From: Thraustochytrium sp. TN22 | Lineage: Eukaryota; Sar; Bigyra; Thraustochytrida; Thraustochytriidae | Direction: 5' to 3' | Assembly: GCA_013306675.1 (NCBI GenBank) | Contig: JABLUY010000145.1 | Coordinates: 1-64,000, forward strand | Length of the DNA: 64,000 nt | Shown here: positions 1-64,000 of the stretch, one piece after another | How the letters are laid out: each line of letters starts with the position of its first letter | Numbering within the stretch: the first letter of the stretch is position 1 | Position numbers and translations under genes: made by a program | Notes under the pieces: model-generated | The model's database searches: none | Told to the model about the DNA's origin: nothing | The model's input: only the letters and a program-made list of their open reading frames with translations

Positions 1-382
1 GAAAGGCTCGCCCATCACGCACGCACGCACGCTCGCTCGCTCGCTCGCTCGCGCGGGCGCGCGGGGCCGCGGCAGAGCGCGCGCGCGCGCAGCGGCGCGC
101 GCAGCGCCGCCTCGAGCCGCGGCAGAGCGCGTAGCGCAGCCCGCGGCGCGCCTCAGGGGAGGCGCAGCCCGCGCGGTCTCGGTTCGTTCGAACCCGGCAG
201 CGCCGCGCGTGCCGGGCCGGCCAGCGCCGGAGCGCCGCCGCCTCCGCCGTCTCCGCCGCCGCCGCCGCCGACGACGACGACCGCCGCTCGCCGGACCTCC
301 CCCCCCCCCCCCCTCGCCCCTCGCCCCTTCCTCCCCGCGGGCCGCGAGTGCGGCGCGCCAGACCCGCCTGGTGGTGACCACC
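1..382 (+). promoter_or_regulatory. 5' flank of the tandem-kinase receptor gene
   Basis: Very GC-rich flank with an ACGC then GCTC microsatellite (about 21-52), a CGC-rich stretch, a run of 15 C at 299-313, and CCG/CGA trinucleotide runs at 240-285. The frame of the downstream gene stays open through 209-382 but has no ATG there, so this part is taken as leader rather than coding. No TATA box is seen. Confidence 0.4.
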
Positions 383-3300
383 ATGGGCTTGGAGGAGGAG
401 CAGCAGCGCGTGCAGCAGCAGGCGCCGGCGGCCGTCGAGGAGCCGCGACGGCGCAAGCGGCAGCGGCCGACGCGCAGCGGGAGCGCCGTGTGGGCCGCGG
501 TGGCCGTGGTGGTGGCGCTGGCGGCCTCGAGCGCGCCCGGGCGGGCCTGGGAGGTCGCGCGCGACGAGGTGACGGTTCAGTGCAGCCCCATCTACGCGGG
601 CACGCAGTACTCAGAAATTCCCGACGAGCAAAAGCAAACCATCAAGTGCGAGGAGCGCGCGTGGATATACGCAAGCTACCGAGACCCAACGACAGGCGTG
701 ACCGTGCCGCAGACCACCTTCAGCGCGTACACGTGCACCTCCACAGAAGGCGATTTCGCGCCGTACCTGGAGACGGGCGCGCTGCAGCATCCATTGTGGT
801 GCCCGGTGAGCCAGCTTTACAACAAGTCGTCCACAAACGGCGCCTCGCTCTCGTCGCGCAGGGCCTGGCTCTATTGCTCGTGCTCCGCCACCTCCTTCGT
901 GCCGTCACTCGGCGCGTTGCCCTCAGAGGACCTCGTTGGCAGCGAAGACGCCACCGGGAGCGACTTTCGTGCGCATGGCGGCATTCACCAGCTGTGGAAC
1001 ACCACGCGGGTGTCGTGGGACGTCAAGGCCGACCGGAGGCGCGCCCGGGATATGGTGCTGGAAGAGTCCGTTGGAAACTCGGTCTGCGTCACGCCTGAAT
1101 CCTTCAACAAGGGGTCCTACGATGCATACGACAACTGCATCGCGTACAAAGCGGAGAGCAAGTGGAGCGCGCAGTTTGCCGACATGATCGCCTACGTCAA
1201 TGCCAAGTTTGGAGTCTCCATCGACGGCTGGTGCCCGACAGAGATTGACGACGACGGCAACTTCGTCCGGGGTGGCCTCTGCACGAGCCAGTACACGGAC
1301 CCTATCGTACAGACGCTCCAGCCCACGTCGAGGCCGACCCAGCAACCTTCGTTCGCCCCGTCGCCGGCGCCTTCGCGGGGGCCGACGTTGGCCCCGATCA
1401 CGGCGGCGCCCTCTGAAAGTCCCTCGGCGGCGCCCACCATGGCACCCACGCGCACAAGTTTCCGAGCGCTGCACGTGCAGTTCTACATGGGCTTCGACGC
1501 CTCCTGGAACGAGGCCACCCAGAGCTTCGTCGAGGACCCCACGGCGGAGCCAACCACCCTGATTCCCAGCGCGAGCCCGACGTCGGCCACCCCCGCGCCC
1601 TCGCCTGTGGCGCTGCCTACGCCCACCGTCGCCACCGCAGGTCCTGGCGTGGGCACGGTGCAGCCAACGTCCGCCGCGACCGCCGTGCAGTCCACGAGCG
1701 GGGCGCAGTCCACGCCGAACAGCCGCCGCCGCCGCTCGCGCGTGCTGCAAGCGGAGGGCTCCCAAGCTGGCATCGTCACGGACCTGCGCTGCCTTTTGCA
1801 GGAGCTTATCTACAATCGCACGCTGACAGCCGAGGTGCTCGGGCTCACGCCCGCCGTCGCCGGCGAGAACGTCGTGGAGGAGCCCACGCTAGCCTTTCTC
1901 ATCGAGGACCTCGACGGCAGCCAGCTCGTTCCAGAAGCCGTCATTCTCCCGGAGACCTGCCGCGCCGTGGCGGGCGGGGTCCTGGGCCCGGTCGACGGCC
2001 TCCGCACGCTCTGCGTCGTGGACATGACCGTTACCGTGGACTCGTATACGACGTACAACACGGCGCGGCCCACCGCGCGGCCCACGCCGAAACCGACCGC
2101 CATGCCGTCACTGGCGCCTTCCTTCGCGCCCAGCGTCGCGCCGGCAGACTTCAATGAGACTGACGTCGGATTGAACGAGACCTCAATCGCCCCTTCGCCT
2201 GCGCCCACGTCCCTGCGCCGCCGTGCGCTGCAGGACGACGGCAATGGCACGCTCACAAGCGTGGCGCCTTCGACGGCGCTCACGAGCGTGGCGCCTTCGA
2301 CGGCGCCCACGGCGGGTCCAACCATGGCCCCGACCTCGAGCCCGACGGATGCGCCGACCTTCGCGCCGCAGACGCCCACGACCATGTCACCTACAGCTGT
2401 CTACCAGGTGAGCTTGCGCAACTACCTGGTCTTTCTCTTCGGTAACACGGCGGCGTCACCCGTGCTCGCGGCGAGCCGTAGGCGGCTGCTGGGCGGCAAC
2501 GGCACCATCATCGCGCCATCGTGGGTGACCTCCATGGGCCTGAACGAGACGGCGGACGGCGCGCTGCCGGCGGTGGAGTCCGGGGCGACCACGCTCATCG
2601 ATCGCGACACGGAGGGCAGCGACAACTCTTTCGAGGAGGTGTGCCCAGTGCCCATCACGCTGCTGCGCCAAGCCGCGACCGCCACGCCCTCGCCGACGCT
2701 GGCGCCTGTAGCCGTCCTGGAGGACGCGAACACGCGCATGGGCCTTTACTATACCGCTGGCGCCGTGGGCGTTCTCCTCTGTGTGTGCTGCCCAATCGGT
2801 TGCTTTTGGCGGCGCAAGCACAAGAAGAACAAGAAGAAGCGCCGCGCTACCGCCGGCCTTGCGACCCTACCCAAGGAGCGCTCGTACACCGGAAGCTCGT
2901 CCAAGACCGGCACGAGCAGCGCGAATGACTTTCGCCCGGCGGACACGTTCCGCGTGTACGAGTCGAACTCCAGCATGGGCCGTGACTCGCGCGGCTCGCG
3001 CCTCGGCACGGACCTGATGCGATTCTCCACGGATGGTTCTTCGGACGGGACGAACTCGTCCGGCCTCGAGGGCCTGGCCGTGGAGCTGGACCAGCTCGAT
3101 TTGGGCCCTGTGATCGGCGTGGGCGGCAGCGGGCGCATCTTCAAGGCCACGTACTGCGGGTCCGACGTCGCGGTCAAGGAGCTCTTCCCGCGCAACGCGC
3201 GGCCCATGGCCGGCTACATGCGGTCGTACAACATGTCACGCCAGATGTCGGGCGCCAGCAACGACGCGAGTAGCGTCGGGTCGCGCCACCGCCTGAGCGC

Positions 3301-6300
3301 GGCGGGCGCCAACGGCGCTGGCGTCTACAGCCGCACGGCGCTGCCGCCGCGCTACCTGAGCAGCAGCAGCACGGCGCGGTCCAATTCGACCTGCAGCAAC
3401 AGCGAGCTGACGCCGGGCGATGCGCCCAGCCTGCGCTCGCTCGAGGACGCCTCGACGCACTCATCGATTCGCTCCGCTTCGGTGGACGGCAACGGCCACC
3501 TGACTGGGGGTGGTCTGCTCAGCGCGCCTGGCACGCCCGGCACCTTGCCGCAACAGCTGCCGGAGCACGAGTTGGCGGATGACACATTGCACGATGACGA
3601 GCTCTTCGTGGGTATGGGCGTGGGTGAGACCTCGGACGAGATGCTGGCCGAGGTCAAGAACCTGCGCCGCCTGCGCCACCCGAACGTGATTCGCCTCTTT
3701 GGCTGCACGCGCGCTGTGAGTAGCGACACGGGCGGCCGCCGCTTCCTCGTCGTCATGGAGCTCGCGGCCTGCAGTCTGCAAGACCTCATCATGCGCACGC
3801 CCAAGTCGCTCAACCTGTCCTTTAGGGACTTTAGCCTCGCGCGCAAGCTGCTGGTGGCGCGTCAGATTGCCGCCGGCATGGCCTACATCCACGACAACCA
3901 CATGATCCACTTCGACGTCAAGTGCGAGAACGTGCTCCTTGACACGGCCGGCCACGCCAAGATCTGCGACCTGGGCATCGCCAAGTTCACCATGGGCCCC
4001 AACGATAAGCTCGACTCTGTCAAGCACCAGGGCACGCCGGCGTACATGGCGCCCGAGCTGCTGCGCGAGAACGAGGGCATTACCAACAAGATCGACGTCT
4101 ACAGCTACGGCCTCGTGCTTTGGCAGATTATGTACCAGCGCCAGCCTCATCCGCGCAACTGGACGGTGCCCAAGCTCTTCTACGAGGTGCGCTACAACCA
4201 CTACCGCCCCGAGATTGACGATTCCGTGGACGTCGACCCGCAGCTCGTCGGTCTCATTCGGCGCTGTTGGGACGAGAGTCCGGACGTACGCCCAAGCTTT
4301 CACGACATTATCAAGGAGCTCGACGCCGTCATCTCCTCGCGCAGCGTCGGCACCGAGGTCATGAGCGCTGCCAAGTACAACATTGGCGACAGCGTTGGCG
4401 TCTGGGATTATCAGGCCAGCCGCTACTTGCCAGCCACGGTCCTGGACCTTGAGCAGGGCGAGGACGGCGCGGCCAAGGCCAACGTGCGCCTCAAGGCGGA
4501 TGGCGAGGTGCGCCGCGGCATCCCGCAGGTAGAGCTCATCGCCAAGCCCGTCGGCGCTGGTGCCGACATGCACAGCGTGATGCACTCGGTGAGCGCGCTG
4601 GCGCTCCTGCACGCCGGCACCAAGAACGCGCGACCCGAGCGGGCGGCAGGCATGCAGACACAGTCCAAGGAGGCCGACGCGACCACATCGTCCTTGGAGG
4701 CGCTGCCAGCGCTTCAGCCCATGTCGCTCAAGTTTGTGGCCGAGGATGCCGCGGCTGCCCTGCAAGGCCAGCAGCAGCAAAGCCAGCAGCAGCAGCAGCC
4801 TCGTCCTGGCACCGAGGCGGGGAAGCGACCGTCGCTGGCGCAGGCGCTCCGACGGCAGCAGTCGTCACAGGGCGACGCCTCGCAGCGGCAGCGACTGCAG
4901 CAAATGGGCAACTCCGACACGATCTGGTCGCTGGCGCAGAGCGACGCGAGCAAGTCGTCAAGCGTGCTAAACGGGCTGGCCGCGGACTCCAAGACCTTCC
5001 GGTTCGTGGGCGATACGGCTATCGAGATGCAGGGCATTCTCGTGACGGAGGCCGGCCTGGGCGCCGAAGGCAAGGATGCCGTGGACTCCGGGCGCGTCAA
5101 GGACGACCTTTTCCGGTACGCGGAGCTCGGCAAGGGCGTGTCCGGAACGGTGTCGGCGGCGCTTCACCTGAGCAACTTCAACCTGTGTGCCGTCAAGGAG
5201 ATTCGTTTCACGAACCGCGGCGCGCGGCACCAGGCTGTGCGTGAGCTCAACACGCTGTACAAGGCGCTGGGGGGCGCAGGGCTCTCAGATCAGCATCGAT
5301 GCCCGTACATTGTGTGGATGCACGAGGCGTACCTGGACTCGGACACGCAGAGCGTCTGCCTGGTCATGGAGCTCATGGACGGCGGCAGCTTGCAGGACCT
5401 CCTGGGCCGCCTTAAGCATGCCGCCAACCAGGCGCAGCTTGCCGCCGACGTGCATGCGCGGTCCTTCTTCGGCGGCAGCCGCAAGGCGCGCGGCTTCGGC
5501 CGCCTGCGCTCGCGCCAGTCGTCCAATGACACGGTCATGACGCACGGTTCCGGCACCTCGCGCAACGGTTACGGCTTGGCGGCCGGCGCCTCCATTAACG
5601 TGACGGGCGGCTCGGCGTCGCCGGCGTTCGGCGCCTCCTCCTCCTCCTCCTCCTCGAACCAGTACACGTCCTCCACCGCCAGCCTGCTGCAGAGCACGGG
5701 CGTGGTGGACGAGCTGACGCTGGCGCTCATTGCGCGCAGCGCGCTGCGCGCGCTCGCTTTTCTGCACGAACACAGCCACGTTCACCTGGACATCAAGCCA
5801 GCCAACATCCTTATCAACTCGCGCTCCCAGGTCAAGCTCGCCGACTTTGGTCTCTCCAAGCAGCTCGAGAAGGACGGCATGGCCAGCACCTTTGCGGGCA
5901 CCATGAAGTACATGTCGCCCGAGCGCCTGCGCGGCGAAGGCCACGCCTTCCCGAGCGACATTTGGTCGCTCGGTCTCTCGCTGCTCACCGTCTTCTTCGG
6001 CGACTTCCCCTGGCCCCTCTTCGCTACGGAGAGCGCCGCCGCGCCCGGCGACGCGCCCGGCGACGCGCCCGGCGAGGGCGCGGACCAGGACGGCGGCAGC
6101 CAGGCGCCGCTGCCGCAGCCCATGTCCAGCACGACGCTGGGCCGCCCTCGGCAGTCCTCGGTCACCTCCACGGGCGGCGCCAGCACGGGCGACGGCCCGG
6201 AGCCCGGCCAGGGCTCCTCGGTGTACTGGAAGCTGCTGGAGCGCTACAACTCCGGCCGCGACCTGGAGCTCCCGCAGGAGGTCCTGCACCAGTCGCCGCT

Positions 6301-6799
6301 GCTGGGCCAGAGCCAGCAGGTCGTCTCGCCCTCGGACGACCTGCGCGACTTTCTCCACCATATGCTGGCGCTCGACCCAGCCGAGCGCTGGGACGCCGCG
6401 CACCTTCTCGAGCACCCCTGGCTGCGCAGGTTCAATGACAAGCTCGACCTCGATCTCTCCGTGGCGAACGACGACCGCCTCGTCCTCGCCAACGCCGAGA
6501 CCTCGCGCGCCACGCTGCAGGATATTACCTTTGGAGTGCTCTCCAAGGCTGCCACTGACCCTCGCGTCCGCGAGCGCATTGGCACCACCAGCACGGACGC
6601 CGAGGGCCGCGTTGAGATCAAGATTGTCGACTCCAAGCTCACGCACCTCGCCGAGCAGCTCATGCTCCCGGCCCAGGTCGTGCGCCGTTCCTTCAACGTC
6701 GCCGCCGCGGCCCACCAGCCGCAGCAGCGCCGTAACCTCGTCTCCGCCGCCTCCTCCTCCTCTGCCGCCACCAACATCTCTTTCATCAAGCGCACGTGA
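383..6799 (+). CDS. Receptor-like protein with PT-rich ectodomain and two cytoplasmic protein kinase domains
   Basis: The start is the ATG in ACCATGG at 383 (2138 aa); the frame is open further upstream but without ATG. A hydrophobic segment at residues 35-50 looks like a signal peptide or anchor. The ectodomain is Cys-containing and followed by PT/AP-rich stalk segments typical of stramenopile surface proteins. One membrane span (about 786-808) is followed by a basic stop-transfer run. Kinase 1 (about 901-1323, tyrosine-kinase-like) has the loop GVGGSG, the VAVKE lysine, a roughly 150-residue Ser-rich insert before helix C, catalytic HFDVKCEN, DLG and APE. A small Tudor/SH3-like stretch lies near 1331-1390. 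Kinase 2 (about 1577-2016, STE7-like) has GKGVSG, AVKE, HLDIKPAN, DFG and SPE with two long inserts. Both catalytic loops keep Asp, Lys and Asn but lack the Arg of HRD. Both kinases look competent; ligand and targets are unknown. Confidence 0.9.
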   Translation: MGLEEEQQRVQQQAPAAVEEPRRRKRQRPTRSGSAVWAAVAVVVALAASSAPGRAWEVARDEVTVQCSPIYAGTQYSEIPDEQKQTIKCEERAWIYASYRDPTTGVTVPQTTFSAYTCTSTEGDFAPYLETGALQHPLWCPVSQLYNKSSTNGASLSSRRAWLYCSCSATSFVPSLGALPSEDLVGSEDATGSDFRAHGGIHQLWNTTRVSWDVKADRRRARDMVLEESVGNSVCVTPESFNKGSYDAYDNCIAYKAESKWSAQFADMIAYVNAKFGVSIDGWCPTEIDDDGNFVRGGLCTSQYTDPIVQTLQPTSRPTQQPSFAPSPAPSRGPTLAPITAAPSESPSAAPTMAPTRTSFRALHVQFYMGFDASWNEATQSFVEDPTAEPTTLIPSASPTSATPAPSPVALPTPTVATAGPGVGTVQPTSAATAVQSTSGAQSTPNSRRRRSRVLQAEGSQAGIVTDLRCLLQELIYNRTLTAEVLGLTPAVAGENVVEEPTLAFLIEDLDGSQLVPEAVILPETCRAVAGGVLGPVDGLRTLCVVDMTVTVDSYTTYNTARPTARPTPKPTAMPSLAPSFAPSVAPADFNETDVGLNETSIAPSPAPTSLRRRALQDDGNGTLTSVAPSTALTSVAPSTAPTAGPTMAPTSSPTDAPTFAPQTPTTMSPTAVYQVSLRNYLVFLFGNTAASPVLAASRRRLLGGNGTIIAPSWVTSMGLNETADGALPAVESGATTLIDRDTEGSDNSFEEVCPVPITLLRQAATATPSPTLAPVAVLEDANTRMGLYYTAGAVGVLLCVCCPIGCFWRRKHKKNKKKRRATAGLATLPKERSYTGSSSKTGTSSANDFRPADTFRVYESNSSMGRDSRGSRLGTDLMRFSTDGSSDGTNSSGLEGLAVELDQLDLGPVIGVGGSGRIFKATYCGSDVAVKELFPRNARPMAGYMRSYNMSRQMSGASNDASSVGSRHRLSAAGANGAGVYSRTALPPRYLSSSSTARSNSTCSNSELTPGDAPSLRSLEDASTHSSIRSASVDGNGHLTGGGLLSAPGTPGTLPQQLPEHELADDTLHDDELFVGMGVGETSDEMLAEVKNLRRLRHPNVIRLFGCTRAVSSDTGGRRFLVVMELAACSLQDLIMRTPKSLNLSFRDFSLARKLLVARQIAAGMAYIHDNHMIHFDVKCENVLLDTAGHAKICDLGIAKFTMGPNDKLDSVKHQGTPAYMAPELLRENEGITNKIDVYSYGLVLWQIMYQRQPHPRNWTVPKLFYEVRYNHYRPEIDDSVDVDPQLVGLIRRCWDESPDVRPSFHDIIKELDAVISSRSVGTEVMSAAKYNIGDSVGVWDYQASRYLPATVLDLEQGEDGAAKANVRLKADGEVRRGIPQVELIAKPVGAGADMHSVMHSVSALALLHAGTKNARPERAAGMQTQSKEADATTSSLEALPALQPMSLKFVAEDAAAALQGQQQQSQQQQQPRPGTEAGKRPSLAQALRRQQSSQGDASQRQRLQQMGNSDTIWSLAQSDASKSSSVLNGLAADSKTFRFVGDTAIEMQGILVTEAGLGAEGKDAVDSGRVKDDLFRYAELGKGVSGTVSAALHLSNFNLCAVKEIRFTNRGARHQAVRELNTLYKALGGAGLSDQHRCPYIVWMHEAYLDSDTQSVCLVMELMDGGSLQDLLGRLKHAANQAQLAADVHARSFFGGSRKARGFGRLRSRQSSNDTVMTHGSGTSRNGYGLAAGASINVTGGSASPAFGASSSSSSSNQYTSSTASLLQSTGVVDELTLALIARSALRALAFLHEHSHVHLDIKPANILINSRSQVKLADFGLSKQLEKDGMASTFAGTMKYMSPERLRGEGHAFPSDIWSLGLSLLTVFFGDFPWPLFATESAAAPGDAPGDAPGEGADQDGGSQAPLPQPMSSTTLGRPRQSSVTSTGGASTGDGPEPGQGSSVYWKLLERYNSGRDLELPQEVLHQSPLLGQSQQVVSPSDDLRDFLHHMLALDPAERWDAAHLLEHPWLRRFNDKLDLDLSVANDDRLVLANAETSRATLQDITFGVLSKAATDPRVRERIGTTSTDAEGRVEIKIVDSKLTHLAEQLMLPAQVVRRSFNVAAAAHQPQQRRNLVSAASSSSAATNISFIKRT

Positions 6800-8383
6800 T
6801 GCTCTCATTGAATTGAAGCCGCAAGCAACGAGACCAAGCTCTTCCAAGGCCTTTTTCACCCTTCTTCTGTCTTTGTCACGATGTACATTTCTCTTTTGCT
6901 CTTTGTCGGCGGTGGCATCAAGCGAGAACTTGCGGTGGCATCAAGCGAGGACTTGCCATGCCCAAGCACGGCATCAAGCGAGAACTTGCCATGCCCAAGC
7001 ACAGCATCAAGCGAGAACTTGCCATGCCCAAGCACGGCATCAATCGAGAACTTGCCATGCCCAAGCACTTGGAGCACTTGAAGCACTTCTCTCCTACTTC
7101 GAGCACTTCTCTCCTAGGCCGCTTTTTTCTTTGCTCGTCTCAGGCTGGCACAGTCATTATTTTTGAAGTGTCTTCACCATTAGGCTTGCTAGAACTAAGG
7201 CCTAGCCTGCTCAAAGGCCTCCGCCACCTCGTGGCGACACGGCAACATGCACCCTGCTGGTAGGCCTGGCCCGGGCGCTAGGCCTAAGTTAGCCAGCACG
7301 ACGACAACTGCACGTACCGTCAGCCTCACAGCAACAGGCAGCAACAGCAAGCAACGTACTTCCCCGAGCACCAGACAAAGAGCATGTGGTACCTATTTGC
7401 GGTACCCGCCATGCAGTGCCACGGTTCCAGCCACACTGCAGTCCACAAGTTAATCACGGCCACAATCTCGGTGCCTCGTCCCGGCCAGGCGAGCAGCGCA
7501 GCACTGCCACTCGCGTGGACCGCCGCCGCCGGGCGGCCGCGAGCACTCCCTGGCAGAGCGTCCTCAGAGCACGAACAGTTCACGAGCAGCGACCGCAGCG
7601 ACGCGCAGCGACGAAGCGCGGCGGCGTGCAAGGCTCGCTCTCACCGCGTGCCAGCTCGCTCTCACCCGGTCGTACGCACGCGAATCATGCACGCCCCGCG
7701 TGCCCCCGCCGGGCACTCCCAAGACGACATGCCATTCCTAGGAGTCAAGACCGCGGCAGCGGCATGTCCGCCGTGGCCGGGGCAGCCACGGACAGCTAGG
7801 AAGGCCCGGAAGTCCCTCGCTCCCTCGCTCGCTCGCTCGCTCGCTCGCTCGCCCCGGGCTCGGCCGCTGGCCGGCCGGCCGACGCGGAGCCTCGCGCGGG
7901 CCGGGCGCGCGCAGGCGGCGCTGGAGCAGGTCTGCGCGGCGCGGCGCGGCGCGCGGCGCGGCGCGGTGGCCGCGCTGCTGCGCGGGCGGCGCGTTTGAAT
8001 TTGAATTTCGAACGCGCGCGCGCCCAGGTTTCGAAAAGCAAAGCAAAGCCACATCGGGCCGCTGCTGGCTGGCAGGCAGACGCACGGGCAGAACCAGAAG
8101 TGGCGCGCGCCCGGCCGGCGCGGCGCGGCGCGCGCGGCGGCGGCAGTCGCGGTCGGCGGCGGCGGAGGGCGGCGGCGCGCGGGCGGTCGCGGGCTCGCAA
8201 GGGCTCGCGCGGTCGCGGGCGGCGTGGAGGCGTCCGAGCAGGCGGCAGGCAGCCTGCACTGCCTGGCTGCAGGGGGCGAGCGGGCGGGTGTCCCGCGCGG
8301 CGCGCGTACTTCTCCCTCTGCGCCTGCTTGCTGCGCGCGCGCTGGACGTGCGCTCTGCTCACCACTGCTGGCTGGGTGAGGCC
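6800..8383. other. Intergenic region with 33-bp minisatellite and 5' flank of the next gene
   Basis: No convincing gene. It holds the minisatellite at 6911-7068, a small direct repeat near 7085-7120, AGGCCT and CTAG-containing motifs at 7185-7290, a GCTC microsatellite at 7825-7852 and an AT-rich TTTGAATTTGAATTT motif near 7994-8010. Short open frames here have poor codon bias. Confidence 0.6.
6911..7068. repeat. 33-bp minisatellite, four full units plus a partial one
   Basis: Full units start at 6937, 6970, 7003 and 7036 and begin with GCATCAAGCGAGAACTTGCC, differing at only a few positions. A shortened unit lies at 6911-6936. The array begins about 110 bp after the receptor stop codon. Because 33 is divisible by three, several frames stay open, but these are not taken as genes. 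Confidence 0.95.
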
Positions 8384-11209
8384 ATGAAGATGGCGGGGGT
8401 GGCGGCGACGGCCGTGATGGCGGTGGCGGTGGCAGCCAGCGTGGGCGCGGCGAGCGGACAGGAGCCGCTCGTGTTTAGCATGACAGTGCGCGACTTTTTG
8501 CCGGCGGCGTGCATGCGCGAGTCGGAATACAAGAGCGCGTGGGAATCGACGACGGACCAGGACAGAAGCATTCCAGATTATTGGTTTGATGCAGCAACCC
8601 CGGACGTGAGTCCATCAGCTGAGATCGCAATCCAGCATTATCCGTCCGGGGATTATCCTACGCTTGCGGAGTTCTGCCCGTACCCAGAGGCTCTCTGGGC
8701 TGGCGAGATCAGTGGACACCCGGATTTTGAGGCGCGCAACCAGGGTACCGACCATGAGCTGTATCCTGGCGTCAGTTGCATGCGCGGCGAGGACTGCGGG
8801 CTCCCAGGCTCGCCATCATTGAAGGAGACCGTAGCGTATCAGACTGCCAAAGCAAGCTCGGGCCTGCCAAAGGTTCAGGCCTGCGATCTTCCGCGGTGCG
8901 GGGAGCACTTGACTTCCACGGGTTTCTACTCAATGTCAAACGTCACGTACTTCACGTCCTGGTTCAACGACGACAAGCGCTACAACAAGCGTGTGGGTCG
9001 GAAGATGCAGCTCACTTACCGCCCGGGGAGCGAGACATATATTTTTTACTCGGAGGAAGGCCTTGACGAAGACATCTCGTCGACTTCGAACCCGCACTAT
9101 ATCCCGCTCAAAGAGTGGCATACATTGTCGCAGAGTGAGTACAGCAACTGGGAGGAGGCACCGGTGTGGCCCAACAGCTACGACGGGTACACGGGCCCCA
9201 GTGCGGTGTACCAGGCCAAATTCTGGTTCACGAGTGAGATTCACACCTACTTCCAGTACCGCGGCGGCGAGTTCTTTGAGTTCGAAGGAGACGATGACCT
9301 CTGGATCTTCATTAACGGCGAGCTGGCCGTGGATCTCGGCGGCCTGCACGAGCCCTATTCATCCTCCGTTCACCTGGACAACATCGTCAGCCAGGCTGGG
9401 ATTGAACTGAACGGGACGTACTCATTTGACATCTTCCATGCGGAACGCCATTTGACGCAGTCTAACTTCAAGCTGACAACCACGCTGGCCTCCGCGTGCA
9501 ACGTGGTCGAGTCTGGATCGTCATCGTTCGCCTGGACGTCGCAGGCCGCCGCTGGCGCCGATTGGGTTCTCGCTGGCACTGCTGCCATGGTGGACGGTGA
9601 AGAGGGCGACGAGCTCCACCTGAGCACTGAGGGGGCATCTCCGAACACGGCGGCCTCGGCCTACTTGTCAAAGCAGCAGAATGTGGGCGCGGGCTTTGTG
9701 GCGGAGTTCGAGGTCGAGTTGCCACCGGGCGGTCTCAGCGAAGGTTTTGCCTTTGTGTTGCATGACCGCGACGCCGGCCTAGTTGACCTAGCCGTGAGTG
9801 TCGGCGCTGGTCTCAACTATCGTTACCTCCAGAATGCCGTGGCCGTGGTCTTCGACCTGTGCATGGACCGGGCAACGGGCGGCTGCTCCGAGCAGTCCGT
9901 GGCGGTGCACTATGCAGACGAGCTGGGCGGCGAGATCGGGGTTGGCTTCAACTCGAAGCGCGTCTATGACAGCATCGTGCGCTCCATGCGCATCGTCAAT
10001 GAGACGCACCGCATCCGCGTCGAATATCTGGCCACGCCGGCTTGGTTGCAGGTCTACGTGGACGACTCGCTGTACCTGCGTGAGGACAACTTCACCATCG
10101 AAGACATCCTGGGCAACCGCAATGCGTATGTTGGCTTCACCACCGCCTCTAGTGCAGACCCTGCCTCGCTCCGCGTGCTCGACTTCACCTTGGAGACCGT
10201 CAGCGTTAGCGCGAACGACACGGTCGCGGCGGACTTTGAGGACGGTGTTGAGCTGGGCGATCCGATGCTCATCCCGGGCGACGGCGAGACGCACGGCGGC
10301 GTCACTGTGCAACTGAGGGATGCCTGCGGTAACGACATCACGTATGGCGGCGACGCGGACCTTCTCCGTGTGATTTTGGTGGAGCGCCTCGAGGATACGC
10401 CTCAGCCGAACGAGCTCCGGCGTCGCGAGCTCACCACGTACTTCGGTGGCGAGTCTACGCCGGCGGTCATTGAGGGCGAGATTGTGGACATGGGCGACGG
10501 CACCTATGTTGCGGGTCTGGCGTCCGATATCCCGGGTACCTTTGACGTGTACGTGTGTGCCGGGTCCAACTGCAGCTTTGACGTGGACTACGTGCTGCTG
10601 CCTGAGAGCTCCAACTTGACGGGCACCAACACCACCCTGTACGCCGCGGAGGTCTTCGTGACCGATGCGGCATGGTCTGCCGCAGCGCCGCGCGCTCTGC
10701 GCGTGATCCCGCTCACGGAGAGGCCTACGTCGGCGCCGGCGGTCCCGCCGACGTCGGACCCGAACGACGACGGCAGGCTCGTCATCTATGGTGGCATCGC
10801 CGGCGGCAGTGCCTTTGCCCTGCTGTGTGGCCTCGGCATGCTCATGTTGTATTTTCGGCGCAGGTGGCAGCGTGACAAGGCGTACATCGACGAAGGCAAG
10901 CTGTACAACATGGAGCGTAACGTCACGTACGACCCGAACGATGAGTACAACGTCGTCACGCGCATGGTCATGACGTCCAGCGAGGCGCTCCAGAAAGAGC
11001 GTGCCAAGCGCTCCGAGTTTGAGGGCGGCGCCGAGATTGCGCAGCTGCACAGTGAGCGCGAAGAGCTCCAGGAGCAGATTCGTCTGGAGAAGCACCGCCG
11101 TCAGGCCGGCGCCGCCTCGCGCTTCCCGCGCTTTTCGCGTATGATTGGCCCCAGCACGAAGGCCGTACGCAAGCAGTTCTCGGGCGGAGAGGAGGAGCCC
11201 CCTTTGTGA
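8384..11209 (+). CDS. Single-pass surface protein with fibro-slime, lectin-like and filamin-like domains
   Basis: The start is the ATG at 8384, giving a good signal peptide (MKMAGVAATAVMAVAVAAS); the frame is open upstream without an ATG. The protein is 941 aa. Residues about 29-379 match the fibro-slime domain, with the diagnostic stretches FEGDDDLWIFINGELAVDLG and FDIFHAERH found in this PA14-related family. Residues about 383-609 look like a legume-lectin/ConA-type fold (GFAFVLHD, VAVVFDLCMD, RIRVEY, YVGFT). Residues about 624-739 resemble a filamin-type Ig repeat (VQLRDACGN, MGDGTYVAGL, PGTFDVYVC). One membrane span lies near 801-824, followed by an approximately 115-residue charged tail. 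A role in binding extracellular glycans or matrix is inferred. It lies downstream of the tandem-kinase receptor on the same strand. Confidence 0.88.
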   Translation: MKMAGVAATAVMAVAVAASVGAASGQEPLVFSMTVRDFLPAACMRESEYKSAWESTTDQDRSIPDYWFDAATPDVSPSAEIAIQHYPSGDYPTLAEFCPYPEALWAGEISGHPDFEARNQGTDHELYPGVSCMRGEDCGLPGSPSLKETVAYQTAKASSGLPKVQACDLPRCGEHLTSTGFYSMSNVTYFTSWFNDDKRYNKRVGRKMQLTYRPGSETYIFYSEEGLDEDISSTSNPHYIPLKEWHTLSQSEYSNWEEAPVWPNSYDGYTGPSAVYQAKFWFTSEIHTYFQYRGGEFFEFEGDDDLWIFINGELAVDLGGLHEPYSSSVHLDNIVSQAGIELNGTYSFDIFHAERHLTQSNFKLTTTLASACNVVESGSSSFAWTSQAAAGADWVLAGTAAMVDGEEGDELHLSTEGASPNTAASAYLSKQQNVGAGFVAEFEVELPPGGLSEGFAFVLHDRDAGLVDLAVSVGAGLNYRYLQNAVAVVFDLCMDRATGGCSEQSVAVHYADELGGEIGVGFNSKRVYDSIVRSMRIVNETHRIRVEYLATPAWLQVYVDDSLYLREDNFTIEDILGNRNAYVGFTTASSADPASLRVLDFTLETVSVSANDTVAADFEDGVELGDPMLIPGDGETHGGVTVQLRDACGNDITYGGDADLLRVILVERLEDTPQPNELRRRELTTYFGGESTPAVIEGEIVDMGDGTYVAGLASDIPGTFDVYVCAGSNCSFDVDYVLLPESSNLTGTNTTLYAAEVFVTDAAWSAAAPRALRVIPLTERPTSAPAVPPTSDPNDDGRLVIYGGIAGGSAFALLCGLGMLMLYFRRRWQRDKAYIDEGKLYNMERNVTYDPNDEYNVVTRMVMTSSEALQKERAKRSEFEGGAEIAQLHSEREELQEQIRLEKHRRQAGAASRFPRFSRMIGPSTKAVRKQFSGGEEEPPL

Positions 11210-12069
11210 TGGCGAACCCGATGTCGCAGACAGTCTGCTCGTGAGGCGGAAGCAAACAATTTGTTGTTGATGTTGTTTTTGAAAATGGTGCGACAAGTCC
11301 CGAACGGACATGAAATGAAATCGGGTGAACGCACGTTCCGGCTGACACCTTCATGGCGTGAAAGAAGAACATGCAGAGAGTTGAGTCAAGCGCATTCTAC
11401 GGCGAATACGGGCTTCGCGCGCCAGAAAACGAGACATGATGGTGATACTGTTGATGCACGTGAATCGACGGACGCATTCTCTGCGTGTCAGAAGGAGGTT
11501 GCTGAGCAAAGGCATGATGAAAAATGGTTGCGTTGTGGTGTAGCTGTCGTTGTCGTTGTCGTGGTTGTTGTTCTTGTTCTTGTTAGGAGTCCATGAAGTT
11601 GTGAAGGTCCGGGTCCAGGTCCTGGTCGCAAGAGTTCTTTAATGTTCTCGTCATTGGTAGAATCTGGCGGTAGCTGTGGATTCTGGTCGCGAAAGGCGTG
11701 TCGCGGCCGAGAACTACACGTTCCCGGTCTCTGCACGTCCTCTGGCCGCGTCCTCTGGCCGCGTCCTCTGGCCGCGTCCTCTGGCCACGTCCTCTGGCCA
11801 CGTCCTCTGGCCACGTCCTCCGGCCACGTCCTCTGGCCACGTCCTCTGGCCTCGTCCTCTGGCCTCATCCTCCGGCCACGTCCTCTGGCCACGTCCTCTG
11901 GCCTCGTCCTCCGGCCACGTCCTCTGGCCACGTCCTCTGGCCAAGTCTTCTGGCTTGGAGCACGTTCTTTGCCGTTGCCCCATTCTTTGGCGGTCTGCGA
12001 GCTCGCTCGTTGTGTGTTTTGTGGTCTCTACCCTTTCCACTCGGGTGGGCCGCGGCGCTGTGGCACTTT
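11210..12069. other. Convergent 3' intergenic region
   Basis: Lies between two converging genes. It carries a (GTT/GTC)-rich stretch near 11545-11585 and the 13-bp minisatellite at 11739-11945. No gene is supported; the several long frames over the minisatellite are artefacts of a 13-bp period that cycles through all frames. Confidence 0.7.
11739..11945. repeat. 13-bp minisatellite, about 16 units
   Basis: Unit CCTCTGGCCACGT with variants at the tenth base (G, A or T) and an occasional CCTCCGG. It starts about 530 bp after the fibro-slime gene stop and ends about 125 bp before the stop of the converging kinase gene. Confidence 0.95.
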
Positions 12070-13584
12070 TTATACGTCTTCGTGCAGCCAAGGATGCTGC
12101 AGCACGGTCTGAAGGGAGAAACGATCCTTGGGGTCCTCGCGAAAGATGCCCTGGAGAAGGTCGATGAGGGAGTCGGAAGCGGGGAAGTTCCAGGTGCGCA
12201 GGACGCCGCGGAGTTGGTGCTGCAGCACGATGTTGACGTAGCCATCGCGGCGGCGCGAGGCGCGCGCGCGCTCCCAGGGCGGCGCCTGAAAGATGCACAC
12301 GAAGAGGGTGACGGCGGCGCTCCAAAGGTCGACGGAAGGCCCGTCGTAGGGGCGGTCGCCCCACATCTCGGGCGCAGCATAGAGCACCTTGCCAACGAAG
12401 CCGGTGTGGCGGATGGGCGCCCAGACCTGGGGGCGGTCGAGATCCTGACCGGCCATGTTGGGCGTGGCGGGCGTCATTTTGGTGGCGAGGCCGAAGTCGA
12501 TGAGAATTGGGCGCGTGCCGGTCTCGAGGTCCATGAGGAAGTTCTCGGGCGAGACGTCGCGGTGCGCGATGCCGTGCTCATGAACGTAGACGAGCGCGCT
12601 GAGCATGTCGCGAAATAATGGGCGCGCACGCGCCTCCGAGTAGGGCCCGCGCGTGGCGATAATGTCGAAAAGCTCGGTGCCGGCGAGCGGCAGCACAGCG
12701 TACAGGTAGTCTCTGTCCTCGAAGCAGCCGAGCAGGCTGAGCACGCAGCGGTGACCCGGTTTGCTGAGACGCTGCTGGAAGGCCAGTTCGTTGAGCGGGT
12801 TCTCCTGCACGGGCTGCCCACCCCGGGCATGCCCAGACGCGACAAGCGACCGCTGGAAGACCTTGATGGCGACCTGCTGTTCGGTGGGTGCCAGGTGGTC
12901 CCCGCTGTGCATGGCGCGCACGGACCGGATGATGTTGCCGTAGATGGTGTCGCGGATGACACGCTCAAAGACAAAGTAGTTGGCGCCGTCTGTGAGGCCC
13001 TCCATGGCGCGCTGGCCGTGCGGCGTGGAGACCGGGAACCGCCCGCGCTGCACAACCGCGCGCTGCAGCTCCTGCTCCACGCCGCCCTTGCCGCCGGCCG
13101 CGCCGCCTGCTCCCGGTGCAGCGGGCGCCTGCGCGGCGTTTGCGGACGGAGCACCGGGCCCTCCCGGCGCCGCGCCGCCCGCGGTAGGGCCCTTGCGCGC
13201 GCCTGCGCCGTTGCCATTGTGGTTGCCGTCGTCCTCCTCGTCGTCCATCATATCGTCGTCGTCGTCGTCGTCGTCTTCCTCGTCGTCGTCGTCGTTGGCG
13301 CCAGCGCCTGCGCTCGCGCCGCGCGCCTGTTCGGCGGCTTGCTGCTCCAGCAGGTCTTCAGCGCGACTCGCCCAGCTCTGCAGATCGTGCAGGTAGCGCT
13401 CCGTATCCGCCGCAATGTTCACCATGTGTTGGTGGTTGCCGCTACGCACCACGTTCTCGCGGTCCGCCTCCAGCTGTTCCATCACGCGCGGCACCAGCTC
13501 GCGCACCTCGTCCAGGTTGCCCTGCGAAATGGCCAGCACGTCCGGATCCAGGTTATCGCGGTTCAGCCGTGACATGCCCTGCAT
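12070..13584 (-). CDS. Protein kinase with N-terminal helical region and acidic linker
   Basis: 504 aa from ATG 13584 (a second ATG lies three codons on). Residues 10-90 are predicted helical, 97-118 is an almost pure Asp/Glu run, and 120-170 is Gly/Ala/Pro-rich. The kinase domain follows: VAIK lysine near 241, catalytic HRDVSPENFL, DFG in IDFGLATKM, then APE in LYAAPEMWG, and SVDLWSAAVTLF. The HRDxKxxN lysine is replaced by Ser (HRDVSPEN), and no clean GxGxxG loop is visible. It is probably an active CAMK-like or protist-specific serine/threonine kinase with unknown substrate. It converges on the fibro-slime gene. Confidence 0.88.
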   Translation of the reverse strand: MQGMSRLNRDNLDPDVLAISQGNLDEVRELVPRVMEQLEADRENVVRSGNHQHMVNIAADTERYLHDLQSWASRAEDLLEQQAAEQARGASAGAGANDDDDEEDDDDDDDDMMDDEEDDGNHNGNGAGARKGPTAGGAAPGGPGAPSANAAQAPAAPGAGGAAGGKGGVEQELQRAVVQRGRFPVSTPHGQRAMEGLTDGANYFVFERVIRDTIYGNIIRSVRAMHSGDHLAPTEQQVAIKVFQRSLVASGHARGGQPVQENPLNELAFQQRLSKPGHRCVLSLLGCFEDRDYLYAVLPLAGTELFDIIATRGPYSEARARPLFRDMLSALVYVHEHGIAHRDVSPENFLMDLETGTRPILIDFGLATKMTPATPNMAGQDLDRPQVWAPIRHTGFVGKVLYAAPEMWGDRPYDGPSVDLWSAAVTLFVCIFQAPPWERARASRRRDGYVNIVLQHQLRGVLRTWNFPASDSLIDLLQGIFREDPKDRFSLQTVLQHPWLHEDV

Positions 13585-13688
13585 CCTGCCTGAGGTTCCC
13601 GCTGTGTTGGTGTTGTTGGTGTTGTTGGCGGTTGTTGTCGTTGCTGCTGCTGCTGCTGCTGCTGCACGTTGCGAATTGCTATCTTAGT

Positions 13689-13880
13689 CTACCTTGCGCT
13701 GCGTTCAGACGAGGGTCGATCAACCACTCGCGAGACTCGCGCAGGACGATCGAACTCCAGCAGGGTCTGGCCGACAACGCGTGTCGTGAAGAAGAAGAAG
13801 GAGATGGCGGAGAAGAAGATGCAGGCGACCACGTCGGAGAAGACGTAGTCAAAGAGAGGGGATACGAGGCGCGCGGGAAT
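13689..13880 (-). CDS. Possible small or partial membrane protein
   Basis: The minus-strand frame reads a hydrophobic segment (VFSDVVACIFFSAISFFFF, then TTRVVGQTLLEF) with almost exclusively C- or G-ending codons, like the real genes nearby. No ATG precedes it in frame within the simple-sequence DNA upstream, so it would need a spliced or missing 5' part. The last codons are weaker than the membrane segment. It could be a chance frame in GC-rich DNA. Unrecognised. Confidence 0.22.
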   Translation of the reverse strand: MPARLVSPLFDYVFSDVVACIFFSAISFFFFTTRVVGQTLLEFDRPARVSRVVDRPSSERSAR

Positions 13881-15924
13881 CCACGCCCGGCGCCAGCGGC
13901 GCTCGCTCGCTCGTTCGCTCGCACGCAGACAGGGACGCGCGCGCGCAGGCACGCGCGCAGGCACGCAGCGCGAGCGCCGCCCGCGGTCACGCGCACGCAC
14001 GCGCGCAGTCTGCGCGCGGCCTCGAGGCGAGGTCGCAGGTGGAGGGAGGCGCCTGCGCGCAGGATCGATCAGGATCCGCTCCAGCGAGCGCGCGCGCTGT
14101 GCGCGCCCCGCGCGGGTGCGGGAGGCGCAGCGCAGCGCCGAGGGCCTCGGCGCGGCGCGGCGCAGCGCAGCGCCGTCTGCGCGCGCAGGCCGGGCGCCGC
14201 CGCGAGCGAGCGAGCGGCCGCGGCGCAGGCGGTTTGCCGCCCTTGCGCGCGGCTATAACGCACTTGCCGCCCCTCCCGCGCGGCCCTTTCCCCACTTCGC
14301 AGCGCGCTCTGCCGCGCCGTCGATAGCCCACTTGCGTGCGTCGCCTCCGCCTCGCCTCGTCTGCGCGCGCCTCCACGCGCCTCTGTCGCGCCGCGCTCGG
14401 GCTGCTGCGCGCCGCCGGGGCCGGGGCCGGGCAGCCCGAGGCCGCGCCGGCGCGCGGCCGGCGCGCAGCGCGCGGAGGGAGGCCGCCGTCGGTAGCCTAG
14501 CTCGTCGCGGCCAAGCTGCGGCTCGGGGCGCCCCGGTGGCGGGCTGCCTCGCGCCTCCACAGCGCGCAGCTGCCTCGAGCTGCCAGCTCCTCTAGCTAGC
14601 TTCGCTCGCCGCTCCAGCCCGGCGAGGCCAGCCGCCGCCGCTCGCGCCGCTGCCTGCCCGCGCGAGGAGCCCGCCCTGCGCGCCGCCGCGCCGCGCCGCG
14701 CTCGCCTCGCCGCCGCGATCCGGGTTTGAATTTGAATTCGAATTCGAATTTCGTCCGCGCCGCGCGACGTCAAATCACCAACCATGACCACATCCAAATT
14801 CAAATCATCATGACATGACTCGGGTCGTGATCGCGGCAAGGCGAGGCGAGGCGAGGCGAGGCAAGGCGCGGGGTGGGCAGGCGGGCGGCCAGCCAGCGCG
14901 CGCCGGACGGCGCCGTGGAGCTCAGCTGCGGTCGCAGCTGCGACGCACCAGGCCGTAGGCCCGCAGCCGCACAACACTGCGAGGCAGCGCGAGGCAGCAC
15001 GAGGTCCCAAGTCTCGTGCTGGAGCGCCGACGGCAGCCTGGCTGCGGCGGGCAGGTGGCAGTGCAGGGCAGGAAGACTGCCACGGGCCCCGACTTGGGCG
15101 CCACGCCACGCTGCAGCGGCGCAGCCGCACGTGCTCGCGGTGCCGCGCAGCGTGAGTGAGGCCGAGGGAGCGGACGATGCGATCACGAGACTCCGGCTGC
15201 GCGGTGACGCCAGGCGGTGCTCTTTAGCGAGCGAGCGAGCGAGGAGCAGCGCACACTGGACAGGACCTACGTCGGAGAGGCTTCGGGGCCGAGGTCTTAC
15301 TACTACCTGCTGGCTGTTGGATGCGGAGACGGAAGGTGCTTGGCTAGCCAGCTCTAGCTAAAGCTAGCGCTGCTTTGCGATGGTTTGTGATGGCAGCAGA
15401 GCCTGCAGAGGGAAGCCGAGACCCGACTCGGGAGGGCGAACCGCTGGTCGGCCTCTTGTCGACGTCATCATTGGCTGCTTTCGTCGTGCTTGCTTGTCCT
15501 TGCCAGTGCTGCTATGCTTGCTTGCTTGCTTTGCGAGGTTGGTCGAATTCGCAGGCCTTGCAGTGCGGCGCGTTGGCAGTTGGTAGAAACTGGGTACGGA
15601 CAGTCCTGAACGTGATCGTGCTGTAGTGAATGGATACACCAACGACAAGCGCAGCATGGCGGCAGCCAGTCGTGTGGCACGCCCCTTCGTCAACGCGCCG
15701 CCGGCAGCGCCACCCTCCACGCCAAGGACGTGGCGACAAACCTTGACTGGCTGCGCCGCGCAGACGAACCTGGGCTAGCGAAAATTCCAACGTCGTGGTA
15801 TCGGTACATCAGACGAGCGGATGACCACAACTCTCCTAGCGTCACGCCGTCAGCGTCATCCGAGAGCCCACCGCTTTGTTGGATGGCTTCCTCAGTGGGT
15901 GGCGGGTCGTCTCTTCGTGGGCTG

Positions 15925-15993
15925 ATCAACTTTCCGGCGTGTGCTCGTCTCTCCGACGGAACGGCGCAGTGCTGGGGCGCCAACTACTTGTGA
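15925..15993 (+). pseudogene. Fragment resembling one RCC1-type repeat
   Basis: A short plus-strand frame reads ACARLSDGTAQCWGAN, the signature strand pair of RCC1/BLIP-II-like beta-propeller repeats (C-LSDG-V-CWG). The frame stops directly after it, at the start of the 50-bp tandem duplication. No neighbouring blade is recognisable, so this is at most a relic of a propeller gene. A chance match cannot be excluded. Confidence 0.3.
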
Positions 15994-16078
15994 TCAAACC
16001 TTTTGCCAAGATCGGCTGCAATTCGTACGCCAACTACTTGTGATCAAACCTTTTGCCAAGATCGGCTGCAATTCGTAC
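15979..16078. repeat. Exact 50-bp tandem duplication
   Basis: Two adjacent identical 50-bp copies, 15979-16028 and 16029-16078, each beginning GCCAACTACTTGTGATCAAA. The perfect identity implies a recent event. It sits at the end of the RCC1-like fragment. Confidence 0.97.
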
Positions 16079-16209
16079 AGCTCCGAGTGGATGGCACCTT
16101 CACAGGTCGCGCTCCCCCCTTCTCCGATACCGCGCCGTTGCCTTGAGGCGGGCGTTCCTGTCGCGCAGTCGGCGCCATGGTCGGCGCAGGGCGATCCCGG
16201 ACATTATTG

Positions 16210-17020
16210 ACTCGGGCGTGAAGTGGGGGCCCGCCTTGACTCCCGAGCGTCGTCGTCGACGATCTTCATGAGTTCGACCGTCCGCTGCACCGCCGACGGC
16301 ACGACGCGCTTCACTGCACCTCCATCCGACACCATGGGAGCCATGCTGATGCAAGCATGGGGTAACTCACCATTCGCTACACAACGACGCAGTGCGCTGA
16401 CTCGGCAGGAGATTCGTCGATTGACGCCGACGAGCCGCTCGTTAGCGTGAGGAGGATGGGATGAATGGCGTCCGTGTGAAGGATAGAACGAACGCCATGG
16501 CGTCGCCGAGATGGTTCTTCTGCGCTGCGTGCGTGAAAGCGGGGAGCTCTCTGGGGAAGTCTCTTGTGATGTCCACGACCTGCACACGGCGTTCGACTTT
16601 TTCTCAGACGACATCCTGAAGTGAGCGTGCATGCTTTGCGACGCGGATAGTCTGACGAAATCCTTCCTGCCCGTGCCGTACCTCTGCTTTCATATAGAGG
16701 TGCCAAAGCTGCTCAACGTCTTTGTGAGAGAAGCAGACGGGCTCTGCCACAAGGAGGACTTGGTCGACCGTCGAGAACCACTCATCCATAGCTTCCATGT
16801 AGTACAAGGTGAGCTCCTTTGCGTCCCCCCTCCTCGAAAATACAGTCATCTGACTTTCAACAGCCTCTGGACAGCCTCTGGGGTTTTGGTTTCCGGATCC
16901 GTACAAGAATGGAAATGTACTCGCTTCGCGTGCCGTAGCATGTACCCGCCGCCCAGAATCGAGGTTTCGAAGTTTCCAGCGCTCAGCACGGAGTACGATG
17001 GGAGAGACGCAATGCGGGAC
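16210..17020 (-). pseudogene. Broken coding remnant of unknown origin
   Basis: Several stretches on the minus strand read like real protein in more than one frame, for example around 16640-16850 (KELTLYYMEAMDEWFSTVDQ, VEQLWHLYMKAEV) and around 16480-16590 (VVDITRDFPRELPAFTHAA). Base composition is clearly AT-richer than the flanking genes. No intact frame exists and no family is recognised; it could be a decayed host gene or mobile-element gene. Confidence 0.4.
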
Positions 17021-17441
17021 TAATGATCTTTAACAAAGGCCCCGTCAGACGCGAGATAGCCTACACGACGTAGATTCCCGAAGCGAGCGCCGGCGAGCTC
17101 CTCTTCGCTGCTGCGGTGCGCCTGACCCTGCACGCGCACGGCTCCGTGTCCCTCGTGCCTCCGCCCTAGCCTTTCCGCTTCGTCGTCGTCGTGGTCCGAG
17201 TCCGATTCCCCTGTCCGGGTCCGAGTCCGAGCCCGAGGCCGAGGCCGAGGCCGCGTCCCGTGCCGAGGCGTCGAGCCCAACCTGATGGTGAAGAAGCCGC
17301 GGTCACTCATGGTCACGGTCGCCGTCTCTGATGAGGAGAGCCGCGGCCACGGCGCGGCGATAGTCCGGCAACGAAGTTGGACGCGGCGCGCGCGGCGGGC
17401 GGGCGGGCGGCGGCGGCGGCGGCAGCGGCGGCGGCGCGAGG

Positions 17442-18188
17442 ATGCGGCGCAACGTGGGCGTGGCGCGCGCGGTGCGCGCGCGCAAGGAGCGCGAGGCGTA
17501 CCAGGGCAAGGGCGCGGAGCTGCAGGCGGCGAACCTGGAGCACGTGCAGGCGCAGATGGCGGCGTTCAAGGGCAAGCTGGAGGACTTTGCGGTCAAGCAC
17601 AAGAAGCAAATCAACCAGGACCCGGAGTTTCGCAACAAGTTCCAGGCCATGTGCAGCAAGGTGGGCGTGGACCCGCTGGCGAGCAACAAGGGATTCTGGG
17701 CGGAGGTCCTGGGCGTGGGCACCTTCTTTTACGAGCTGGGCGTGCAGATCATCCACGTGTGCCTGGCGACGCGCGACGCGAACGGGGGCATTGTGCAGTT
17801 CGAGGACCTCCTGCGGTACCTCATCAAGATCCGCGCACGCGCGCATCACAACGTGCAAAAGGTCTCGGCCGAGGACGTGGAGCGCGCCGTGTCGGCGCTG
17901 CAGCCGCTGGGCAACGGTCTGCGCATCATCGAGGTGGGTGCATCCAAGATGCTCGTCTCGGTGCCCATGGAGCTCTCGTCGGATCACACAGTGGTGCTGG
18001 GCGCGGCGCAGTCCGGCGGCGGCTTCGTCACGCTGCGCGCGCTGCAGGAGGGCCACGGCTGGACGCGTGAGCGTGCGGAGCGCACGCTGCACACGCTGCA
18101 GTCGCAAGGTATGGCCTGGGTGGACAACCAGACGGACGACGGGGCGCCGGCCTATGGGTTCCCTTCCATTACCCTCAATCTCATGTAA
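17442..18188 (+). CDS. SNF8: ESCRT-II subunit SNF8 / VPS22 / EAP30
   Basis: 248 aa from ATG 17442, close to the usual length of about 250. The N-terminal helix begins MRRNVGVARAVRARKE, followed by a coiled segment and the highly conserved block FWAEVLGVGTFFYELGVQII, then tandem winged-helix domains ending in PSITLNLM. With VPS25 and VPS36 this subunit forms ESCRT-II, which sorts ubiquitinated cargo into multivesicular endosomes and recruits ESCRT-III. The frame is intact. The divergent partner gene is more than 3 kb upstream; the converging GTPase gene begins about 530 bp downstream. Confidence 0.96.
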   Translation: MRRNVGVARAVRARKEREAYQGKGAELQAANLEHVQAQMAAFKGKLEDFAVKHKKQINQDPEFRNKFQAMCSKVGVDPLASNKGFWAEVLGVGTFFYELGVQIIHVCLATRDANGGIVQFEDLLRYLIKIRARAHHNVQKVSAEDVERAVSALQPLGNGLRIIEVGASKMLVSVPMELSSDHTVVLGAAQSGGGFVTLRALQEGHGWTRERAERTLHTLQSQGMAWVDNQTDDGAPAYGFPSITLNLM

Positions 18189-18267
18189 CTCATAACTTAC
18201 TCAAAGCAGACCGCTTGAGGAAGTGACCGCTTCGCCTTCGCCTGCCTCGGTCGGAGGCGTTGGCTGC

Positions 18268-18718
18268 GTCTGTCTCCGCGCGATTCGGCAGACTTGGCCA
18301 TTTGTACAAGAAGGCTCGTTGTCGCCGATCGTCGTCGCTTGCGCTCGGTGCAGACGCAGCCAAAGGATACGGTCTTTGCGACGACGCCGACCAGCAACCT
18401 GCTGCTGCGCATAGTGATGACGCCGACCAGCAACCTGCTGCTGCGCATGGTGACGACGCTGACCAGCAACCTGCTGCTGCGCATACTCGGAGTCGCCACA
18501 AGAGCCGCGCGTGAGCTTGTCCGTGACGCCACGCACCATGTCCCTGCAGACATGTCTTCTTCATGCGGCGACGCTCGTCGCCGAGCTGCGTCTCCGCGCG
18601 ATTCGGCTGTCTTGGACGTGCGCGAAAGAACAGATTGCACAGAAAAGCTCGCTTTTTCAAAGTATCGTCGCCAGCGGAATAGAAATCATCATCGTCGTCG
18701 TTTGCGCTCGGTGCAGGC
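18268..18718 (-). pseudogene. Degenerate tandem duplicate of the 3' end of the adjacent BTB-GTPase gene
   Basis: Block A (about 18268-18587) is homologous to block B (about 18588-18889), which spans the 3' flank and last codons of the BTB-GTPase gene. Minus-strand translation of block A gives MVRGVTDKLTRGSCGDSEYA, against MVRGITLKLARGSYGDSEYV in the intact gene. The frame in the copy is shifted relative to the preceding GDERRRMKK segment, so it is a broken copy of the C-terminal tail. Within block A the segment corresponding to the QQVAGV stretch has expanded into three 36-bp units. Confidence 0.8.
18380..18487. repeat. 36-bp minisatellite, three units
   Basis: Three units starting at 18380, 18416 and 18452, each beginning GACGACGCCGACCAGCAACC or a close variant. 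They derive from the duplicated 3' end of the neighbouring GTPase gene, where the equivalent sequence is single copy near 18755-18790. Confidence 0.93.
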
Positions 18719-21025
18719 TTAGGAAATGGAGCAGCCAAAGGAGACGGTCTTTTTGACGACGCCGACAACGCCAGCAACCTGCTGCACGTACTCGGAGTCG
18801 CCGTAGGAGCCGCGCGCAAGCTTGAGCGTGATGCCACGGACCATGTCCTTGCAGACCTTTTTCATGTGGCGGCGCTTGTCGCCGTCGCGCGCCGCGCCCT
18901 CAAGAAGCCCAAGGTGCTGGTTGCGCTGGCGAATCAGGTCGACCGCGAGCTTCTTGAGCGTGTCCTTGTCGTGACGCAGAAACTGCATGTCCGCCGTAGG
19001 GACCTCGCGGCGGCCCTGCTCGAGGACCTTGATGGCCTCGGCGCGGTAGTGCCGATAGAGCACCTCAACATAGGGCTCAAGCTCGCCGCGGTGCAGCTGA
19101 TCCTGCTGTTCGGCGTCCAGGTTGTAAGCCCAGACGACGCGACTGTCGAAGAAGGACAGCACCGAAACGAGCTTGCCAAAGGCCGTGTCCTCGGCGTCCT
19201 CCGCAAGCGAGTCCGTGAGGTAGCCCGTGTACGCCTCATAGAGGGCGGCAGAGGACGGCGGCGGCTCGGTAATGTCTTCGATGGCGGCGGCGCGGCGCCA
19301 GCGCTTGCGCCACTCGCGCAGCGGGCGGTTCCACTCGGCCATGACATTGTTGGAGTTCCACTTGGTGAAGCACAAGAAGCAGGTGCCCTGGAGCTCGGCA
19401 AAAAGCTCCGTGAAGGTGAGGTAGTTGCCGACGATGGCCGGCGTGGCGCGCTCGCGCAGGTCCATGGCCATGAGCACGTTGCTGATGACGCGCATGCGCA
19501 AAATCGCATTCGTCGACAACATGATCTGCTCCAGCAGCTCCACGTCCGTCACACTCGTGTCGGCGCCCAGCCCCTGCGTGTCAATGTACGACATGAGGCT
19601 CCCGTCGACGTGGCCGTCGCGCAGCAGCGCGCCGCGCGTGCCCTGCGCCTGCCCGCCCGAGACGCGGCACTCCGTGGACGAGTTCAGAATCGTCTGCATC
19701 GTGGACGACTTGCCCGCACCCGTGTTGCCGACAATGATCAGGTTGAAACTCAGCTGCGCCTCCACCTCGCGTGCGTCCTCCCAGTGCGTGCGGCGGTGCT
19801 TGTCCAGGATGAGTGCGCGGCTCAGCTCTAGCTCCACGCGCCGCAGCTCGATGCGTGCCTCCTCCCGCTTGCGCGCGCCGCGTGCCAGGCGCGCCTGTAG
19901 TGCCTCGCGCTCCGCCTCCAGCCGCGCCACCTCGGCGGCCGTCGCCTGGTCCACGTGCTGCAGTGCCTCGCGCCGCAGCAGCGCATGCACGGGCTCGAAT
20001 CGAAAGTACCGCGCTGCGTCTAGCAGGTCCTGGAAGCCCGCTGTCCCGTACGCGGGCACCTGCACCAGGCTCGCCGCCGCCTCGTCCACGGGCCGCGGCG
20101 ACCGCAGCACGCGCATGAAGAGCTCCGCTGCGCCTGGATCCTGGTCCACGAAGATGCACCCTTCCGCGTCGCGCTCCGGCTCCTCCTCCTCGCCGCGCAC
20201 CAGCGACGACAGCAGCCAGTCTACGCGGCACACCGTCGCGGCTTTGGTCGCAAGCACCTTGCCCCCCACATTCACGCGGACAACGGCGCTTGCAGCGCTG
20301 CCGCTACTGCTGTTCGTTGTCGTCGTCGTCGCTGTCGCCGCCGCCGTCTTCGCGGGAGCCGCGGGGGGCGTGGGATTCGCTGGGGCCTCCGGTGCGGCGA
20401 CGCTCGGCACGTCTAGGTCCCAGTTGTCCTCGTCCTCGTCCTCTTCGCCCTCGGCAAATTGTGCGAGCGTCGCGTTCGCGTTCGCGTGCTCGTCGGCGTC
20501 CTGCGCCGCCTCCTCCGGGACATCCAGGTCCCAGTTGTCCTCGTCCTCGTCCTCGGTGCCCTCGGCAAATTGCGCGAGCGTCGCTTCGGCGTGCTCGTCG
20601 GCGTCCTGCGCCGCCTCCTCCGGGACATCCAGGTCCCAGTTGTCGTCGCCTTCCTCGTCACCAGATGCGTCCGCGAAGCGCGCGAGCCCCGCCACCAGCG
20701 CATCGCTCGCGGCGGCGGTGCCCTTGGCCTCCAGGTCGTTCCCGCCCGTCGAGAACGCATACGCGTCCTCGTGCGCCACCGCCGCTGCCGCCGCCGTCTT
20801 GCGGAGCTGCTGCGCCAGCTGCGGCGAGTCATCGGCCTTGCAGGATCCCTGGTCGTCGTGCGCGTCCGCGGCCTCGCCGCTCTCGCGCTCCGTCGGCGCC
20901 GCGTGCGGCTGGCCGGCGGCCGTCTCCATGCCCTTCCTGGCGCCGCGGCCCTCGCCGGGCGCGCCCTTGCGCAGCCCGCCCGCCAGCGGGTGCCGGGCGC
21001 TCGCGGGCGCCTCGCTCGCCAGCAT
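18719..21025 (-). CDS. BTB (KCTD-type) and AIG1-like GTPase fusion protein
   Basis: Start choice: ATG at 21025 (768 aa) or ATG at 20929 (736 aa, reading METAAGQ); the frame runs to 21370 but without ATG. Residues about 112-207 contain three imperfect acidic repeats, each with DNWDLDVPEEAAQDADEHA or a shortened form. Residues about 245-350 are a T1/KCTD-type BTB domain (VVRVNVGGKVLATK, then RYFRFEPVHALL). A charged coiled coil follows, then a P-loop GTPase (about 423-535) with G1 GNTGAGKSS, G3 DTQGLG and a G4-like TKWN in place of TKxD, closest to the AIG1/GIMAP group. The C-terminal region is helical. Function unknown; oligomer-scaffolded GTPase activity is inferred. Its 3' end is tandemly duplicated downstream. 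Confidence 0.85.
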   Translation of the reverse strand: MLASEAPASARHPLAGGLRKGAPGEGRGARKGMETAAGQPHAAPTERESGEAADAHDDQGSCKADDSPQLAQQLRKTAAAAAVAHEDAYAFSTGGNDLEAKGTAAASDALVAGLARFADASGDEEGDDNWDLDVPEEAAQDADEHAEATLAQFAEGTEDEDEDNWDLDVPEEAAQDADEHANANATLAQFAEGEEDEDEDNWDLDVPSVAAPEAPANPTPPAAPAKTAAATATTTTTNSSSGSAASAVVRVNVGGKVLATKAATVCRVDWLLSSLVRGEEEEPERDAEGCIFVDQDPGAAELFMRVLRSPRPVDEAAASLVQVPAYGTAGFQDLLDAARYFRFEPVHALLRREALQHVDQATAAEVARLEAEREALQARLARGARKREEARIELRRVELELSRALILDKHRRTHWEDAREVEAQLSFNLIIVGNTGAGKSSTMQTILNSSTECRVSGGQAQGTRGALLRDGHVDGSLMSYIDTQGLGADTSVTDVELLEQIMLSTNAILRMRVISNVLMAMDLRERATPAIVGNYLTFTELFAELQGTCFLCFTKWNSNNVMAEWNRPLREWRKRWRRAAAIEDITEPPPSSAALYEAYTGYLTDSLAEDAEDTAFGKLVSVLSFFDSRVVWAYNLDAEQQDQLHRGELEPYVEVLYRHYRAEAIKVLEQGRREVPTADMQFLRHDKDTLKKLAVDLIRQRNQHLGLLEGAARDGDKRRHMKKVCKDMVRGITLKLARGSYGDSEYVQQVAGVVGVVKKTVSFGCSIS

Positions 21026-22885
21026 CCCGCCGCCGCCGCCCGCGCGCGTGCCGAGCGCGCTGCGTCGGCCGGGCGCGAGAGGCTGAATGGATGAATGGAT
21101 GGATGGATGGCGGCCGCGTGCCGCCTCGCACGCGCCGCCCCCGCCCGCTCCGGCCGGGCTCGTGCGCGGCGGCGGCCGCGCGGGCGGCGCCGCGGGCTCG
21201 AGCGCGCCGCGGGCGCGCCCGGCCCCGGCCGTCGCCGGCGAGCTCGCGGCGGGGCGGTCCAGGGGCGGGCGGGACCCGGCGCCTTGGCACGGTAGGAGCA
21301 CGCAGGAGCACTGGGACGGGACGAAGACGACGTACCTGTAGGCTGCGGAGGCAGGGGACGAGGGCGACAACTACGTTCGAGGGCTCGGAGCGCAGCGAGG
21401 CCCGGACGGCGGTGGTGGTCGACGGTGGCTGTGCTGCGAGATGCCCGCTGAAGAAGATGATGGCGGAGGACCGAGCACGCGTGAGGCTCGGACCTGGGAC
21501 TGGGCCACGTGACAAGGGACACAGGCCTAGGCGAACGCGAGGTGAGCGCTAATGGACGAATCGCAGACCCAGCTGTGCGGACAGCACGCACGACAACGCC
21601 CGAAGCTGTCTCGCTCGCCACGTTTCACATCGTCTGCAGATGTTGGGCTGCGAGGGACGGGAGCGGGGCCGCAGCGCGCGTGGCGCGTTGTCGCCCAAAC
21701 TCGCGTTAGGTGCTCAAACTCGCGTCAGGGCCCAAACTCGCGTCAGTGTCCTCTCGAAGTCATCGCATCGAGCGCTTGGGACGAGCATCGAATCTCACGC
21801 GACTCTGCTTCACTTCTAAAGAGTGCTTGTTCGCCGCATCTGGTGGCTGGTCATCATCATTGTCGTGCCCTTCGCACTCACCGTCAGGCTGTGCTGCTGG
21901 CAGTGCCGCTTCTTCCCAGCTTGGGATAGACGTAACGAGCTGCCGGACGTCATACTCGGTCTGGACCCGGACTCGGACTCCGGAGCGAGAGCAAACCCGC
22001 AACGTGCCGCACAAGTAGTAGCTGCAGCGACTCGGACGTGAGCAGGAACGAGTCCACCCTTGCTTGCTGGCGTTGCCGTTCGCGGCTCCTCGAGTTTCCG
22101 CTGAGCAACTACTGGCGGTCAGTGCGTGGATTCCGGCCCGGAGATCGGCAAGATGCACGAGTCTAGGCTCCAGCTGCCGCCGCTCCACACATTGAGAACA
22201 CTCAGGCTGTCAGGCTGGCCGGCCCGGTCCTCTGCTTCCTGGCGCCCAGCGGCGCCACGCCAACGAGCCGGCCAGCCAGGCTGAGCCAACCAGCACCTAC
22301 TGGTGGTCGCACGGCTCGCAATTCGGCGTTGCGTCAGCGACGGTCTCGTGTCGTCGCCCACCTGATCTTCCTCGCGTCCATCCCGGTGGCACGGCGCCAC
22401 GCACGAACCCCCCGCCGTCGTCCACGCGTCGTCCCCTCGCCGCCGTGACGGGGCCTTGTCCGCAATTCCACGTGCCAGCCAGAGGACTCGGCGTCCACCG
22501 CGCGCTGGTCGCGGTCGCCCACGACGGCCGCCACGCCGAGGTCGCCGAGGTCGCCGAGGTCGGGACACGCCGTGCGTCAGACCTGCAGAACCGCGCCCTG
22601 GCAGCTGCAATCCGCCCGCGGCGGGCGGGCGGCCCTGCGCGGCCGGGGCGCCGCCCGCCGGCCAGGGCCGCGGGCGGCCGAACCGCGCGGCGGCGGCGAG
22701 AGGCTCAGCTGGATGGATGGATGGATGGCAGCGCCGGCCTCCGAGTTCGCCGCGCCCGCCGAAGACGCTGACGCGCGCCGGCAGACCGGCAACGCGAGGC
22801 CGCGGCAGAACGGGCAGGCAGCGCGCTCGCGGCGCGCTCGCGGCGGCCAGGCGGGCCGACCCGTGGCGAATCGGCGGCGAGAACG
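21026..22885. promoter_or_regulatory. Divergent intergenic region between BTB-GTPase and EI24-like genes
   Basis: Contains GGAT microsatellites at 21085-21110 and 22711-22728, each near one of the two divergent start codons and preceded by a similar GCGAGAGGCT motif. Three copies of a roughly 18-bp element with CAAACTCGCGT lie at 21695-21755. The middle (21500-22450) is AT-richer and shows no convincing gene. Promoters for both flanking genes must lie here. Confidence 0.5.
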
Positions 22886-23887
22886 ATGGGCAGGAACCAG
22901 GATGCCGCGCGGCGGCCGGAGGAAGTGCCCGTGGCGCGCGAGCTGACCGCAGAGGAGGTGCGGCAGCTGGAGGAGCAGCGGCGGCCGGGGCCGGCGTACG
23001 GGCAGGGCCAGGAGCAGGACGTGCAGCGGCAGGAGCAGGGCGTGTATCAGACGCCGGCGCAGCAGCCGCTGGAGCCGGGGGAGACGCCGCGCTCGGGGCT
23101 GTGCTTCGCGTGGAACACCACGTACAACATGCGCGGCGCGACGGCGGTGCTCAAGACGCCGGCGTTGTGGAAGACGATGATCTGCCCGCTGATTCTGACG
23201 TGCCTGAGCTCGGTGATTGTCTTCATCATCCTCATGGCGACCGTCTTCCCCGCGCAGGCGTACGCCATGGAGGCGGGCACCATCATGGGCATGGGCGCGT
23301 CCTGGTTCGTCTCCTTCTGGATCACGCTCGTGGAAACGGCCCTCATTATCACGATCGTCTTCGTGGCGATTCTCGCCGACATTCAGCAGACAATCTTCGA
23401 CAAGACCTACGACTTGCGCACCTCGCAGCCCGCCAAGATGTCCATCCTGCACAACGGCAAGTGCTGCCCGTGCTGCACCAACTGCGGCTACCTGGCGTTC
23501 CTGCGCATCACGCTGGCCATCGTCACCTCGCCTCTCAACCTCGTGCCGCTGCTGGGTAACTGGATCTGGGCGCTCATCAACGGCAACTACTACGCCTGGT
23601 CGCTGCACCAGGACTACTTTATGTTGCACGGCATCACCGACTTCCACGACCAGCACCGTATCGTGCGCAAGCACTCCTTCTACACCACCTTTGGCACCAC
23701 CGGCTCCTTTCTCGAGACCATGCCCTTTGGCATCGGCACCTTTTTCATGTTCGCCAATGCCGCCGGCGCCGCCATTTACGCCGCCGAGCGCGAGCCGGCC
23801 ATGCAGTTCCTGCGCGAGAAGCAGGCGCGCAAGCAGCGCAAGCAGCAGCAGCAGCAGCAGCAAGGCCGCGCTCTCAACATGGCTTGA
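22886..23887 (+). CDS. EI24 / RRT8-like multi-pass membrane protein
   Basis: 333 aa from ATG 22886 (ACGATGG context). Residues 1-70 are hydrophilic and Gln/Glu-rich. Membrane segments are visible near 98-121, 139-163 and 200-230, with a further hydrophobic stretch near the C-terminus (FFMFANAAGAAIYA). The segment PLNLVPLLGNWIWALING followed by an aromatic helix resembles the EI24 / CysZ / fungal RRT8-LDS family core (LN-IP-VG----L-NG). A cysteine cluster CCPCCTNC lies at 193-200, perhaps acylated or metal binding. The tail contains a polyglutamine run. In fungi this family is found on lipid droplets and spore membranes; the role here is unknown. Confidence 0.7.
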   Translation: MGRNQDAARRPEEVPVARELTAEEVRQLEEQRRPGPAYGQGQEQDVQRQEQGVYQTPAQQPLEPGETPRSGLCFAWNTTYNMRGATAVLKTPALWKTMICPLILTCLSSVIVFIILMATVFPAQAYAMEAGTIMGMGASWFVSFWITLVETALIITIVFVAILADIQQTIFDKTYDLRTSQPAKMSILHNGKCCPCCTNCGYLAFLRITLAIVTSPLNLVPLLGNWIWALINGNYYAWSLHQDYFMLHGITDFHDQHRIVRKHSFYTTFGTTGSFLETMPFGIGTFFMFANAAGAAIYAAEREPAMQFLREKQARKQRKQQQQQQQGRALNMA

Positions 23888-25287
23888 CGCATTGGCGATC
23901 AGAGCGAGCGAGTGAGCGAGCATGTGTGCGATAAACCTTTGATCATGTGATGATTGCCGAGGCCTTGGGGCGATCAGAGCGAGCGAGCGAGCGAGCGATA
24001 AACCTTTGATCATGTGACGATTGCCGAGGCCTTGGGTCAACTTGCCGCCAGCCACATGTTTTTTCGTCACCATCCGTTGCTTCGTAGTCCGGGCCGTGCC
24101 GGGCCGCGCAGGCTTAGTCATACCCGTCCTGGGCCATCAGGATGCACCACAACGGCACGCACACACAGCAGGCGCGACCAGGACCTTGCTCGGCGATCGG
24201 CGGCGATCGCACAACTAGCTCGCCGACCAGGTTCACGTTGACACGAGGCGCGCGACTCAACCGCAGCCTGCTTCATCTTCGCGAGCCTCGGCGGGTCTCG
24301 GCGAGCCTCCACGCTCCGCCGGCCGCGGCGGACCCGCTGCGGACGCGCGCCGCGCGGCCGCCTTGCGCGTTCCGACGCGGTCTCCGCACAGCCCGCAGCC
24401 TCATCAGCGTTGCACAGCTAGGCCTCGGCGCTGCGGCCCTGCCATGCCGAGGTCTCCTGATCCGCGAAGCAGCCAGGTCCTCCCTCCACGCCACGCAGGC
24501 CGGCCGGCGGGCAGGCAGCCATCCAGGCGGCGGTCGCGTCTGCTGCCGCTCGCCCCGCGCGCTGCGTCGCGCCCGTCTCGCGCTCCTGGCCTTGCCTTGC
24601 ACCGCGTCCCTGCGCGGGACCTCCTCTTCATCGGCCGCCACAGCTAGTCGCGCGGTGCACGCAGCACCGCGCGCAGCACCGCGGCCTGCGGCCTGCGGCC
24701 TCGCTCGGCCTGCGACCAGCCCCGGCCGGCCGGCGCGGGCCTCCCTCCTCCCTCCTCCCTCCTCCGCCGCCGCTCCCGCGCGCCCCGCCTCGGCCGCGGC
24801 GGGCTTTGATTCATTCATTCAAGCTTTAGCCGCGACATCTCTGAGGGAACCCGCCGCGCGGCGCGTGCACGGCGGCTGACCCGGCCGTGCCCGTCAGGCT
24901 GAGCGGAGGCAGGTGCCAGGCGCTCGGTGCCGCCGCGCGGGTCCTCCGGTCGCGGCGCGCGCCCGGGGGCGCGGGCGGCGGGCCGGCGCCGCCCGCGGGC
25001 CGGGCGCGCCTCGCTCGAGGCGGGCGCGGCCTGGCGTCGTGGCCTTCATCATTAATTATCATCGTCATCGTCATCGCTTGTCCGCGAGGCATCCGGCCGG
25101 CGCGCAGACCCCGAACGCCGGCGTGCCCGCGCGCGGCGCGGCGCGGCGCGGCGAGGCGAGGCGAGGCGAGGCGAGGCGCGCGGCGCGAGCGCGGAGGCGC
25201 GCCCCGGCGCGCGGCGCGCGAGCAGCGCGCGAGCGGGCGGGCGGCCGTGGCGAGGCGCGGCGCGGCACGGCCGCGCAGCAGGGCGGC
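23888..25287. other. Intergenic region with tandem duplication
   Basis: Contains the duplication at 23894-24036 directly after the EI24-like gene, then GC-rich DNA with no recognisable gene. Long frames on both strands (for example over 24270-24880) consist of Arg/Ala/Pro low complexity and have no gene-like codon pattern. The last part is the leader of the next gene. Confidence 0.5.
23894..24036. repeat. Tandem duplication of about 70 bp immediately 3' of the EI24-like gene
   Basis: Copy 1 (about 23894-23968) and copy 2 (about 23969-24036) share GCGATCAGAGCGAGCGAG and CGATAAACCTTTGATCATGT followed by GATTGCCGAGGCCTTGG. They differ mainly in the length of the internal GAGC microsatellite. 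The first copy starts only about 7 bp after the stop codon. Confidence 0.9.
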
Positions 25288-26232
25288 ATGCTCGGGCTCT
25301 TCCCGCCCGGCGGCGGCGCCGCGGCGGCCGCCGAGCAGCAGCGGCGCGCGCGCGAGGAGCGCGCGCGGGAGCGCGAGGAGAAGCAGCTGCAGCGGAAGCA
25401 GCAGCAGCCGCAGCGGCGGAGAGGACGGCTGACGCGTGATGAAGGCGAGGCAGGGCGGACCGCGCAAGACGACCAGCACCCGGCGCCGGGCGCCACGCCG
25501 CCGACGGCGCGCTTTGCGGGCGGCGTGCGGAGGCAGCGCTACGAGGTGGGCGGCAAGGCCAAGGACCTGGAGGGCGCCGGCGGTGCCGCCGCCGCCGCCG
25601 CCGCCGCCATCCCGGAGACGGAGGACCGACCCGAGAGCGAGGGCAGGTCCAGCAGCGGCAGTGTGCACTGGGCAAGCGACGACGAGCGCGCGGCGACGCA
25701 GCCACCGCGCCCCGCGAGCAGGCGCGCGCGCATCAAGCAGTGGTTCGCCACCAAGACTCGCGGCGACGGCGCCGGCGCCGGCGAGGGCGCTGCTACCTCC
25801 GCCGCTGCTGTGACGACCTCCAGCGAGAAGCGACACATGCCCAAGGTCTCCTCCATGGTCCTGGCGTCCCAGGGTGGCGCGACCCTGGGCAACCTTGCGG
25901 CGCACGGCCGCCCCGGCCACCGCCGCACGCGCAGCGCCATCCTTGCCGCGCGCGGCATGGAGTACGAGCACGCGCACGACGTGCAGCAAGAGGTCTGGCC
26001 CGAGTGCGCCTGGTCGCGCTGCAAGCTGCAGGACGGGCCTGACATGGAGGCCCCGCCGCTCCCGGCGCCGCCGCCGCTCCCGGCCAAGCGCCGCTCCTGC
26101 ACGGCCGACGGCGCCGCAGCTCCGCCGCCACTGCCGCCCTTCCCGCCGCACGTGCTTTCCGACGAACCCGATCTGGCGCTGCTCAACGCGCGCATGGATT
26201 GCCATCCCACGGGCCGCCGGCCCTCCGTGTAG
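25288..26232 (+). CDS. Low-complexity hypothetical protein with proline-rich tail
   Basis: 314 aa from ATG 25288 (MLGLFPPGGG); the frame extends upstream without a better ATG. It begins with an Ala/Gln/Arg-rich helical segment (EEQ/REER type), has poly-Ala and Ser-rich stretches, basic patches such as ASRRARIKQWFATK, a conserved-looking segment SEKRHMPKVSSMVL, and a proline-rich stretch PPLPAPPPLPAKRR that could bind SH3 or EVH1 domains. No family is recognised. The regular codon bias toward the stop supports coding. Confidence 0.5.
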   Translation: MLGLFPPGGGAAAAAEQQRRAREERAREREEKQLQRKQQQPQRRRGRLTRDEGEAGRTAQDDQHPAPGATPPTARFAGGVRRQRYEVGGKAKDLEGAGGAAAAAAAAIPETEDRPESEGRSSSGSVHWASDDERAATQPPRPASRRARIKQWFATKTRGDGAGAGEGAATSAAAVTTSSEKRHMPKVSSMVLASQGGATLGNLAAHGRPGHRRTRSAILAARGMEYEHAHDVQQEVWPECAWSRCKLQDGPDMEAPPLPAPPPLPAKRRSCTADGAAAPPPLPPFPPHVLSDEPDLALLNARMDCHPTGRRPSV

Positions 26233-26352
26233 TCGACGCTACGGCGCGACCAGCTGGGCTCATGACCATCACATCCCTTTTTACCAGAAGAGCAGCGCAC
26301 CCAGACGTCGCCTGCCTATCATCGCTATCCTTATTGAATTCATGAAGTGACA

Positions 26353-27303
26353 TCAAACCTGTGCAAGGGCCGCGTCCGCCTCGAGCGCGTCACGCGTCGA
26401 GACCGCCTCAATTTCCGCCATCTCTTGGTGCTCCGAGCAGCTCGATGCCCCGCGCGGGCGCCCTTGCGCCGGAGGCGCCCCGCGCTTGGGCAGCTGGTTG
26501 CCATCATCATCGAAGCCGCGGTACATGAGGATCGCGCTGTAGACGAGGCCCCGGCCCAGGGGCGCTGTGGAGCAAAAGATGACGATGGAGACGCCAATGG
26601 CCGCCCAGGCGTCTGCCACGCTTGCGTTCACAGTGCCCTTGTGCGTGAGGGAGACCGCTGCGGCCACCAGCACTGCCGAGCTGCGCAGAGTGTCGGCCAT
26701 CACGTGCGTGTAGGCACTGCACATGTTGTTGTTGGAAGCCACCACGCCGCCACCGCCATCCGACGCTGTCTCGCGCTCGTAGACGTCATAGCCGAAGAGA
26801 TGCTTGAGATAGCCGAAGCATGTCATGCTGACGATGTCAATGGACATGTTGATGCATGCGAACACCAGCATGATGGTGTCGTTGGCGTCCTCCTCCACGG
26901 GCTTCAAGATCACGGCGCTCGAGGCGTCAACCACAATGTAGATGCTTGTTGCGACGAGCGCCGTCACACTCACGAGCGGGATGAAGAACTCAAGCTGCAC
27001 GCGCTTGCGGTCACACACCCCGCGCGCCTTGAGCCCCTCCGCATACATGTTCATTCCGTACGAGAATGCATCCACTAGCATACACGATGAGTCGCCCAGC
27101 AGCGACAGGCTGTTGGCCACATATGCGGCTACCAGCTGCGCGATCGCGAACCCGCCAAAGAGTACCAGCTCTAGTGCAAGCACCCTCATGTTGAGCTTGT
27201 GTGGCGATCCCTTGCCGCCCGCAGCCACAGCCGCACCGGCCTCGACCTCGGTCTCGGCCTCGGCCGGGCACGCGCTCGCCGCATCGCGATCGGCCTTCAT
27301 CAT
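26353..27303 (-). CDS. Cation diffusion facilitator-type metal transporter, paralogue 1
   Basis: 316 aa from the ATGATG at 27303; the frame continues upstream through a GAGC microsatellite without ATG. Six hydrophobic segments follow a charged N-terminus. CDF hallmarks are SLSLLGDSSCMLVDAF in TM2 and SAYTHVMADTLRSSAV (HxxxD) in TM5. CDF proteins export Zn, Mn or related cations as dimers, using TM2 HxxxD plus TM5 HxxxD. Here the TM2 His is Cys (D71, C74, D78) while the TM5 His200/Asp204 pair is kept. The usual cytoplasmic C-terminal domain of about 90 residues is nearly absent. A TMEM163-like protein is the alternative. It is divergent from a clear paralogue at 28778. Confidence 0.82.
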   Translation of the reverse strand: MMKADRDAASACPAEAETEVEAGAAVAAGGKGSPHKLNMRVLALELVLFGGFAIAQLVAAYVANSLSLLGDSSCMLVDAFSYGMNMYAEGLKARGVCDRKRVQLEFFIPLVSVTALVATSIYIVVDASSAVILKPVEEDANDTIMLVFACINMSIDIVSMTCFGYLKHLFGYDVYERETASDGGGGVVASNNNMCSAYTHVMADTLRSSAVLVAAAVSLTHKGTVNASVADAWAAIGVSIVIFCSTAPLGRGLVYSAILMYRGFDDDGNQLPKRGAPPAQGRPRGASSCSEHQEMAEIEAVSTRDALEADAALAQV

Positions 27304-28777
27304 TTGCAGGCAGGCAAGCAAGCCGGCGAGCGAGCGAGCGAGCGAGCGAGCGAGCGAGCGAGCAAGCAAAAGCTAGACAGCGCCTAGCTATGAGCAAGCT
27401 AGCTACGAAGTTAGCTGGAGCACTTTGCAAGCAAATGGGTTTGCTTACAGTGCCTCTGGCCTGGGACCGTCCTTGGCTCGTGCCGTTGTTTAACGACGAA
27501 GCGGCCCCGGCAGCGGCCCTGGCAGCTCGGCTGGATGCTGGTAGGGCACTGGTAGTCCGGTTCAGTCCCTCTTGCACGGCCCACACGCCACGCGTTACTC
27601 GTACCCCACGGGGCCATCGCCCTGTCCTCGATGGTGAAGACATGCGACAACTTCCCAACCGAGTGAGCGTGATCGCCGTGATGTGCGTCGGCGGAGACGT
27701 CGGCGTACCCACGGTAACCCACCTCGTCGTCGCCACTCTGTAGATTGACGTGCGAGACCGTAGCGTCCGTCTCCACTGTCAGCCACCCAAGCAACCAGCT
27801 TCGTGTGGGGTTCAGCTCTCCATGCACGCCGAACTAGCTTTCGCGCTCGGGTTCGTCGCCAGTATCGCGGGCTCAGCCACTGCTGCTTGCGACAGTCTAC
27901 CTTGCACAGCTTGCGCAAAAACAGGGGGTATCGTTGCGACGTTGTCAGGCAGCTTGCGTGGCTTGCGGCGTCGTTCAAGTTCGCTTTCAAAGTCCGTCGT
28001 TGGAGCTTCTCGGATCGTGGCTCCCACCGTGACATCTCCAGCTTGTATCCGAACCCGACTCCATAGTAGCATGACTTTCACCTTGGCCGCTGTCTTTCTT
28101 GCTGTTGCCTCAATTGAGCTCACTCTCCCGCTCGCTCGGTTTTTCACCAGTCTGGGGCCCAAGCGACGAGCTTCGCCGTCAGCTCTTTTCCACCCATCTT
28201 CTTCGTGAGCTGGACCTAGCTACTAGCCTGCGGCCGCCACTGCACGCCCACGCCCTGCAAGTTCCCGAACTGCGTCTTCTCCACCACGACCTCTGTCCAT
28301 CGCCCAGCAAGAACCTCCCGCAACCCGCCAACTCGCGGCAACTCGTCGCTTCCAGGCGAGCAAAGTCGGCGATGTCCTTGGGGACGGCTGCACAGCCTGC
28401 ACGCGCCTGTGGGCTCCACTGCGTGCGGGTTTGGGGCTGCCTAGGCCAGCCGAGGGCGCGGTTCTGCGCCTCCAGCTCGCGCCCGAAGCTAGCGCCGCCC
28501 CGCAGCACCCCCGGTCCGCGCGCAGGCACGCGCCCGCACGCGCATCTCCGGATTCGGCGGGCGCGGCCCGCGCTCGTACGGGACCCGGGCGCGGCGCCGC
28601 GGCGCTGCGACTCGCGCAGACCGAGTCCGCAGGCTCCGCTGCGCGCCGCTGCGCTCCGCTCCGGTCGGCGCGCGAAAGCGAGCGGCGGACGCTTGCGAGG
28701 CGCCGCGGCAAGCCCACCCCGCGCGGCCAGCGGGCCGCCCGCGCCTGGCGAGCTTCGAGGAGCACGGTCCGGGCGGC
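27304..28777. promoter_or_regulatory. Divergent intergenic region between two CDF paralogues
   Basis: Contains the GAGC microsatellite at 27327-27364, CTAGCTA motifs at 27370-27412, and an AT-richer centre. Over 27411-28160 the minus strand has protein-like pieces in two frames (such as ADAHHGDHAHSVGKL near 27640-27700 and TTDFESELERRRKPRKL near 27950-28000), without an ATG or a recognisable family, so these may be relics. The final 300 bp is the leader of paralogue 2. Confidence 0.4.
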
Positions 28778-29578
28778 ATGGCGGAGCCGACGACGACGGC
28801 GACGACGGCGGCGAGCATGCAGGAGCACCACGGGCGCAACGTGCTGCTGCTCGCGGTGATCTTCGTCATGTTCGGCGGGTTCGCGCTGGCGGAGATGTTC
28901 GCGGCCTTTGCCGGCTCCAGCCTGTCGCTGCTGGGCGACGCGGCCAGCATGGTGGTGGACGCCTTCACGTACGCCATGAACATGCTGGCGGAGCGCCATA
29001 AGGGCCAGGGCATCGAGGAGCGCGCGCGCATCCGCCTCGAGTTCTTCATCCCGCTCGTCAGCGTGCTGGCGCTCACCGCCACCAGCATCTACGTGCTCAA
29101 GGAGGCCATCTCCACGGTGCTCGACCCGCCTGCCGAGGGCCACGCCGGCGACAAGCTCATGCTCGCCTTTAGCACCACCAACCTGCTCATTGACATCGTA
29201 AGCGTGTGCAGCTTCGCGCGCGTCGACCGCCTCTTCGGCTACAACGTGCTCGACAGCGTCGAGGCCGCCATGGCCACGGCCGCCGCCGATGCTGGCCACG
29301 ACGAGCCGCTCCTTGACGCCGAGGGCGGCCACCGCCCGCTCGCCGCGCACGCGCACTCCAACACCAACATGTGCAGCGCCTACACGCACGTCATCGCCGA
29401 CACCATGCGAAGCATTGCCGTCATGGTCGCTGCTCTTCTCTCCATCTTCGTTCATTCCATCAACTCCGACGTGGCCGACGCCTGGGCCGCCATCGCCGTC
29501 TCCGTCATCATCTTCGCCTCCCTTTTCCCCTTGCTCCAGGGCCTCCGACAAAAGTACCAGCAGCTCCGTCGCTCCTGA
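28778..29578 (+). CDS. Cation diffusion facilitator-type metal transporter, paralogue 2
   Basis: 266 aa from ATG 28778 (GGCATGG context). Same architecture as the divergent paralogue: TM2 SLSLLGDAASMVVDAFTYAM, a LEFFIPLVSVLALTATSIYV segment, a His-rich loop (GHDEPLLD through AAHAHSN), TM5 AYTHVIADTMRS and TM6 VADAWAAIAVSVIIF. TM5 HxxxD (His204, Asp208) is intact; the TM2 His is replaced by Ser (D54, S57, D61). The protein ends about 15 residues after TM6, so it lacks the CDF cytoplasmic domain. A metal efflux or vacuolar loading role is inferred; selectivity cannot be assigned. Confidence 0.85.
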   Translation: MAEPTTTATTAASMQEHHGRNVLLLAVIFVMFGGFALAEMFAAFAGSSLSLLGDAASMVVDAFTYAMNMLAERHKGQGIEERARIRLEFFIPLVSVLALTATSIYVLKEAISTVLDPPAEGHAGDKLMLAFSTTNLLIDIVSVCSFARVDRLFGYNVLDSVEAAMATAAADAGHDEPLLDAEGGHRPLAAHAHSNTNMCSAYTHVIADTMRSIAVMVAALLSIFVHSINSDVADAWAAIAVSVIIFASLFPLLQGLRQKYQQLRRS

Positions 29579-29905
29579 GGAGGTAACGCGTTTCTCTCTG
29601 CGCCGTCAAACGTACAACGGCGCGTAAGTTATGTAATCTTAGGAAGATGATGCCGGCTTGACAGTGACAACCGGACCGCCTTTTCTTCGTCGTGCTGCGA
29701 AACCGCTCATGTCACTGATCGAAGCGATCCTCACCTTTTCAAAGTTAACTCAGGGCATGCCACTTTCATTGGTCATTGTCGTCTTGGGGTCCACCGTCTT
29801 GACCGGGCGCTCGCTCCAAATGCCTCCCTCTCAAGAAAGAATGAATGAGTGCCAGTGCGTTGTAGTTTTCCAATCATTGTTTTTCCAATCATCGTTCGTC
29901 GCGGC
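29579..29905. other. Convergent 3' intergenic region
   Basis: AT-richer spacer between convergent genes. It contains a short direct repeat TTTTCCAATCAT at about 29865-29895. No gene seen. Confidence 0.6.
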
Positions 29906-31234
29906 TCAGCAAGAGGACAGCGAGCTGCGACGCCGCTTGCGCGGCGGAGGTGTCGGCGGATCGTCAGGGGTGAGACCGATGTTGTACTCCTTGCGCCACT
30001 CGTACACGGTTTGGTCATTTTCGATCTTGCAGTGGTCAATGGCCTTTTCCAGGTCACCGGTGTGGTCCTGGAAGTCGGGGAGCTGGTTCTGCACGCGGGC
30101 CATGCGGCGCATGATCTCGCCATTGAGCCTGCGGCGAATCTCGGTGCAGCTCACGCCCGGGTCGGTTTCGATCCACTCTTTCATGTCGACGAGCATCCAG
30201 CGCTCCAACTTGTGCTTGCCCGAGGCCTTCTTCTGGGTCTCGTGGATGGTGTCGCCAACACTCTCGAGTGCATGCTGTGCCTCCGCAAGGGCGGCGGCTG
30301 CATCGCCGGGCTCCAGGCCGAGCGCGAGTTCCATCTGCTGGCGCGTGAGCCCGTTAGCATCCTCCTCGTTCGCCACCAGCAAGCCCTTTTGCTCCGGGGT
30401 GAATCTGCTCCCGGGCTTGCCGTCGCCGATGCTGCTGCTGTTCTCCGAGTCGACCGGCGCGCTGCGCTTGTCACCGACAGCGCCCGTGGCCGCTTTCTGT
30501 CTGCGCAGCCCCATCTTGCTTCCACGCAGCCACTCAAGGACCAGCTGCTCGCCGGCGACCGCCGAGTGCTCCATGGCCAGAGCGCGATTGAACTCGTGGT
30601 CGTAGTCGTCCATGAGGCATTCTTGCTTCCGCTTCATGCGACGCGCCAACTCCTCTTGCAGCGCGCGGGTCGCCTCCGGCGCGCTCGTCTTGTCCGTGGC
30701 TTCCTGGTACCAGAGCTCCAGGGCGTCGATCATCCACGGCTGCTCCTGGCCGGCGTACTTTTCGGGGGACTCGTTGCGCGGAGCCTTGCCGAGAAAGGCA
30801 GCGGCGTCGTCGGGGGTCAGGCCCAGTAGCAGCGCCATTTGTGCGCGTGTGAACCCATTTGGGTCCTTTTCGTTCGCGGCCAGCACGTGCTTTTGCTCCT
30901 TGGTGCACTCGGGCAGCTCCGTGTCGTCCGGCGCAGACCCGGCGCTCTGTGTCGCCGACGTCGAGCTCGACTCTGCCAGCGATGAGCTCGATGCGTTGGG
31001 AGAGCTCGTCGCGCTGGGAGAGCTCGACGCCTTGGGTGCGCTCGACGCGTCGGAGGACGCCTCGCTTTCGGGCGGCGTGATGATCGTCTCTTGCTTGTGG
31101 GACGAGACCCACGCGCGCATGCGGCGCTGCTGTGCGTCCCGCGGCATCGCCTCCAGTACCGGCACCTCGTCGGAGTGGTACCAGGTGTCCTGCACCATTG
31201 TCTTGCTCACCGGCGCCAGCTTACTGATCGCCAT
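29906..31234 (-). CDS. Unknown protein with two copies of an undescribed helical domain and a C-terminal NLS
   Basis: 442 aa from ATG 31234, directly preceded on the coding strand by a GA microsatellite. Residues 50-105 are a Ser/Ala-rich linker. Residues about 111-245 and 279-422 are two copies of one domain. Each copy opens with a TxEQKxxLxANExDxNG motif followed by TRxQMxLxLGL (residues 111-140 and 279-307), then DAAAxL, a Trp-containing helix, a basic RRMxRxQ segment and a VxEWxxxxxxGL end. The opening motif faintly resembles helices 1-2 of a homeodomain-like fold. The C-terminus PRKRRRSS is a likely nuclear localisation signal. The protein is soluble, with no signal peptide or membrane span. 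Function unknown; nuclear, possibly nucleic-acid or chromatin associated, by inference. Confidence 0.8.
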   Translation of the reverse strand: MAISKLAPVSKTMVQDTWYHSDEVPVLEAMPRDAQQRRMRAWVSSHKQETIITPPESEASSDASSAPKASSSPSATSSPNASSSSLAESSSTSATQSAGSAPDDTELPECTKEQKHVLAANEKDPNGFTRAQMALLLGLTPDDAAAFLGKAPRNESPEKYAGQEQPWMIDALELWYQEATDKTSAPEATRALQEELARRMKRKQECLMDDYDHEFNRALAMEHSAVAGEQLVLEWLRGSKMGLRRQKAATGAVGDKRSAPVDSENSSSIGDGKPGSRFTPEQKGLLVANEEDANGLTRQQMELALGLEPGDAAAALAEAQHALESVGDTIHETQKKASGKHKLERWMLVDMKEWIETDPGVSCTEIRRRLNGEIMRRMARVQNQLPDFQDHTGDLEKAIDHCKIENDQTVYEWRKEYNIGLTPDDPPTPPPRKRRRSSLSSC

Positions 31235-32520
31235 CTCTCTCTCTCTCTCTCTCCAAGTGTCTGTGTCCTTCCTTCCTCTTGCGAATTTGCAGCCACGACG
31301 CTGGCAGTGGCAGGCCGGCAGCTATGACAGATCACGATACCGTCTCACCACACCTGCGCTTCACCGCGCATTGTGCTGTGCAGCTGCACTGGCAGTACGC
31401 GAACCCGTCCTGTGGCTTTTGAAGGTGTTTGGAAGGCCTCTTTTGACCAACTTTTGATCTTTTGACCGGTCTTTTGACCTGCGCGAGGCTTACGCGTTCG
31501 CCCAAGGTCGCCGAAGATTACCCCAGCGGTGGCCGCCAAAGTCGCGCCTGGCCTGCACCTGAACGACCCGGGCGGGCGGCGGCGGCGACGGATCGGCGCG
31601 CGGGCAGACCGGACCTTCCCCCTGGAGACCCAAGACCCAGATGGTGCAGACACGCGCGGAGGAGCGCAGGCGTGCGCAAGCGCATGCCAAGGCGCTTGGC
31701 ATGGCGCTTGTTGGGACCATGTGCGTCGTGGCAGGAGCAGATCTCCAAGCACCTGGTCGTGTTTCGGCTGGTATCCAACAAATACGGTCTCGCCGACATC
31801 GATGTGGAGCTGGAGCCGCCGAGCAACATGCCGTTCGATGACGATTCCTTTGTCAACCTCATGCACGCTTCGGGCACGATTTGTATTTCCAGTGGCAGAG
31901 TCCAGAGGACGAGGTCGAGAAGAGGCGGGCAGTCCTACAGTGGGAGAAGAGCTTCGAGAAGGAGGAGGCAGTCAAGCAGTCGAGAAAGCGGAGCATGAAC
32001 AATCGTGCTTCGGGGAAGAAGCGTCGGCGATGCGGCACCGACACTAGCTCTAGCTTAGCTAGCTAGCTCTAGAGAAGCTCGAGTCATCAAGACGCCCGTC
32101 ATCCAGCCCCAAATTTGGCTGTCCTCTCCTCGTCCAAGTCCCAGATCCCAAACCAAGCTCGTTGTTTCCCCCTTCTCTCGACGCGGCATCAAGGCTTCCA
32201 TTCCTCACCGCCACAGCTTGGACGTACATGCCGGTCCAAGCTCTGGCACCTCGACGAAGACAAGCACGAGAGCATTCGCAGCCAGAGCAGCGCTCCCGGC
32301 TCCTGCCTGGCCTGCACGCGCTGCCGCCGCCACCGGCACTGCAGCCTTGAGGCGCGCGCCGCCCCGGCCGCCCCCGCCGCCGCCAGGTCCGCAGCGACCA
32401 GGACCGCCGCCGCCACCACCAACCCTTCAGGTCGGCAAGCGCGGCGGAGGCCGCCGGCAGAACTCGGGCTCGGCGGCGGCTCGGCGGCGGGCGGGCGGCG
32501 CGCGGCGGGGCGGCGGCAGG
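31235..32520. promoter_or_regulatory. Divergent intergenic region before WDR74, with a coding relic
   Basis: Starts with a CT microsatellite (31235-31253). Holds the broken coding region at 31641-32066 and a CTAGCTAGCT cluster at 32043-32070. The remainder (32100-32520) is GC-rich leader for WDR74. Promoters of both divergent genes should lie here. Confidence 0.45.
31641..32066 (+). pseudogene. Frame-broken hypothetical gene
   Basis: Three consecutive plus-strand pieces with gene-like codon bias lie in different frames: ATG 31641 (MVQTRAEERRRAQAHAKALG), then 31730-31865 (ISKHLVVFRLVSNKYGLADI, then VELEPPSNMPFDDDSFVNLM), then 31868-32066 (HDLYFQWQSPEDEVEKRRAV and a Lys/Arg-rich tail). Frame changes fall near 31720-31735 and 31865. 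A decayed gene, two assembly indels, or very short introns could all explain this. No family is recognised. Confidence 0.42.
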
Positions 32521-33873
32521 ATGGCGCAGAGCGGGCTGCTGCGCGTGGTGACCGGCGACATGCTGGGCGTGGTCAAGACGTGGGAGCCGATGGGCGGCAA
32601 GGTGCTGGCGCGGCAAGGCGAGGCCAAGCGCGAGAACCGCGTGGACGCGCTGACGTGGGCCGACGCGGCGCGCGAGGAGGCAGGCGTGGTCTGCGCCGCG
32701 CAGGGGACCGGCGTGCGCCTCATCCGCCTGCCGCTGGCGCTCGGGGCCAAGACCGGCACCAAGGACGCCGAGGCCGCGCCCGTGCTGCAGGCCCCCGAGC
32801 CGGCGGTCTGCGGCGCCGTGGCGCTCGAGGAGGCCTGCGTGGGCCTGGACCCGCTCGCCGACCGCCTCGTGGTGACCAGCAAGGACCGCAAGGTGCAGGT
32901 GGTGGCCATGGACGTCTCGCAGACGGACGATGCGCAGGTCTTCGGGGCGGACCTGCTGGCGTCGCACCAGCTGCCCGAGGGCGACGTGACGCGCGCGCGA
33001 GTGAGCCCGACCAGCGGCCTGCTGGCGGCGGGCGGCAAGGACAACTTGCTGGCGCTCTGGGACCTGGAGGTGTGGAAGCGCTGCTTCCACTCCAAGAACG
33101 TCCCGATGGACCATCTGGAGATGCCCGTGCCCATCTGGGTTACCGACATCTGCTTCATGGGCGACGTGGAGGACCCGGATCGCGGCGAGAAGCAGGCTAT
33201 CGGCGGCGGCCGCCCTGAGCGCATCGCCACCTGCACGGGCCACGGCCACGTGCGCCTGTACGACACCCGTGCGCGGCGCCGCCCTGTCACCTCGATCGAG
33301 CTCAAGACCGCCACCGAGCTGTACCAGAAGAACTATTCCGCGGACACGCGCCACCTGAACACGCTCACGCAGATCGACGCCCACACCGTGGCAGTCGGCG
33401 ATGCCGTTGGCGGTCTGCGCGCCATCGACCTGCGGCAGAACAAGGTCGTTCGCGTTTTCCGCGGGCTCAACGGGTCCATCCGCACCGTCGTCAAGCACCC
33501 GACGCTGCCGCTGCTCCTCGCCGGTGGCCTCGACCGTCACTTCATGCTCTGCGACCTGAACACCGGCAGCTCCGTTGTGCGCGTCTACGGCCGTCAGCAG
33601 CTCACTGCGTTGCTCCTGAGCTCCAGCGCGCCGGCCTCGGCCAAGGCCAAGACCGAGAGGGCTACCTCTGGCGGCAAGAAGCGTGCCCTCGGCGAAGTTC
33701 CCGCCGAGGATGACGTCCTGAACGACGTTGCCGACGACTTTGCGGACCTGATCGAGGAGGGCGACGATGACCATGACGGCAACAAGGACACCGGCCTCGC
33801 GAACTCCGCAGTCGAGGCGTCGCCTTCGTCTTCGCGCCGGGCCAAGAAGTCCAAGAAGAGGCGACAGGGCTAA
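32521..33873 (+). CDS. WDR74: WDR74 / Nsa1 ribosome biogenesis factor
   Basis: 450 aa from ATG 32521. WD40 propeller with family-specific segments: VVTGDMLGVVKTWEP at the N-terminus, VSPTSGLLAAGGKDNLLALW, PIWVTDICFM, RIATCTGHGHVRLYDTRARR, AIDLRQNKVVRVFRGLNGSI and HPTLPLLLAGGLDRHFMLCD, then the YGRQQLTALLLSS end block. The C-terminus is acidic then basic (SRRAKKSKKRRQG), as expected for a nucleolar protein. WDR74/Nsa1 associates with pre-60S particles and the AAA ATPase NVL/Rix7 during large-subunit maturation. Length and order match the family, with no breaks. Confidence 0.93.
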   Translation: MAQSGLLRVVTGDMLGVVKTWEPMGGKVLARQGEAKRENRVDALTWADAAREEAGVVCAAQGTGVRLIRLPLALGAKTGTKDAEAAPVLQAPEPAVCGAVALEEACVGLDPLADRLVVTSKDRKVQVVAMDVSQTDDAQVFGADLLASHQLPEGDVTRARVSPTSGLLAAGGKDNLLALWDLEVWKRCFHSKNVPMDHLEMPVPIWVTDICFMGDVEDPDRGEKQAIGGGRPERIATCTGHGHVRLYDTRARRRPVTSIELKTATELYQKNYSADTRHLNTLTQIDAHTVAVGDAVGGLRAIDLRQNKVVRVFRGLNGSIRTVVKHPTLPLLLAGGLDRHFMLCDLNTGSSVVRVYGRQQLTALLLSSSAPASAKAKTERATSGGKKRALGEVPAEDDVLNDVADDFADLIEEGDDDHDGNKDTGLANSAVEASPSSSRRAKKSKKRRQG

Positions 33874-34467
33874 CTAAGCGCCGCTTCCTTTTTGCCCGTT
33901 TGTTAGCATCCCGTAGTAGCCTAGTAGAGAGACAGAGAGACAGAAAGAGAGACAGAGAGAACAAGAGACGGGGCAAGCCTTTTTTTTGGTTCTCTCGGAT
34001 GAAGACACTTGAAGCCTGCAAGATGGGGGGCTGCGACCCAGAGCGCAGTACGACTGCTGTCACTGATGAAGCAAGGTCGCGCGCTTGTCGCCATGAACGT
34101 GTCAAAACCAACATGCTTTTCACGTCGTATCCTCAAAGTCGGTCAAGAAGATGAGCCGCCGCATGGCATGCAAATGGCGCTTGCCGTGGCTAGTGGCTCC
34201 GTGTGGAACACAGTACGTTACGTCAGGGTCGGCGCCGCCGTATCTACGACGTGACGAAGAGCACCACCTTGAACCTAACCACCGACTCGGACGCGACGCA
34301 CAGCCTCGCCAGAGCAAATCGCAGAAGCAAGTCAAAAAGCGAAAGCCTCCCTCACTCGCGGCGCGGGCGGCGAGAGCAGCGGCGGCGGCAGCAGTCGCGT
34401 CAGCAGCAGCAGCGGCAGCGACAGCGACAGCGACGAGCGGCGGCGCGCCCGCTCGCAGGCATCGAGG
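33874..34467. other. Intergenic region between WDR74 and the PARP-finger gene
   Basis: Contains a GAGACAGA-type purine microsatellite at about 33926-33965. Otherwise there is AT-richer spacer and then a GC-rich CAG/GCG leader before ATG 34468. No gene seen. Confidence 0.6.
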
Positions 34468-35835
34468 ATGCCCGAGTGGGAGGTGGAGGAGGCCAAGAGC
34501 GCGCGCGCGCTGTGCAAGACGTGCAAGGAGAAGATCGCCAAGGGCGAGCTGCGATGGGTGAAGGTTACGGAGACGGAGCGGTTCGGCACGCAGCGCGCGT
34601 ACACGCACATCAAGTGCCTGGCGTACCCGAGCCGCGGCGATGGCTTTGAGCTGAGCGACGTCAAGGGGCTGGACGAGCTGTCCGCGGCGGATCGCAAGAC
34701 CGTCGAGGAGGCGTACGAGCACGCCAAGGCAAACAAGGGCGCGAAGCGCAAGGGTGGCGAGGCCGCGGGGGCCGCGGCCAAGAAGACCAAGAAGGAGGCG
34801 GGCAACGTCAAGGTGGAAACCACCAAGACGAAGAAGGCCAAGAAGACCAAGTACGACGCTGACATGGAGGAGGAGACGGACGCGGTGGCGGCCAAGTACA
34901 AGAAGATGTCCATCTCTGAGCTCAAGGACTACCTGCGCGCCAACAAGCAGCTGCTCAAGGGCGTCAAGGGCGACCTGGTGCTGCGCTGCGCGGACGGCGA
35001 GAAGAACGGCCGGCTCATGCCGTGCAAGGGCTGCGGCAAGGGCAAGCTGGAGCTCACGGAGAACGGCATGGCGCAGTGCAATGGGTACTATGACGACAGC
35101 ATCAGCCAGCGTGTGCCGTGCCGGTTTTCGTGCCCGATCGCCGACGCCCCGCGCGGCAAGTGGCTCACGCCAGAGGAGGCCGAGGCGGAGGAGGCCGAGG
35201 CGGGCGCCGGCGCCGAGGGCGAGGCGGCCGCCGAGGCGCTCGGCAAGAAGGAGCTGAAGCGCGTCAAGGCGGCGCTTGGCGAGCTGCCGGACGACGCCAG
35301 CCCGCGCGACAAGGCGCTCAAGCTCATCGACGTTTGCAAGGAGCACAAGCTCGCTCTCCCGGAGGACCCGGCCAAGGCCCTGCAGCGCGCCGGCCAGGCA
35401 GTCATGGCCAGCCAGAACGACGAAGGCAAGTATGACCTCATGGTGGCCTTCAAGGACCTCCTTGGCGAGTTCGGCACGGCCGCTGCCGCCAAGGCCGCCG
35501 CCAAGGCCGCCGAGGCGGAGCGCCCCGAGGCGCTCTGTAAGGACAACACAAAGATCGCCAACCTCATCGACGAGCTCGCCGAGCTCGAGGCCAAGGCCAA
35601 GGAGGGCGACGATTGGGAGCGCAAGGTTGTCTCGCTCAAGGTTGCCGTCTCCGCGCTGCGTGGCGCCGACTTTCGCATCCAGTCTGGCAAGGAGGTCTCC
35701 AAGGCCAACTCCAAGCGCAAGCTCAAGGGTGTCGGCGCGCGCACCGCCGAGAAGATTGACGAGATTCTCGAGTCCGGCACGCTCGCGCGCCTCGACGAGC
35801 TTCGCGAGCGCAACGAGCGCGGTGACTTTGCTTGA
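34468..35835 (+). CDS. PARP-type zinc finger, PADR1 and pol-beta-like HhH protein without PARP catalytic domain
   Basis: 455 aa from ATG 34468. Residues 10-55 form a PARP-type zinc finger (CKTC at 16-19, HIKC at 47-50, with KGELRW between). A Lys-rich linker (95-130) leads to a PADR1-type zinc fold (about 140-225; MSISELKDYLRANKQ, then Cys186, Cys189, Cys204, Cys218/222). A Glu/Ala-rich middle is followed by a C-terminal helix-hairpin-helix like the 8-kDa domain of DNA polymerase beta/lambda (FRIQSGKEVSKANSKRKL, GVGARTAEKIDEILESG). All parts are DNA-end or nick-binding modules in known proteins. There is no ADP-ribosyltransferase or polymerase domain. A nuclear DNA-break sensor or adaptor is inferred. 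Confidence 0.88.
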   Translation: MPEWEVEEAKSARALCKTCKEKIAKGELRWVKVTETERFGTQRAYTHIKCLAYPSRGDGFELSDVKGLDELSAADRKTVEEAYEHAKANKGAKRKGGEAAGAAAKKTKKEAGNVKVETTKTKKAKKTKYDADMEEETDAVAAKYKKMSISELKDYLRANKQLLKGVKGDLVLRCADGEKNGRLMPCKGCGKGKLELTENGMAQCNGYYDDSISQRVPCRFSCPIADAPRGKWLTPEEAEAEEAEAGAGAEGEAAAEALGKKELKRVKAALGELPDDASPRDKALKLIDVCKEHKLALPEDPAKALQRAGQAVMASQNDEGKYDLMVAFKDLLGEFGTAAAAKAAAKAAEAERPEALCKDNTKIANLIDELAELEAKAKEGDDWERKVVSLKVAVSALRGADFRIQSGKEVSKANSKRKLKGVGARTAEKIDEILESGTLARLDELRERNERGDFA

Positions 35836-35916
35836 TCGCAGTAACATGGGTCAGTGCTGACGTGCCTCGACGAGTTCTGCGAGCGCAGCGCGCGCGGCGG
35901 CCTTACCTTGATCGCA
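35789..35916. repeat. Tandem duplication of the 3' end of the PARP-finger gene
   Basis: The last 47 coding bases plus stop and a few following bases (35789-35840) recur at 35864-35916. Shared blocks are GCCTCGACGAG, GCGAGCGCA and CTTGATCGCA, with about ten differences. The second copy lies wholly outside the gene, starting 28 bp after the stop. Confidence 0.8.
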
Positions 35917-36337
35917 ACCCTGGCACCGCCGGTATTGACCAACAAACAAAAATGGGCGAGCGAGTCGTGTCCGAGCCACCACCAAGCAGCAAGTCAAACT
36001 TCGTTCAACCCCAAGTTCGAGGTGCCCCGTGCCACGGTGACTGGCAGTGGCAGATTTAACCTGAACGTTAGCCCCCAAAACAAAAGGAACTTCACAGAAA
36101 CGACAACTTGGAGTCGAGCACCTCACCGTGACTCACTCACACGTCAGAGTCAGTGATTCATACTCTGATCAGGCTCCTTCCTGTGGTGCCAGCCTGAGAT
36201 CGGGACTTTACGTCGCACGAGCAGCAGAACCCTTTTTGCGCCGGGCCGCTTGCGCCGCGGCAGCAGTCAGGCGCCGCAGAAGGAGGCGCAGGCCCGCGCC
36301 GCGCGCGGCCGCAGGGCAGCCGCCGGCAAGCCGCTGC

Positions 36338-36368
<31 letters not shown>

Positions 36369-36403
36369 CAGGCCGCCTTCGCGGCGAGCGCGCTGCGGCC
36401 GCC
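35836..36403. other. Intergenic region before the DHHC-family gene
   Basis: Begins with the duplicated gene tail at 35864-35916. AT-richer spacer follows (35930-36180), then a GC-rich leader with a CCG run at 36335-36370. No gene seen. Confidence 0.6.
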
Positions 36404-37582
36404 ATGGCGCGCGCCGCGTACGAGCTCGTGGAGCAGCACGAGATCGAGGTCAAGCACGAGGTCGAGCACGAGCACGAGCACGAGCGTGAGCACGAGCACG
36501 GCCGGGGCGCGGAGACGGCGGCCACCGATGGCCCCGACGCGTCGTCGCTAGAGACGCTCGGCCTGGACGCGGCAGATGGGCCCGGCACCTCGCAGCGTGC
36601 ACCGCCGCAGCGATGCTCACCGTGCGGCGCGGCGCGCGTGGCCGGCTCGCTCATGATGATGCTCGTGGTTGGGCTCATCATGCTGTCGTACGTGCCGATG
36701 ATGCATTTTTACGCGGACGGGACCGCGCAGGGCGCCGTCATCGTGCTGGTCTTCAACGTGCTCATCGCGCTCTCCCTGCTCAGCTACTTTCAGACCGCGC
36801 TCACTGACCCGGGTACGGTGCCTCTCGGCTGGCACGCGCGCGTGACCAAGATGGCCAACCCGCCTTATCGCAAGTGCCCGCGCAGCGGCTACTACCGGCC
36901 GCCGCGGTCGCACTACGACTCGGTCACGCGCCGCGTCGTGCTCAACATGGACCACTTCTGCCCCTGGGTCAACAACTGCGTGGGCTACTTCAACCGCAAG
37001 TTCTTTATCCAGTTCATCGGCTACACCTGCCTGGCGGCCGCCTTTGCCGCCTGCAGCCTCGGCTACCTGCTGCACACGGGCCAGGTCAAGGGCGCTTCCG
37101 TCTCGCTTGGCGGGCACCACGTCTCCCCGCCTCCATCCGGCTTCGACAAGCAGGCTGGCGCCGTCTCGCCCGGCGTGCCGCCAGACGCAACGACCTCGCA
37201 CCGCCACGCCGGCATCTTGGACGCCCTCGGCCACTCCGACTTTACGATCGCCATCATGACGCTCATGGGCGCCATCATTGACGGCGTTTTCGTGCTCTCG
37301 CTCTCGATCTTCTTCTTCGCTCACCTCTGGATGGCTTCCAACAACCAGACCACGCTCGAGGGCGGCTACCGCGCCCGGCCCTACCGTCTCTCGCGCCGCG
37401 AGAACCTCGAGCAGGTCTTCGGCCGCCGGCCCCTCTACTGGTTCCTCCCCATGTACGGCGACGGTCCCGTCGGCGACGGCGTCCACTGGCCCTGCGCCGA
37501 CGGCACCTGGGACGGCCTTACCGATGAGACCCACTTTCCGGCCATGCCTGCACGACCTCCGCAGGGCGTCCAGATCGTTTAG
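36404..37582 (+). CDS. DHHC-family protein S-acyltransferase with a degenerate zinc-binding domain (DHFC)
   Basis: 392 aa from ATG 36404 (GCCATGG). Residues 10-35 are an unusual His/Glu-rich tract. Four membrane segments are visible (about 80-103, 110-131, 200-222 and one near 285-310). The catalytic block NMDHFCPWVNNCVGYFNRKF carries Asp183, His184, Phe185 and Cys186, so the second DHHC histidine is Phe. The upstream zinc-binding ligands of the cysteine-rich domain are replaced (RPPRSHYDSVTRRVVLNMDH): only Cys158 of the first pair remains. The TTxE motif (NQTTLEGG) and the C-terminal NLEQVFG-type motif are present. Yeast Akr1 (DHYC) has a similarly Cys-poor domain and is active, so palmitoylation activity is plausible. 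Confidence 0.88.
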   Translation: MARAAYELVEQHEIEVKHEVEHEHEHEREHEHGRGAETAATDGPDASSLETLGLDAADGPGTSQRAPPQRCSPCGAARVAGSLMMMLVVGLIMLSYVPMMHFYADGTAQGAVIVLVFNVLIALSLLSYFQTALTDPGTVPLGWHARVTKMANPPYRKCPRSGYYRPPRSHYDSVTRRVVLNMDHFCPWVNNCVGYFNRKFFIQFIGYTCLAAAFAACSLGYLLHTGQVKGASVSLGGHHVSPPPSGFDKQAGAVSPGVPPDATTSHRHAGILDALGHSDFTIAIMTLMGAIIDGVFVLSLSIFFFAHLWMASNNQTTLEGGYRARPYRLSRRENLEQVFGRRPLYWFLPMYGDGPVGDGVHWPCADGTWDGLTDETHFPAMPARPPQGVQIV

Positions 37583-38365
37583 ATTTAGCCCAGTAGAGAT
37601 TGGAAGAGGGGGAGAGCCGGAGTCGGTCAGTCGCCCATGGATGGAAGCACAACTAGGCCTAGGCTAGCTACTACCACTGGCAGTGGTAGCCTCTCCATGT
37701 TTTCATGTATTTTCATGCAATTTTTCGCGCGTTTTGGCCGCGGCCACAGCGAGCGACCCAGCAAGTTTGTCGCATGAGCTTCGTCGCCGTGCGTCTATCC
37801 TCTCCAGCCGCAGTAGCGCAGTGCGTGCACCACGAACCACGCCAGCTTTCGCGCACAGGCCGCAGCCCCGCACAGCGCAGAGCTCCTTCCCAAAGGTCAA
37901 AGGCATGCGTGCATGCGAGCCGCGCGAGCTTTGGGCGCACCGTCGTTGTGTCCTCGTCGTCGTCGTTGCCATCGTGGGTCGCGACAGCTTCCAACCCGAG
38001 CCGGCACAAGTCTTCGTGTTGTTCCCGGAACCAGGCGCGACCCACTGAAGGCTCTACGAGTGCATGTACGAGCACCTCCTCCCTCCAGAGCCGCAAAGCG
38101 TCACGGTCCCGCGTCGGAAACCGGAGAGCGACTAGGATCGAGCCAGTAGAGTAGGCTATCTGGTTCCGGTCTCCTCCTGACACGGCGCCCTCGCCCAGGT
38201 CGCCGCCAGCCACCACGGGCACTGGCAAGTTTGTGAATTGCTGAGAGCGGCGAGTGGGCTGGCAGTGTGGCCGGCCAGCCTGCGCATCTCGGCCCGGAGG
38301 ACGGCAACTCAGGCTTGAAGAGCGAGGCAAAGCCGATTCGCGAGCAAGTTCCTCGGGGCTCAGCA
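37583..38365. other. Intergenic region
   Basis: Contains AGGCCTAGGCTAGCTA at about 37655-37672, a TTTTCATG direct repeat at 37698-37716 and AT-richer spacer. No convincing gene on either strand. Confidence 0.6.
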
Positions 38366-39391
38366 ATGAAGCGCGTAGTGGCGACGCCGCTGCACCCGGC
38401 GCTGGCGAGGCGCGCGGACGAGTTCAAGGTGGCAGGCGTGGAGGTGGCGGAGAGCGACGCCGACAGCGCGATCCGCGTCCGTGTGCGCCAAACGCACGAG
38501 AGACACGGCTACGAGGTCGTGCAGACCGCCTGCGCTCAGGGCGCGACCCAGGACGAGCGCGAGGCGCTGCGCCAGCGCGCCGAGCGCGGGGAGGACCTCG
38601 CGCAAGGCCTCGAGACGAGGTCCGGACTCCTCGTGACGCCGCAGCTGCTGCGCACGGATCCCACGCGGACCGCCGCAAAGCTGAGCGAGGCGGCGCGCGA
38701 GCTGTTCGCCGACCATGAGGTGGTCACGCTGGCGGCGCTCGGGGCGCAGGAGCAGGTTGCCGCGACGGACTTTGTCATTGACCAGTTCATCGAGCGCGAG
38801 CCCATGACCGCGAACCTGCACAAGCTTGGGATTCTCAATCGCGACGCCTACTTCGCGACGATGCGCGAGATGCTCGCCGCGGACGAATTCAAGCAGGTGT
38901 CCCTGGCCGTGCTGAATGCTCAGGGCGAGCGCGTGGCGGCCGCCTTCAACGAGACGCTGCAGCACGCGTCAGCGTCCTCGTCGGACGCGCCGGAGCCCCC
39001 GCTCATCAGGGGGCTGAACTACATCATCGCCCTGCTTGAGAAGCAGGACGCCGAGGGTCTCGACTTTTGCGCAACCTACCTGGACGGCTTTGAGAGCGCG
39101 TGGCAAGGCGGGCGCGTGGGTCACCACTTCATGGTGGCTGGCAGGGCGCCCGTGGACGCCGAGCGCGCGTTCGTCGCCTCCATGCTGCGCATGCGCGAAT
39201 GCGGCCACGACTTCGTCGTGATTGAGGCCACCAACCCGTGGACCGCGACGGCCTGCGAAAAGTACGCCAGCACGGCCGTACACGTAGAGGCCTACGCGGA
39301 CCATGAGGTTGAGCGTGGCGCTTTGATCGGACCGGCCGACGTGGGCTCCCTGCTCTTCCTTTTGGACCTTCGAAGCCAAAGCGCGCTTTAG
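38366..39391 (+). CDS. Putative GNAT-fold (AANAT-like) protein
   Basis: 341 aa from ATG 38366. Codon bias is strongly gene-like. The stretch TDFVIDQFIEREPMTANL resembles the N-terminal helix of arylalkylamine/dopamine N-acetyltransferase-like GNATs (FF-DEPMN-AL), and the C-terminal part HDFVVIEATNPWTATACEKY resembles the GNAT strand-helix before the final strands. The acetyl-CoA-binding Q/RxxGxG/A loop is not obvious (HHFMVAGRAPVDAERAF in its place), so activity is doubtful. Small-molecule acetyltransferase or inactive relative; the call is tentative. No signal peptide or membrane span. Confidence 0.45.
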   Translation: MKRVVATPLHPALARRADEFKVAGVEVAESDADSAIRVRVRQTHERHGYEVVQTACAQGATQDEREALRQRAERGEDLAQGLETRSGLLVTPQLLRTDPTRTAAKLSEAARELFADHEVVTLAALGAQEQVAATDFVIDQFIEREPMTANLHKLGILNRDAYFATMREMLAADEFKQVSLAVLNAQGERVAAAFNETLQHASASSSDAPEPPLIRGLNYIIALLEKQDAEGLDFCATYLDGFESAWQGGRVGHHFMVAGRAPVDAERAFVASMLRMRECGHDFVVIEATNPWTATACEKYASTAVHVEAYADHEVERGALIGPADVGSLLFLLDLRSQSAL

Positions 39392-40392
39392 CCTGGTCCT
39401 GGAGGGCGACGGCGAGGCCGAGAGGCACACTCTGCGTCGCGCCCCAGGTGCCAGCCCTGGCGATTGATATTCACAAGAGTACGCTCGCTCTTGTCCCAAG
39501 GCAAAAGTATGAGTTTTCTAAAAATGCAGAACAATCGAGGTTCTTTACACTATACAGAGCAGAGAGCTCGCTCGAGCAACGCAGCATCGGCTTGGTGGGA
39601 GAAGGAAAGGTCCTTTCACGCGTTGATTCCGAGCGGGGCTATCGCCACAATCGACGACCAAGGTGAAGGAAGGTCTGCTCCTCAGGCACGATGCGGAAGT
39701 CGATGCTGTCTCAGATGATGGCGAGGCTAAGTAGCTAGCGATGAGGACAACCACGTTGAGCACAGCATCCCGGCGCCTCTCCTTCACTCTTGTTTTTCAT
39801 GCGGTGTGTCCTCGCGTGCCTTCACGTGAACGAGCGACCCAGCCAGCTGCCGCCCAGCTCGAGCTTCACTGCCGCCCAGCTCGAGCTTCGCTGCCGCCGA
39901 CCTCGCCTCGCCTCGCCTCCCGCCGGCGCAGCGCCCTCCAGCTGCAGCGAGCTCTCGCGGCCCAGCTCGCGGGCACCGCCTCGCCTCGCCGTCGCCTCGC
40001 CGACCTCGAAGGCCCGCATTTCCCCTCAGCCGCCGCCGCAGCCGCCGCACGACGACGGTCGTAGCTGGCGCCGGCGCCGCACGACGATAGTCGTAGCTGG
40101 CGCCGTCGTCGGCGTCGCCCGCGTCCGCGCCGCGCTCGTAGGCGGCGCCCCTCTCGGGCGCGGTCGCGGTGAGTCGAGCCGGCCGCCGCGCTCCCAGAGC
40201 AGAGCCGCGGCGCCGCGACGGCGCGGGCGGGCGGGCGGGCGGGCGGGCGGCGGCGGCGGCGGCGGCGGCGGCGGGCGGCGGCGCGGCCTGGCTGGCTAGC
40301 TGGCGCGGGAGCGTGCTCCGGCGCGCGCGCGCGCGGGCGCGAGAGGCGGGCGATCGCACATCCATTTAGGCCGCTTCTGTGTGGCGGCGCCA

Positions 40393-40426
<34 letters not shown>

Positions 40427-40449
40427 GGCGCGGCGCGCGCGCGGGCGGC
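39392..40449. other. Intergenic region, GC-rich low complexity toward the 3' end
   Basis: AT-richer first half with TAGCTAGC near 39728. Direct repeat of GCCGCCCAGCTCGAGCTTC at 39848-39895, CCTCG runs, then GCGG microsatellites at 40225-40275 and 40390-40440. Long frames on both strands are simple-sequence artefacts. Confidence 0.6.
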
Positions 40450-41109
40450 ATGTACCGGCGGCTGGAGGCGCGGAAGCCGCGTGCGAGGCCCCTGGGCCGC
40501 GTGACGCTGTTCCCCAGCGCGTTCGGAGCAGGCGAGGACGACCGCTATGCGGAGACGAGGCCGTGCGCGGTGGTGGACGCCGACGGCGTGGCGCTTGTGG
40601 ACGTCTTCACCGGGACGCGCTTCGGCAGCGTTGGCGACTTCGTGGAGGCCGTCTGCGTGGACTACGTGCGCCAGCTCAACGGAATTCGCGGATCCGGCCT
40701 GCTTGACGCGGCGGCATCTGCCGCGGCGCGTGGCGAGGACGTTGACGAGCTGGCCGAGGACCTAGAGGACGCGCTGTCGGCCACGGGTGGCCAGGCGGCG
40801 TTTGCGGGGGCTGGCGAGGGCGCCGGACCCTTCGATGGCGGCCTGGATAGCGACGACGATGACGACGACGACGATGACGACGACGACGACGTGGGCGAGA
40901 TGAACCATGGGGAGCAGGAACTTGAGGACGCCATTATTGACACCGTCCAGCTGCAGGATCCGCCCACTGCCGGCTGGGAGCCCGCGGCGGACCCAGGCGA
41001 GGAGGAGGTGAGCGTGCGCGATGTCGTCGACCTGATCGAGAAGTGGGACGCCTCGCTCAGTAGCGGTAGCGCCAACTCCGAGAGCGATGCCGTGCCCGCG
41101 TCCTCATGA
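40450..41109 (+). CDS. Acidic hypothetical protein
   Basis: 219 aa from ATG 40450. The N-terminal half reads like a folded domain (RVTLFPSAFGAGEDDRYAET, then VDADGVALVDVFTGTRFGSV, DFVEAVCVDYVRQLNGI). The C-terminal half contains a run of about 14 Asp (near 40855-40890) and acidic Ser-rich sequence. No family recognised. It converges on the GRP170 gene. Confidence 0.55.
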   Translation: MYRRLEARKPRARPLGRVTLFPSAFGAGEDDRYAETRPCAVVDADGVALVDVFTGTRFGSVGDFVEAVCVDYVRQLNGIRGSGLLDAAASAAARGEDVDELAEDLEDALSATGGQAAFAGAGEGAGPFDGGLDSDDDDDDDDDDDDDVGEMNHGEQELEDAIIDTVQLQDPPTAGWEPAADPGEEEVSVRDVVDLIEKWDASLSSGSANSESDAVPASS

Positions 41110-41493
41110 CCGCCTCCTGGCTGGCTTGCGTTCTTGCTTGTACACCAATCCTAACGAAGGAAATGAGATGGGCCTCCGATCCAGAGTGCGGGGACTCGCG
41201 TAGCGCGTGGTCCCGCCGGCTAGTAGCTAGTGTACCAACCAAAATCTTGCTGCCTTTCCGGGCTCCATTGAGCAGATGCTTTTCAACTTGGAGGCGGTGT
41301 CCTGCATACTCTTGCGCATCATCAAGTTCTCTTCGCCCACATCAAAATCATGCAATGCAGAGTTCATCACAACTTCAACTCGCTTTTCCTTTCGTCATGG
41401 CGCGTGGTAGCGAGCTCTGCGCACAACACCCCTTGCACACCATTGGCTCGCGCTTTTGCATCATGTTGTTGCTTGTTTCATTCGTTCAACCTT
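41110..41493. other. Convergent 3' intergenic region
   Basis: AT-richer spacer between converging genes, with a CTAGTAGCTAGT motif near 41219. No gene seen. Confidence 0.6.
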
Positions 41494-44232
41494 CTACAAC
41501 TCGTCCTTCTCCTCCTTCTCCTCAGCCTGCTGCTCGGCCGACGCGGGGTCCTCATCCGCCTTGTCGTCGGCTTCGCCATCCTCCTTCTCCTCGTCGGCCT
41601 TGGCCTCGTCAGCAGCAGCGGGCTTGGCGTCCGCCTTGACCTTCTTGGGCTTGGGCGGAGCCTGCGGGAGCGGGCGGCGCAGAGCGAGCTCGAGGACCGT
41701 CTGCACGGGTTCGAGGTGGGTCATGACGTCAACGCTGGTGAAGATGGCATCATCCTGCGCGGAAAGCTCGCCCTGCTTGGCCTCGGCGTCGTCGAGCCAG
41801 GCGGCAAAGTCGGCCAGTACGGCAAGCACGCGGTCCTTCTCGCCGGAGGTGATCCAGGGCCGCTCGTCGGCCCACTTGGCGACCTGGTCACGGACCGTGT
41901 CGGCGAGGGCGCGCGCCGCGCGCACGGCGGCCGGCCGCTGGTCGAGCTCCTGCACCTTCTTGAAGAGCTTGCGGAGGCGCTTCTCAAAGGTGGAGCGGCG
42001 CGACTTGTACTCGTCCAGGGGCGCGCGCGCGCCCTCGTCGTCGAGCCAGTCCTCGAGCGCCTCGAGGTCGTCAAAGAGCTGCGTCTTGTCCGCCTCGCTC
42101 ATGACCAGGTCAACCTCCTCCTCGGCCGTACGCACCTGGTCGCGCGCCTCGAAGATGAAGGCCTCCACCTCGTTCTTGGCCGCCTCGTGCATGCGGCGCT
42201 CCTCCTCGCGCTTGTCGTACGAGGCGAGCACCTCGCGCGCCGCCGCCACGGCCTCGCCGTCGATGTTGCGCAGCGGCCGCCCCGCGTCCGTGCGCTTGAT
42301 GGTCAGGGGGAATCGGTGCGTGCGCTGCGTGGGCGCCTTCTTCTTGCTCTTCTTCTTGCTCTTGTCCTTTTTGTCCTTTTTGGCTTCCTTGGCCTCGCCC
42401 TCCTCCTTGGCCGCGGCGTCAGCCTCGCCCTCGCCGGCCTCAGCGTCCGCGCCGGCCTCGGCGTCTGCGTCGGCGCCGGCCTCGGCGTCTGCGTCGGCGC
42501 CGGCCTCGGTCTCGGCGCCAGCGTCGGCCTCGCCTGCATCTGCAGCCTCGGCGTCCGCGGCGGCCTCCTCCTTCTCCTCGGGCGGCGGCGCAAGCTTTTC
42601 CACAAAGATGGCCTCGGCCTGCAGGAGGTTGACGGTGTCGTTCTGGTCAAGCTTGATGGAGAGTGAAACCTTGGGCCCTTCGTACTGGCCGAACTCGGCG
42701 ATGGCCTGCGGCAGGCCCGAGAGCTCGTAATAGGCGACCGTCGTGCGCTCGCCCGAGTCAGCCGAGACTCGCGAGAGCTCGCAGGTAAAGTCCTTGGTCA
42801 CGTTGACGCTGACAACCTTGCGCGCGTTGAGCGCGTCGCGCGCCGCGAAGAGCGTGGCGTGCTTCTCCCAGCGGTCCGGGCCAGCCTCGACGCCCGACTC
42901 GATCAGGTCCAGCTCCACCGCGTCCATGGTGATGTCCTGCAGGCCAATGGGCCGCACGCGAAAGGTCTTGCTCATGTTGGCGCCCATGAAGACGGCGCCC
43001 AGCGCCTTGGATTCATCGCCGTTCAGGTGGCTGCCAAGCTCCTTGCCACCCAGGTAGTCCGAGAGAATCTCCTTGACGCGCGGCACGCGCACGCCACCGC
43101 CGATGATCTCCACGGCATGCAGATCGTCCACCGACAGGCCCGCGTCCTGGAGCACCTTGGCGATGGGCGCCGTCACGCGCGAGAAGAGATCCTTGCCGGC
43201 GTCCTCCAGCTGCTGCCGCGTCACGTGCAGGCGCGCGTCGCGGCCGTCGTGCAGCGCCTCGATCGAGACCGGGATCTCCACGTTGGCGCTCAGCACGGTC
43301 TTGACCTTGTTGGCCTGCGCGCGCGTGCGCTCCAGCACGCGCCGCGAGGCGCGCACGTCCTCGACACCGTGCTCCTTCTCGAAGGAGTCCAGGATCATCT
43401 CCACCAGCAGCATGTCCAGCGAGTCACCGCCCAGCGTGCGGTCCCACGCCTTGGCCAGCACGTCCACCTGCGTCTGCAGCTTGCCGCCGCTGCCGCGCGT
43501 TGGCTTGCCGTAAAAGTCAAAGAGCGTCACCTTGGTGCTGGCGCTGCCCATGTTGTACAGCAGCACCTTGTGCGAGGTGTTCGTGAACTCGTTGTACACG
43601 CCGTGCTGCACGGCGGCCGCCACGTTCTCGTCCACGAGCGTCAGCACGTTCAGGCCCGCGATCTCCGCCGCCACCAGCAGCGCCTCGCGCTGCGCTTGCG
43701 AGAAGAAGGGCGGCACCGTCAGCACGCAGTCCACCACCTTGGTCTCGATCGAGTCCGACGCCATGCGCCGCACGTAGGACAGCATCATGGCCACCAGCTC
43801 CTCCGGCAGCAGCTTGCGCTCCTCCTCGCTGCCCTTGTCCAGAATCACGCGGAAGCCGCCCGTCGCCTCATTCTCCTCGAGCTCGTACGGGATGCTCAGC
43901 GTCGACCCGAGGTGCTCGAGCTCCGCGCCGCTGCTCGGCACGCCGAGCAGATCGCGCGTGCGGAACAGCACGTGGTCCGGGTCGCGCGCCGCCATGGCCG
44001 CCGCCGTGCCGCCGTACAGCCGGCCGTCCTTGGTGAAGGCGATCACGTTATCCGTCTTGCGCTTGCCCGCCTCGTTCAGCACGATGTCAAACGCCTTGCC
44101 GGGCTGCACGTAGCCCACCTTGATGAAGGTCGTGCCGAAGTCAATCCCGATGATGGCCGCCGCCGCGGCGCTCTGCAGCGCCGCCGCCACCAGCGCCGCC
44201 GCCAACGCCCAGCGCATCTTCATGACGCCCAT
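41494..44232 (-). CDS. HYOU1: ER-lumenal Hsp70-family chaperone GRP170 / HYOU1
   Basis: 912 aa from ATG 44232. An N-terminal signal peptide (MRWALAAALVAAALQSAAAA) leads directly into the Hsp70-type nucleotide-binding domain (IIGIDFGTTFIKVGYVQPGK, LTVPPFFSQAQREA, IIGGGVRVPRVKEI). The substrate-binding part holds a large Ala/Glu/Asp-rich insert with repeated AGADADAE units followed by a Lys-rich stretch (KKDKKDKSKKKSKKK), then the helical lid. The C-terminus is EEKEEKDEL, a classic KDEL retrieval signal. GRP170 is the nucleotide-exchange factor for BiP and a holdase in the ER. The family is usually about 900-1000 aa, so it is complete. Confidence 0.96.
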   Translation of the reverse strand: MGVMKMRWALAAALVAAALQSAAAAAIIGIDFGTTFIKVGYVQPGKAFDIVLNEAGKRKTDNVIAFTKDGRLYGGTAAAMAARDPDHVLFRTRDLLGVPSSGAELEHLGSTLSIPYELEENEATGGFRVILDKGSEEERKLLPEELVAMMLSYVRRMASDSIETKVVDCVLTVPPFFSQAQREALLVAAEIAGLNVLTLVDENVAAAVQHGVYNEFTNTSHKVLLYNMGSASTKVTLFDFYGKPTRGSGGKLQTQVDVLAKAWDRTLGGDSLDMLLVEMILDSFEKEHGVEDVRASRRVLERTRAQANKVKTVLSANVEIPVSIEALHDGRDARLHVTRQQLEDAGKDLFSRVTAPIAKVLQDAGLSVDDLHAVEIIGGGVRVPRVKEILSDYLGGKELGSHLNGDESKALGAVFMGANMSKTFRVRPIGLQDITMDAVELDLIESGVEAGPDRWEKHATLFAARDALNARKVVSVNVTKDFTCELSRVSADSGERTTVAYYELSGLPQAIAEFGQYEGPKVSLSIKLDQNDTVNLLQAEAIFVEKLAPPPEEKEEAAADAEAADAGEADAGAETEAGADADAEAGADADAEAGADAEAGEGEADAAAKEEGEAKEAKKDKKDKSKKKSKKKAPTQRTHRFPLTIKRTDAGRPLRNIDGEAVAAAREVLASYDKREEERRMHEAAKNEVEAFIFEARDQVRTAEEEVDLVMSEADKTQLFDDLEALEDWLDDEGARAPLDEYKSRRSTFEKRLRKLFKKVQELDQRPAAVRAARALADTVRDQVAKWADERPWITSGEKDRVLAVLADFAAWLDDAEAKQGELSAQDDAIFTSVDVMTHLEPVQTVLELALRRPLPQAPPKPKKVKADAKPAAADEAKADEEKEDGEADDKADEDPASAEQQAEEKEEKDEL

Positions 44233-44311
44233 GCCGCCTTTTCAAACCTGCCTCTGCCCGTCTGTCCGGGTCGCGCCCGGGCTGGCCGGCTGGCCGGCTG
44301 GCCTCCGCGCG

Positions 44312-44361
<50 letters not shown>

Positions 44362-44866
44362 TCCGCCGCGCAGCGCCGCCCGCTGCTCTCCGGGCTCTGC
44401 CCTGCCTGCGGTTGGGGTTCGCGACTCAGCCTCCACGTTGGAGAGGTTCCTGCTCGAGCCGACTTACTCCAGGCCCTTCCGTTGAAGGGCTTCAAGAAGT
44501 TGGGGCTCGTGGAGCTCTTCAAGTTCGTCAAGCTGCGCGGCATTGCGATGATCGCGAGAGCTCTAAGCGTCCGTGCAGCGGGCTCGCGTGCGCGGAGAAG
44601 CGGCTTTGCGGAGGTGCGGCTGGCGCAGGCGCTCAAGTTTCAGGTTCTGCGGAGGGACGTGAGGAGGAGCAGAACGTGCGTGGCGGACAGCGTTGAGCGC
44701 CCGCGGGCGAGCAGCTGGGCGTGCCGGCGGTGGAAGAGGGTGGTGGTCTGCGTGACCTGCTACGACGGACAATGGCGACTCTTGCCGAACACAAGGGCTT
44801 GTTGTTTCTTCAGGACCTAACGTTAGGCCTAGCTAGAGCTAGCTAGCCTTCTTCCACGCATTCGAC
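44233..44866. other. Intergenic region upstream of GRP170
   Basis: GCC-trinucleotide run at about 44306-44362 in the likely promoter or leader of GRP170. GC-rich sequence follows, ending with AACGTTAGGCCTAGCTAGAG-type motifs at 44818-44848 next to the TIR/TPR gene stop. No gene seen. Confidence 0.6.
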
Positions 44867-47086
44867 TTAGAGACTCCGAACCTGCGCCTCTGAGAGGAGC
44901 GTCAGCGGATGCGCGGCGCCGAAGTTTGCACTACGCGTTGCCAGCGCGGCACGTGCGAGAGCCTTGTCGTGGGTCGCCGCAGCGAGGTAGTACTGCGACG
45001 TGGCGGTGTCCGGATGGCGCAGGCCAAGGCCTGCCTTGCGGATCTCCAGCGACCGCTCCAGCGCGGCGAGCGCCTCTTTGCGCCGCCCGAGGCCAAGCAG
45101 GGCTCTGCCCTGCGCGAGATACGCAAAGCCGAAGCGAGGGTGAGACGCGTCCAGGTGCCCACGGAGTGTGGCGAGTGCCTCCTTCGCGCACTCCAGAGCC
45201 TCCTCATATCGCCCAAGGTCCGAGAGGACCAGCGCGATATAGTAGACTGTCACTGCAGTGTACTCATGGTCCGGCCCGAGCTGCTCCTTGAAGATCTCGA
45301 GCGCCTCTTGGAATTGGCGCAGCGCCGCATCGTTCTCGCCCGTGGCCTGCAGCACCTGCGCGATGCAAGCCATCGTGGTCGCTACTAAAGGATGACTGGG
45401 GCCAAGTCGATCGATTTCCAGGCCCAGCACCTTCCGGAACTGGCGCAGCGCTGCGTCGTACTCTCCCTTGGCCTGAAGCACTTGCGCAATGCAAGCCATC
45501 GTCTTGGTCACGTCGGGGTGGCTCGGCCCGAGCTGCTCCTTTCTGATCTCGAGCACCTCTTGGAATTGCTGCAGTGCCGCATCGTACTCGCCGCTATCCT
45601 GCAGCGTCTGCGCGATGGAAGCCATCGTGGTGGCTACTTCGGGATGTCGTCGCCCGAGCTGCTCCTGGCTGATCGCCAAGGCTTCCTGGTACAGCTTCAG
45701 CGCCTCGTCATATTTGCCTTGCCGCTGGAGAACTGTCGCCATGTTCTGCTTGGTGGCCGCGGCACTTGCGCTGTTGGGCCCAACGGCAGCATCGGCAAGC
45801 TCCAGCGCATGCGTATACATGTCCATAGCGTTGTCGTAGAGACCCAGGCTTGTGAACAGCCAGCCGAGGTTGTGCATGAGCCTGGCGAGGTCCAGATCGC
45901 TCTCTGATGCTTGGCGTCGCATCTCGACAATGCGGCGTGCAGTCTCGACCAGCCAGCGGCGGAGCTGGGCAAGGACCGTGCCGTTGAGATGGTGGAAGCC
46001 GCCCGGGAGCGAGCTCACGGAGTCGACAATCATCTGCATCTCCTCCTTCGTGTGACACTCGGCCGCGCCGAGGTCAAAGTAGGCGAGTGTGTCGATGATG
46101 TCGTCGGGCGTCCCGTCCTGCATGAGCTGGATGAAGCGGTCGTCCTGCCCAGGCGCAAAGATGAGGTCGAGATTCTGCCCGCACTTGACGGCGCCGTAGA
46201 CCTCCCACACGCACCACATGCGCGTCAGCGGGGTCGGGTGGTCCCACTTGTCGAAGAAGATGAGGCGTTCTGAGAAGTGCTCAATGGCAGCGTGCAGGCC
46301 GTGCGTGAGCAGCTCGTTCCGCTGCCGTCGGACCTCGGGCGAGAGATCTTCACCCCTGCCCAGAAGCTTGGGCTGGTTGGCACAGAAGATGTCCAGCCAT
46401 ACGTACGTGCGCTGCAGGTCGCGCTCGAGCGACACGTAGTGCGCGACGATGGCGTCGACCAGGTCGCCAAAGCTGCACTTGCGCGCCTGGCTCACGAAGG
46501 CACCGTCGAACGGCGCGCCAACCAGGTTCTCCCCACTCCTGAGCAGGACGTCGATATAGAACTCGCGCTCGCGCCGAGTCGCAGGGAGGACGAGGTGCTC
46601 GCACACGTCCTCGATGCTCCAGTCCGCACGCGCCTTGGCGGCGGCCATCTTCGGGTCAAAGACCACCTCGCCTTGCCCGTACGCGGCGGTGCCAATCAGC
46701 AGGCCGTCGGCGTGAGCCCCGCCCACGTGCACGGCAACCGTAGTGCCGGCATGCACGAGGGTCGCTGCGGCCCCTCGCTGGGTGGTCTCTACATCCTCCT
46801 CAAGCACGTACAGCTGTATGCCGGGGGCGCTGGTCTCCTCCAAGATGTCGGTCCAGATCGTCTGCAGCGCCGCCACGCTCAGTCCGCGGTACCATACGAT
46901 GTCGTTGCTCAGGCTGTCCTCCTGCGCCTGCTCCTGCGTCGCGGTGGCCCGCTGCACGACCTGCGCGGCCGCGGTTGCCGCGCCCGACGCGCGCCGCGCT
47001 GCCGCCGCGCCCATCGCGCCCGCTGCGCCCGCTGCGCGACTTGCGCGCCGCGTCAGCCGGCCCAGGCTCCTGCGCGCAGCGCCCAT
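44867..47086 (-). CDS. TIR-like domain plus tetratricopeptide-repeat protein
   Basis: 739 aa from ATG 47086 (context AACATGG); the frame extends to 47197 without ATG. Residues 1-55 are Arg/Ala-rich. Residues about 190-330 look TIR-like: AFVSQARKCSFGDLVDAIVA, then TYVWLDIFCANQ (228-238), GRGEDL, LHAAIEHFSERLIFFDKW and TRMWCVWEVYGA (289-299). This follows the plant TIR order, with WCVWEV aligning to WCLxEL, whose Glu (here 295) is the catalytic NADase residue. Residues about 400-720 are at least seven kinesin-light-chain-type TPRs with about 42-residue spacing (ALKLYQEALAISQEQLGRRH and similar). There is no NB-ARC domain between. An NAD-consuming or scaffold signalling role is inferred. Confidence 0.82.
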   Translation of the reverse strand: MGAARRSLGRLTRRASRAAGAAGAMGAAAARRASGAATAAAQVVQRATATQEQAQEDSLSNDIVWYRGLSVAALQTIWTDILEETSAPGIQLYVLEEDVETTQRGAAATLVHAGTTVAVHVGGAHADGLLIGTAAYGQGEVVFDPKMAAAKARADWSIEDVCEHLVLPATRREREFYIDVLLRSGENLVGAPFDGAFVSQARKCSFGDLVDAIVAHYVSLERDLQRTYVWLDIFCANQPKLLGRGEDLSPEVRRQRNELLTHGLHAAIEHFSERLIFFDKWDHPTPLTRMWCVWEVYGAVKCGQNLDLIFAPGQDDRFIQLMQDGTPDDIIDTLAYFDLGAAECHTKEEMQMIVDSVSSLPGGFHHLNGTVLAQLRRWLVETARRIVEMRRQASESDLDLARLMHNLGWLFTSLGLYDNAMDMYTHALELADAAVGPNSASAAATKQNMATVLQRQGKYDEALKLYQEALAISQEQLGRRHPEVATTMASIAQTLQDSGEYDAALQQFQEVLEIRKEQLGPSHPDVTKTMACIAQVLQAKGEYDAALRQFRKVLGLEIDRLGPSHPLVATTMACIAQVLQATGENDAALRQFQEALEIFKEQLGPDHEYTAVTVYYIALVLSDLGRYEEALECAKEALATLRGHLDASHPRFGFAYLAQGRALLGLGRRKEALAALERSLEIRKAGLGLRHPDTATSQYYLAAATHDKALARAALATRSANFGAAHPLTLLSEAQVRSL

Positions 47087-47161
47087 GTTGCCGGCCTGCG
47101 CCTTCGCGCTCTGCCGCCCGCGCGATGCACGAGAGCGGGCGAGGTTTGCAGGTACGAGAGC

Positions 47162-47181
47162 GAGATCGGCACGTGCCGATC
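47162..47181. promoter_or_regulatory. Perfect 20-bp palindrome upstream of the TIR/TPR start
   Basis: AGATCGGCACGTGCCGATCT is its own reverse complement and carries a central CACGTG E-box/G-box core. It lies about 75-95 bp upstream of the ATG at 47086. A bHLH or bZIP binding site is a reasonable inference. Confidence 0.45.
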
Positions 47182-47450
47182 TCGTTACAGCTCGCAAAGG
47201 CTCGTGCTACGGGCTCCACTGGCAGGCCGGGTTGTAAAGTCGTGACGTCGTAAAGCCTGTCACAGGAACACGGCTGTCGGGACTCGGAGACGCTTGATCG
47301 ACCAGCGACCAACGACCGTGACAACAGACTACGACGCAATTTCGAGCATTTTCGGCCATTTTCGGAGAACGGGCATGTTCTCGTCGAACAAGCCAGAGAG
47401 CTACGCTTTGCGGAGGCCAGGGCAGAAGTGTCTCGAAGTTCCAATGACTG

Positions 47451-47473
47451 CTGCTGCTGCTGCTGCTGCTGAC

Positions 47474-47505
<32 letters not shown>

Positions 47506-47520
47506 TGACGACGACGAGGA
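47451..47520. repeat. CTG then ACG/ATG trinucleotide microsatellite
   Basis: About seven CTG units followed directly by about 17 ACG-type units with two ATG variants. Intergenic, between divergent genes. Confidence 0.95.
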
Positions 47521-48239
47521 GGACGCCCAACGACGCCCAAGGCGGAGCAACGTTCTCAACTTTGCGAGACGTTCGGAATGCTGGCGCAGGGGGTGCGTCC
47601 TGGCGGGTCTCTTGACCCCCTGCGTCTCGTCTGTGGAGTCCAAGAGCTTACTCCGTGTCGCCGTGCTTCACGTGCTTTTGCCCTCGGTGTGCCCGTAGCG
47701 CATCTCGGACAGTGCATCACCGCTGCCCCGGCCCGGCCAGGCCCTTGAAGGTATGCCCCGGTTGCGAGCGATCGCAAAATGCTTCGTAATGTATCGCACG
47801 CCACCGTGCAGCGACCGACACCGACTTCGACCTTCTCCTCTCCCCACAAGGTCCTCTCGCCTTGGTTCTTACTCCACATTCATGCGCTGCGCGAGCCTCA
47901 GCTTTTTGTCCTCTTCTAGGCCTACCAGTCTCGTCCAGCCAAGCCCTCAGCGGCCTCCATTGCTCTAAAACTCCTGCACAATAGAGCGAGCTGACATGAA
48001 GGCGCCCCTGACGCCGCCATGCCGCTCGCCATGCCCGGGCGGCTCGGCTTCCTCCGTGCCGCGGGCAGGCATGCCAAGGTACTGGCCTGCAGGAAGGCAG
48101 GCAGACAGGCACTTCGGATGAAGGGCTTCAATTGAAGGCGCGGCGCGGTGGCGGTGGCGAAGCGTCAGAGCGGCAAGCGGGACGGCGGCGCGGTCGGCGC
48201 TGCGCGGCGCGCGGCGGGCGGCGGCGGCGGCGCGGGAGG

Positions 48240-48668
48240 ATGAAGAACACTGAGGATTCGCCGGTGGTCGACGGCGCGGCCGGCAGCGCGGGCGGCGCGC
48301 ACTCGACGGCCGGCAGCGCGGGCGGCGCGCACTCGCCGGCCGGCAGCGCGGGCGGCGAGCGCACGACGGAGTTCCTGACGCCGGAGGAGGCCGTGGGCGG
48401 CGAGGCGGCGGCGGCTGGCGACGGCGAGGAGAAGCCGCGGCGCACGACGCGGTACCTGACCAAGTACGAGCGCGCGCGCATCCTCGGCACGCGGGCGCTG
48501 CAGATCTCCATGAACGCGCCCGTCATGGTGGAGATCGAGGGCGAGACGGACCCGCTGCGCATCGCGCAGAAGGAGCTGCAGGCGCGCAAGATCCCCATCA
48601 TTATCCGCCGCTACCTGCCGGACGGCAGCCACGAGGACTGGAGCATCAAGGATCTCATTGTTGACTAA
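48240..48668 (+). CDS. RPB6: RNA polymerase I/II/III shared subunit RPB6 (ABC23)
   Basis: 142 aa from ATG 48240. The conserved C-terminal core is complete: [51 protein letters not shown] and the end block [19 protein letters not shown]. It is the omega-like assembly subunit common to all three nuclear polymerases. The N-terminal extension carries three near-identical AGSAGGAHS repeats encoded by a 30-bp tandem repeat (48277-48358), which replaces the acidic N-terminus seen in animals and fungi. Confidence 0.96.
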
Positions 48669-49110
48669 CGGTATGGAGTTCGGGGTCTGTGAGGTGGGGG
48701 AGGGGGGAAAAGGAGGGCGAGTCGGCCCCGGTGCTCGCTGTCGGCGGTCTGGGTGCGGCGCCTCGACCCAGGTCTATCTCGTGTGCGCGCCGGCTCAGCT
48801 GTTAGAGAACACTCGTAGAGAGGCCAGCCAGCTGGTCACGACGTGGGGAAAAAGGGGCTCATGATCTTCTTTCTTCGGTTTCGGTGTCATGCAAGCCGCC
48901 ACTGTCTTCATTGCGGCTTTGCTCGTCGCACGCGGTGGGTAGCGGGCTTTGTGCAAGCAACTCGCACCTCAACATCCGTCCTGTGCGCGTAGGCGCGCCA
49001 ACCGCTGCGTCTGCTCCTCGCAGTTGGTTCGTGGCCCGCCAGTGGCTGGCGCACAAAAGGAAAGAAAGATACAAGGTTCAATCATTCTTCATTTTAACTT
49101 GAAGCTGCAG
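48669..49110. other. Convergent 3' intergenic region
   Basis: Purine-rich stretch with GGGGGAGGGG near 48695, then AT-richer spacer. No gene seen. Confidence 0.6.
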
Positions 49111-50280
49111 TCATTCGTTTCCGAGCTGCTGCACGCGCTGCGCTAATCGCTGCACAAAGACATTGCCTTCGCCATACGTGGTGAGCAGAATGTGGTGGGC
49201 CTGCGCGTACAGCTCACGCTGTGCGCCGCGGTCCGCGGTCGTTAGGTCTGCCAGCGTGTAGAGCTGCAGGCCGATGAGCGGGTGATAAGGGTACAGCTCG
49301 GCGTAGGCGGCCTTGTAAAGCTCTACGAGGCTCGCGCAGTGCGTATGCGCTGCGGCGAGGTCCTGGTTATCTAGCGCGAGTCCGAGCGCCCCCGCAGCAC
49401 CCTGGATCCGCGTCGCGAGCTGCGCACGCTGCGCTTCCTGCGCAGCCGGCAGCTTGCAAAGCGCGCACGTGCATGAAAAGCAGTAGTCCTGCTCCAAGGT
49501 AGCGGCGCGTGCGGCGCGGGGCTCGACGGCGTCACAGTAGGCATGCGTGAGCTCTTCGCCCTCGGCCACGCGCTCCGCGACGCAGCGGATCTCCTGCACG
49601 GTGCGGCCCGCCTCGCGGCGATAAAAGAGCACGCAGTTCGGCACGCACGAGTGGTTGAGCATGGCGCCCTCGGCGTAGAAGCCGGCGCCCACCACCTCGT
49701 ACAGGTCGTCCACGACGCCGAAACTGTTGCGTGGGATGCTGCGCAGCACGGCATGCGCGCGCGCACGCAGCGCGGCGTCCTGCGCGGCATCCGGCTGCGC
49801 CTTGGCGCCGCGGCCCAGCTGCAGCGCGAGGCGCACCACGTCGTCGTCACCGTGCCGCGGCTGGCGCGCCTCGAGCTCCAGCACGCGGTCTGCTTGGCCG
49901 CCGAGTAGCACGCGCTGCAGCAGCATGGCGGCGTCCACGAGGTCGTCCTCGCCCTGTTCCGCGGCGGCCTGCGCGAGCGCGAGCGCCGGCCCGCACTCTC
50001 GCTTGTGGCCTCCCTTGGTCCACGCCGCGCGCTGGCAGTCCCTGCTGCAGAAGAGCGCGGTCTTGCACGCGGCGCACCTCGCGAGCTTCTCATCTCCTGC
50101 CGCCGCGCGCAGGCAGCCCCAGCAGTGCGACCTCCACAGCCGCGACAGCAGCGCCGCGCCGCACACGCCCTCGTCCTGGAGCACCACCTCGCCGCGCCGC
50201 ACCTCGCGAGCCGCCACTGCGCACCGCCCTCTTCCCTGGCGTCGTTCCACGCGCACCGCGCCCGCCGCCGCCGCCTCCAT
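49111..50280 (-). CDS. SMYD-type SET and MYND domain lysine methyltransferase
   Basis: 389 aa from ATG 50280. The SET domain begins GRGRCAVAAREVRRGEVVL and is split by a MYND zinc finger (CWGCLRAAAGDEKLARCAAC, then CSRDCQRAAW and HKREC). After a helical linker the SET core resumes with AEGAMLNHSCVPNCV (NHSxxPN cofactor/catalytic motif) and ELTHAYCDAVEP, then the post-SET CSCTCALC-type cysteines. A TPR-like helical tail ends the protein. SMYD enzymes methylate lysines in histones and cytosolic proteins using S-adenosylmethionine. Key motifs are all present; the substrate is unknown. Confidence 0.92.
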   Translation of the reverse strand: MEAAAAGAVRVERRQGRGRCAVAAREVRRGEVVLQDEGVCGAALLSRLWRSHCWGCLRAAAGDEKLARCAACKTALFCSRDCQRAAWTKGGHKRECGPALALAQAAAEQGEDDLVDAAMLLQRVLLGGQADRVLELEARQPRHGDDDVVRLALQLGRGAKAQPDAAQDAALRARAHAVLRSIPRNSFGVVDDLYEVVGAGFYAEGAMLNHSCVPNCVLFYRREAGRTVQEIRCVAERVAEGEELTHAYCDAVEPRAARAATLEQDYCFSCTCALCKLPAAQEAQRAQLATRIQGAAGALGLALDNQDLAAAHTHCASLVELYKAAYAELYPYHPLIGLQLYTLADLTTADRGAQRELYAQAHHILLTTYGEGNVFVQRLAQRVQQLGNE

Positions 50281-50810
50281 CTCGCTCGCCCCGCCGCGCC
50301 GCCGTCGTCCGCGTGGCGGTGGCTCTGGTCCTCCAGCTCCTGCAGCTCCTTCAAGTCGGCGCCGGCGGAGGGGCGCGCGCGGCGGCCGCTCCGGCGGCCA
50401 CCCTGCGGCGCACACCTCTCCCGCTCGATCGCGGCGGTGAAGGCTCAGGAGCTGGAGCGCGAAAACGCCGGGCTCGCCGCGCGGCGCCGCCCTCGGGGGC
50501 GCCCCGCGAGCGCTCCTCGCGTGCCGCCGCCAGACCGCCGCCGCCGCACCCGCCGCCGCACCCGCCGCCGCCGCGCGCGCACGAAGGGAGCTGCGCAGCT
50601 GTTTTAATTAAGCGAGCGAGCACACGGCACGCGCTGCACGCGCTGTGCACGAGCGAGCTGGAGACGTAGTACTGCTACGAGGACGACGACGACCTGGACG
50701 AGCCGCGCGCGGCGGCGGCGGCGGGCGGCGGCGGGTGGCTGCTCTGGTTCGCACACGCTCGCTCGCTCGCTCGCTCGCTCGCTCGCACGGCGCGGCGGCG
50801 CGGCGGCGAC
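50281..50810. promoter_or_regulatory. Divergent promoter region between SMYD and unknown gene
   Basis: 530 bp between divergent ATGs. Contains CCGCCG runs at 50530-50575, TTTTAATTAA at about 50601-50610 (the only strongly AT-rich element) and a GCTC microsatellite at 50757-50786, ending 24 bp before the downstream ATG. Confidence 0.5.
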
Positions 50811-52355
50811 ATGGCCGAGCGAGGGCGGGATGGGGAGGAAGACGACGCGGCCGCGACGACGAAGCGGGTCGACGTGGTGCAGTACCTGGAGCGGCGCGTC
50901 ACGGAGGTGCAAGAGGAGCTGCGGAAGCGAGGGCAGCGCGGCACGCTGGAGCGGCTCGCCGCGGCCCAAAGCAGGCGCGTGCGCACGTTCGAGCCGCGGT
51001 CCAGCCTGGAGAGGGCAACGGAGGAAGAAGACTCCGAGGACGGCGGCGAGCTGCCTGGCTTTGCCTTTGCGGAGTCCGAAGACCTGAGCGAGGACCTGGA
51101 CGAGCCTGGCGAGATTGACGAGGTCGACGAGGCCGACGAGGTCGACGAGGTCGACGAGGCCGACGAGGCCGATGCGGAGGCTGACGCAGAGACCGACGCA
51201 GATGCGCGTGTCTCCCTGTTCTCCGGCTCCTTCAGGTCGCGCATGCGCGGCGACTCCGAGACGACGCTGGGCGTGGAGAGCGCCAGCGGCCTGGGCATGT
51301 CGAGGCGTGCCCAGCTCGAGGAGCTCTCGCGCGTCTTGGGCAGCTTCTTCGTTGGTCTCCTCGGCGCCGCCGCCAGCAGCGGCGATGACAACAAGCGCGC
51401 CAGCCGACGCCTCAGCAAGCGCTTTAGCCTGAACCGCCGCAGCAGCAAGCGTGGCAGTGTGCGCGGCGGCGAGCAAGAAGCACTCGAGGACGAGGCGGTG
51501 CCGCGACTCGAGCGTCGGCACACGCAGTTCGCCACGATGCGCCCGGCCCGGAAGATTCAGGGAAGACGACGGCGCGGGTCCATCTTTAAGGAGCACACCG
51601 GCGAGATCGTGCACGAACTGAACGCCTACCTGCAAGGCTCGCGGCCCAACATCTGGCACACATGTATCATCGCTGTTTTCGCAACGGGCGTGAGTGTGTT
51701 TGCGAGCGAGCGCGACGTGGCGCCGCGCCGCGCCATTTTTGACCTCTTCTTTGAGAAGATCGTTCTTCCCACCGGCAAGCCGGTGGACGTGATGCAGATG
51801 GAGCTCTCTCGGACCCGCTTCGCCTACTGTATGCACACGATCAATGACACCTTCATCTTCGCTGCCGTGTCTCCTGAGGAGCGCCAGGACCACATTGACG
51901 TCATCCACGCTGCCTACGATTCCTTCATTGAGGCAGAGATTCGCCGCAAGGCGATGATGGAAATATCATGGCAGATTACCTCGGAGGACCCGAAGCGCTT
52001 CCTCGCGCCCACTGCGGAGACCGCGGGCACGCCCATTGTGGCTGAGGTCAAGTATGGCCTGCTCGACCGTATGAACGAGAAGCTGCGCGAGATCAACCAG
52101 AAGCGCATCATGATACGGGCGTTCCTCGGCTGGCGAATGGTTAATACCTACGCCAAGCGCTACCGGCCGCCGCATAAGCAGCACAGAGGTCCTTCGCGCG
52201 GCCTCGTCATGGAGCTCAACGGCAGATTCAATGCGCACCAGCGCCCCCAGCGCCTCCGTCGTCGCCATGGCCGAGCCCCGTCGAAGGACGGGGCGCAGCA
52301 AGGATCCGGCACTTTAGTCATTCTGGATGGTGCCGGTTCCGGAGAGACCTTGTGA
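50811..52355 (+). CDS. Unknown protein with acidic repeat, basic region and possible longin-like domain
   Basis: 514 aa from ATG 50811. The N-terminus has a coiled-coil-like segment (VVQYLERRVTEVQEELRKRG). An acidic DEVDEADEVDEV repeat follows (about residues 100-130), then a Ser/Arg-rich basic region (RRLSKRFSLNRRSSKRGS). Residues about 265-385 form a globular domain: IWHTCIIAVFATGVSVFASE, RFAYCMHTINDTFIFAAVSP, then HIDVIHAAYDSFIEAEIRRK. The alternation of two long beta strands and amphipathic helices recalls a longin/profilin-like SNARE or adaptin fold, but sequence identity is too low to be sure. The tail is basic and disordered. No signal peptide or membrane span. Confidence 0.72.
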   Translation: MAERGRDGEEDDAAATTKRVDVVQYLERRVTEVQEELRKRGQRGTLERLAAAQSRRVRTFEPRSSLERATEEEDSEDGGELPGFAFAESEDLSEDLDEPGEIDEVDEADEVDEVDEADEADAEADAETDADARVSLFSGSFRSRMRGDSETTLGVESASGLGMSRRAQLEELSRVLGSFFVGLLGAAASSGDDNKRASRRLSKRFSLNRRSSKRGSVRGGEQEALEDEAVPRLERRHTQFATMRPARKIQGRRRRGSIFKEHTGEIVHELNAYLQGSRPNIWHTCIIAVFATGVSVFASERDVAPRRAIFDLFFEKIVLPTGKPVDVMQMELSRTRFAYCMHTINDTFIFAAVSPEERQDHIDVIHAAYDSFIEAEIRRKAMMEISWQITSEDPKRFLAPTAETAGTPIVAEVKYGLLDRMNEKLREINQKRIMIRAFLGWRMVNTYAKRYRPPHKQHRGPSRGLVMELNGRFNAHQRPQRLRRRHGRAPSKDGAQQGSGTLVILDGAGSGETL

Positions 52356-52854
52356 GACTGAGCAGGACGACCACAGCCCAGCGCAGTTTCGCACATGAAC
52401 ATTACACTGGGTCACCCTCCACCTTCGAATTCCATTTGTTCTTTGACTGTTGGTTTGCTCTTGCCATCCCCCAGAGGGCGCTTGCGCCACCTGCGTGCGG
52501 TGTGGCATCCAGATTTCGTTCACATATCTAATTTGGCTGGTCTACTCCATTGTACAACGGCGGCGCGCACGCTCACGCTCCTCGCCTTGGCGGCGCGCAC
52601 GCTCACGCTCCTCGCCTTGGCGGCACGCAAGCTCACGCTCCTCGCCTTGGCGGCGCGCACGCCCACGCTCCTCGCCTTGGCGGTACGCAAGCTCACGCTC
52701 CTCGCCTTGGCGGCGCGCACGCTCACGCTCCTCGCCTTGGCGGCACGCAAGCTCACGCTCCTCGCCTTGGCGGCACGCAAGCTCACGCTCCTCGCCTTGG
52801 CGGCGCGCACGCTCACGCTCCTCGCCTTTCCTTTTTCGCCTTGCTCTCCTCGTC
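52356..52854. other. Convergent 3' intergenic region with 30-bp minisatellite
   Basis: About 200 bp of unremarkable spacer, then the minisatellite, which ends about 25 bp before the stop of the NIPA-like gene. Frames through the array are open because 30 is a multiple of three; none is taken as a gene. Confidence 0.7.
52561..52829. repeat. 30-bp minisatellite, nine units of two alternating types
   Basis: Units start every 30 bp from 52561. All share the end CTCACGCTCCTCGCCTTGG; the beginnings are of type A (CGGCGCGCACG) or type B (CGGCACGCAAG), in the order A A B A B A B B A, with single-base variants in units 4 and 5. The nine units have no length variation. Confidence 0.97.
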
Positions 52855-54102
52855 TCATGAAGAGGTAATGTGGATGTGAGGAGGCCGGGGCATGGAGCCA
52901 TAGCCTGACCTGGCGCCATCACCGCCGCCGAAGTTGCCGTGCAGCACCTTTCCGATGAGCTCGTCGACCTCCTCATCGTCCTCTTCCGAGTCCGCGTCCG
53001 CGTTGCGATGCTCGTGGTTGTGCTGCAGAACATAGGAGCCTGCGAGAGCCAACACGACGCCCGCGGCAAAGAGAACGGCGCGCGACGGCACCGAAAAGGC
53101 GTCGAACTCTTCAAAGTACATCATGCCGCCAAGAATGGCGAGCAGCGTGTTACTAATGGTGAGCAGCGGCACGACGAGCACGGCCTCGCCCACGGCCAGT
53201 GCCATGTTGAGGCTTACAAGGGCGCCGAGCGCCGCGGCCACGAAGACCGCCAGCACGGCGTAGGCCGAGGGCGAGGTGGCCAGACCGCGCCACGTGGAGC
53301 TACCGTGCACGAGCTCCGTCAAGCACTTGCCCAGGAGCACCGAAACCGACCCGCACGTGGCGGAGAGGATGGTCCACACGAGCGCGTGCACACGATGACC
53401 ACGGCCCAGGCTCCGCATCCCGAGCACGGCGCAGATAAAGATGATGGTGCCCTGCAGGCCCGCGTAGAGCTTGAAGCTCAAGAGCGCAAAGTGTCGGCGC
53501 AGCTCGTTCACGTCGAGGCCCACCGGCCCGGACACCGAGCCGTCGTTCCCGTTGGCGATCACCACAAAGGCCGCACCCATGACCACCAGGCAGGTGCTCG
53601 CCATGTCGGCGCGCGAGAGGTGCTCCCCGAGGACCAGCGAGGCGAAAATGGCGTTGAAGACCAGCGACGACAGGCTAAGCACCGCCCACACCGTCTCGGG
53701 CAGGAACGAGAGCGCCACCAGGTTGAGCACCTGGCCGGTCGAGTACAGCGCTAGGCCGGCGGCCCAACGCACGTTGCTGGCGCCGCGCGTCATCACGAAG
53801 ACGCTGGCCGCGCGCGTCATGGCCAGGTCCTCTCGCGCCAGGCTCAGGTCCTCGAAGAAGGACGCGGACGACGTCGTGCGCCGCGGCGACAAGTGCCGCC
53901 CCGCGCCCTCGTCCACGTTGCCGCGCGCGCCCATGGCCATCATCGGCGGGATGATCGCCGCTCCATTCTCCGGGAACGGCGACGCCGCCTCCATGAGCTC
54001 CTGCTCGTCCACGGTCACCACCGCCTTCATCACGATGAGCCCCAGGTTCGACAGCACGCTCGCCGTCACGCACACCACGCCGCCCACCACCGGGCCCGAC
54101 AT
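52855..54102 (-). CDS. NIPA-like magnesium transporter (DMT superfamily)
   Basis: 415 aa from ATG 54102 (MSGPVVGGVVCVTASVLSNL). Nine or so hydrophobic segments are visible. The family block WAAGLALYSTGQVLNLVALS, followed by FLPETVWAVLSLSSLVFNAI and LVLGEHLSR, matches the NIPA W-G--G---N--A--F-P---V-PLG-LS pattern. The second half repeats the DMT pattern and includes ALVSLNMALAVGEAVLVVPL. An approximately 90-residue hydrophilic insert after TM1 and an acidic tail (DADSEEDDEEVDEL) make it longer than animal NIPA (about 330-360 aa). NIPA proteins carry Mg2+ across plasma or endosomal membranes; this role is inferred from family. Confidence 0.85.
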   Translation of the reverse strand: MSGPVVGGVVCVTASVLSNLGLIVMKAVVTVDEQELMEAASPFPENGAAIIPPMMAMGARGNVDEGAGRHLSPRRTTSSASFFEDLSLAREDLAMTRAASVFVMTRGASNVRWAAGLALYSTGQVLNLVALSFLPETVWAVLSLSSLVFNAIFASLVLGEHLSRADMASTCLVVMGAAFVVIANGNDGSVSGPVGLDVNELRRHFALLSFKLYAGLQGTIIFICAVLGMRSLGRGHRVHALVWTILSATCGSVSVLLGKCLTELVHGSSTWRGLATSPSAYAVLAVFVAAALGALVSLNMALAVGEAVLVVPLLTISNTLLAILGGMMYFEEFDAFSVPSRAVLFAAGVVLALAGSYVLQHNHEHRNADADSEEDDEEVDELIGKVLHGNFGGGDGARSGYGSMPRPPHIHITSS

Positions 54103-54811
54103 GCTGCCAGCTGCCAGCTGCCTGCTGCTGCGCGCCGGCGCCCGCGCCTCGCGACGCGACGCGCTGCCCAGTGCCAACGTAGTAGCCGCTTTGCATCCAA
54201 GGCTCGAGCGCCGCGAGCAACCTGGCCACTGTCCGGCTGCCACTGATCGCCTCATCATCTCGTCTCGTCAACCGCGATGATGATTGACCCCCAACCGCCA
54301 ACTCGCGGGCTCCAAGCTGGGCACCGCCGCCAACGCCGTTGTGGGGCTCGCGCTCTTTCTGGTCAATGTCAGATCAGGCTGCGTGCCGTCACGACCTGGG
54401 CCAACACGATGGCCTCGAAAAGGAGGGTTGACGCGGCGAGGGGCGAGGGGCTCAGGCCCGGGCAATCGTGCGCGGGAGGCCGCGGTGAGGCAAGACGGCT
54501 GGCGATGGGGTGCTTGATGCGCGATGCTCCCCTAAGTGGCCAGCTTGGAGGACGTGGCGCTCCCAGAGTGTTTTCAGTCAGATTCCTCTCTCGTTCGGAA
54601 GCTTGCACGCCGGCTCGCAGGCACTGGCGCGTGGAATGCTGCGCATCTACGCCGTGCGAAACGTCCTCGCGGCCAGGTGGCTCCGACCGCACGGAGCTGC
54701 CGATCTGATCATCTGTGCAACTTGGAAAGTCACTTGCAAGAGTCATCATCATGTCACCAATATTTAGGCCTAGACGCTTGGAGCAGGCAAAGGCCGGCAT
54801 TCCTGCTGGAC
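54103..54811. other. Intergenic region upstream of the NIPA-like gene
   Basis: GC-rich leader then mixed spacer; AGGCCTAGACG near 54768. No gene seen. Confidence 0.6.
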
Positions 54812-56611
54812 TCATTGGTGGTCGTCGCCGTGGAGAGCGCGCAGGAAAAAAGCGTGCTCCATGGCAAGGTCCACGGCCTCCTGGTGCGAGTCATGCATGA
54901 CGTGACCGCGGTCGTCGCGCGCGTTAAGGAGGACGTGGCGCGGGCCAAGAGCAGGCTCGAGAGCACGGAGACGGTCCACGTAGAGTTGGACGGCCTCGAA
55001 ACGTACGCGCATGTCGACCACAGAGCAGTTGATGAGCACATCAGGATACTGTGCGGCAGCTTTGCCACGGCCCACGTTGGAGAGTGGGTCGTAGGAGGCC
55101 AGGTAGTCGCGCACAGCGGGATCCGTGGCCGGATCGCCGCCCCACTCGTCGTACTCGGCGAGCGTAAGAGGTCGATCCGGGTGCTCCATGGCGTCAGCAA
55201 CGTCCAGAAAGGGCACATTGAGCGAAACGGCGCGAAAGAGCGAGGGCTCCTCGTTGACGAGCGCCGCGAGCGTGGTAGCGCCGGCACTGAGAGACGTGGC
55301 GCAGGTACGATGCGGCGATGTCCACGTGGCTTGCAGATGGCGCACGCAGGAGGCCAGGTCCTCTATGGCGCGCCGCTTGTGTAGGCCGCGGCCCGCCAAG
55401 TACCAGGCGCGGCCGCGGTCGCCGCCGCCGCGCACGTGCGCGAAGGCCAGCACGAAGCCGTGCTCAAGCACGAGGGTGGCGAGGCCCGCGTCAAAGCGCG
55501 GCGCTTGCACCTCGCCGTAAGCGCCATAGCTGAGCACCAGCGCGGGATTGCTCTGATCCGGGCGCGCCCCGGCAGGTCTCGCGATCGTGAGCGGGACGCC
55601 GTCCACCAGCTCCCGCTCGACCGCGATGCCGCGGAGCGCTTCTGGCGGGTCCGCGCAGAGTTCGCCGCCGCCGCCGCCGCCGCCGCCGTCGTTGGGCTCC
55701 AGCCAGAAGGTTTCGAGCGGGACGTTGGGCGAAGTCGCGTAGACCGTCACCCCGCGCTCAGGGCTCGCGAAGCTCCCGCTGGCAATGGGCTCGACGTGCA
55801 ACCCAGGCGTTGCGACGCTCCAGGAGCCGCTGGGCTCCGCGGACTCCAAGTCCACGGTGCGCAAGCGCTGCGAGCCGTCGCGCGTGCTGCGCTCGAAGAG
55901 CAGCAGACCCCAGTCAAAGACATCGAGCTCCTCGAGGTGCCAGCCGGGCTCGTTGCAGCGCGCCAGCTCCCAGGTCGACGTCACGCCGCGCGGGCCGGCT
56001 TCGAGGGGCCGCCGCCACAGCCTGTAGTTGCCCTCGGCCTCGTCCAGGTTGGACACGAGCCAGAGCCACGGGCCAGCCTGCTCCGCGAAGTACTGCACGC
56101 CACGCTCGCGCGGGCGCACGCACTCGAGCGCGGTTGGCGCGTCGTGCCGTGCAATGTGCGCCTCGGACTCCGACTTGGTGTTGCTACTCACCAGCAGCAC
56201 GTCGCCGCTCTTGCTGGTGGACACGTCCACGAAGCTGGCGCCAAGCGCCGTCTCGTCCAGCAGCAAGTCCTGCCCGGGCCACGCCCTGATGCGGCACGGG
56301 CGCGCGGACTTGCGGTCCACCTCGCTGTAGAAGAGGCGCTCCCCGAACCACGCGTAGCTGTGCGCCTCGCGGCTCACCTCCTCGCCTTGCACGCGCAGTC
56401 GGGCCCACTCCGCGCCGGCGCCGTCCGGCCAGTCCACGTCCACCCCGTCGCCGTCCTCTTGCCCGCCGCTCTCCGGCTCGGCCGCCTCGGGCTCCGGCAT
56501 GGCCGCCTCCAGCGCCACCCGCGCCTCCAGCAGCCTGTCCACGGTGCCGGCTGCGCGCTGCGCGAAGCGCGCCACGCGCGCTCGCTCCGCCGCCAGCGCG
56601 CGCGCAGCCAT
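54812..56611 (-). CDS. Oligopeptidase B-like S9A serine peptidase
   Basis: 599 aa from ATG 56611; the frame continues to 56953 through a hexanucleotide repeat, without a credible start. An N-terminal propeller part (EAHSYAWFGERLFYSEVDRK, VQYFAEQAGPWLWLVSNLDE) is followed by the hydrolase domain: LVLSYGAYGEVQAPRFDA, FVLAFAHVRGGGDRGRAWY, catalytic-Ser region TSLSAGATTLAALVNEEPSL, VNFL-type NVPFLDVADAM, Asp in CSVVDMRVRF and His in DDRGHVMHDS. The nucleophile elbow GxSxGG is altered to SLSAGA, but Ser, Asp and His are kept. It is shorter than usual (about 690-720). Such enzymes cleave short basic peptides. Confidence 0.85.
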   Translation of the reverse strand: MAARALAAERARVARFAQRAAGTVDRLLEARVALEAAMPEPEAAEPESGGQEDGDGVDVDWPDGAGAEWARLRVQGEEVSREAHSYAWFGERLFYSEVDRKSARPCRIRAWPGQDLLLDETALGASFVDVSTSKSGDVLLVSSNTKSESEAHIARHDAPTALECVRPRERGVQYFAEQAGPWLWLVSNLDEAEGNYRLWRRPLEAGPRGVTSTWELARCNEPGWHLEELDVFDWGLLLFERSTRDGSQRLRTVDLESAEPSGSWSVATPGLHVEPIASGSFASPERGVTVYATSPNVPLETFWLEPNDGGGGGGGGELCADPPEALRGIAVERELVDGVPLTIARPAGARPDQSNPALVLSYGAYGEVQAPRFDAGLATLVLEHGFVLAFAHVRGGGDRGRAWYLAGRGLHKRRAIEDLASCVRHLQATWTSPHRTCATSLSAGATTLAALVNEEPSLFRAVSLNVPFLDVADAMEHPDRPLTLAEYDEWGGDPATDPAVRDYLASYDPLSNVGRGKAAAQYPDVLINCSVVDMRVRFEAVQLYVDRLRALEPALGPRHVLLNARDDRGHVMHDSHQEAVDLAMEHAFFLRALHGDDHQ

Positions 56612-57247
56612 GCTGTCGCGCGCCCGCGATGCCGGAACTCGAAGAGAGGGAACTGCCCTGGGACGTCGAGCGGCGCCCTCCAAGTCCAAGTAGTGCTCGT
56701 ACCCGGGCCAGGACCACTGCGCCAAGGCCAGGGCCAGGGCCAAGGCCAAGGTCAAGGCCAAAGCCAAGGCCAAGGCCAAGGCCAAGGCCAAAGCCAAGGC
56801 CAAGGTCAAGGTCAAGGTCGAGGCCAAGGCCAAGGTCAAGGCCAAGGTCAAGGTCAAGGCCAAGGCCAAGGCCAAGGTCAAGGCCAAGGTCAAGGCCAAG
56901 GCCAAAATTAAGGCCAAGGTCAAGGCCAAGGCCAAGGCCAAAATTAAGGCCAAGTCTTGGCCAACTCCGGGACCATCAGAAGAAGGCCGCTGCTGTCACG
57001 TGGCTTCAGGAGAGGTTGCTTGACTGCGAGAACAAGATCAAAAGAGGTTGCTTGAGAGCATCAAGAGCCGAGGCATCGCGGGCATCATTATCGAAATCAT
57101 GGAACATTGCATGGGCGTTGCCAGGGGTACCAGCACTGGATATGACTCTCTCACGTGATGCTGGTGCTTTGTGCTTGTGCTTGCACTGCACTGCATTGCA
57201 CTGCATTGCCTCTGCATTGCATTAGGTTGCAACGCATTTGATTCAAG
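56612..57247. other. Intergenic region with hexanucleotide repeat
   Basis: Lies between the 5' end of the peptidase gene and the 3' end of the CKAP2-like gene. Contains the GGCCAA array; 56960-57247 is AT-richer with short TGCATTGCACTGCATTGC repeats near 57180-57225. No gene seen. Confidence 0.6.
56714..56955. repeat. Hexanucleotide (GGCCAA/GGTCAA) array, about 40 units
   Basis: Plus-strand units GGCCAA and GGTCAA in irregular order, with a few GGGCCA and AAATTA interruptions, the latter occurring twice in the same AAGGCCAAAATTAAGGCCAA context (56898-56917 and 56934-56953). On the minus strand this reads as an Ala/Leu/Thr dipeptide run upstream of the peptidase ATG. Confidence 0.95.
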
Positions 57248-58392
57248 TCAACGAAGGGAGCTGAGGTCAAACTGCGGGTTGGGCGTGTAGGAAAAGCCGG
57301 ACTCGCGCAAAACGTCGTCGGCCTGGGCGCTTGCGCGGCCCGTGCGCTGCAGACGCGCGGAACGCCGCACAGGCGTCATGGAGACCTCGCTGCCGAGCGC
57401 CGAAGCCTGGCGCGGCTTGTTCTTCACGGCTGCGACAGCCATGATGGAGCCAGACCTGCCCTCCTGCGCAGAGAGGGAGGCAGAGAGCTTGGCGCGCTTG
57501 GCGCGAGAGGGCGTGGGCGCTTCGTCCTCGTCGGCGCCCTCAAGGAGCTCCTCCTCCTCATCAATGCGCGGCTTCATCATTGGGATGCGCTTGGCGCCCG
57601 AGCGAAGCGCGCTGTTTGGCGCCGCCGAGTTCACGGCGCGCAGCGCGCTGCGCACGCTGGGCTTCTGCACTGTGTTCGGGTTGAAGGACAGATAGGCGTC
57701 GAGCGGCGACGCGTCGTCGTCGTCATCAGCAGCGGCCGCAGGTGCCGGCGGCGCAGTGAGCGGTGCGTCCTTGAGCAGGTCGCTGAGCGCCCACGCCGCG
57801 TTCATGGTCGGGAAGAGCTCCTTCTCCAGAAAGGAGGCGCAGGCCTCGATCACCTCGGGCGCCTTGCAGGCGCGAATGGCATGCGCCAGAACCGCGCCAG
57901 TGCGCACGTGGTTGCCCAGCGCACGCTCCATGCCGACGAGCTTCAACCAAAAGGAGCCCACCTCGACGCACCGCGGCACCTCCTCGTACAGCTGCCGCAA
58001 AAAGGCGCGCGCCTCGGAGAACTTCTTGCACTCGAGCATGCCGTCCACAACATCCACTTGCTCGCGCACCATGCCCTCCAGGTGGTTGGCCGTGTCGCGA
58101 TCCACCACGCGCTTGACGGCCGCCTCCTCCTGGGCCACCTTGCGGCTCTTGCGCGCGCTCTCCAGGGCCTCCAGCTTGCTCTTGCGGTCGTCCAGCGCGC
58201 GTTTCCGCTTCGTGGCGCTCGCAGCCAGCTTCGCCCTGATGCTCGCCACCTGCGCGCCGCCGCCCGCGCCCGCGCCCTCGTCCGTCTTGGTCGACTCCGC
58301 GAACCTCAGCCTGGCCGGCGTCAGCACGTCGCCGCCCTTGGGCGGCCCCGCCGCCGTCGTCTTGGGCTGCGCCCGCTTGGCCGCGCCCGGGA

Positions 58393-58423
<31 letters not shown>

Positions 58424-58618
58424 CGCTCTCGCCGCCCTCGTCGCCGACGTCCTGGACGCCGCCGACGTCTTCGACGTAGCCGAGGTGGGCGCCGCCGACG
58501 TACTCGACGTCGCCGAGGTGGGCGCTGCGCTCGTCGCGGCCGCAGCCGCCGCGCCGCCGCGCCGCGACGCGCGCCATGCCTCCAGCTGCCGCCGCCGCTT
58601 GTCCGCCGCGTCCGACAT
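57248..58618 (-). CDS. CKAP2-like spindle-associated protein (tentative)
   Basis: 456 aa from ATG 58618 (MSDAADKRRRQLEAWRASRR); the frame extends upstream without ATG. The opening RRRQLEAWRASR resembles the N-terminal RK-QLEEW-ASKGK motif of CKAP2/CKAP2L. After an Ala/Thr/Ser-rich linker and a basic segment, residues with ECKKFSEARAFLRQLYEEVP, FWLKLVGMERALGN and ACKAPEVIEACASFLEKEL match the helical pattern of the CKAP2 C-terminal domain. Further on are MTPVRRSARLQR and ESGFSYTPNPQ motifs like those at the end of mitotic substrates. A microtubule or spindle role is inferred from weak similarity. Low-complexity parts evolve fast. Confidence 0.62.
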
Positions 58619-59125
58619 CGCGCTGCCGCCGCCGCCGCCGCCGCCGCCGCCGCGCTGCCCTGGCAGAACAGGTTCTGGCAGTCCCTCGCGCCGAGCAGCT
58701 GCGCCTCCTCCTCCTCGTTTTGCTTTAGCTAAAGGGCGCCGCCCGTAACGATCGGCGGTTGCACCGGGACGCTCGTTCCGGGTCCCGGGACGCCTGCTCG
58801 AGGTCCGCGCTCGCCAAGCAGCGCGCGAGCGCTGGCGTGCGCGAGCCTGAGGAGAGGCACGGAGCTGCTCTTGCTGCGATTCTAGCTCTAGAGTAGCTAC
58901 TAGTAGCTGGCTAGTAGCTACGCTACGATGTAGAGGAGGTGCAGACTCCGTCTGGGCGAGAGGTAGGAGGGTTTCGAAGGGTACCAAGGTGGTGGTAGCC
59001 CCCACACGGGGCGATGTCGCAAGAGGGCGGGGAGAGCTCAAGTTGAAGGCTCAAGTGGAAGGCAGAGATAAGATTTCTAAAGATCTGGCAGTGGCCAAGA
59101 CCCGGATCGAAGCAACGAAGCAAGC
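58619..59125. other. Intergenic region upstream of the CKAP2-like gene
   Basis: CCG run at about 58621-58653 next to the ATG. A cluster of CTAG motifs with CTACTAGTAGCTGGCTAGTA lies at 58878-58923. No gene seen. Confidence 0.6.
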
Positions 59126-61114
59126 TCAGAGCTGGTAGGCCTGGCGGAGCAGGTTGCGGCCTGAGCCGGGCGTGACGCCCTGGCCCATGCTCTGCATGCC
59201 CTGCTGACCAGCGGCGTACGAGGCGCGGTAGGAGCCATCGGGGTCGGCTATGTTGGTGGCAAAAGGAATGTCGTCGGGGGCCTGCAGGGGAGGGTTGGGG
59301 CGGATGCCGCGCTTGGTAAAGTACTGGACGATCTGCTCGGGCACCTCGGCCAGCGTGCGCTTGGCGAGGAGAGCGCCGTTGTTGCGGCACTCGGAGAAGG
59401 GGACGAACTGGACGAGGTCGCGGGAGGACTTCTTGCCCGAGGAGCTGGTGAGCACGAGGTCGTCGGCATCGAGGTACTCCATGCGCGAGAAATCCGCTTG
59501 GCCGACGCCGACGATGACGATGGAGAGCGGGAGGTCGGCGCCGTGGACGAGCTGGTCGATGGTCTGCTGCATGTCCATGACAGCGCCGTCGGTGAGCAGG
59601 AGCAGGATGTGGTAGGTCTGGGCCTGCTGGCTCTGCTCCGGGTTGTAGGCCTGGCGGTTTACCTCGGCCAACAGGGGCGCAAAGTACGTCGGGCCGCTGA
59701 GGCGCGCGTAGGCGAGCGCGGTCTGGTAGGCTTCCATAACGCCCTGGACGCCGCGCACCTCGGGACGAGACGGGTCGCCGGTGAGCGGGAAGCAGTGGCT
59801 GACCTGGCCGCCGACGTTGGCGCCAAAGCCGTAGACCGGGATGAGGCCGTCCGAGTCGTACGCGGAGAGGATGCGGGCCGTGGCCTCGATGGCCGTCTGG
59901 TAGGCGTTCGGGTAGCCGGGCGCCGCGTAGTGCAGCGAAGTAGGCTGCTGCGGGTCGCCGTTGCTGGCCGTGAAGTCGATGGCGACCGAGAGCGAGATGT
60001 CGAGGCCACCGGCAATGTACTCGAGCATGCGGCGCGTGGGCGGCTCCCAGTGGCGCGCCGCGAGGACCTCGAGCTCGCCCGAGTTCTTGTAGGAGGACTT
60101 TTGGTACTTGCGACGCGTCGGGGGGTGCTTGACGTCGAAGCGCGTGCCCCGGCCGGCCGCGGACATGAGGTCCCTGACGGTGAGGTGCGCGTCGCCGATG
60201 AGGTCGTGCTTGCTGCCCTCGTCGTAGTCCCAGACGCGGATGCGCAGCGGCTCGTCCAAGTTGCCGCGGCAGAGCTTGCCCAGCGGCATCTTGAGCGGCT
60301 TCCAAACCGGGTGGCTGTTGCTTTTGTGCCACTCGCTGCGGTACACGCCGGCCCAGTCGTCCGGGCCGGAGCCCAGCTTGCGCTCGATGACAAAGTACGG
60401 GTCGGACCGCCCCAGGCCGCCCCAGTCCTTGTTGGCGAGCTTGTGCGCGCGCAGTTGCAGTTCTAGTGAGCCACCGCCGGCACTCTGCGTCCGCTCGCCC
60501 GTGATGGTCACGAAACCACGGTCCTTGCGGCCCTCCGGGTCCTTGTTCTTGACGAGGCGCACTTGCAGCTTGTGGCCTGGCGACCCCATGACGGTGCCGA
60601 GCGTGACGACGGCCTCGCCGATGAAGTCGTGCGCCTTCATGCGGTCATGGTCGAAGACGCGCACGCGCAGCTGCTGCTCCTCTTCAAAGAGGAAGCGCGC
60701 CTCGAAGCTCTCGGGCCATCTCCCCGTCGACAGGTTCTGCAGGTGCTCGGTCTGGCCCAGCTTGCGCCACTGCCCGTCCAGCGGGGACCGCATCTCCACC
60801 AGCGCAAATGGGTCCGACTTGCTCATGAGGTCGCGCGACTTGAGCCCCTGAAATGCAAAGTGCAAGCTCACCGTGCAGCCGCGATCGTCGTCCTCGCTCG
60901 TCGCGGTGGCCGTCATGGCCGCCGCGGCCGCGGCCACCTCATGCGGCGCCGTGGCTTGGCGCGCATACGGCGCGTGCGCGCCCGGCGGCGGTGGTGGTGG
61001 CGGCGGCGGCGCGGACGGCGGCGCGGACGGCGGCGGTGCCGCCGTCACTGCGTATGCTGCATACTGCTGCTGCTGGCCTGGCTGGCCCTGCTGCTGGCCA
61101 GGATAGTAGCTCAT
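59126..61114 (-). CDS. Copine (two C2 domains plus copine/vWA domain)
   Basis: 662 aa from ATG 61114 (MSYYPGQQQGQPGQ). A Gln/Pro/Ala-rich N-terminal extension of about 85 residues precedes C2A (GLKSRDLMSKSDPFALVEM, RVFDHDRMKAHDFIGEA) and C2B (LGRSDPYFVIER, IRVWDYDEGSKHDLIGDA), both with the Asp residues expected to bind calcium. The copine domain begins GLDISLSVAIDFTASNGDP, containing the DxTxS metal site, and continues through HYILLLLTDG-type (YHILLLLTDGAVMDMQQTI) and IVIVGVGQADFSRMEYLDAD. Copines are calcium-dependent phospholipid-binding proteins that recruit partners to membranes. Complete; its 5' end is divergent to MAD2. Confidence 0.96.
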   Translation of the reverse strand: MSYYPGQQQGQPGQQQQYAAYAVTAAPPPSAPPSAPPPPPPPPPGAHAPYARQATAPHEVAAAAAAMTATATSEDDDRGCTVSLHFAFQGLKSRDLMSKSDPFALVEMRSPLDGQWRKLGQTEHLQNLSTGRWPESFEARFLFEEEQQLRVRVFDHDRMKAHDFIGEAVVTLGTVMGSPGHKLQVRLVKNKDPEGRKDRGFVTITGERTQSAGGGSLELQLRAHKLANKDWGGLGRSDPYFVIERKLGSGPDDWAGVYRSEWHKSNSHPVWKPLKMPLGKLCRGNLDEPLRIRVWDYDEGSKHDLIGDAHLTVRDLMSAAGRGTRFDVKHPPTRRKYQKSSYKNSGELEVLAARHWEPPTRRMLEYIAGGLDISLSVAIDFTASNGDPQQPTSLHYAAPGYPNAYQTAIEATARILSAYDSDGLIPVYGFGANVGGQVSHCFPLTGDPSRPEVRGVQGVMEAYQTALAYARLSGPTYFAPLLAEVNRQAYNPEQSQQAQTYHILLLLTDGAVMDMQQTIDQLVHGADLPLSIVIVGVGQADFSRMEYLDADDLVLTSSSGKKSSRDLVQFVPFSECRNNGALLAKRTLAEVPEQIVQYFTKRGIRPNPPLQAPDDIPFATNIADPDGSYRASYAAGQQGMQSMGQGVTPGSGRNLLRQAYQL

Positions 61115-61801
61115 GGCCAGACGCAAGCCACGAAGAAAGAAGGCGGCTCGATGCGGTTCTGCCCGCGCGGCGTCCCGTCCGCGGCCACGCCTGCGCCGTC
61201 AACGTCGGCGTCGGCGTCGGCGTCGGGGTCGGGCGACCGAAGCGGAGAGGTGCCAGCGCGCCGGCTCGGCCTCGGAACCCTCCCGGCCGCCACGGCGAGC
61301 GAGCCCGCAGGAGCCGCTCGGCGGCGGCGGTGCTGGCGGCCGGCCGGCCAGCCAGCCAGCCAGCCCGCGCTCCGCCGCGCCCGCCTGGTGGGGCCGCGCG
61401 AGAGCGGCGAGAGCGGCGCGCGCGCGGCCTCGTCCGCCTCGGCGATCTGATCTGTCTGTCCAGCTGAGCCGGGCGGCGGCCCGCGCAACGCGCGCCGCGG
61501 CGTGCGCAACGCAACTCGCGCGGCGCCGAACGGCGAATTTGCGTTGCGCAGAAAACCGCCGCGAGCGAGCACGCCCCGCGGGGAGCGTCTTGCAACTGGC
61601 GCAGCGGGGCGGGGCGGGGCGGGGCGGGGCTGGCGACGCTGGCCGCGAGCATACTTGCATTGCAAACTCGGTCCTTGATTGGGCCTGCTCTGCTCTGCCG
61701 TGCTGTGGTCGGTGCTCTGGCCGGTGCTCTGGGTGGCGGGCGAGCGATCCTCCTATTGTCTGCGTGAGGGTCTGGTCTGCGACGCGACGCGACGCGACGT
61801 G

Positions 61802-61843
<42 letters not shown>

Positions 61844-61852
61844 CAAGCCGAA
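61115..61852. promoter_or_regulatory. Divergent promoter region between copine and MAD2
   Basis: Contains GTCGGC repeats at 61203-61230, a GGGGC run (GC-box-like) at 61608-61632 and an AGGC microsatellite at 61805-61845 that ends 7 bp before the MAD2 ATG. Long frames here are GC-driven artefacts. Confidence 0.5.
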
Positions 61853-62491
61853 ATGGCGACCGCGCAGGCGACCTCGAATGAGATCACGCTCAAGGGGTCC
61901 ACGGAGATCGTGACGGAGTTCTTCGGGTACAGCATCAACAGCATCCTGTACCAGCGGGGCATCTACCCGCCGGAGACCTTCAAGAGGGTGAGCAAGTACG
62001 GGCTGGCGCTGCTGGTGACGGAGGATGAGTACCTTTCCGGGTACCTGCAGCAGGTGCTCAAGCAGCTGGAGCAGTGGCTCATGGATGGCACTGTGCAGAA
62101 GCTCGTGCTGGTCATCACCGGCGTCGAGACCAAGGAGGTGCTGGAGCGCTGGGTCTTCAACGTTGAGGCCGACAAGTCCGTGACGGCGGCCGCCGACCCA
62201 CTCGCTGTCACCAAGCAGAAGTCGCGCAAGGAGATCATGAACGAGATCCAGGCCATCATCCGCCAGATCACCGCCTCCGTCACCTTTCTCCCGCTCCTCA
62301 ACGAGCCGTGCACCTTCGACCTGCTCGTGCACACCGACAGCGATGCCGAGGTCCCGCAGACCTGGGAGGAGTCCGACGCCAAGCACATTGCCAACGCCAC
62401 CGACGTCAAGCTGCGCAGCTTCACCACCAAGATCCACAAGGTCGATACCTGCGTCAGCTACCGCAACTGCGACGACGACGACGACATTTGA
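61853..62491 (+). CDS. MAD2: Spindle checkpoint protein MAD2
   Basis: 212 aa from ATG 61853, close to the usual length of about 205. HORMA domain throughout: ITLKGSTEIVTEFFGYSINS, ILYQRGIYPPETF, YGLALLVTEDEYLSGYL, LVITGVETKEVLERWVFNVE, QIIRQITASVTFLP-type (IIRQITASVTFLPLLN) and the seatbelt end (TKIHKVDTCVSYRN) followed by an acidic tail. MAD2 binds MAD1 and CDC20 and inhibits the anaphase-promoting complex until kinetochores attach. All conserved blocks are intact. Confidence 0.97.
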   Translation: MATAQATSNEITLKGSTEIVTEFFGYSINSILYQRGIYPPETFKRVSKYGLALLVTEDEYLSGYLQQVLKQLEQWLMDGTVQKLVLVITGVETKEVLERWVFNVEADKSVTAAADPLAVTKQKSRKEIMNEIQAIIRQITASVTFLPLLNEPCTFDLLVHTDSDAEVPQTWEESDAKHIANATDVKLRSFTTKIHKVDTCVSYRNCDDDDDI

Positions 62492-62742
62492 GTGTGTCTT
62501 TGAATCCCCCGCCGTCTGCACGCACCACCACGACTTTTCTTTCCACCACAGCGGGAGAGCTCAAGCGAGCTCCCCTCTTGAGCGATTATCTGTGTACAAT
62601 CTGATCAGGCCCCTGTTCCATGCATGGCATGCCTTGTAGTATCATCGCGGCGCTGACCTTGGCCGGCATCCACCCCGTCCCGTCCCGTCCCATCCACGGT
62701 ACGGCATGGCACGGCACGGCACGGCACGGATCTTTTTCTTCG
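62492..62742. other. Short convergent 3' spacer
   Basis: 250-bp spacer between converging genes, with an ACGGC pentanucleotide repeat at 62698-62728. Confidence 0.7.
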
Positions 62743-63693
62743 TCACGTAAAGTCGTCCACATCAAAGGGCTCGTCGTCAGGGTCGCTCTCCGCGTCCACA
62801 CCCGCCGGGTGCGATTGAGAAGTAGGAGGATGCGCCGCCGCGGGTGGCGGCTTGGGCGGCTGCTGCAGCGGCGCTTCCGGCGCGGAGCGCCTCCGGCGTT
62901 TGGGGTCCGGCGCCGCGCCATCGGCCACCACCACGACATCCTCCGCATCCGCACCACTGTCTACAGGCGCTGCAGCAAGCTCAGCGCCGTCTTGACGACA
63001 CCTGGCGCGCATCCAAGGCACGCCAGCGTCAAAGACGAGGAAGAGCACGATCCACCGCAGGTCGGCGGCCGAGGTGGCCGAGGCGATGAGGTGCTTGGTA
63101 TCGAAGAACCGCGTCGCCGTCGAGGTCTGATAGGCCTCCGCCGCCGCGTCGCTCCCACCCAGCATCTGCGAGACCACGCGCAGGCAGGAGGAGTCCTTGT
63201 TGACGGCCTCCGTCAGCAGGTCGCGCAGCGCCGCGAGCGAGCGCTCCTGCAGGCGCGCCTCGAGCGCGCGAAAGCGGTCCAGCCAGGCGCGCGGGCCGTC
63301 GTCCAGCGCCGCGGCGTCCGCGCCGGCCTCCGCGCCGGCGTCCTCCTCGGGCTTGTAGGCGTCGGCGAGCCAGCTGGGCCTCTTGAGCGCGCGCGGCCTC
63401 ACGACCTCCTGCACGGCCGCCGCGTGCTTGCAGTAGCCCGGGCGCGTGTCCGGGCACGAGCACATGCAGAGCGGCGGCGCGCCCACGCCCTTGGCCCAGC
63501 GCAGCACGACGGCGTACGCCGGCGCGCGGCCGTCGCCCGCGGCGCCCGCGGCGCCCGCGGCGCTGGAGACCGCGGCGTCCACGCCGGCGGCCCAGCGCCC
63601 GCGCAGCACGCGCACGGCGCCGCAGCGGGCCAGCGCGGCGCCGCGCTCCTCGGCGGCGGCCGCCGCGCGCGCGCGCCAGCCGCCCGTCGCCAT
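62743..63693 (-). CDS. SWIM zinc-finger protein
   Basis: 316 aa from ATG 63693 (MATGGWRARAAAAAEERG); the frame is open upstream without ATG. The SWIM motif CSCPDTRPGYCKHAAAVQEV (CxCx8CxH) is preceded by the usual strand YAVVLRWAKG. A helical middle (WLDRFRALEARLQERSLAAL and following) leads to a Pro-rich basic tail (PKRRRRS, likely NLS) and an acidic end. Bacterial and eukaryotic SWIM proteins act with nucleases, ATPases or recombination factors (for example SWS1/ZSWIM7). The length and middle region do not allow assignment to a named subfamily. Confidence 0.78.
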   Translation of the reverse strand: MATGGWRARAAAAAEERGAALARCGAVRVLRGRWAAGVDAAVSSAAGAAGAAGDGRAPAYAVVLRWAKGVGAPPLCMCSCPDTRPGYCKHAAAVQEVVRPRALKRPSWLADAYKPEEDAGAEAGADAAALDDGPRAWLDRFRALEARLQERSLAALRDLLTEAVNKDSSCLRVVSQMLGGSDAAAEAYQTSTATRFFDTKHLIASATSAADLRWIVLFLVFDAGVPWMRARCRQDGAELAAAPVDSGADAEDVVVVADGAAPDPKRRRRSAPEAPLQQPPKPPPAAAHPPTSQSHPAGVDAESDPDDEPFDVDDFT

Positions 63694-64000
63694 GCGCGCG
63701 CGCGCGGGGGCGGAGTTGCTCTGGGTCTGGCCGGAGCATGACATGACACGACAAGACAAGAGACGCCGACGTGGCAAAGCGCCTCCGCTCCATCCCGGCG
63801 CGCCGACCTCGCTCGGCCTCTCGCGCGGCGGCGGCGGCGGCAGGCGCGGCGGCGGCAGGCGCGGCGGCGGCGCGCGGCGGGCGCTCGGCGCGAGCGCGGC
63901 GGGCCACGTGGCCGGGGCGCGCGGCGAGGGCCGCGGCAGCGCGGGGCAGAGCGCCAAGAAGGCGGCGGCGGCAGCGAGGGCGGCGGCGCGCGGCGCGCGG
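63694..64000. other. 5' flank of the SWIM gene, GC-rich
   Basis: GC-rich with GCGGCGGC runs (63828-63880) and one AT-richer island (63715-63770). No gene seen; the window ends here. Confidence 0.5.

Follow-up and report, generated by a model that had tools for sequence, protein, structure and literature searches.

Plants, animals and fungi are known to possess large repertoires for recognition that change fast, and such repertoires have been proposed for brown algae. Two of the signalling domains of concern here are TIR, whose catalytic Glu has a role in NAD+ cleavage, and HET, which is a fungal death domain. The protein family described below, from the genome of the protist Thraustochytrium sp. 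TN22, touches on several such systems without coinciding with any of them. According to PMC4986451, PMC10197012 and PMC12881547, the fungal HET-domain NLRs (HET-E, HET-D, HET-R) and the HiC TPR/ANK/WD NLRs share with it a HET-similar N-terminus, C-terminal repeats with high internal identity and concave-face variation, and membership of large gene families; unlike them, it has neither NACHT nor NB-ARC, stays below the Pfam HET cut-off, belongs to a protist host and includes an extra conserved N-terminal region. The plant TIR-NLRs and their TIR domains (PF01582, PF13676) offer the same order of elements, a WCxxE motif with the conserved Glu and a match through a mixed TIR profile, whereas the family matches a plant-only profile at chance level, has no Pfam TIR or NB-ARC, and carries TPRs instead of LRRs. 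In SARM1, with its ARM-SAM-TIR architecture, a repeat region is likewise joined to a TIR-type domain without the NLR NTPase, but our family has no SAM or ARM, shows the opposite domain order, and is large and variable. Diversified TPRs also occur in the candidate receptors of stramenopiles; those NB-ARC proteins undergo exon shuffling, whereas the present genes are single-frame and lack the NTPase. Thoeris ThsB, the commonest PADLOC match of the family (found for 6 of the 51 members with E 0.01 at best, hence weak), is bacterial and has no TPR array. Lastly, kinesin light chain and NPHP3 have TPRs of the same 42-aa type, although the family has a different N-terminus and is expanded and variable.

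The gene at issue lies in a 64-kb stretch of DNA (the window, 67% GC) of a 37.9 Mb genome assembled in 453 contigs. It is a single 739-aa open frame on the reverse strand, 44867-47086, that begins with an ATG at 47086 and has no internal stop. The motif segments that the initial annotation had named are present in this frame, and the Glu singled out there is correctly numbered as E295, within WCVWEV. The features of the gene are the following:

44867..47086, reverse strand: whole coding frame, 739 aa, ATG to stop (translation)
47027..47086, reverse strand: basic N-terminal segment, residues 1-20, with the pattern RSLGRL ([RKHS]SL.. pattern in paralog tails)
46535..46921, reverse strand: conserved N-terminal region, residues 56-184 (K151, R153, W156, E159 and D160 invariant in 51 sequences)
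46112..46519, reverse strand: predicted TIR/HET-like core, residues 190-325 (TIR and HET profile comparison with controls)
46373..46402, reverse strand: VWLDIFCANQ strand, residues 229-238, a HET-like motif (aligns with FVWIDFSCIDQ of L034)
46202..46204, reverse strand: E295 codon (alignment with the TIR Glu; E in 63/65)
45902..46099, reverse strand: conserved helical tail of the N-terminal domain, residues 330-395 (I353, G363 and R376 invariant in 51 sequences)
45008..45889, reverse strand: seven 42-aa TPR units, residues 400-693 (Pfam TPR_12/TPR_10; repeat listing)
45272-45674: tandem repeat of period 126 inside the TPR array (repeat scan)

The neighbours of the gene in the window are ordinary: eight ORFs were scanned and six matched Pfam, namely HSP70, SET/MYND, NIPA, prolyl oligopeptidase, RPB6 and DHHC. 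Residues 1-399 of the protein have no Pfam match at E<=10, no relatives in the PDB by single-sequence or profile search, and no meaningful match in NCBIfam (best E 0.09). At its extreme N-terminus, the [RKHS]SL.. pattern recurs in 31 of 49 paralog tails, and the best helical moment of the tail reaches <=0.05 against shuffles in 18 of the 49; speculatively, the basic segment might be a membrane, organelle or homotypic signal. Between this segment and the core, residues 56-184 (46535-46921, reverse strand) form a second block conserved throughout the family, with the pattern K.R..W..ED, to which the TIR profiles show no similarity.

The gene is far from alone in its genome. A comparison of residues 1-399 with the genome itself gave 108 matches at E<=1 (107 if the threshold is tightened to E<=0.001), which merge to at least 99 loci on 79 contigs; this figure is a lower bound for which the best candidates were scored, and some of the entries are fragments or carry an internal stop. 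When the 399-aa N-terminus was aligned with 50 paralogs (32-73% identical), 26 columns proved invariant, including W230, D232, R289, W291, C292, W294 and E295, and because these columns hold across the window protein and all 50 paralogs, the motifs are not due to chance. With 14 more divergent paralogs added, in a 65-sequence profile that is a selection of members and not every locus, W230 and D232 are retained in 65/65 and position 295 is E in 63/65, the exceptions being A in L066 and Q in L078. The first of these exceptions lies among six divergent family matches that follow one another on one strand at G000 C448:21813-42028. Over residues 185-395, dN/dS ranges from 0.16 to 0.84 in 38 close paralog pairs (>72% identical) and is 0.25 between the window gene and paralog L005, so the N-terminal domain is under purifying selection. 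Relatives were absent from the viral contigs, prokaryote genomes and plasmids searched, and a phage search returned 11 records whose best E of 0.3 was taken as chance. The window gene is one member of this ~99-locus family, which probably encodes intracellular receptor-like proteins.

What the N-terminal domain resembles was addressed by profile comparison. In hhalign, the 65-member family profile matched a 15-sequence TIR profile with a score of 43.9 (88.8%, E 2.5e-6 for one template). The TIR profile combined four plant, three own-genome and eight plasmid-record TIRs; 10 of 24 plasmid TIR matches were retrieved, and of these L062 (a near copy of L060) and L063 (a broken plant-like TIR) were left out of the profile. 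Reversed-profile controls reached at most 0.22% against the 88.8% of the real TIR profile, and none of 100 column-shuffled TIR profiles did as well (maximum 22.2). A 51-member family profile gave a weaker match (66.3%), and with both family profiles E295 aligns on the TIR Glu. Against this match, the score drops to 22.2 once the bacterial TIRs are removed, a four-sequence plant-only profile is at chance (1/100 shuffles as good), and 11 of the 15 single TIR sequences fall inside the null at 0.05 or more, with ROQ1, RPV1, RUN1 and one own-genome TIR lying beyond it. The label of a plant-type TIR is rejected, since the plant-only profile is at chance, whereas a distant relationship to TIR domains is supported, both in general and in the HHpred-type check that had been proposed, where the mixed set beats reversed and shuffled controls. 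The accompanying claim that the Glu position of the TIR NADases is kept holds as well, for the residue is E in 63/65 and aligned with the TIR Glu.

The best single-sequence match of the family profile is a HET domain, that of L034, with a score of 38.3 (79.7%) for this one HET sequence, itself recognised by Pfam at E 1.6e-6. None of 300 unrelated pieces of window ORFs was as good (maximum 20.4), nor was any of 100 shuffles (maximum 23.0). PMC4986451 links HET to TIR by HHpred, reports HET homologs in stramenopiles and haptophytes, and describes a HET-TIR similarity that drops off after helix C, and much the same drop is seen in the window family. By curated models, the family belongs to neither the ordinary TIRs nor the ordinary HETs: the two are absent among the 25 of 27 Pfam families listed for the 51 members at E<=1; the window protein matches no Pfam TIR (PF01582, PF13676) at E<=10; the genome has at least 114 TIR_2 matches over cut-off, and not one of the 108 family matches shares any position with them; and in that genome L034 alone, and no family member, exceeds the HET (PF06985) cut-off. 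The N-terminal domain is thus best described as distantly TIR/HET-like, not as a TIR, its fold being a prediction from profiles. As for L034 (G000 C110:186306-186632), its HET domain is followed in frame by what look by eye like MORN-type repeats, and a family member at C110:174496 shares its contig.

Whether such a domain acts as an enzyme is a separate matter. NADase activity may be present, and we put it forward tentatively, from the alignment of E295. A TIR/HET-like adaptor without enzyme activity, in which the Glu would be structural and the proteins would merely recruit partners after recognition, is less likely but survives better than the other alternatives: the TIR match is distant, W230, D232, W281 and W294 are conserved as much as E295, and two members (L066 and L078) do without the Glu, whereas the invariance of E295 in 51/51 and its alignment with the TIR Glu speak against it.

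The absence of an NTPase, also claimed by the initial annotation for what it took to be an NLR-like protein, extends to the whole family, as NB-ARC and NACHT are found at none of its loci. The genome holds two NB-ARC and eight NACHT matches, seven of the latter over cut-off. It is otherwise rich in TIRs and poor in NLR cores, with at least 114 TIR_2 domains against two NB-ARC and seven NACHT over cut-off; some TIR_2 domains stand beside other repeats, ARM-like in L001 and ankyrin-like in L003, as judged by eye.

The C-terminal array is of the type first assigned to it. The window protein matches TPR_12 at E 1.1e-64, TPR_10 at 4.4e-55 and the NPHP3 TPR at 2.6e-35, and TPR_12 is matched by all 51 family C-termini examined; the TPR_12 and TPR_10 models are associated with kinesin light chain. 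The kinesin-light-chain N-terminal region itself is not recognised, residues 1-399 having no Pfam match at E<=10. In 18 of 50 family arrays, the repeats reach an identity of 85% or more across 100 aa, a count from which L048 was omitted (array too short), in which stretches of N (L008, L014) did not score as identity, and in which 10 arrays end at the edge of the locus. The array of the window gene, at 0.64, is not among the 18. The criterion is that of PMC4986451, in which 21.2% of fungal NLR TPRs meet it, as compared with 0.4% of such repeats at large in plants, 0.8% in animals and 1.2% in dikarya.

In six genes among L007-L014 that had a sufficient number of repeats, the repeats within a gene are 0.75-0.94 identical against 0.66-0.70 for the best match between genes, despite N-terminal domains that are 83-97% identical, and this excess of within-gene likeness argues for concerted evolution of their repeats. 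In L005, L006 and L015, repeats are not clearly more alike within than between genes, and the window gene, at 0.55 within and 0.52 between, shows hardly any concerted signal; with its shared domain and array, it may be an older and more fixed member. Nearly perfect 42-aa TPRs also occur in L081 (G000 C111:459200-460400), in a frame without a family match, which is possibly a truncated relative or a repeat reservoir; as its repeats resemble those of the family, it was rejected as an independent TPR-only control. Runs of N inside the most homogenised arrays (L008, L014) and a 1755-aa frame at G000 C7:73960-77337 with many consecutive TPR_12 matches of equal score render the repeat copy numbers of the assembly doubtful, and according to PMC12222747 the assembly of arrays of this kind from short reads can be unreliable.

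The positions at which repeats differ were read from 376 pairs of repeats within the same protein that share 75% identity or more, drawn from 20 proteins, none being the window protein; exactly 42-aa repeats were taken and others skipped. The pairs are not independent, and pN/pS was obtained by pair counts rather than by a codon model. Differences pile up at positions 10, 32, 13, 14, 42, 3 and 6 of the unit. For the register, we take A9, A21 and A28 of the unit to be TPR 8, 20 and 27, by TPR consensus. Positions 3, 6, 10, 13 and 14, five of the seven most variable, then become TPR 2, 5, 9, 12 and 13. These lie on the concave face, where TPRs vary generally, as stated in PMC1261162. The chance that all five groove positions fall in the top seven of 42 is ~2.5e-5 by hand arithmetic. 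At the groove, mean pN is 0.334, compared with 0.037 for the 35 positions that are not among the top seven. Groove pN is higher than the whole-repeat pS in all 19 proteins that contributed at least three pairs, and higher than the same-site pS in 13 of these 19. Apart from 32 and 42, no helix-B or loop position shows a difference in more than 14% of pairs (protein-averaged), so that general surface drift is not the cause of these groove differences, which are mostly amino-acid changes and were observed in about 20 paralogs. A fungal NLR TPR array likewise has selected sites on the concave side (PMC4986451). The receptor-like nature proposed at the outset for the window protein gains from this repeat evolution in its paralogs, but not from its own array, which at 0.64 contributed none of the 376 pairs.

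Two further explanations, both improbable, bear on these repeats. In the first, the proteins would be kinesin-light-chain/NPHP3-like cargo or ciliary adaptors whose N-terminus is lineage-specific and which play no part in immunity; this agrees with the TPR_12 and TPR_NPHP3 type of the array but sits badly with ~99 loci, with grooves that diversify while repeats homogenise, and with 399 N-terminal residues that match no library. In the second, of similarly low standing, slippage or gene conversion would make the repeats uniform and relaxed constraint would let the groove vary, with no role for the family in recognition; the homogenised repeats of the TPR-only L081 and the modest same-site excess of 13/19 fit this account, although apart from two other positions only the groove varies, the rest of helix B shows differences in no more than 14% of pairs (protein-averaged), and beyond the seven most variable positions pN/pS is 0.38. 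Least probable of all is an alpha/beta fold without relation to TIR or HET whose motifs are look-alikes, for which the chance-level plant-only profile, the score of 22.2 without bacterial TIRs and the AlphaFold models made without an alignment (residues 180-399 and 188-326, pLDDT 41 and 47) could be cited, but the mixed TIR profile and, taken separately, the HET sequence each beat all shuffled controls, and secondary-structure propensities averaged over the alignment, a crude and weak method, place strands and helices in roughly TIR order.

We consider it likely, by analogy, that the family is a receptor-like repertoire that works like the fungal HET-repeat receptors without their central NTPase, and we infer an immune role for it. 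The N-terminal TIR/HET-superfamily domain would be the signalling part, and the groove of the 42-aa TPR superhelix would bind a variable peptide or protein; binding would free or cluster the N-terminal domains, which might then act by NAD+ cleavage with E295 as the catalytic residue or by recruiting other TIR proteins as partners (the genome has at least 114 ordinary TIR_2 matches), with defence, self/non-self recognition or cell death as the outcome. The fuller picture, of at least about 100 NTPase-less TIR/HET-TPR receptors with grooves diversified by homogenisation and selection, beside ~100 further TIR genes, is offered with less assurance. If true, a TIR/HET-type domain and a variable repeat groove may suffice, without the NTPase switch that defines the NLRs; a single-celled protist would carry an innate recognition system of plant-NLR scale, so that the targets of free-living cells become testable; and an unclassified domain, possibly NAD+-cleaving, would underlie the repertoire.

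Among the results listed from the openly accessible literature on TIR, HET and TPR in thraustochytrids and related protists, which has most subscription journals outside its scope, a description of the family was not found, nor did a literature search by the family's motif letters yield one. The TIR atlas of PMC13142454 took six Pfam models of the TIR clan as its starting point, and the word HET is absent from its main text; seeded in this manner, the atlas may lack the family. The domain is one that surveys starting from Pfam TIR models may miss. The ~99 genes suggest an undescribed immune-like recognition system: in each, a domain distantly related to a known cell-death signalling domain is coupled to an array of repeats, and in sister genes of the window copy the binding groove appears to be selected for continual change.

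Some observations made along the way concern other loci. The genome contains a 3044-aa frame over the cut-off for PfaA (polyunsaturated fatty acid synthase), adjoined by a divergently oriented 2083-aa frame, and this arrangement is typical of thraustochytrids. Among the plasmid records, the broken TIR of L063 (CP036489.1, Rahnella aquatilis) is 48.6% identical to an approximate tobacco N query and resembles plant DNA sitting in a bacterial record. On the plasmids of L060 (Agrobacterium) and L062 (Neorhizobium), a gene annotated as a TRAFs-binding domain protein lies just upstream of the small TIR gene, and the two genes are possibly a paired system.
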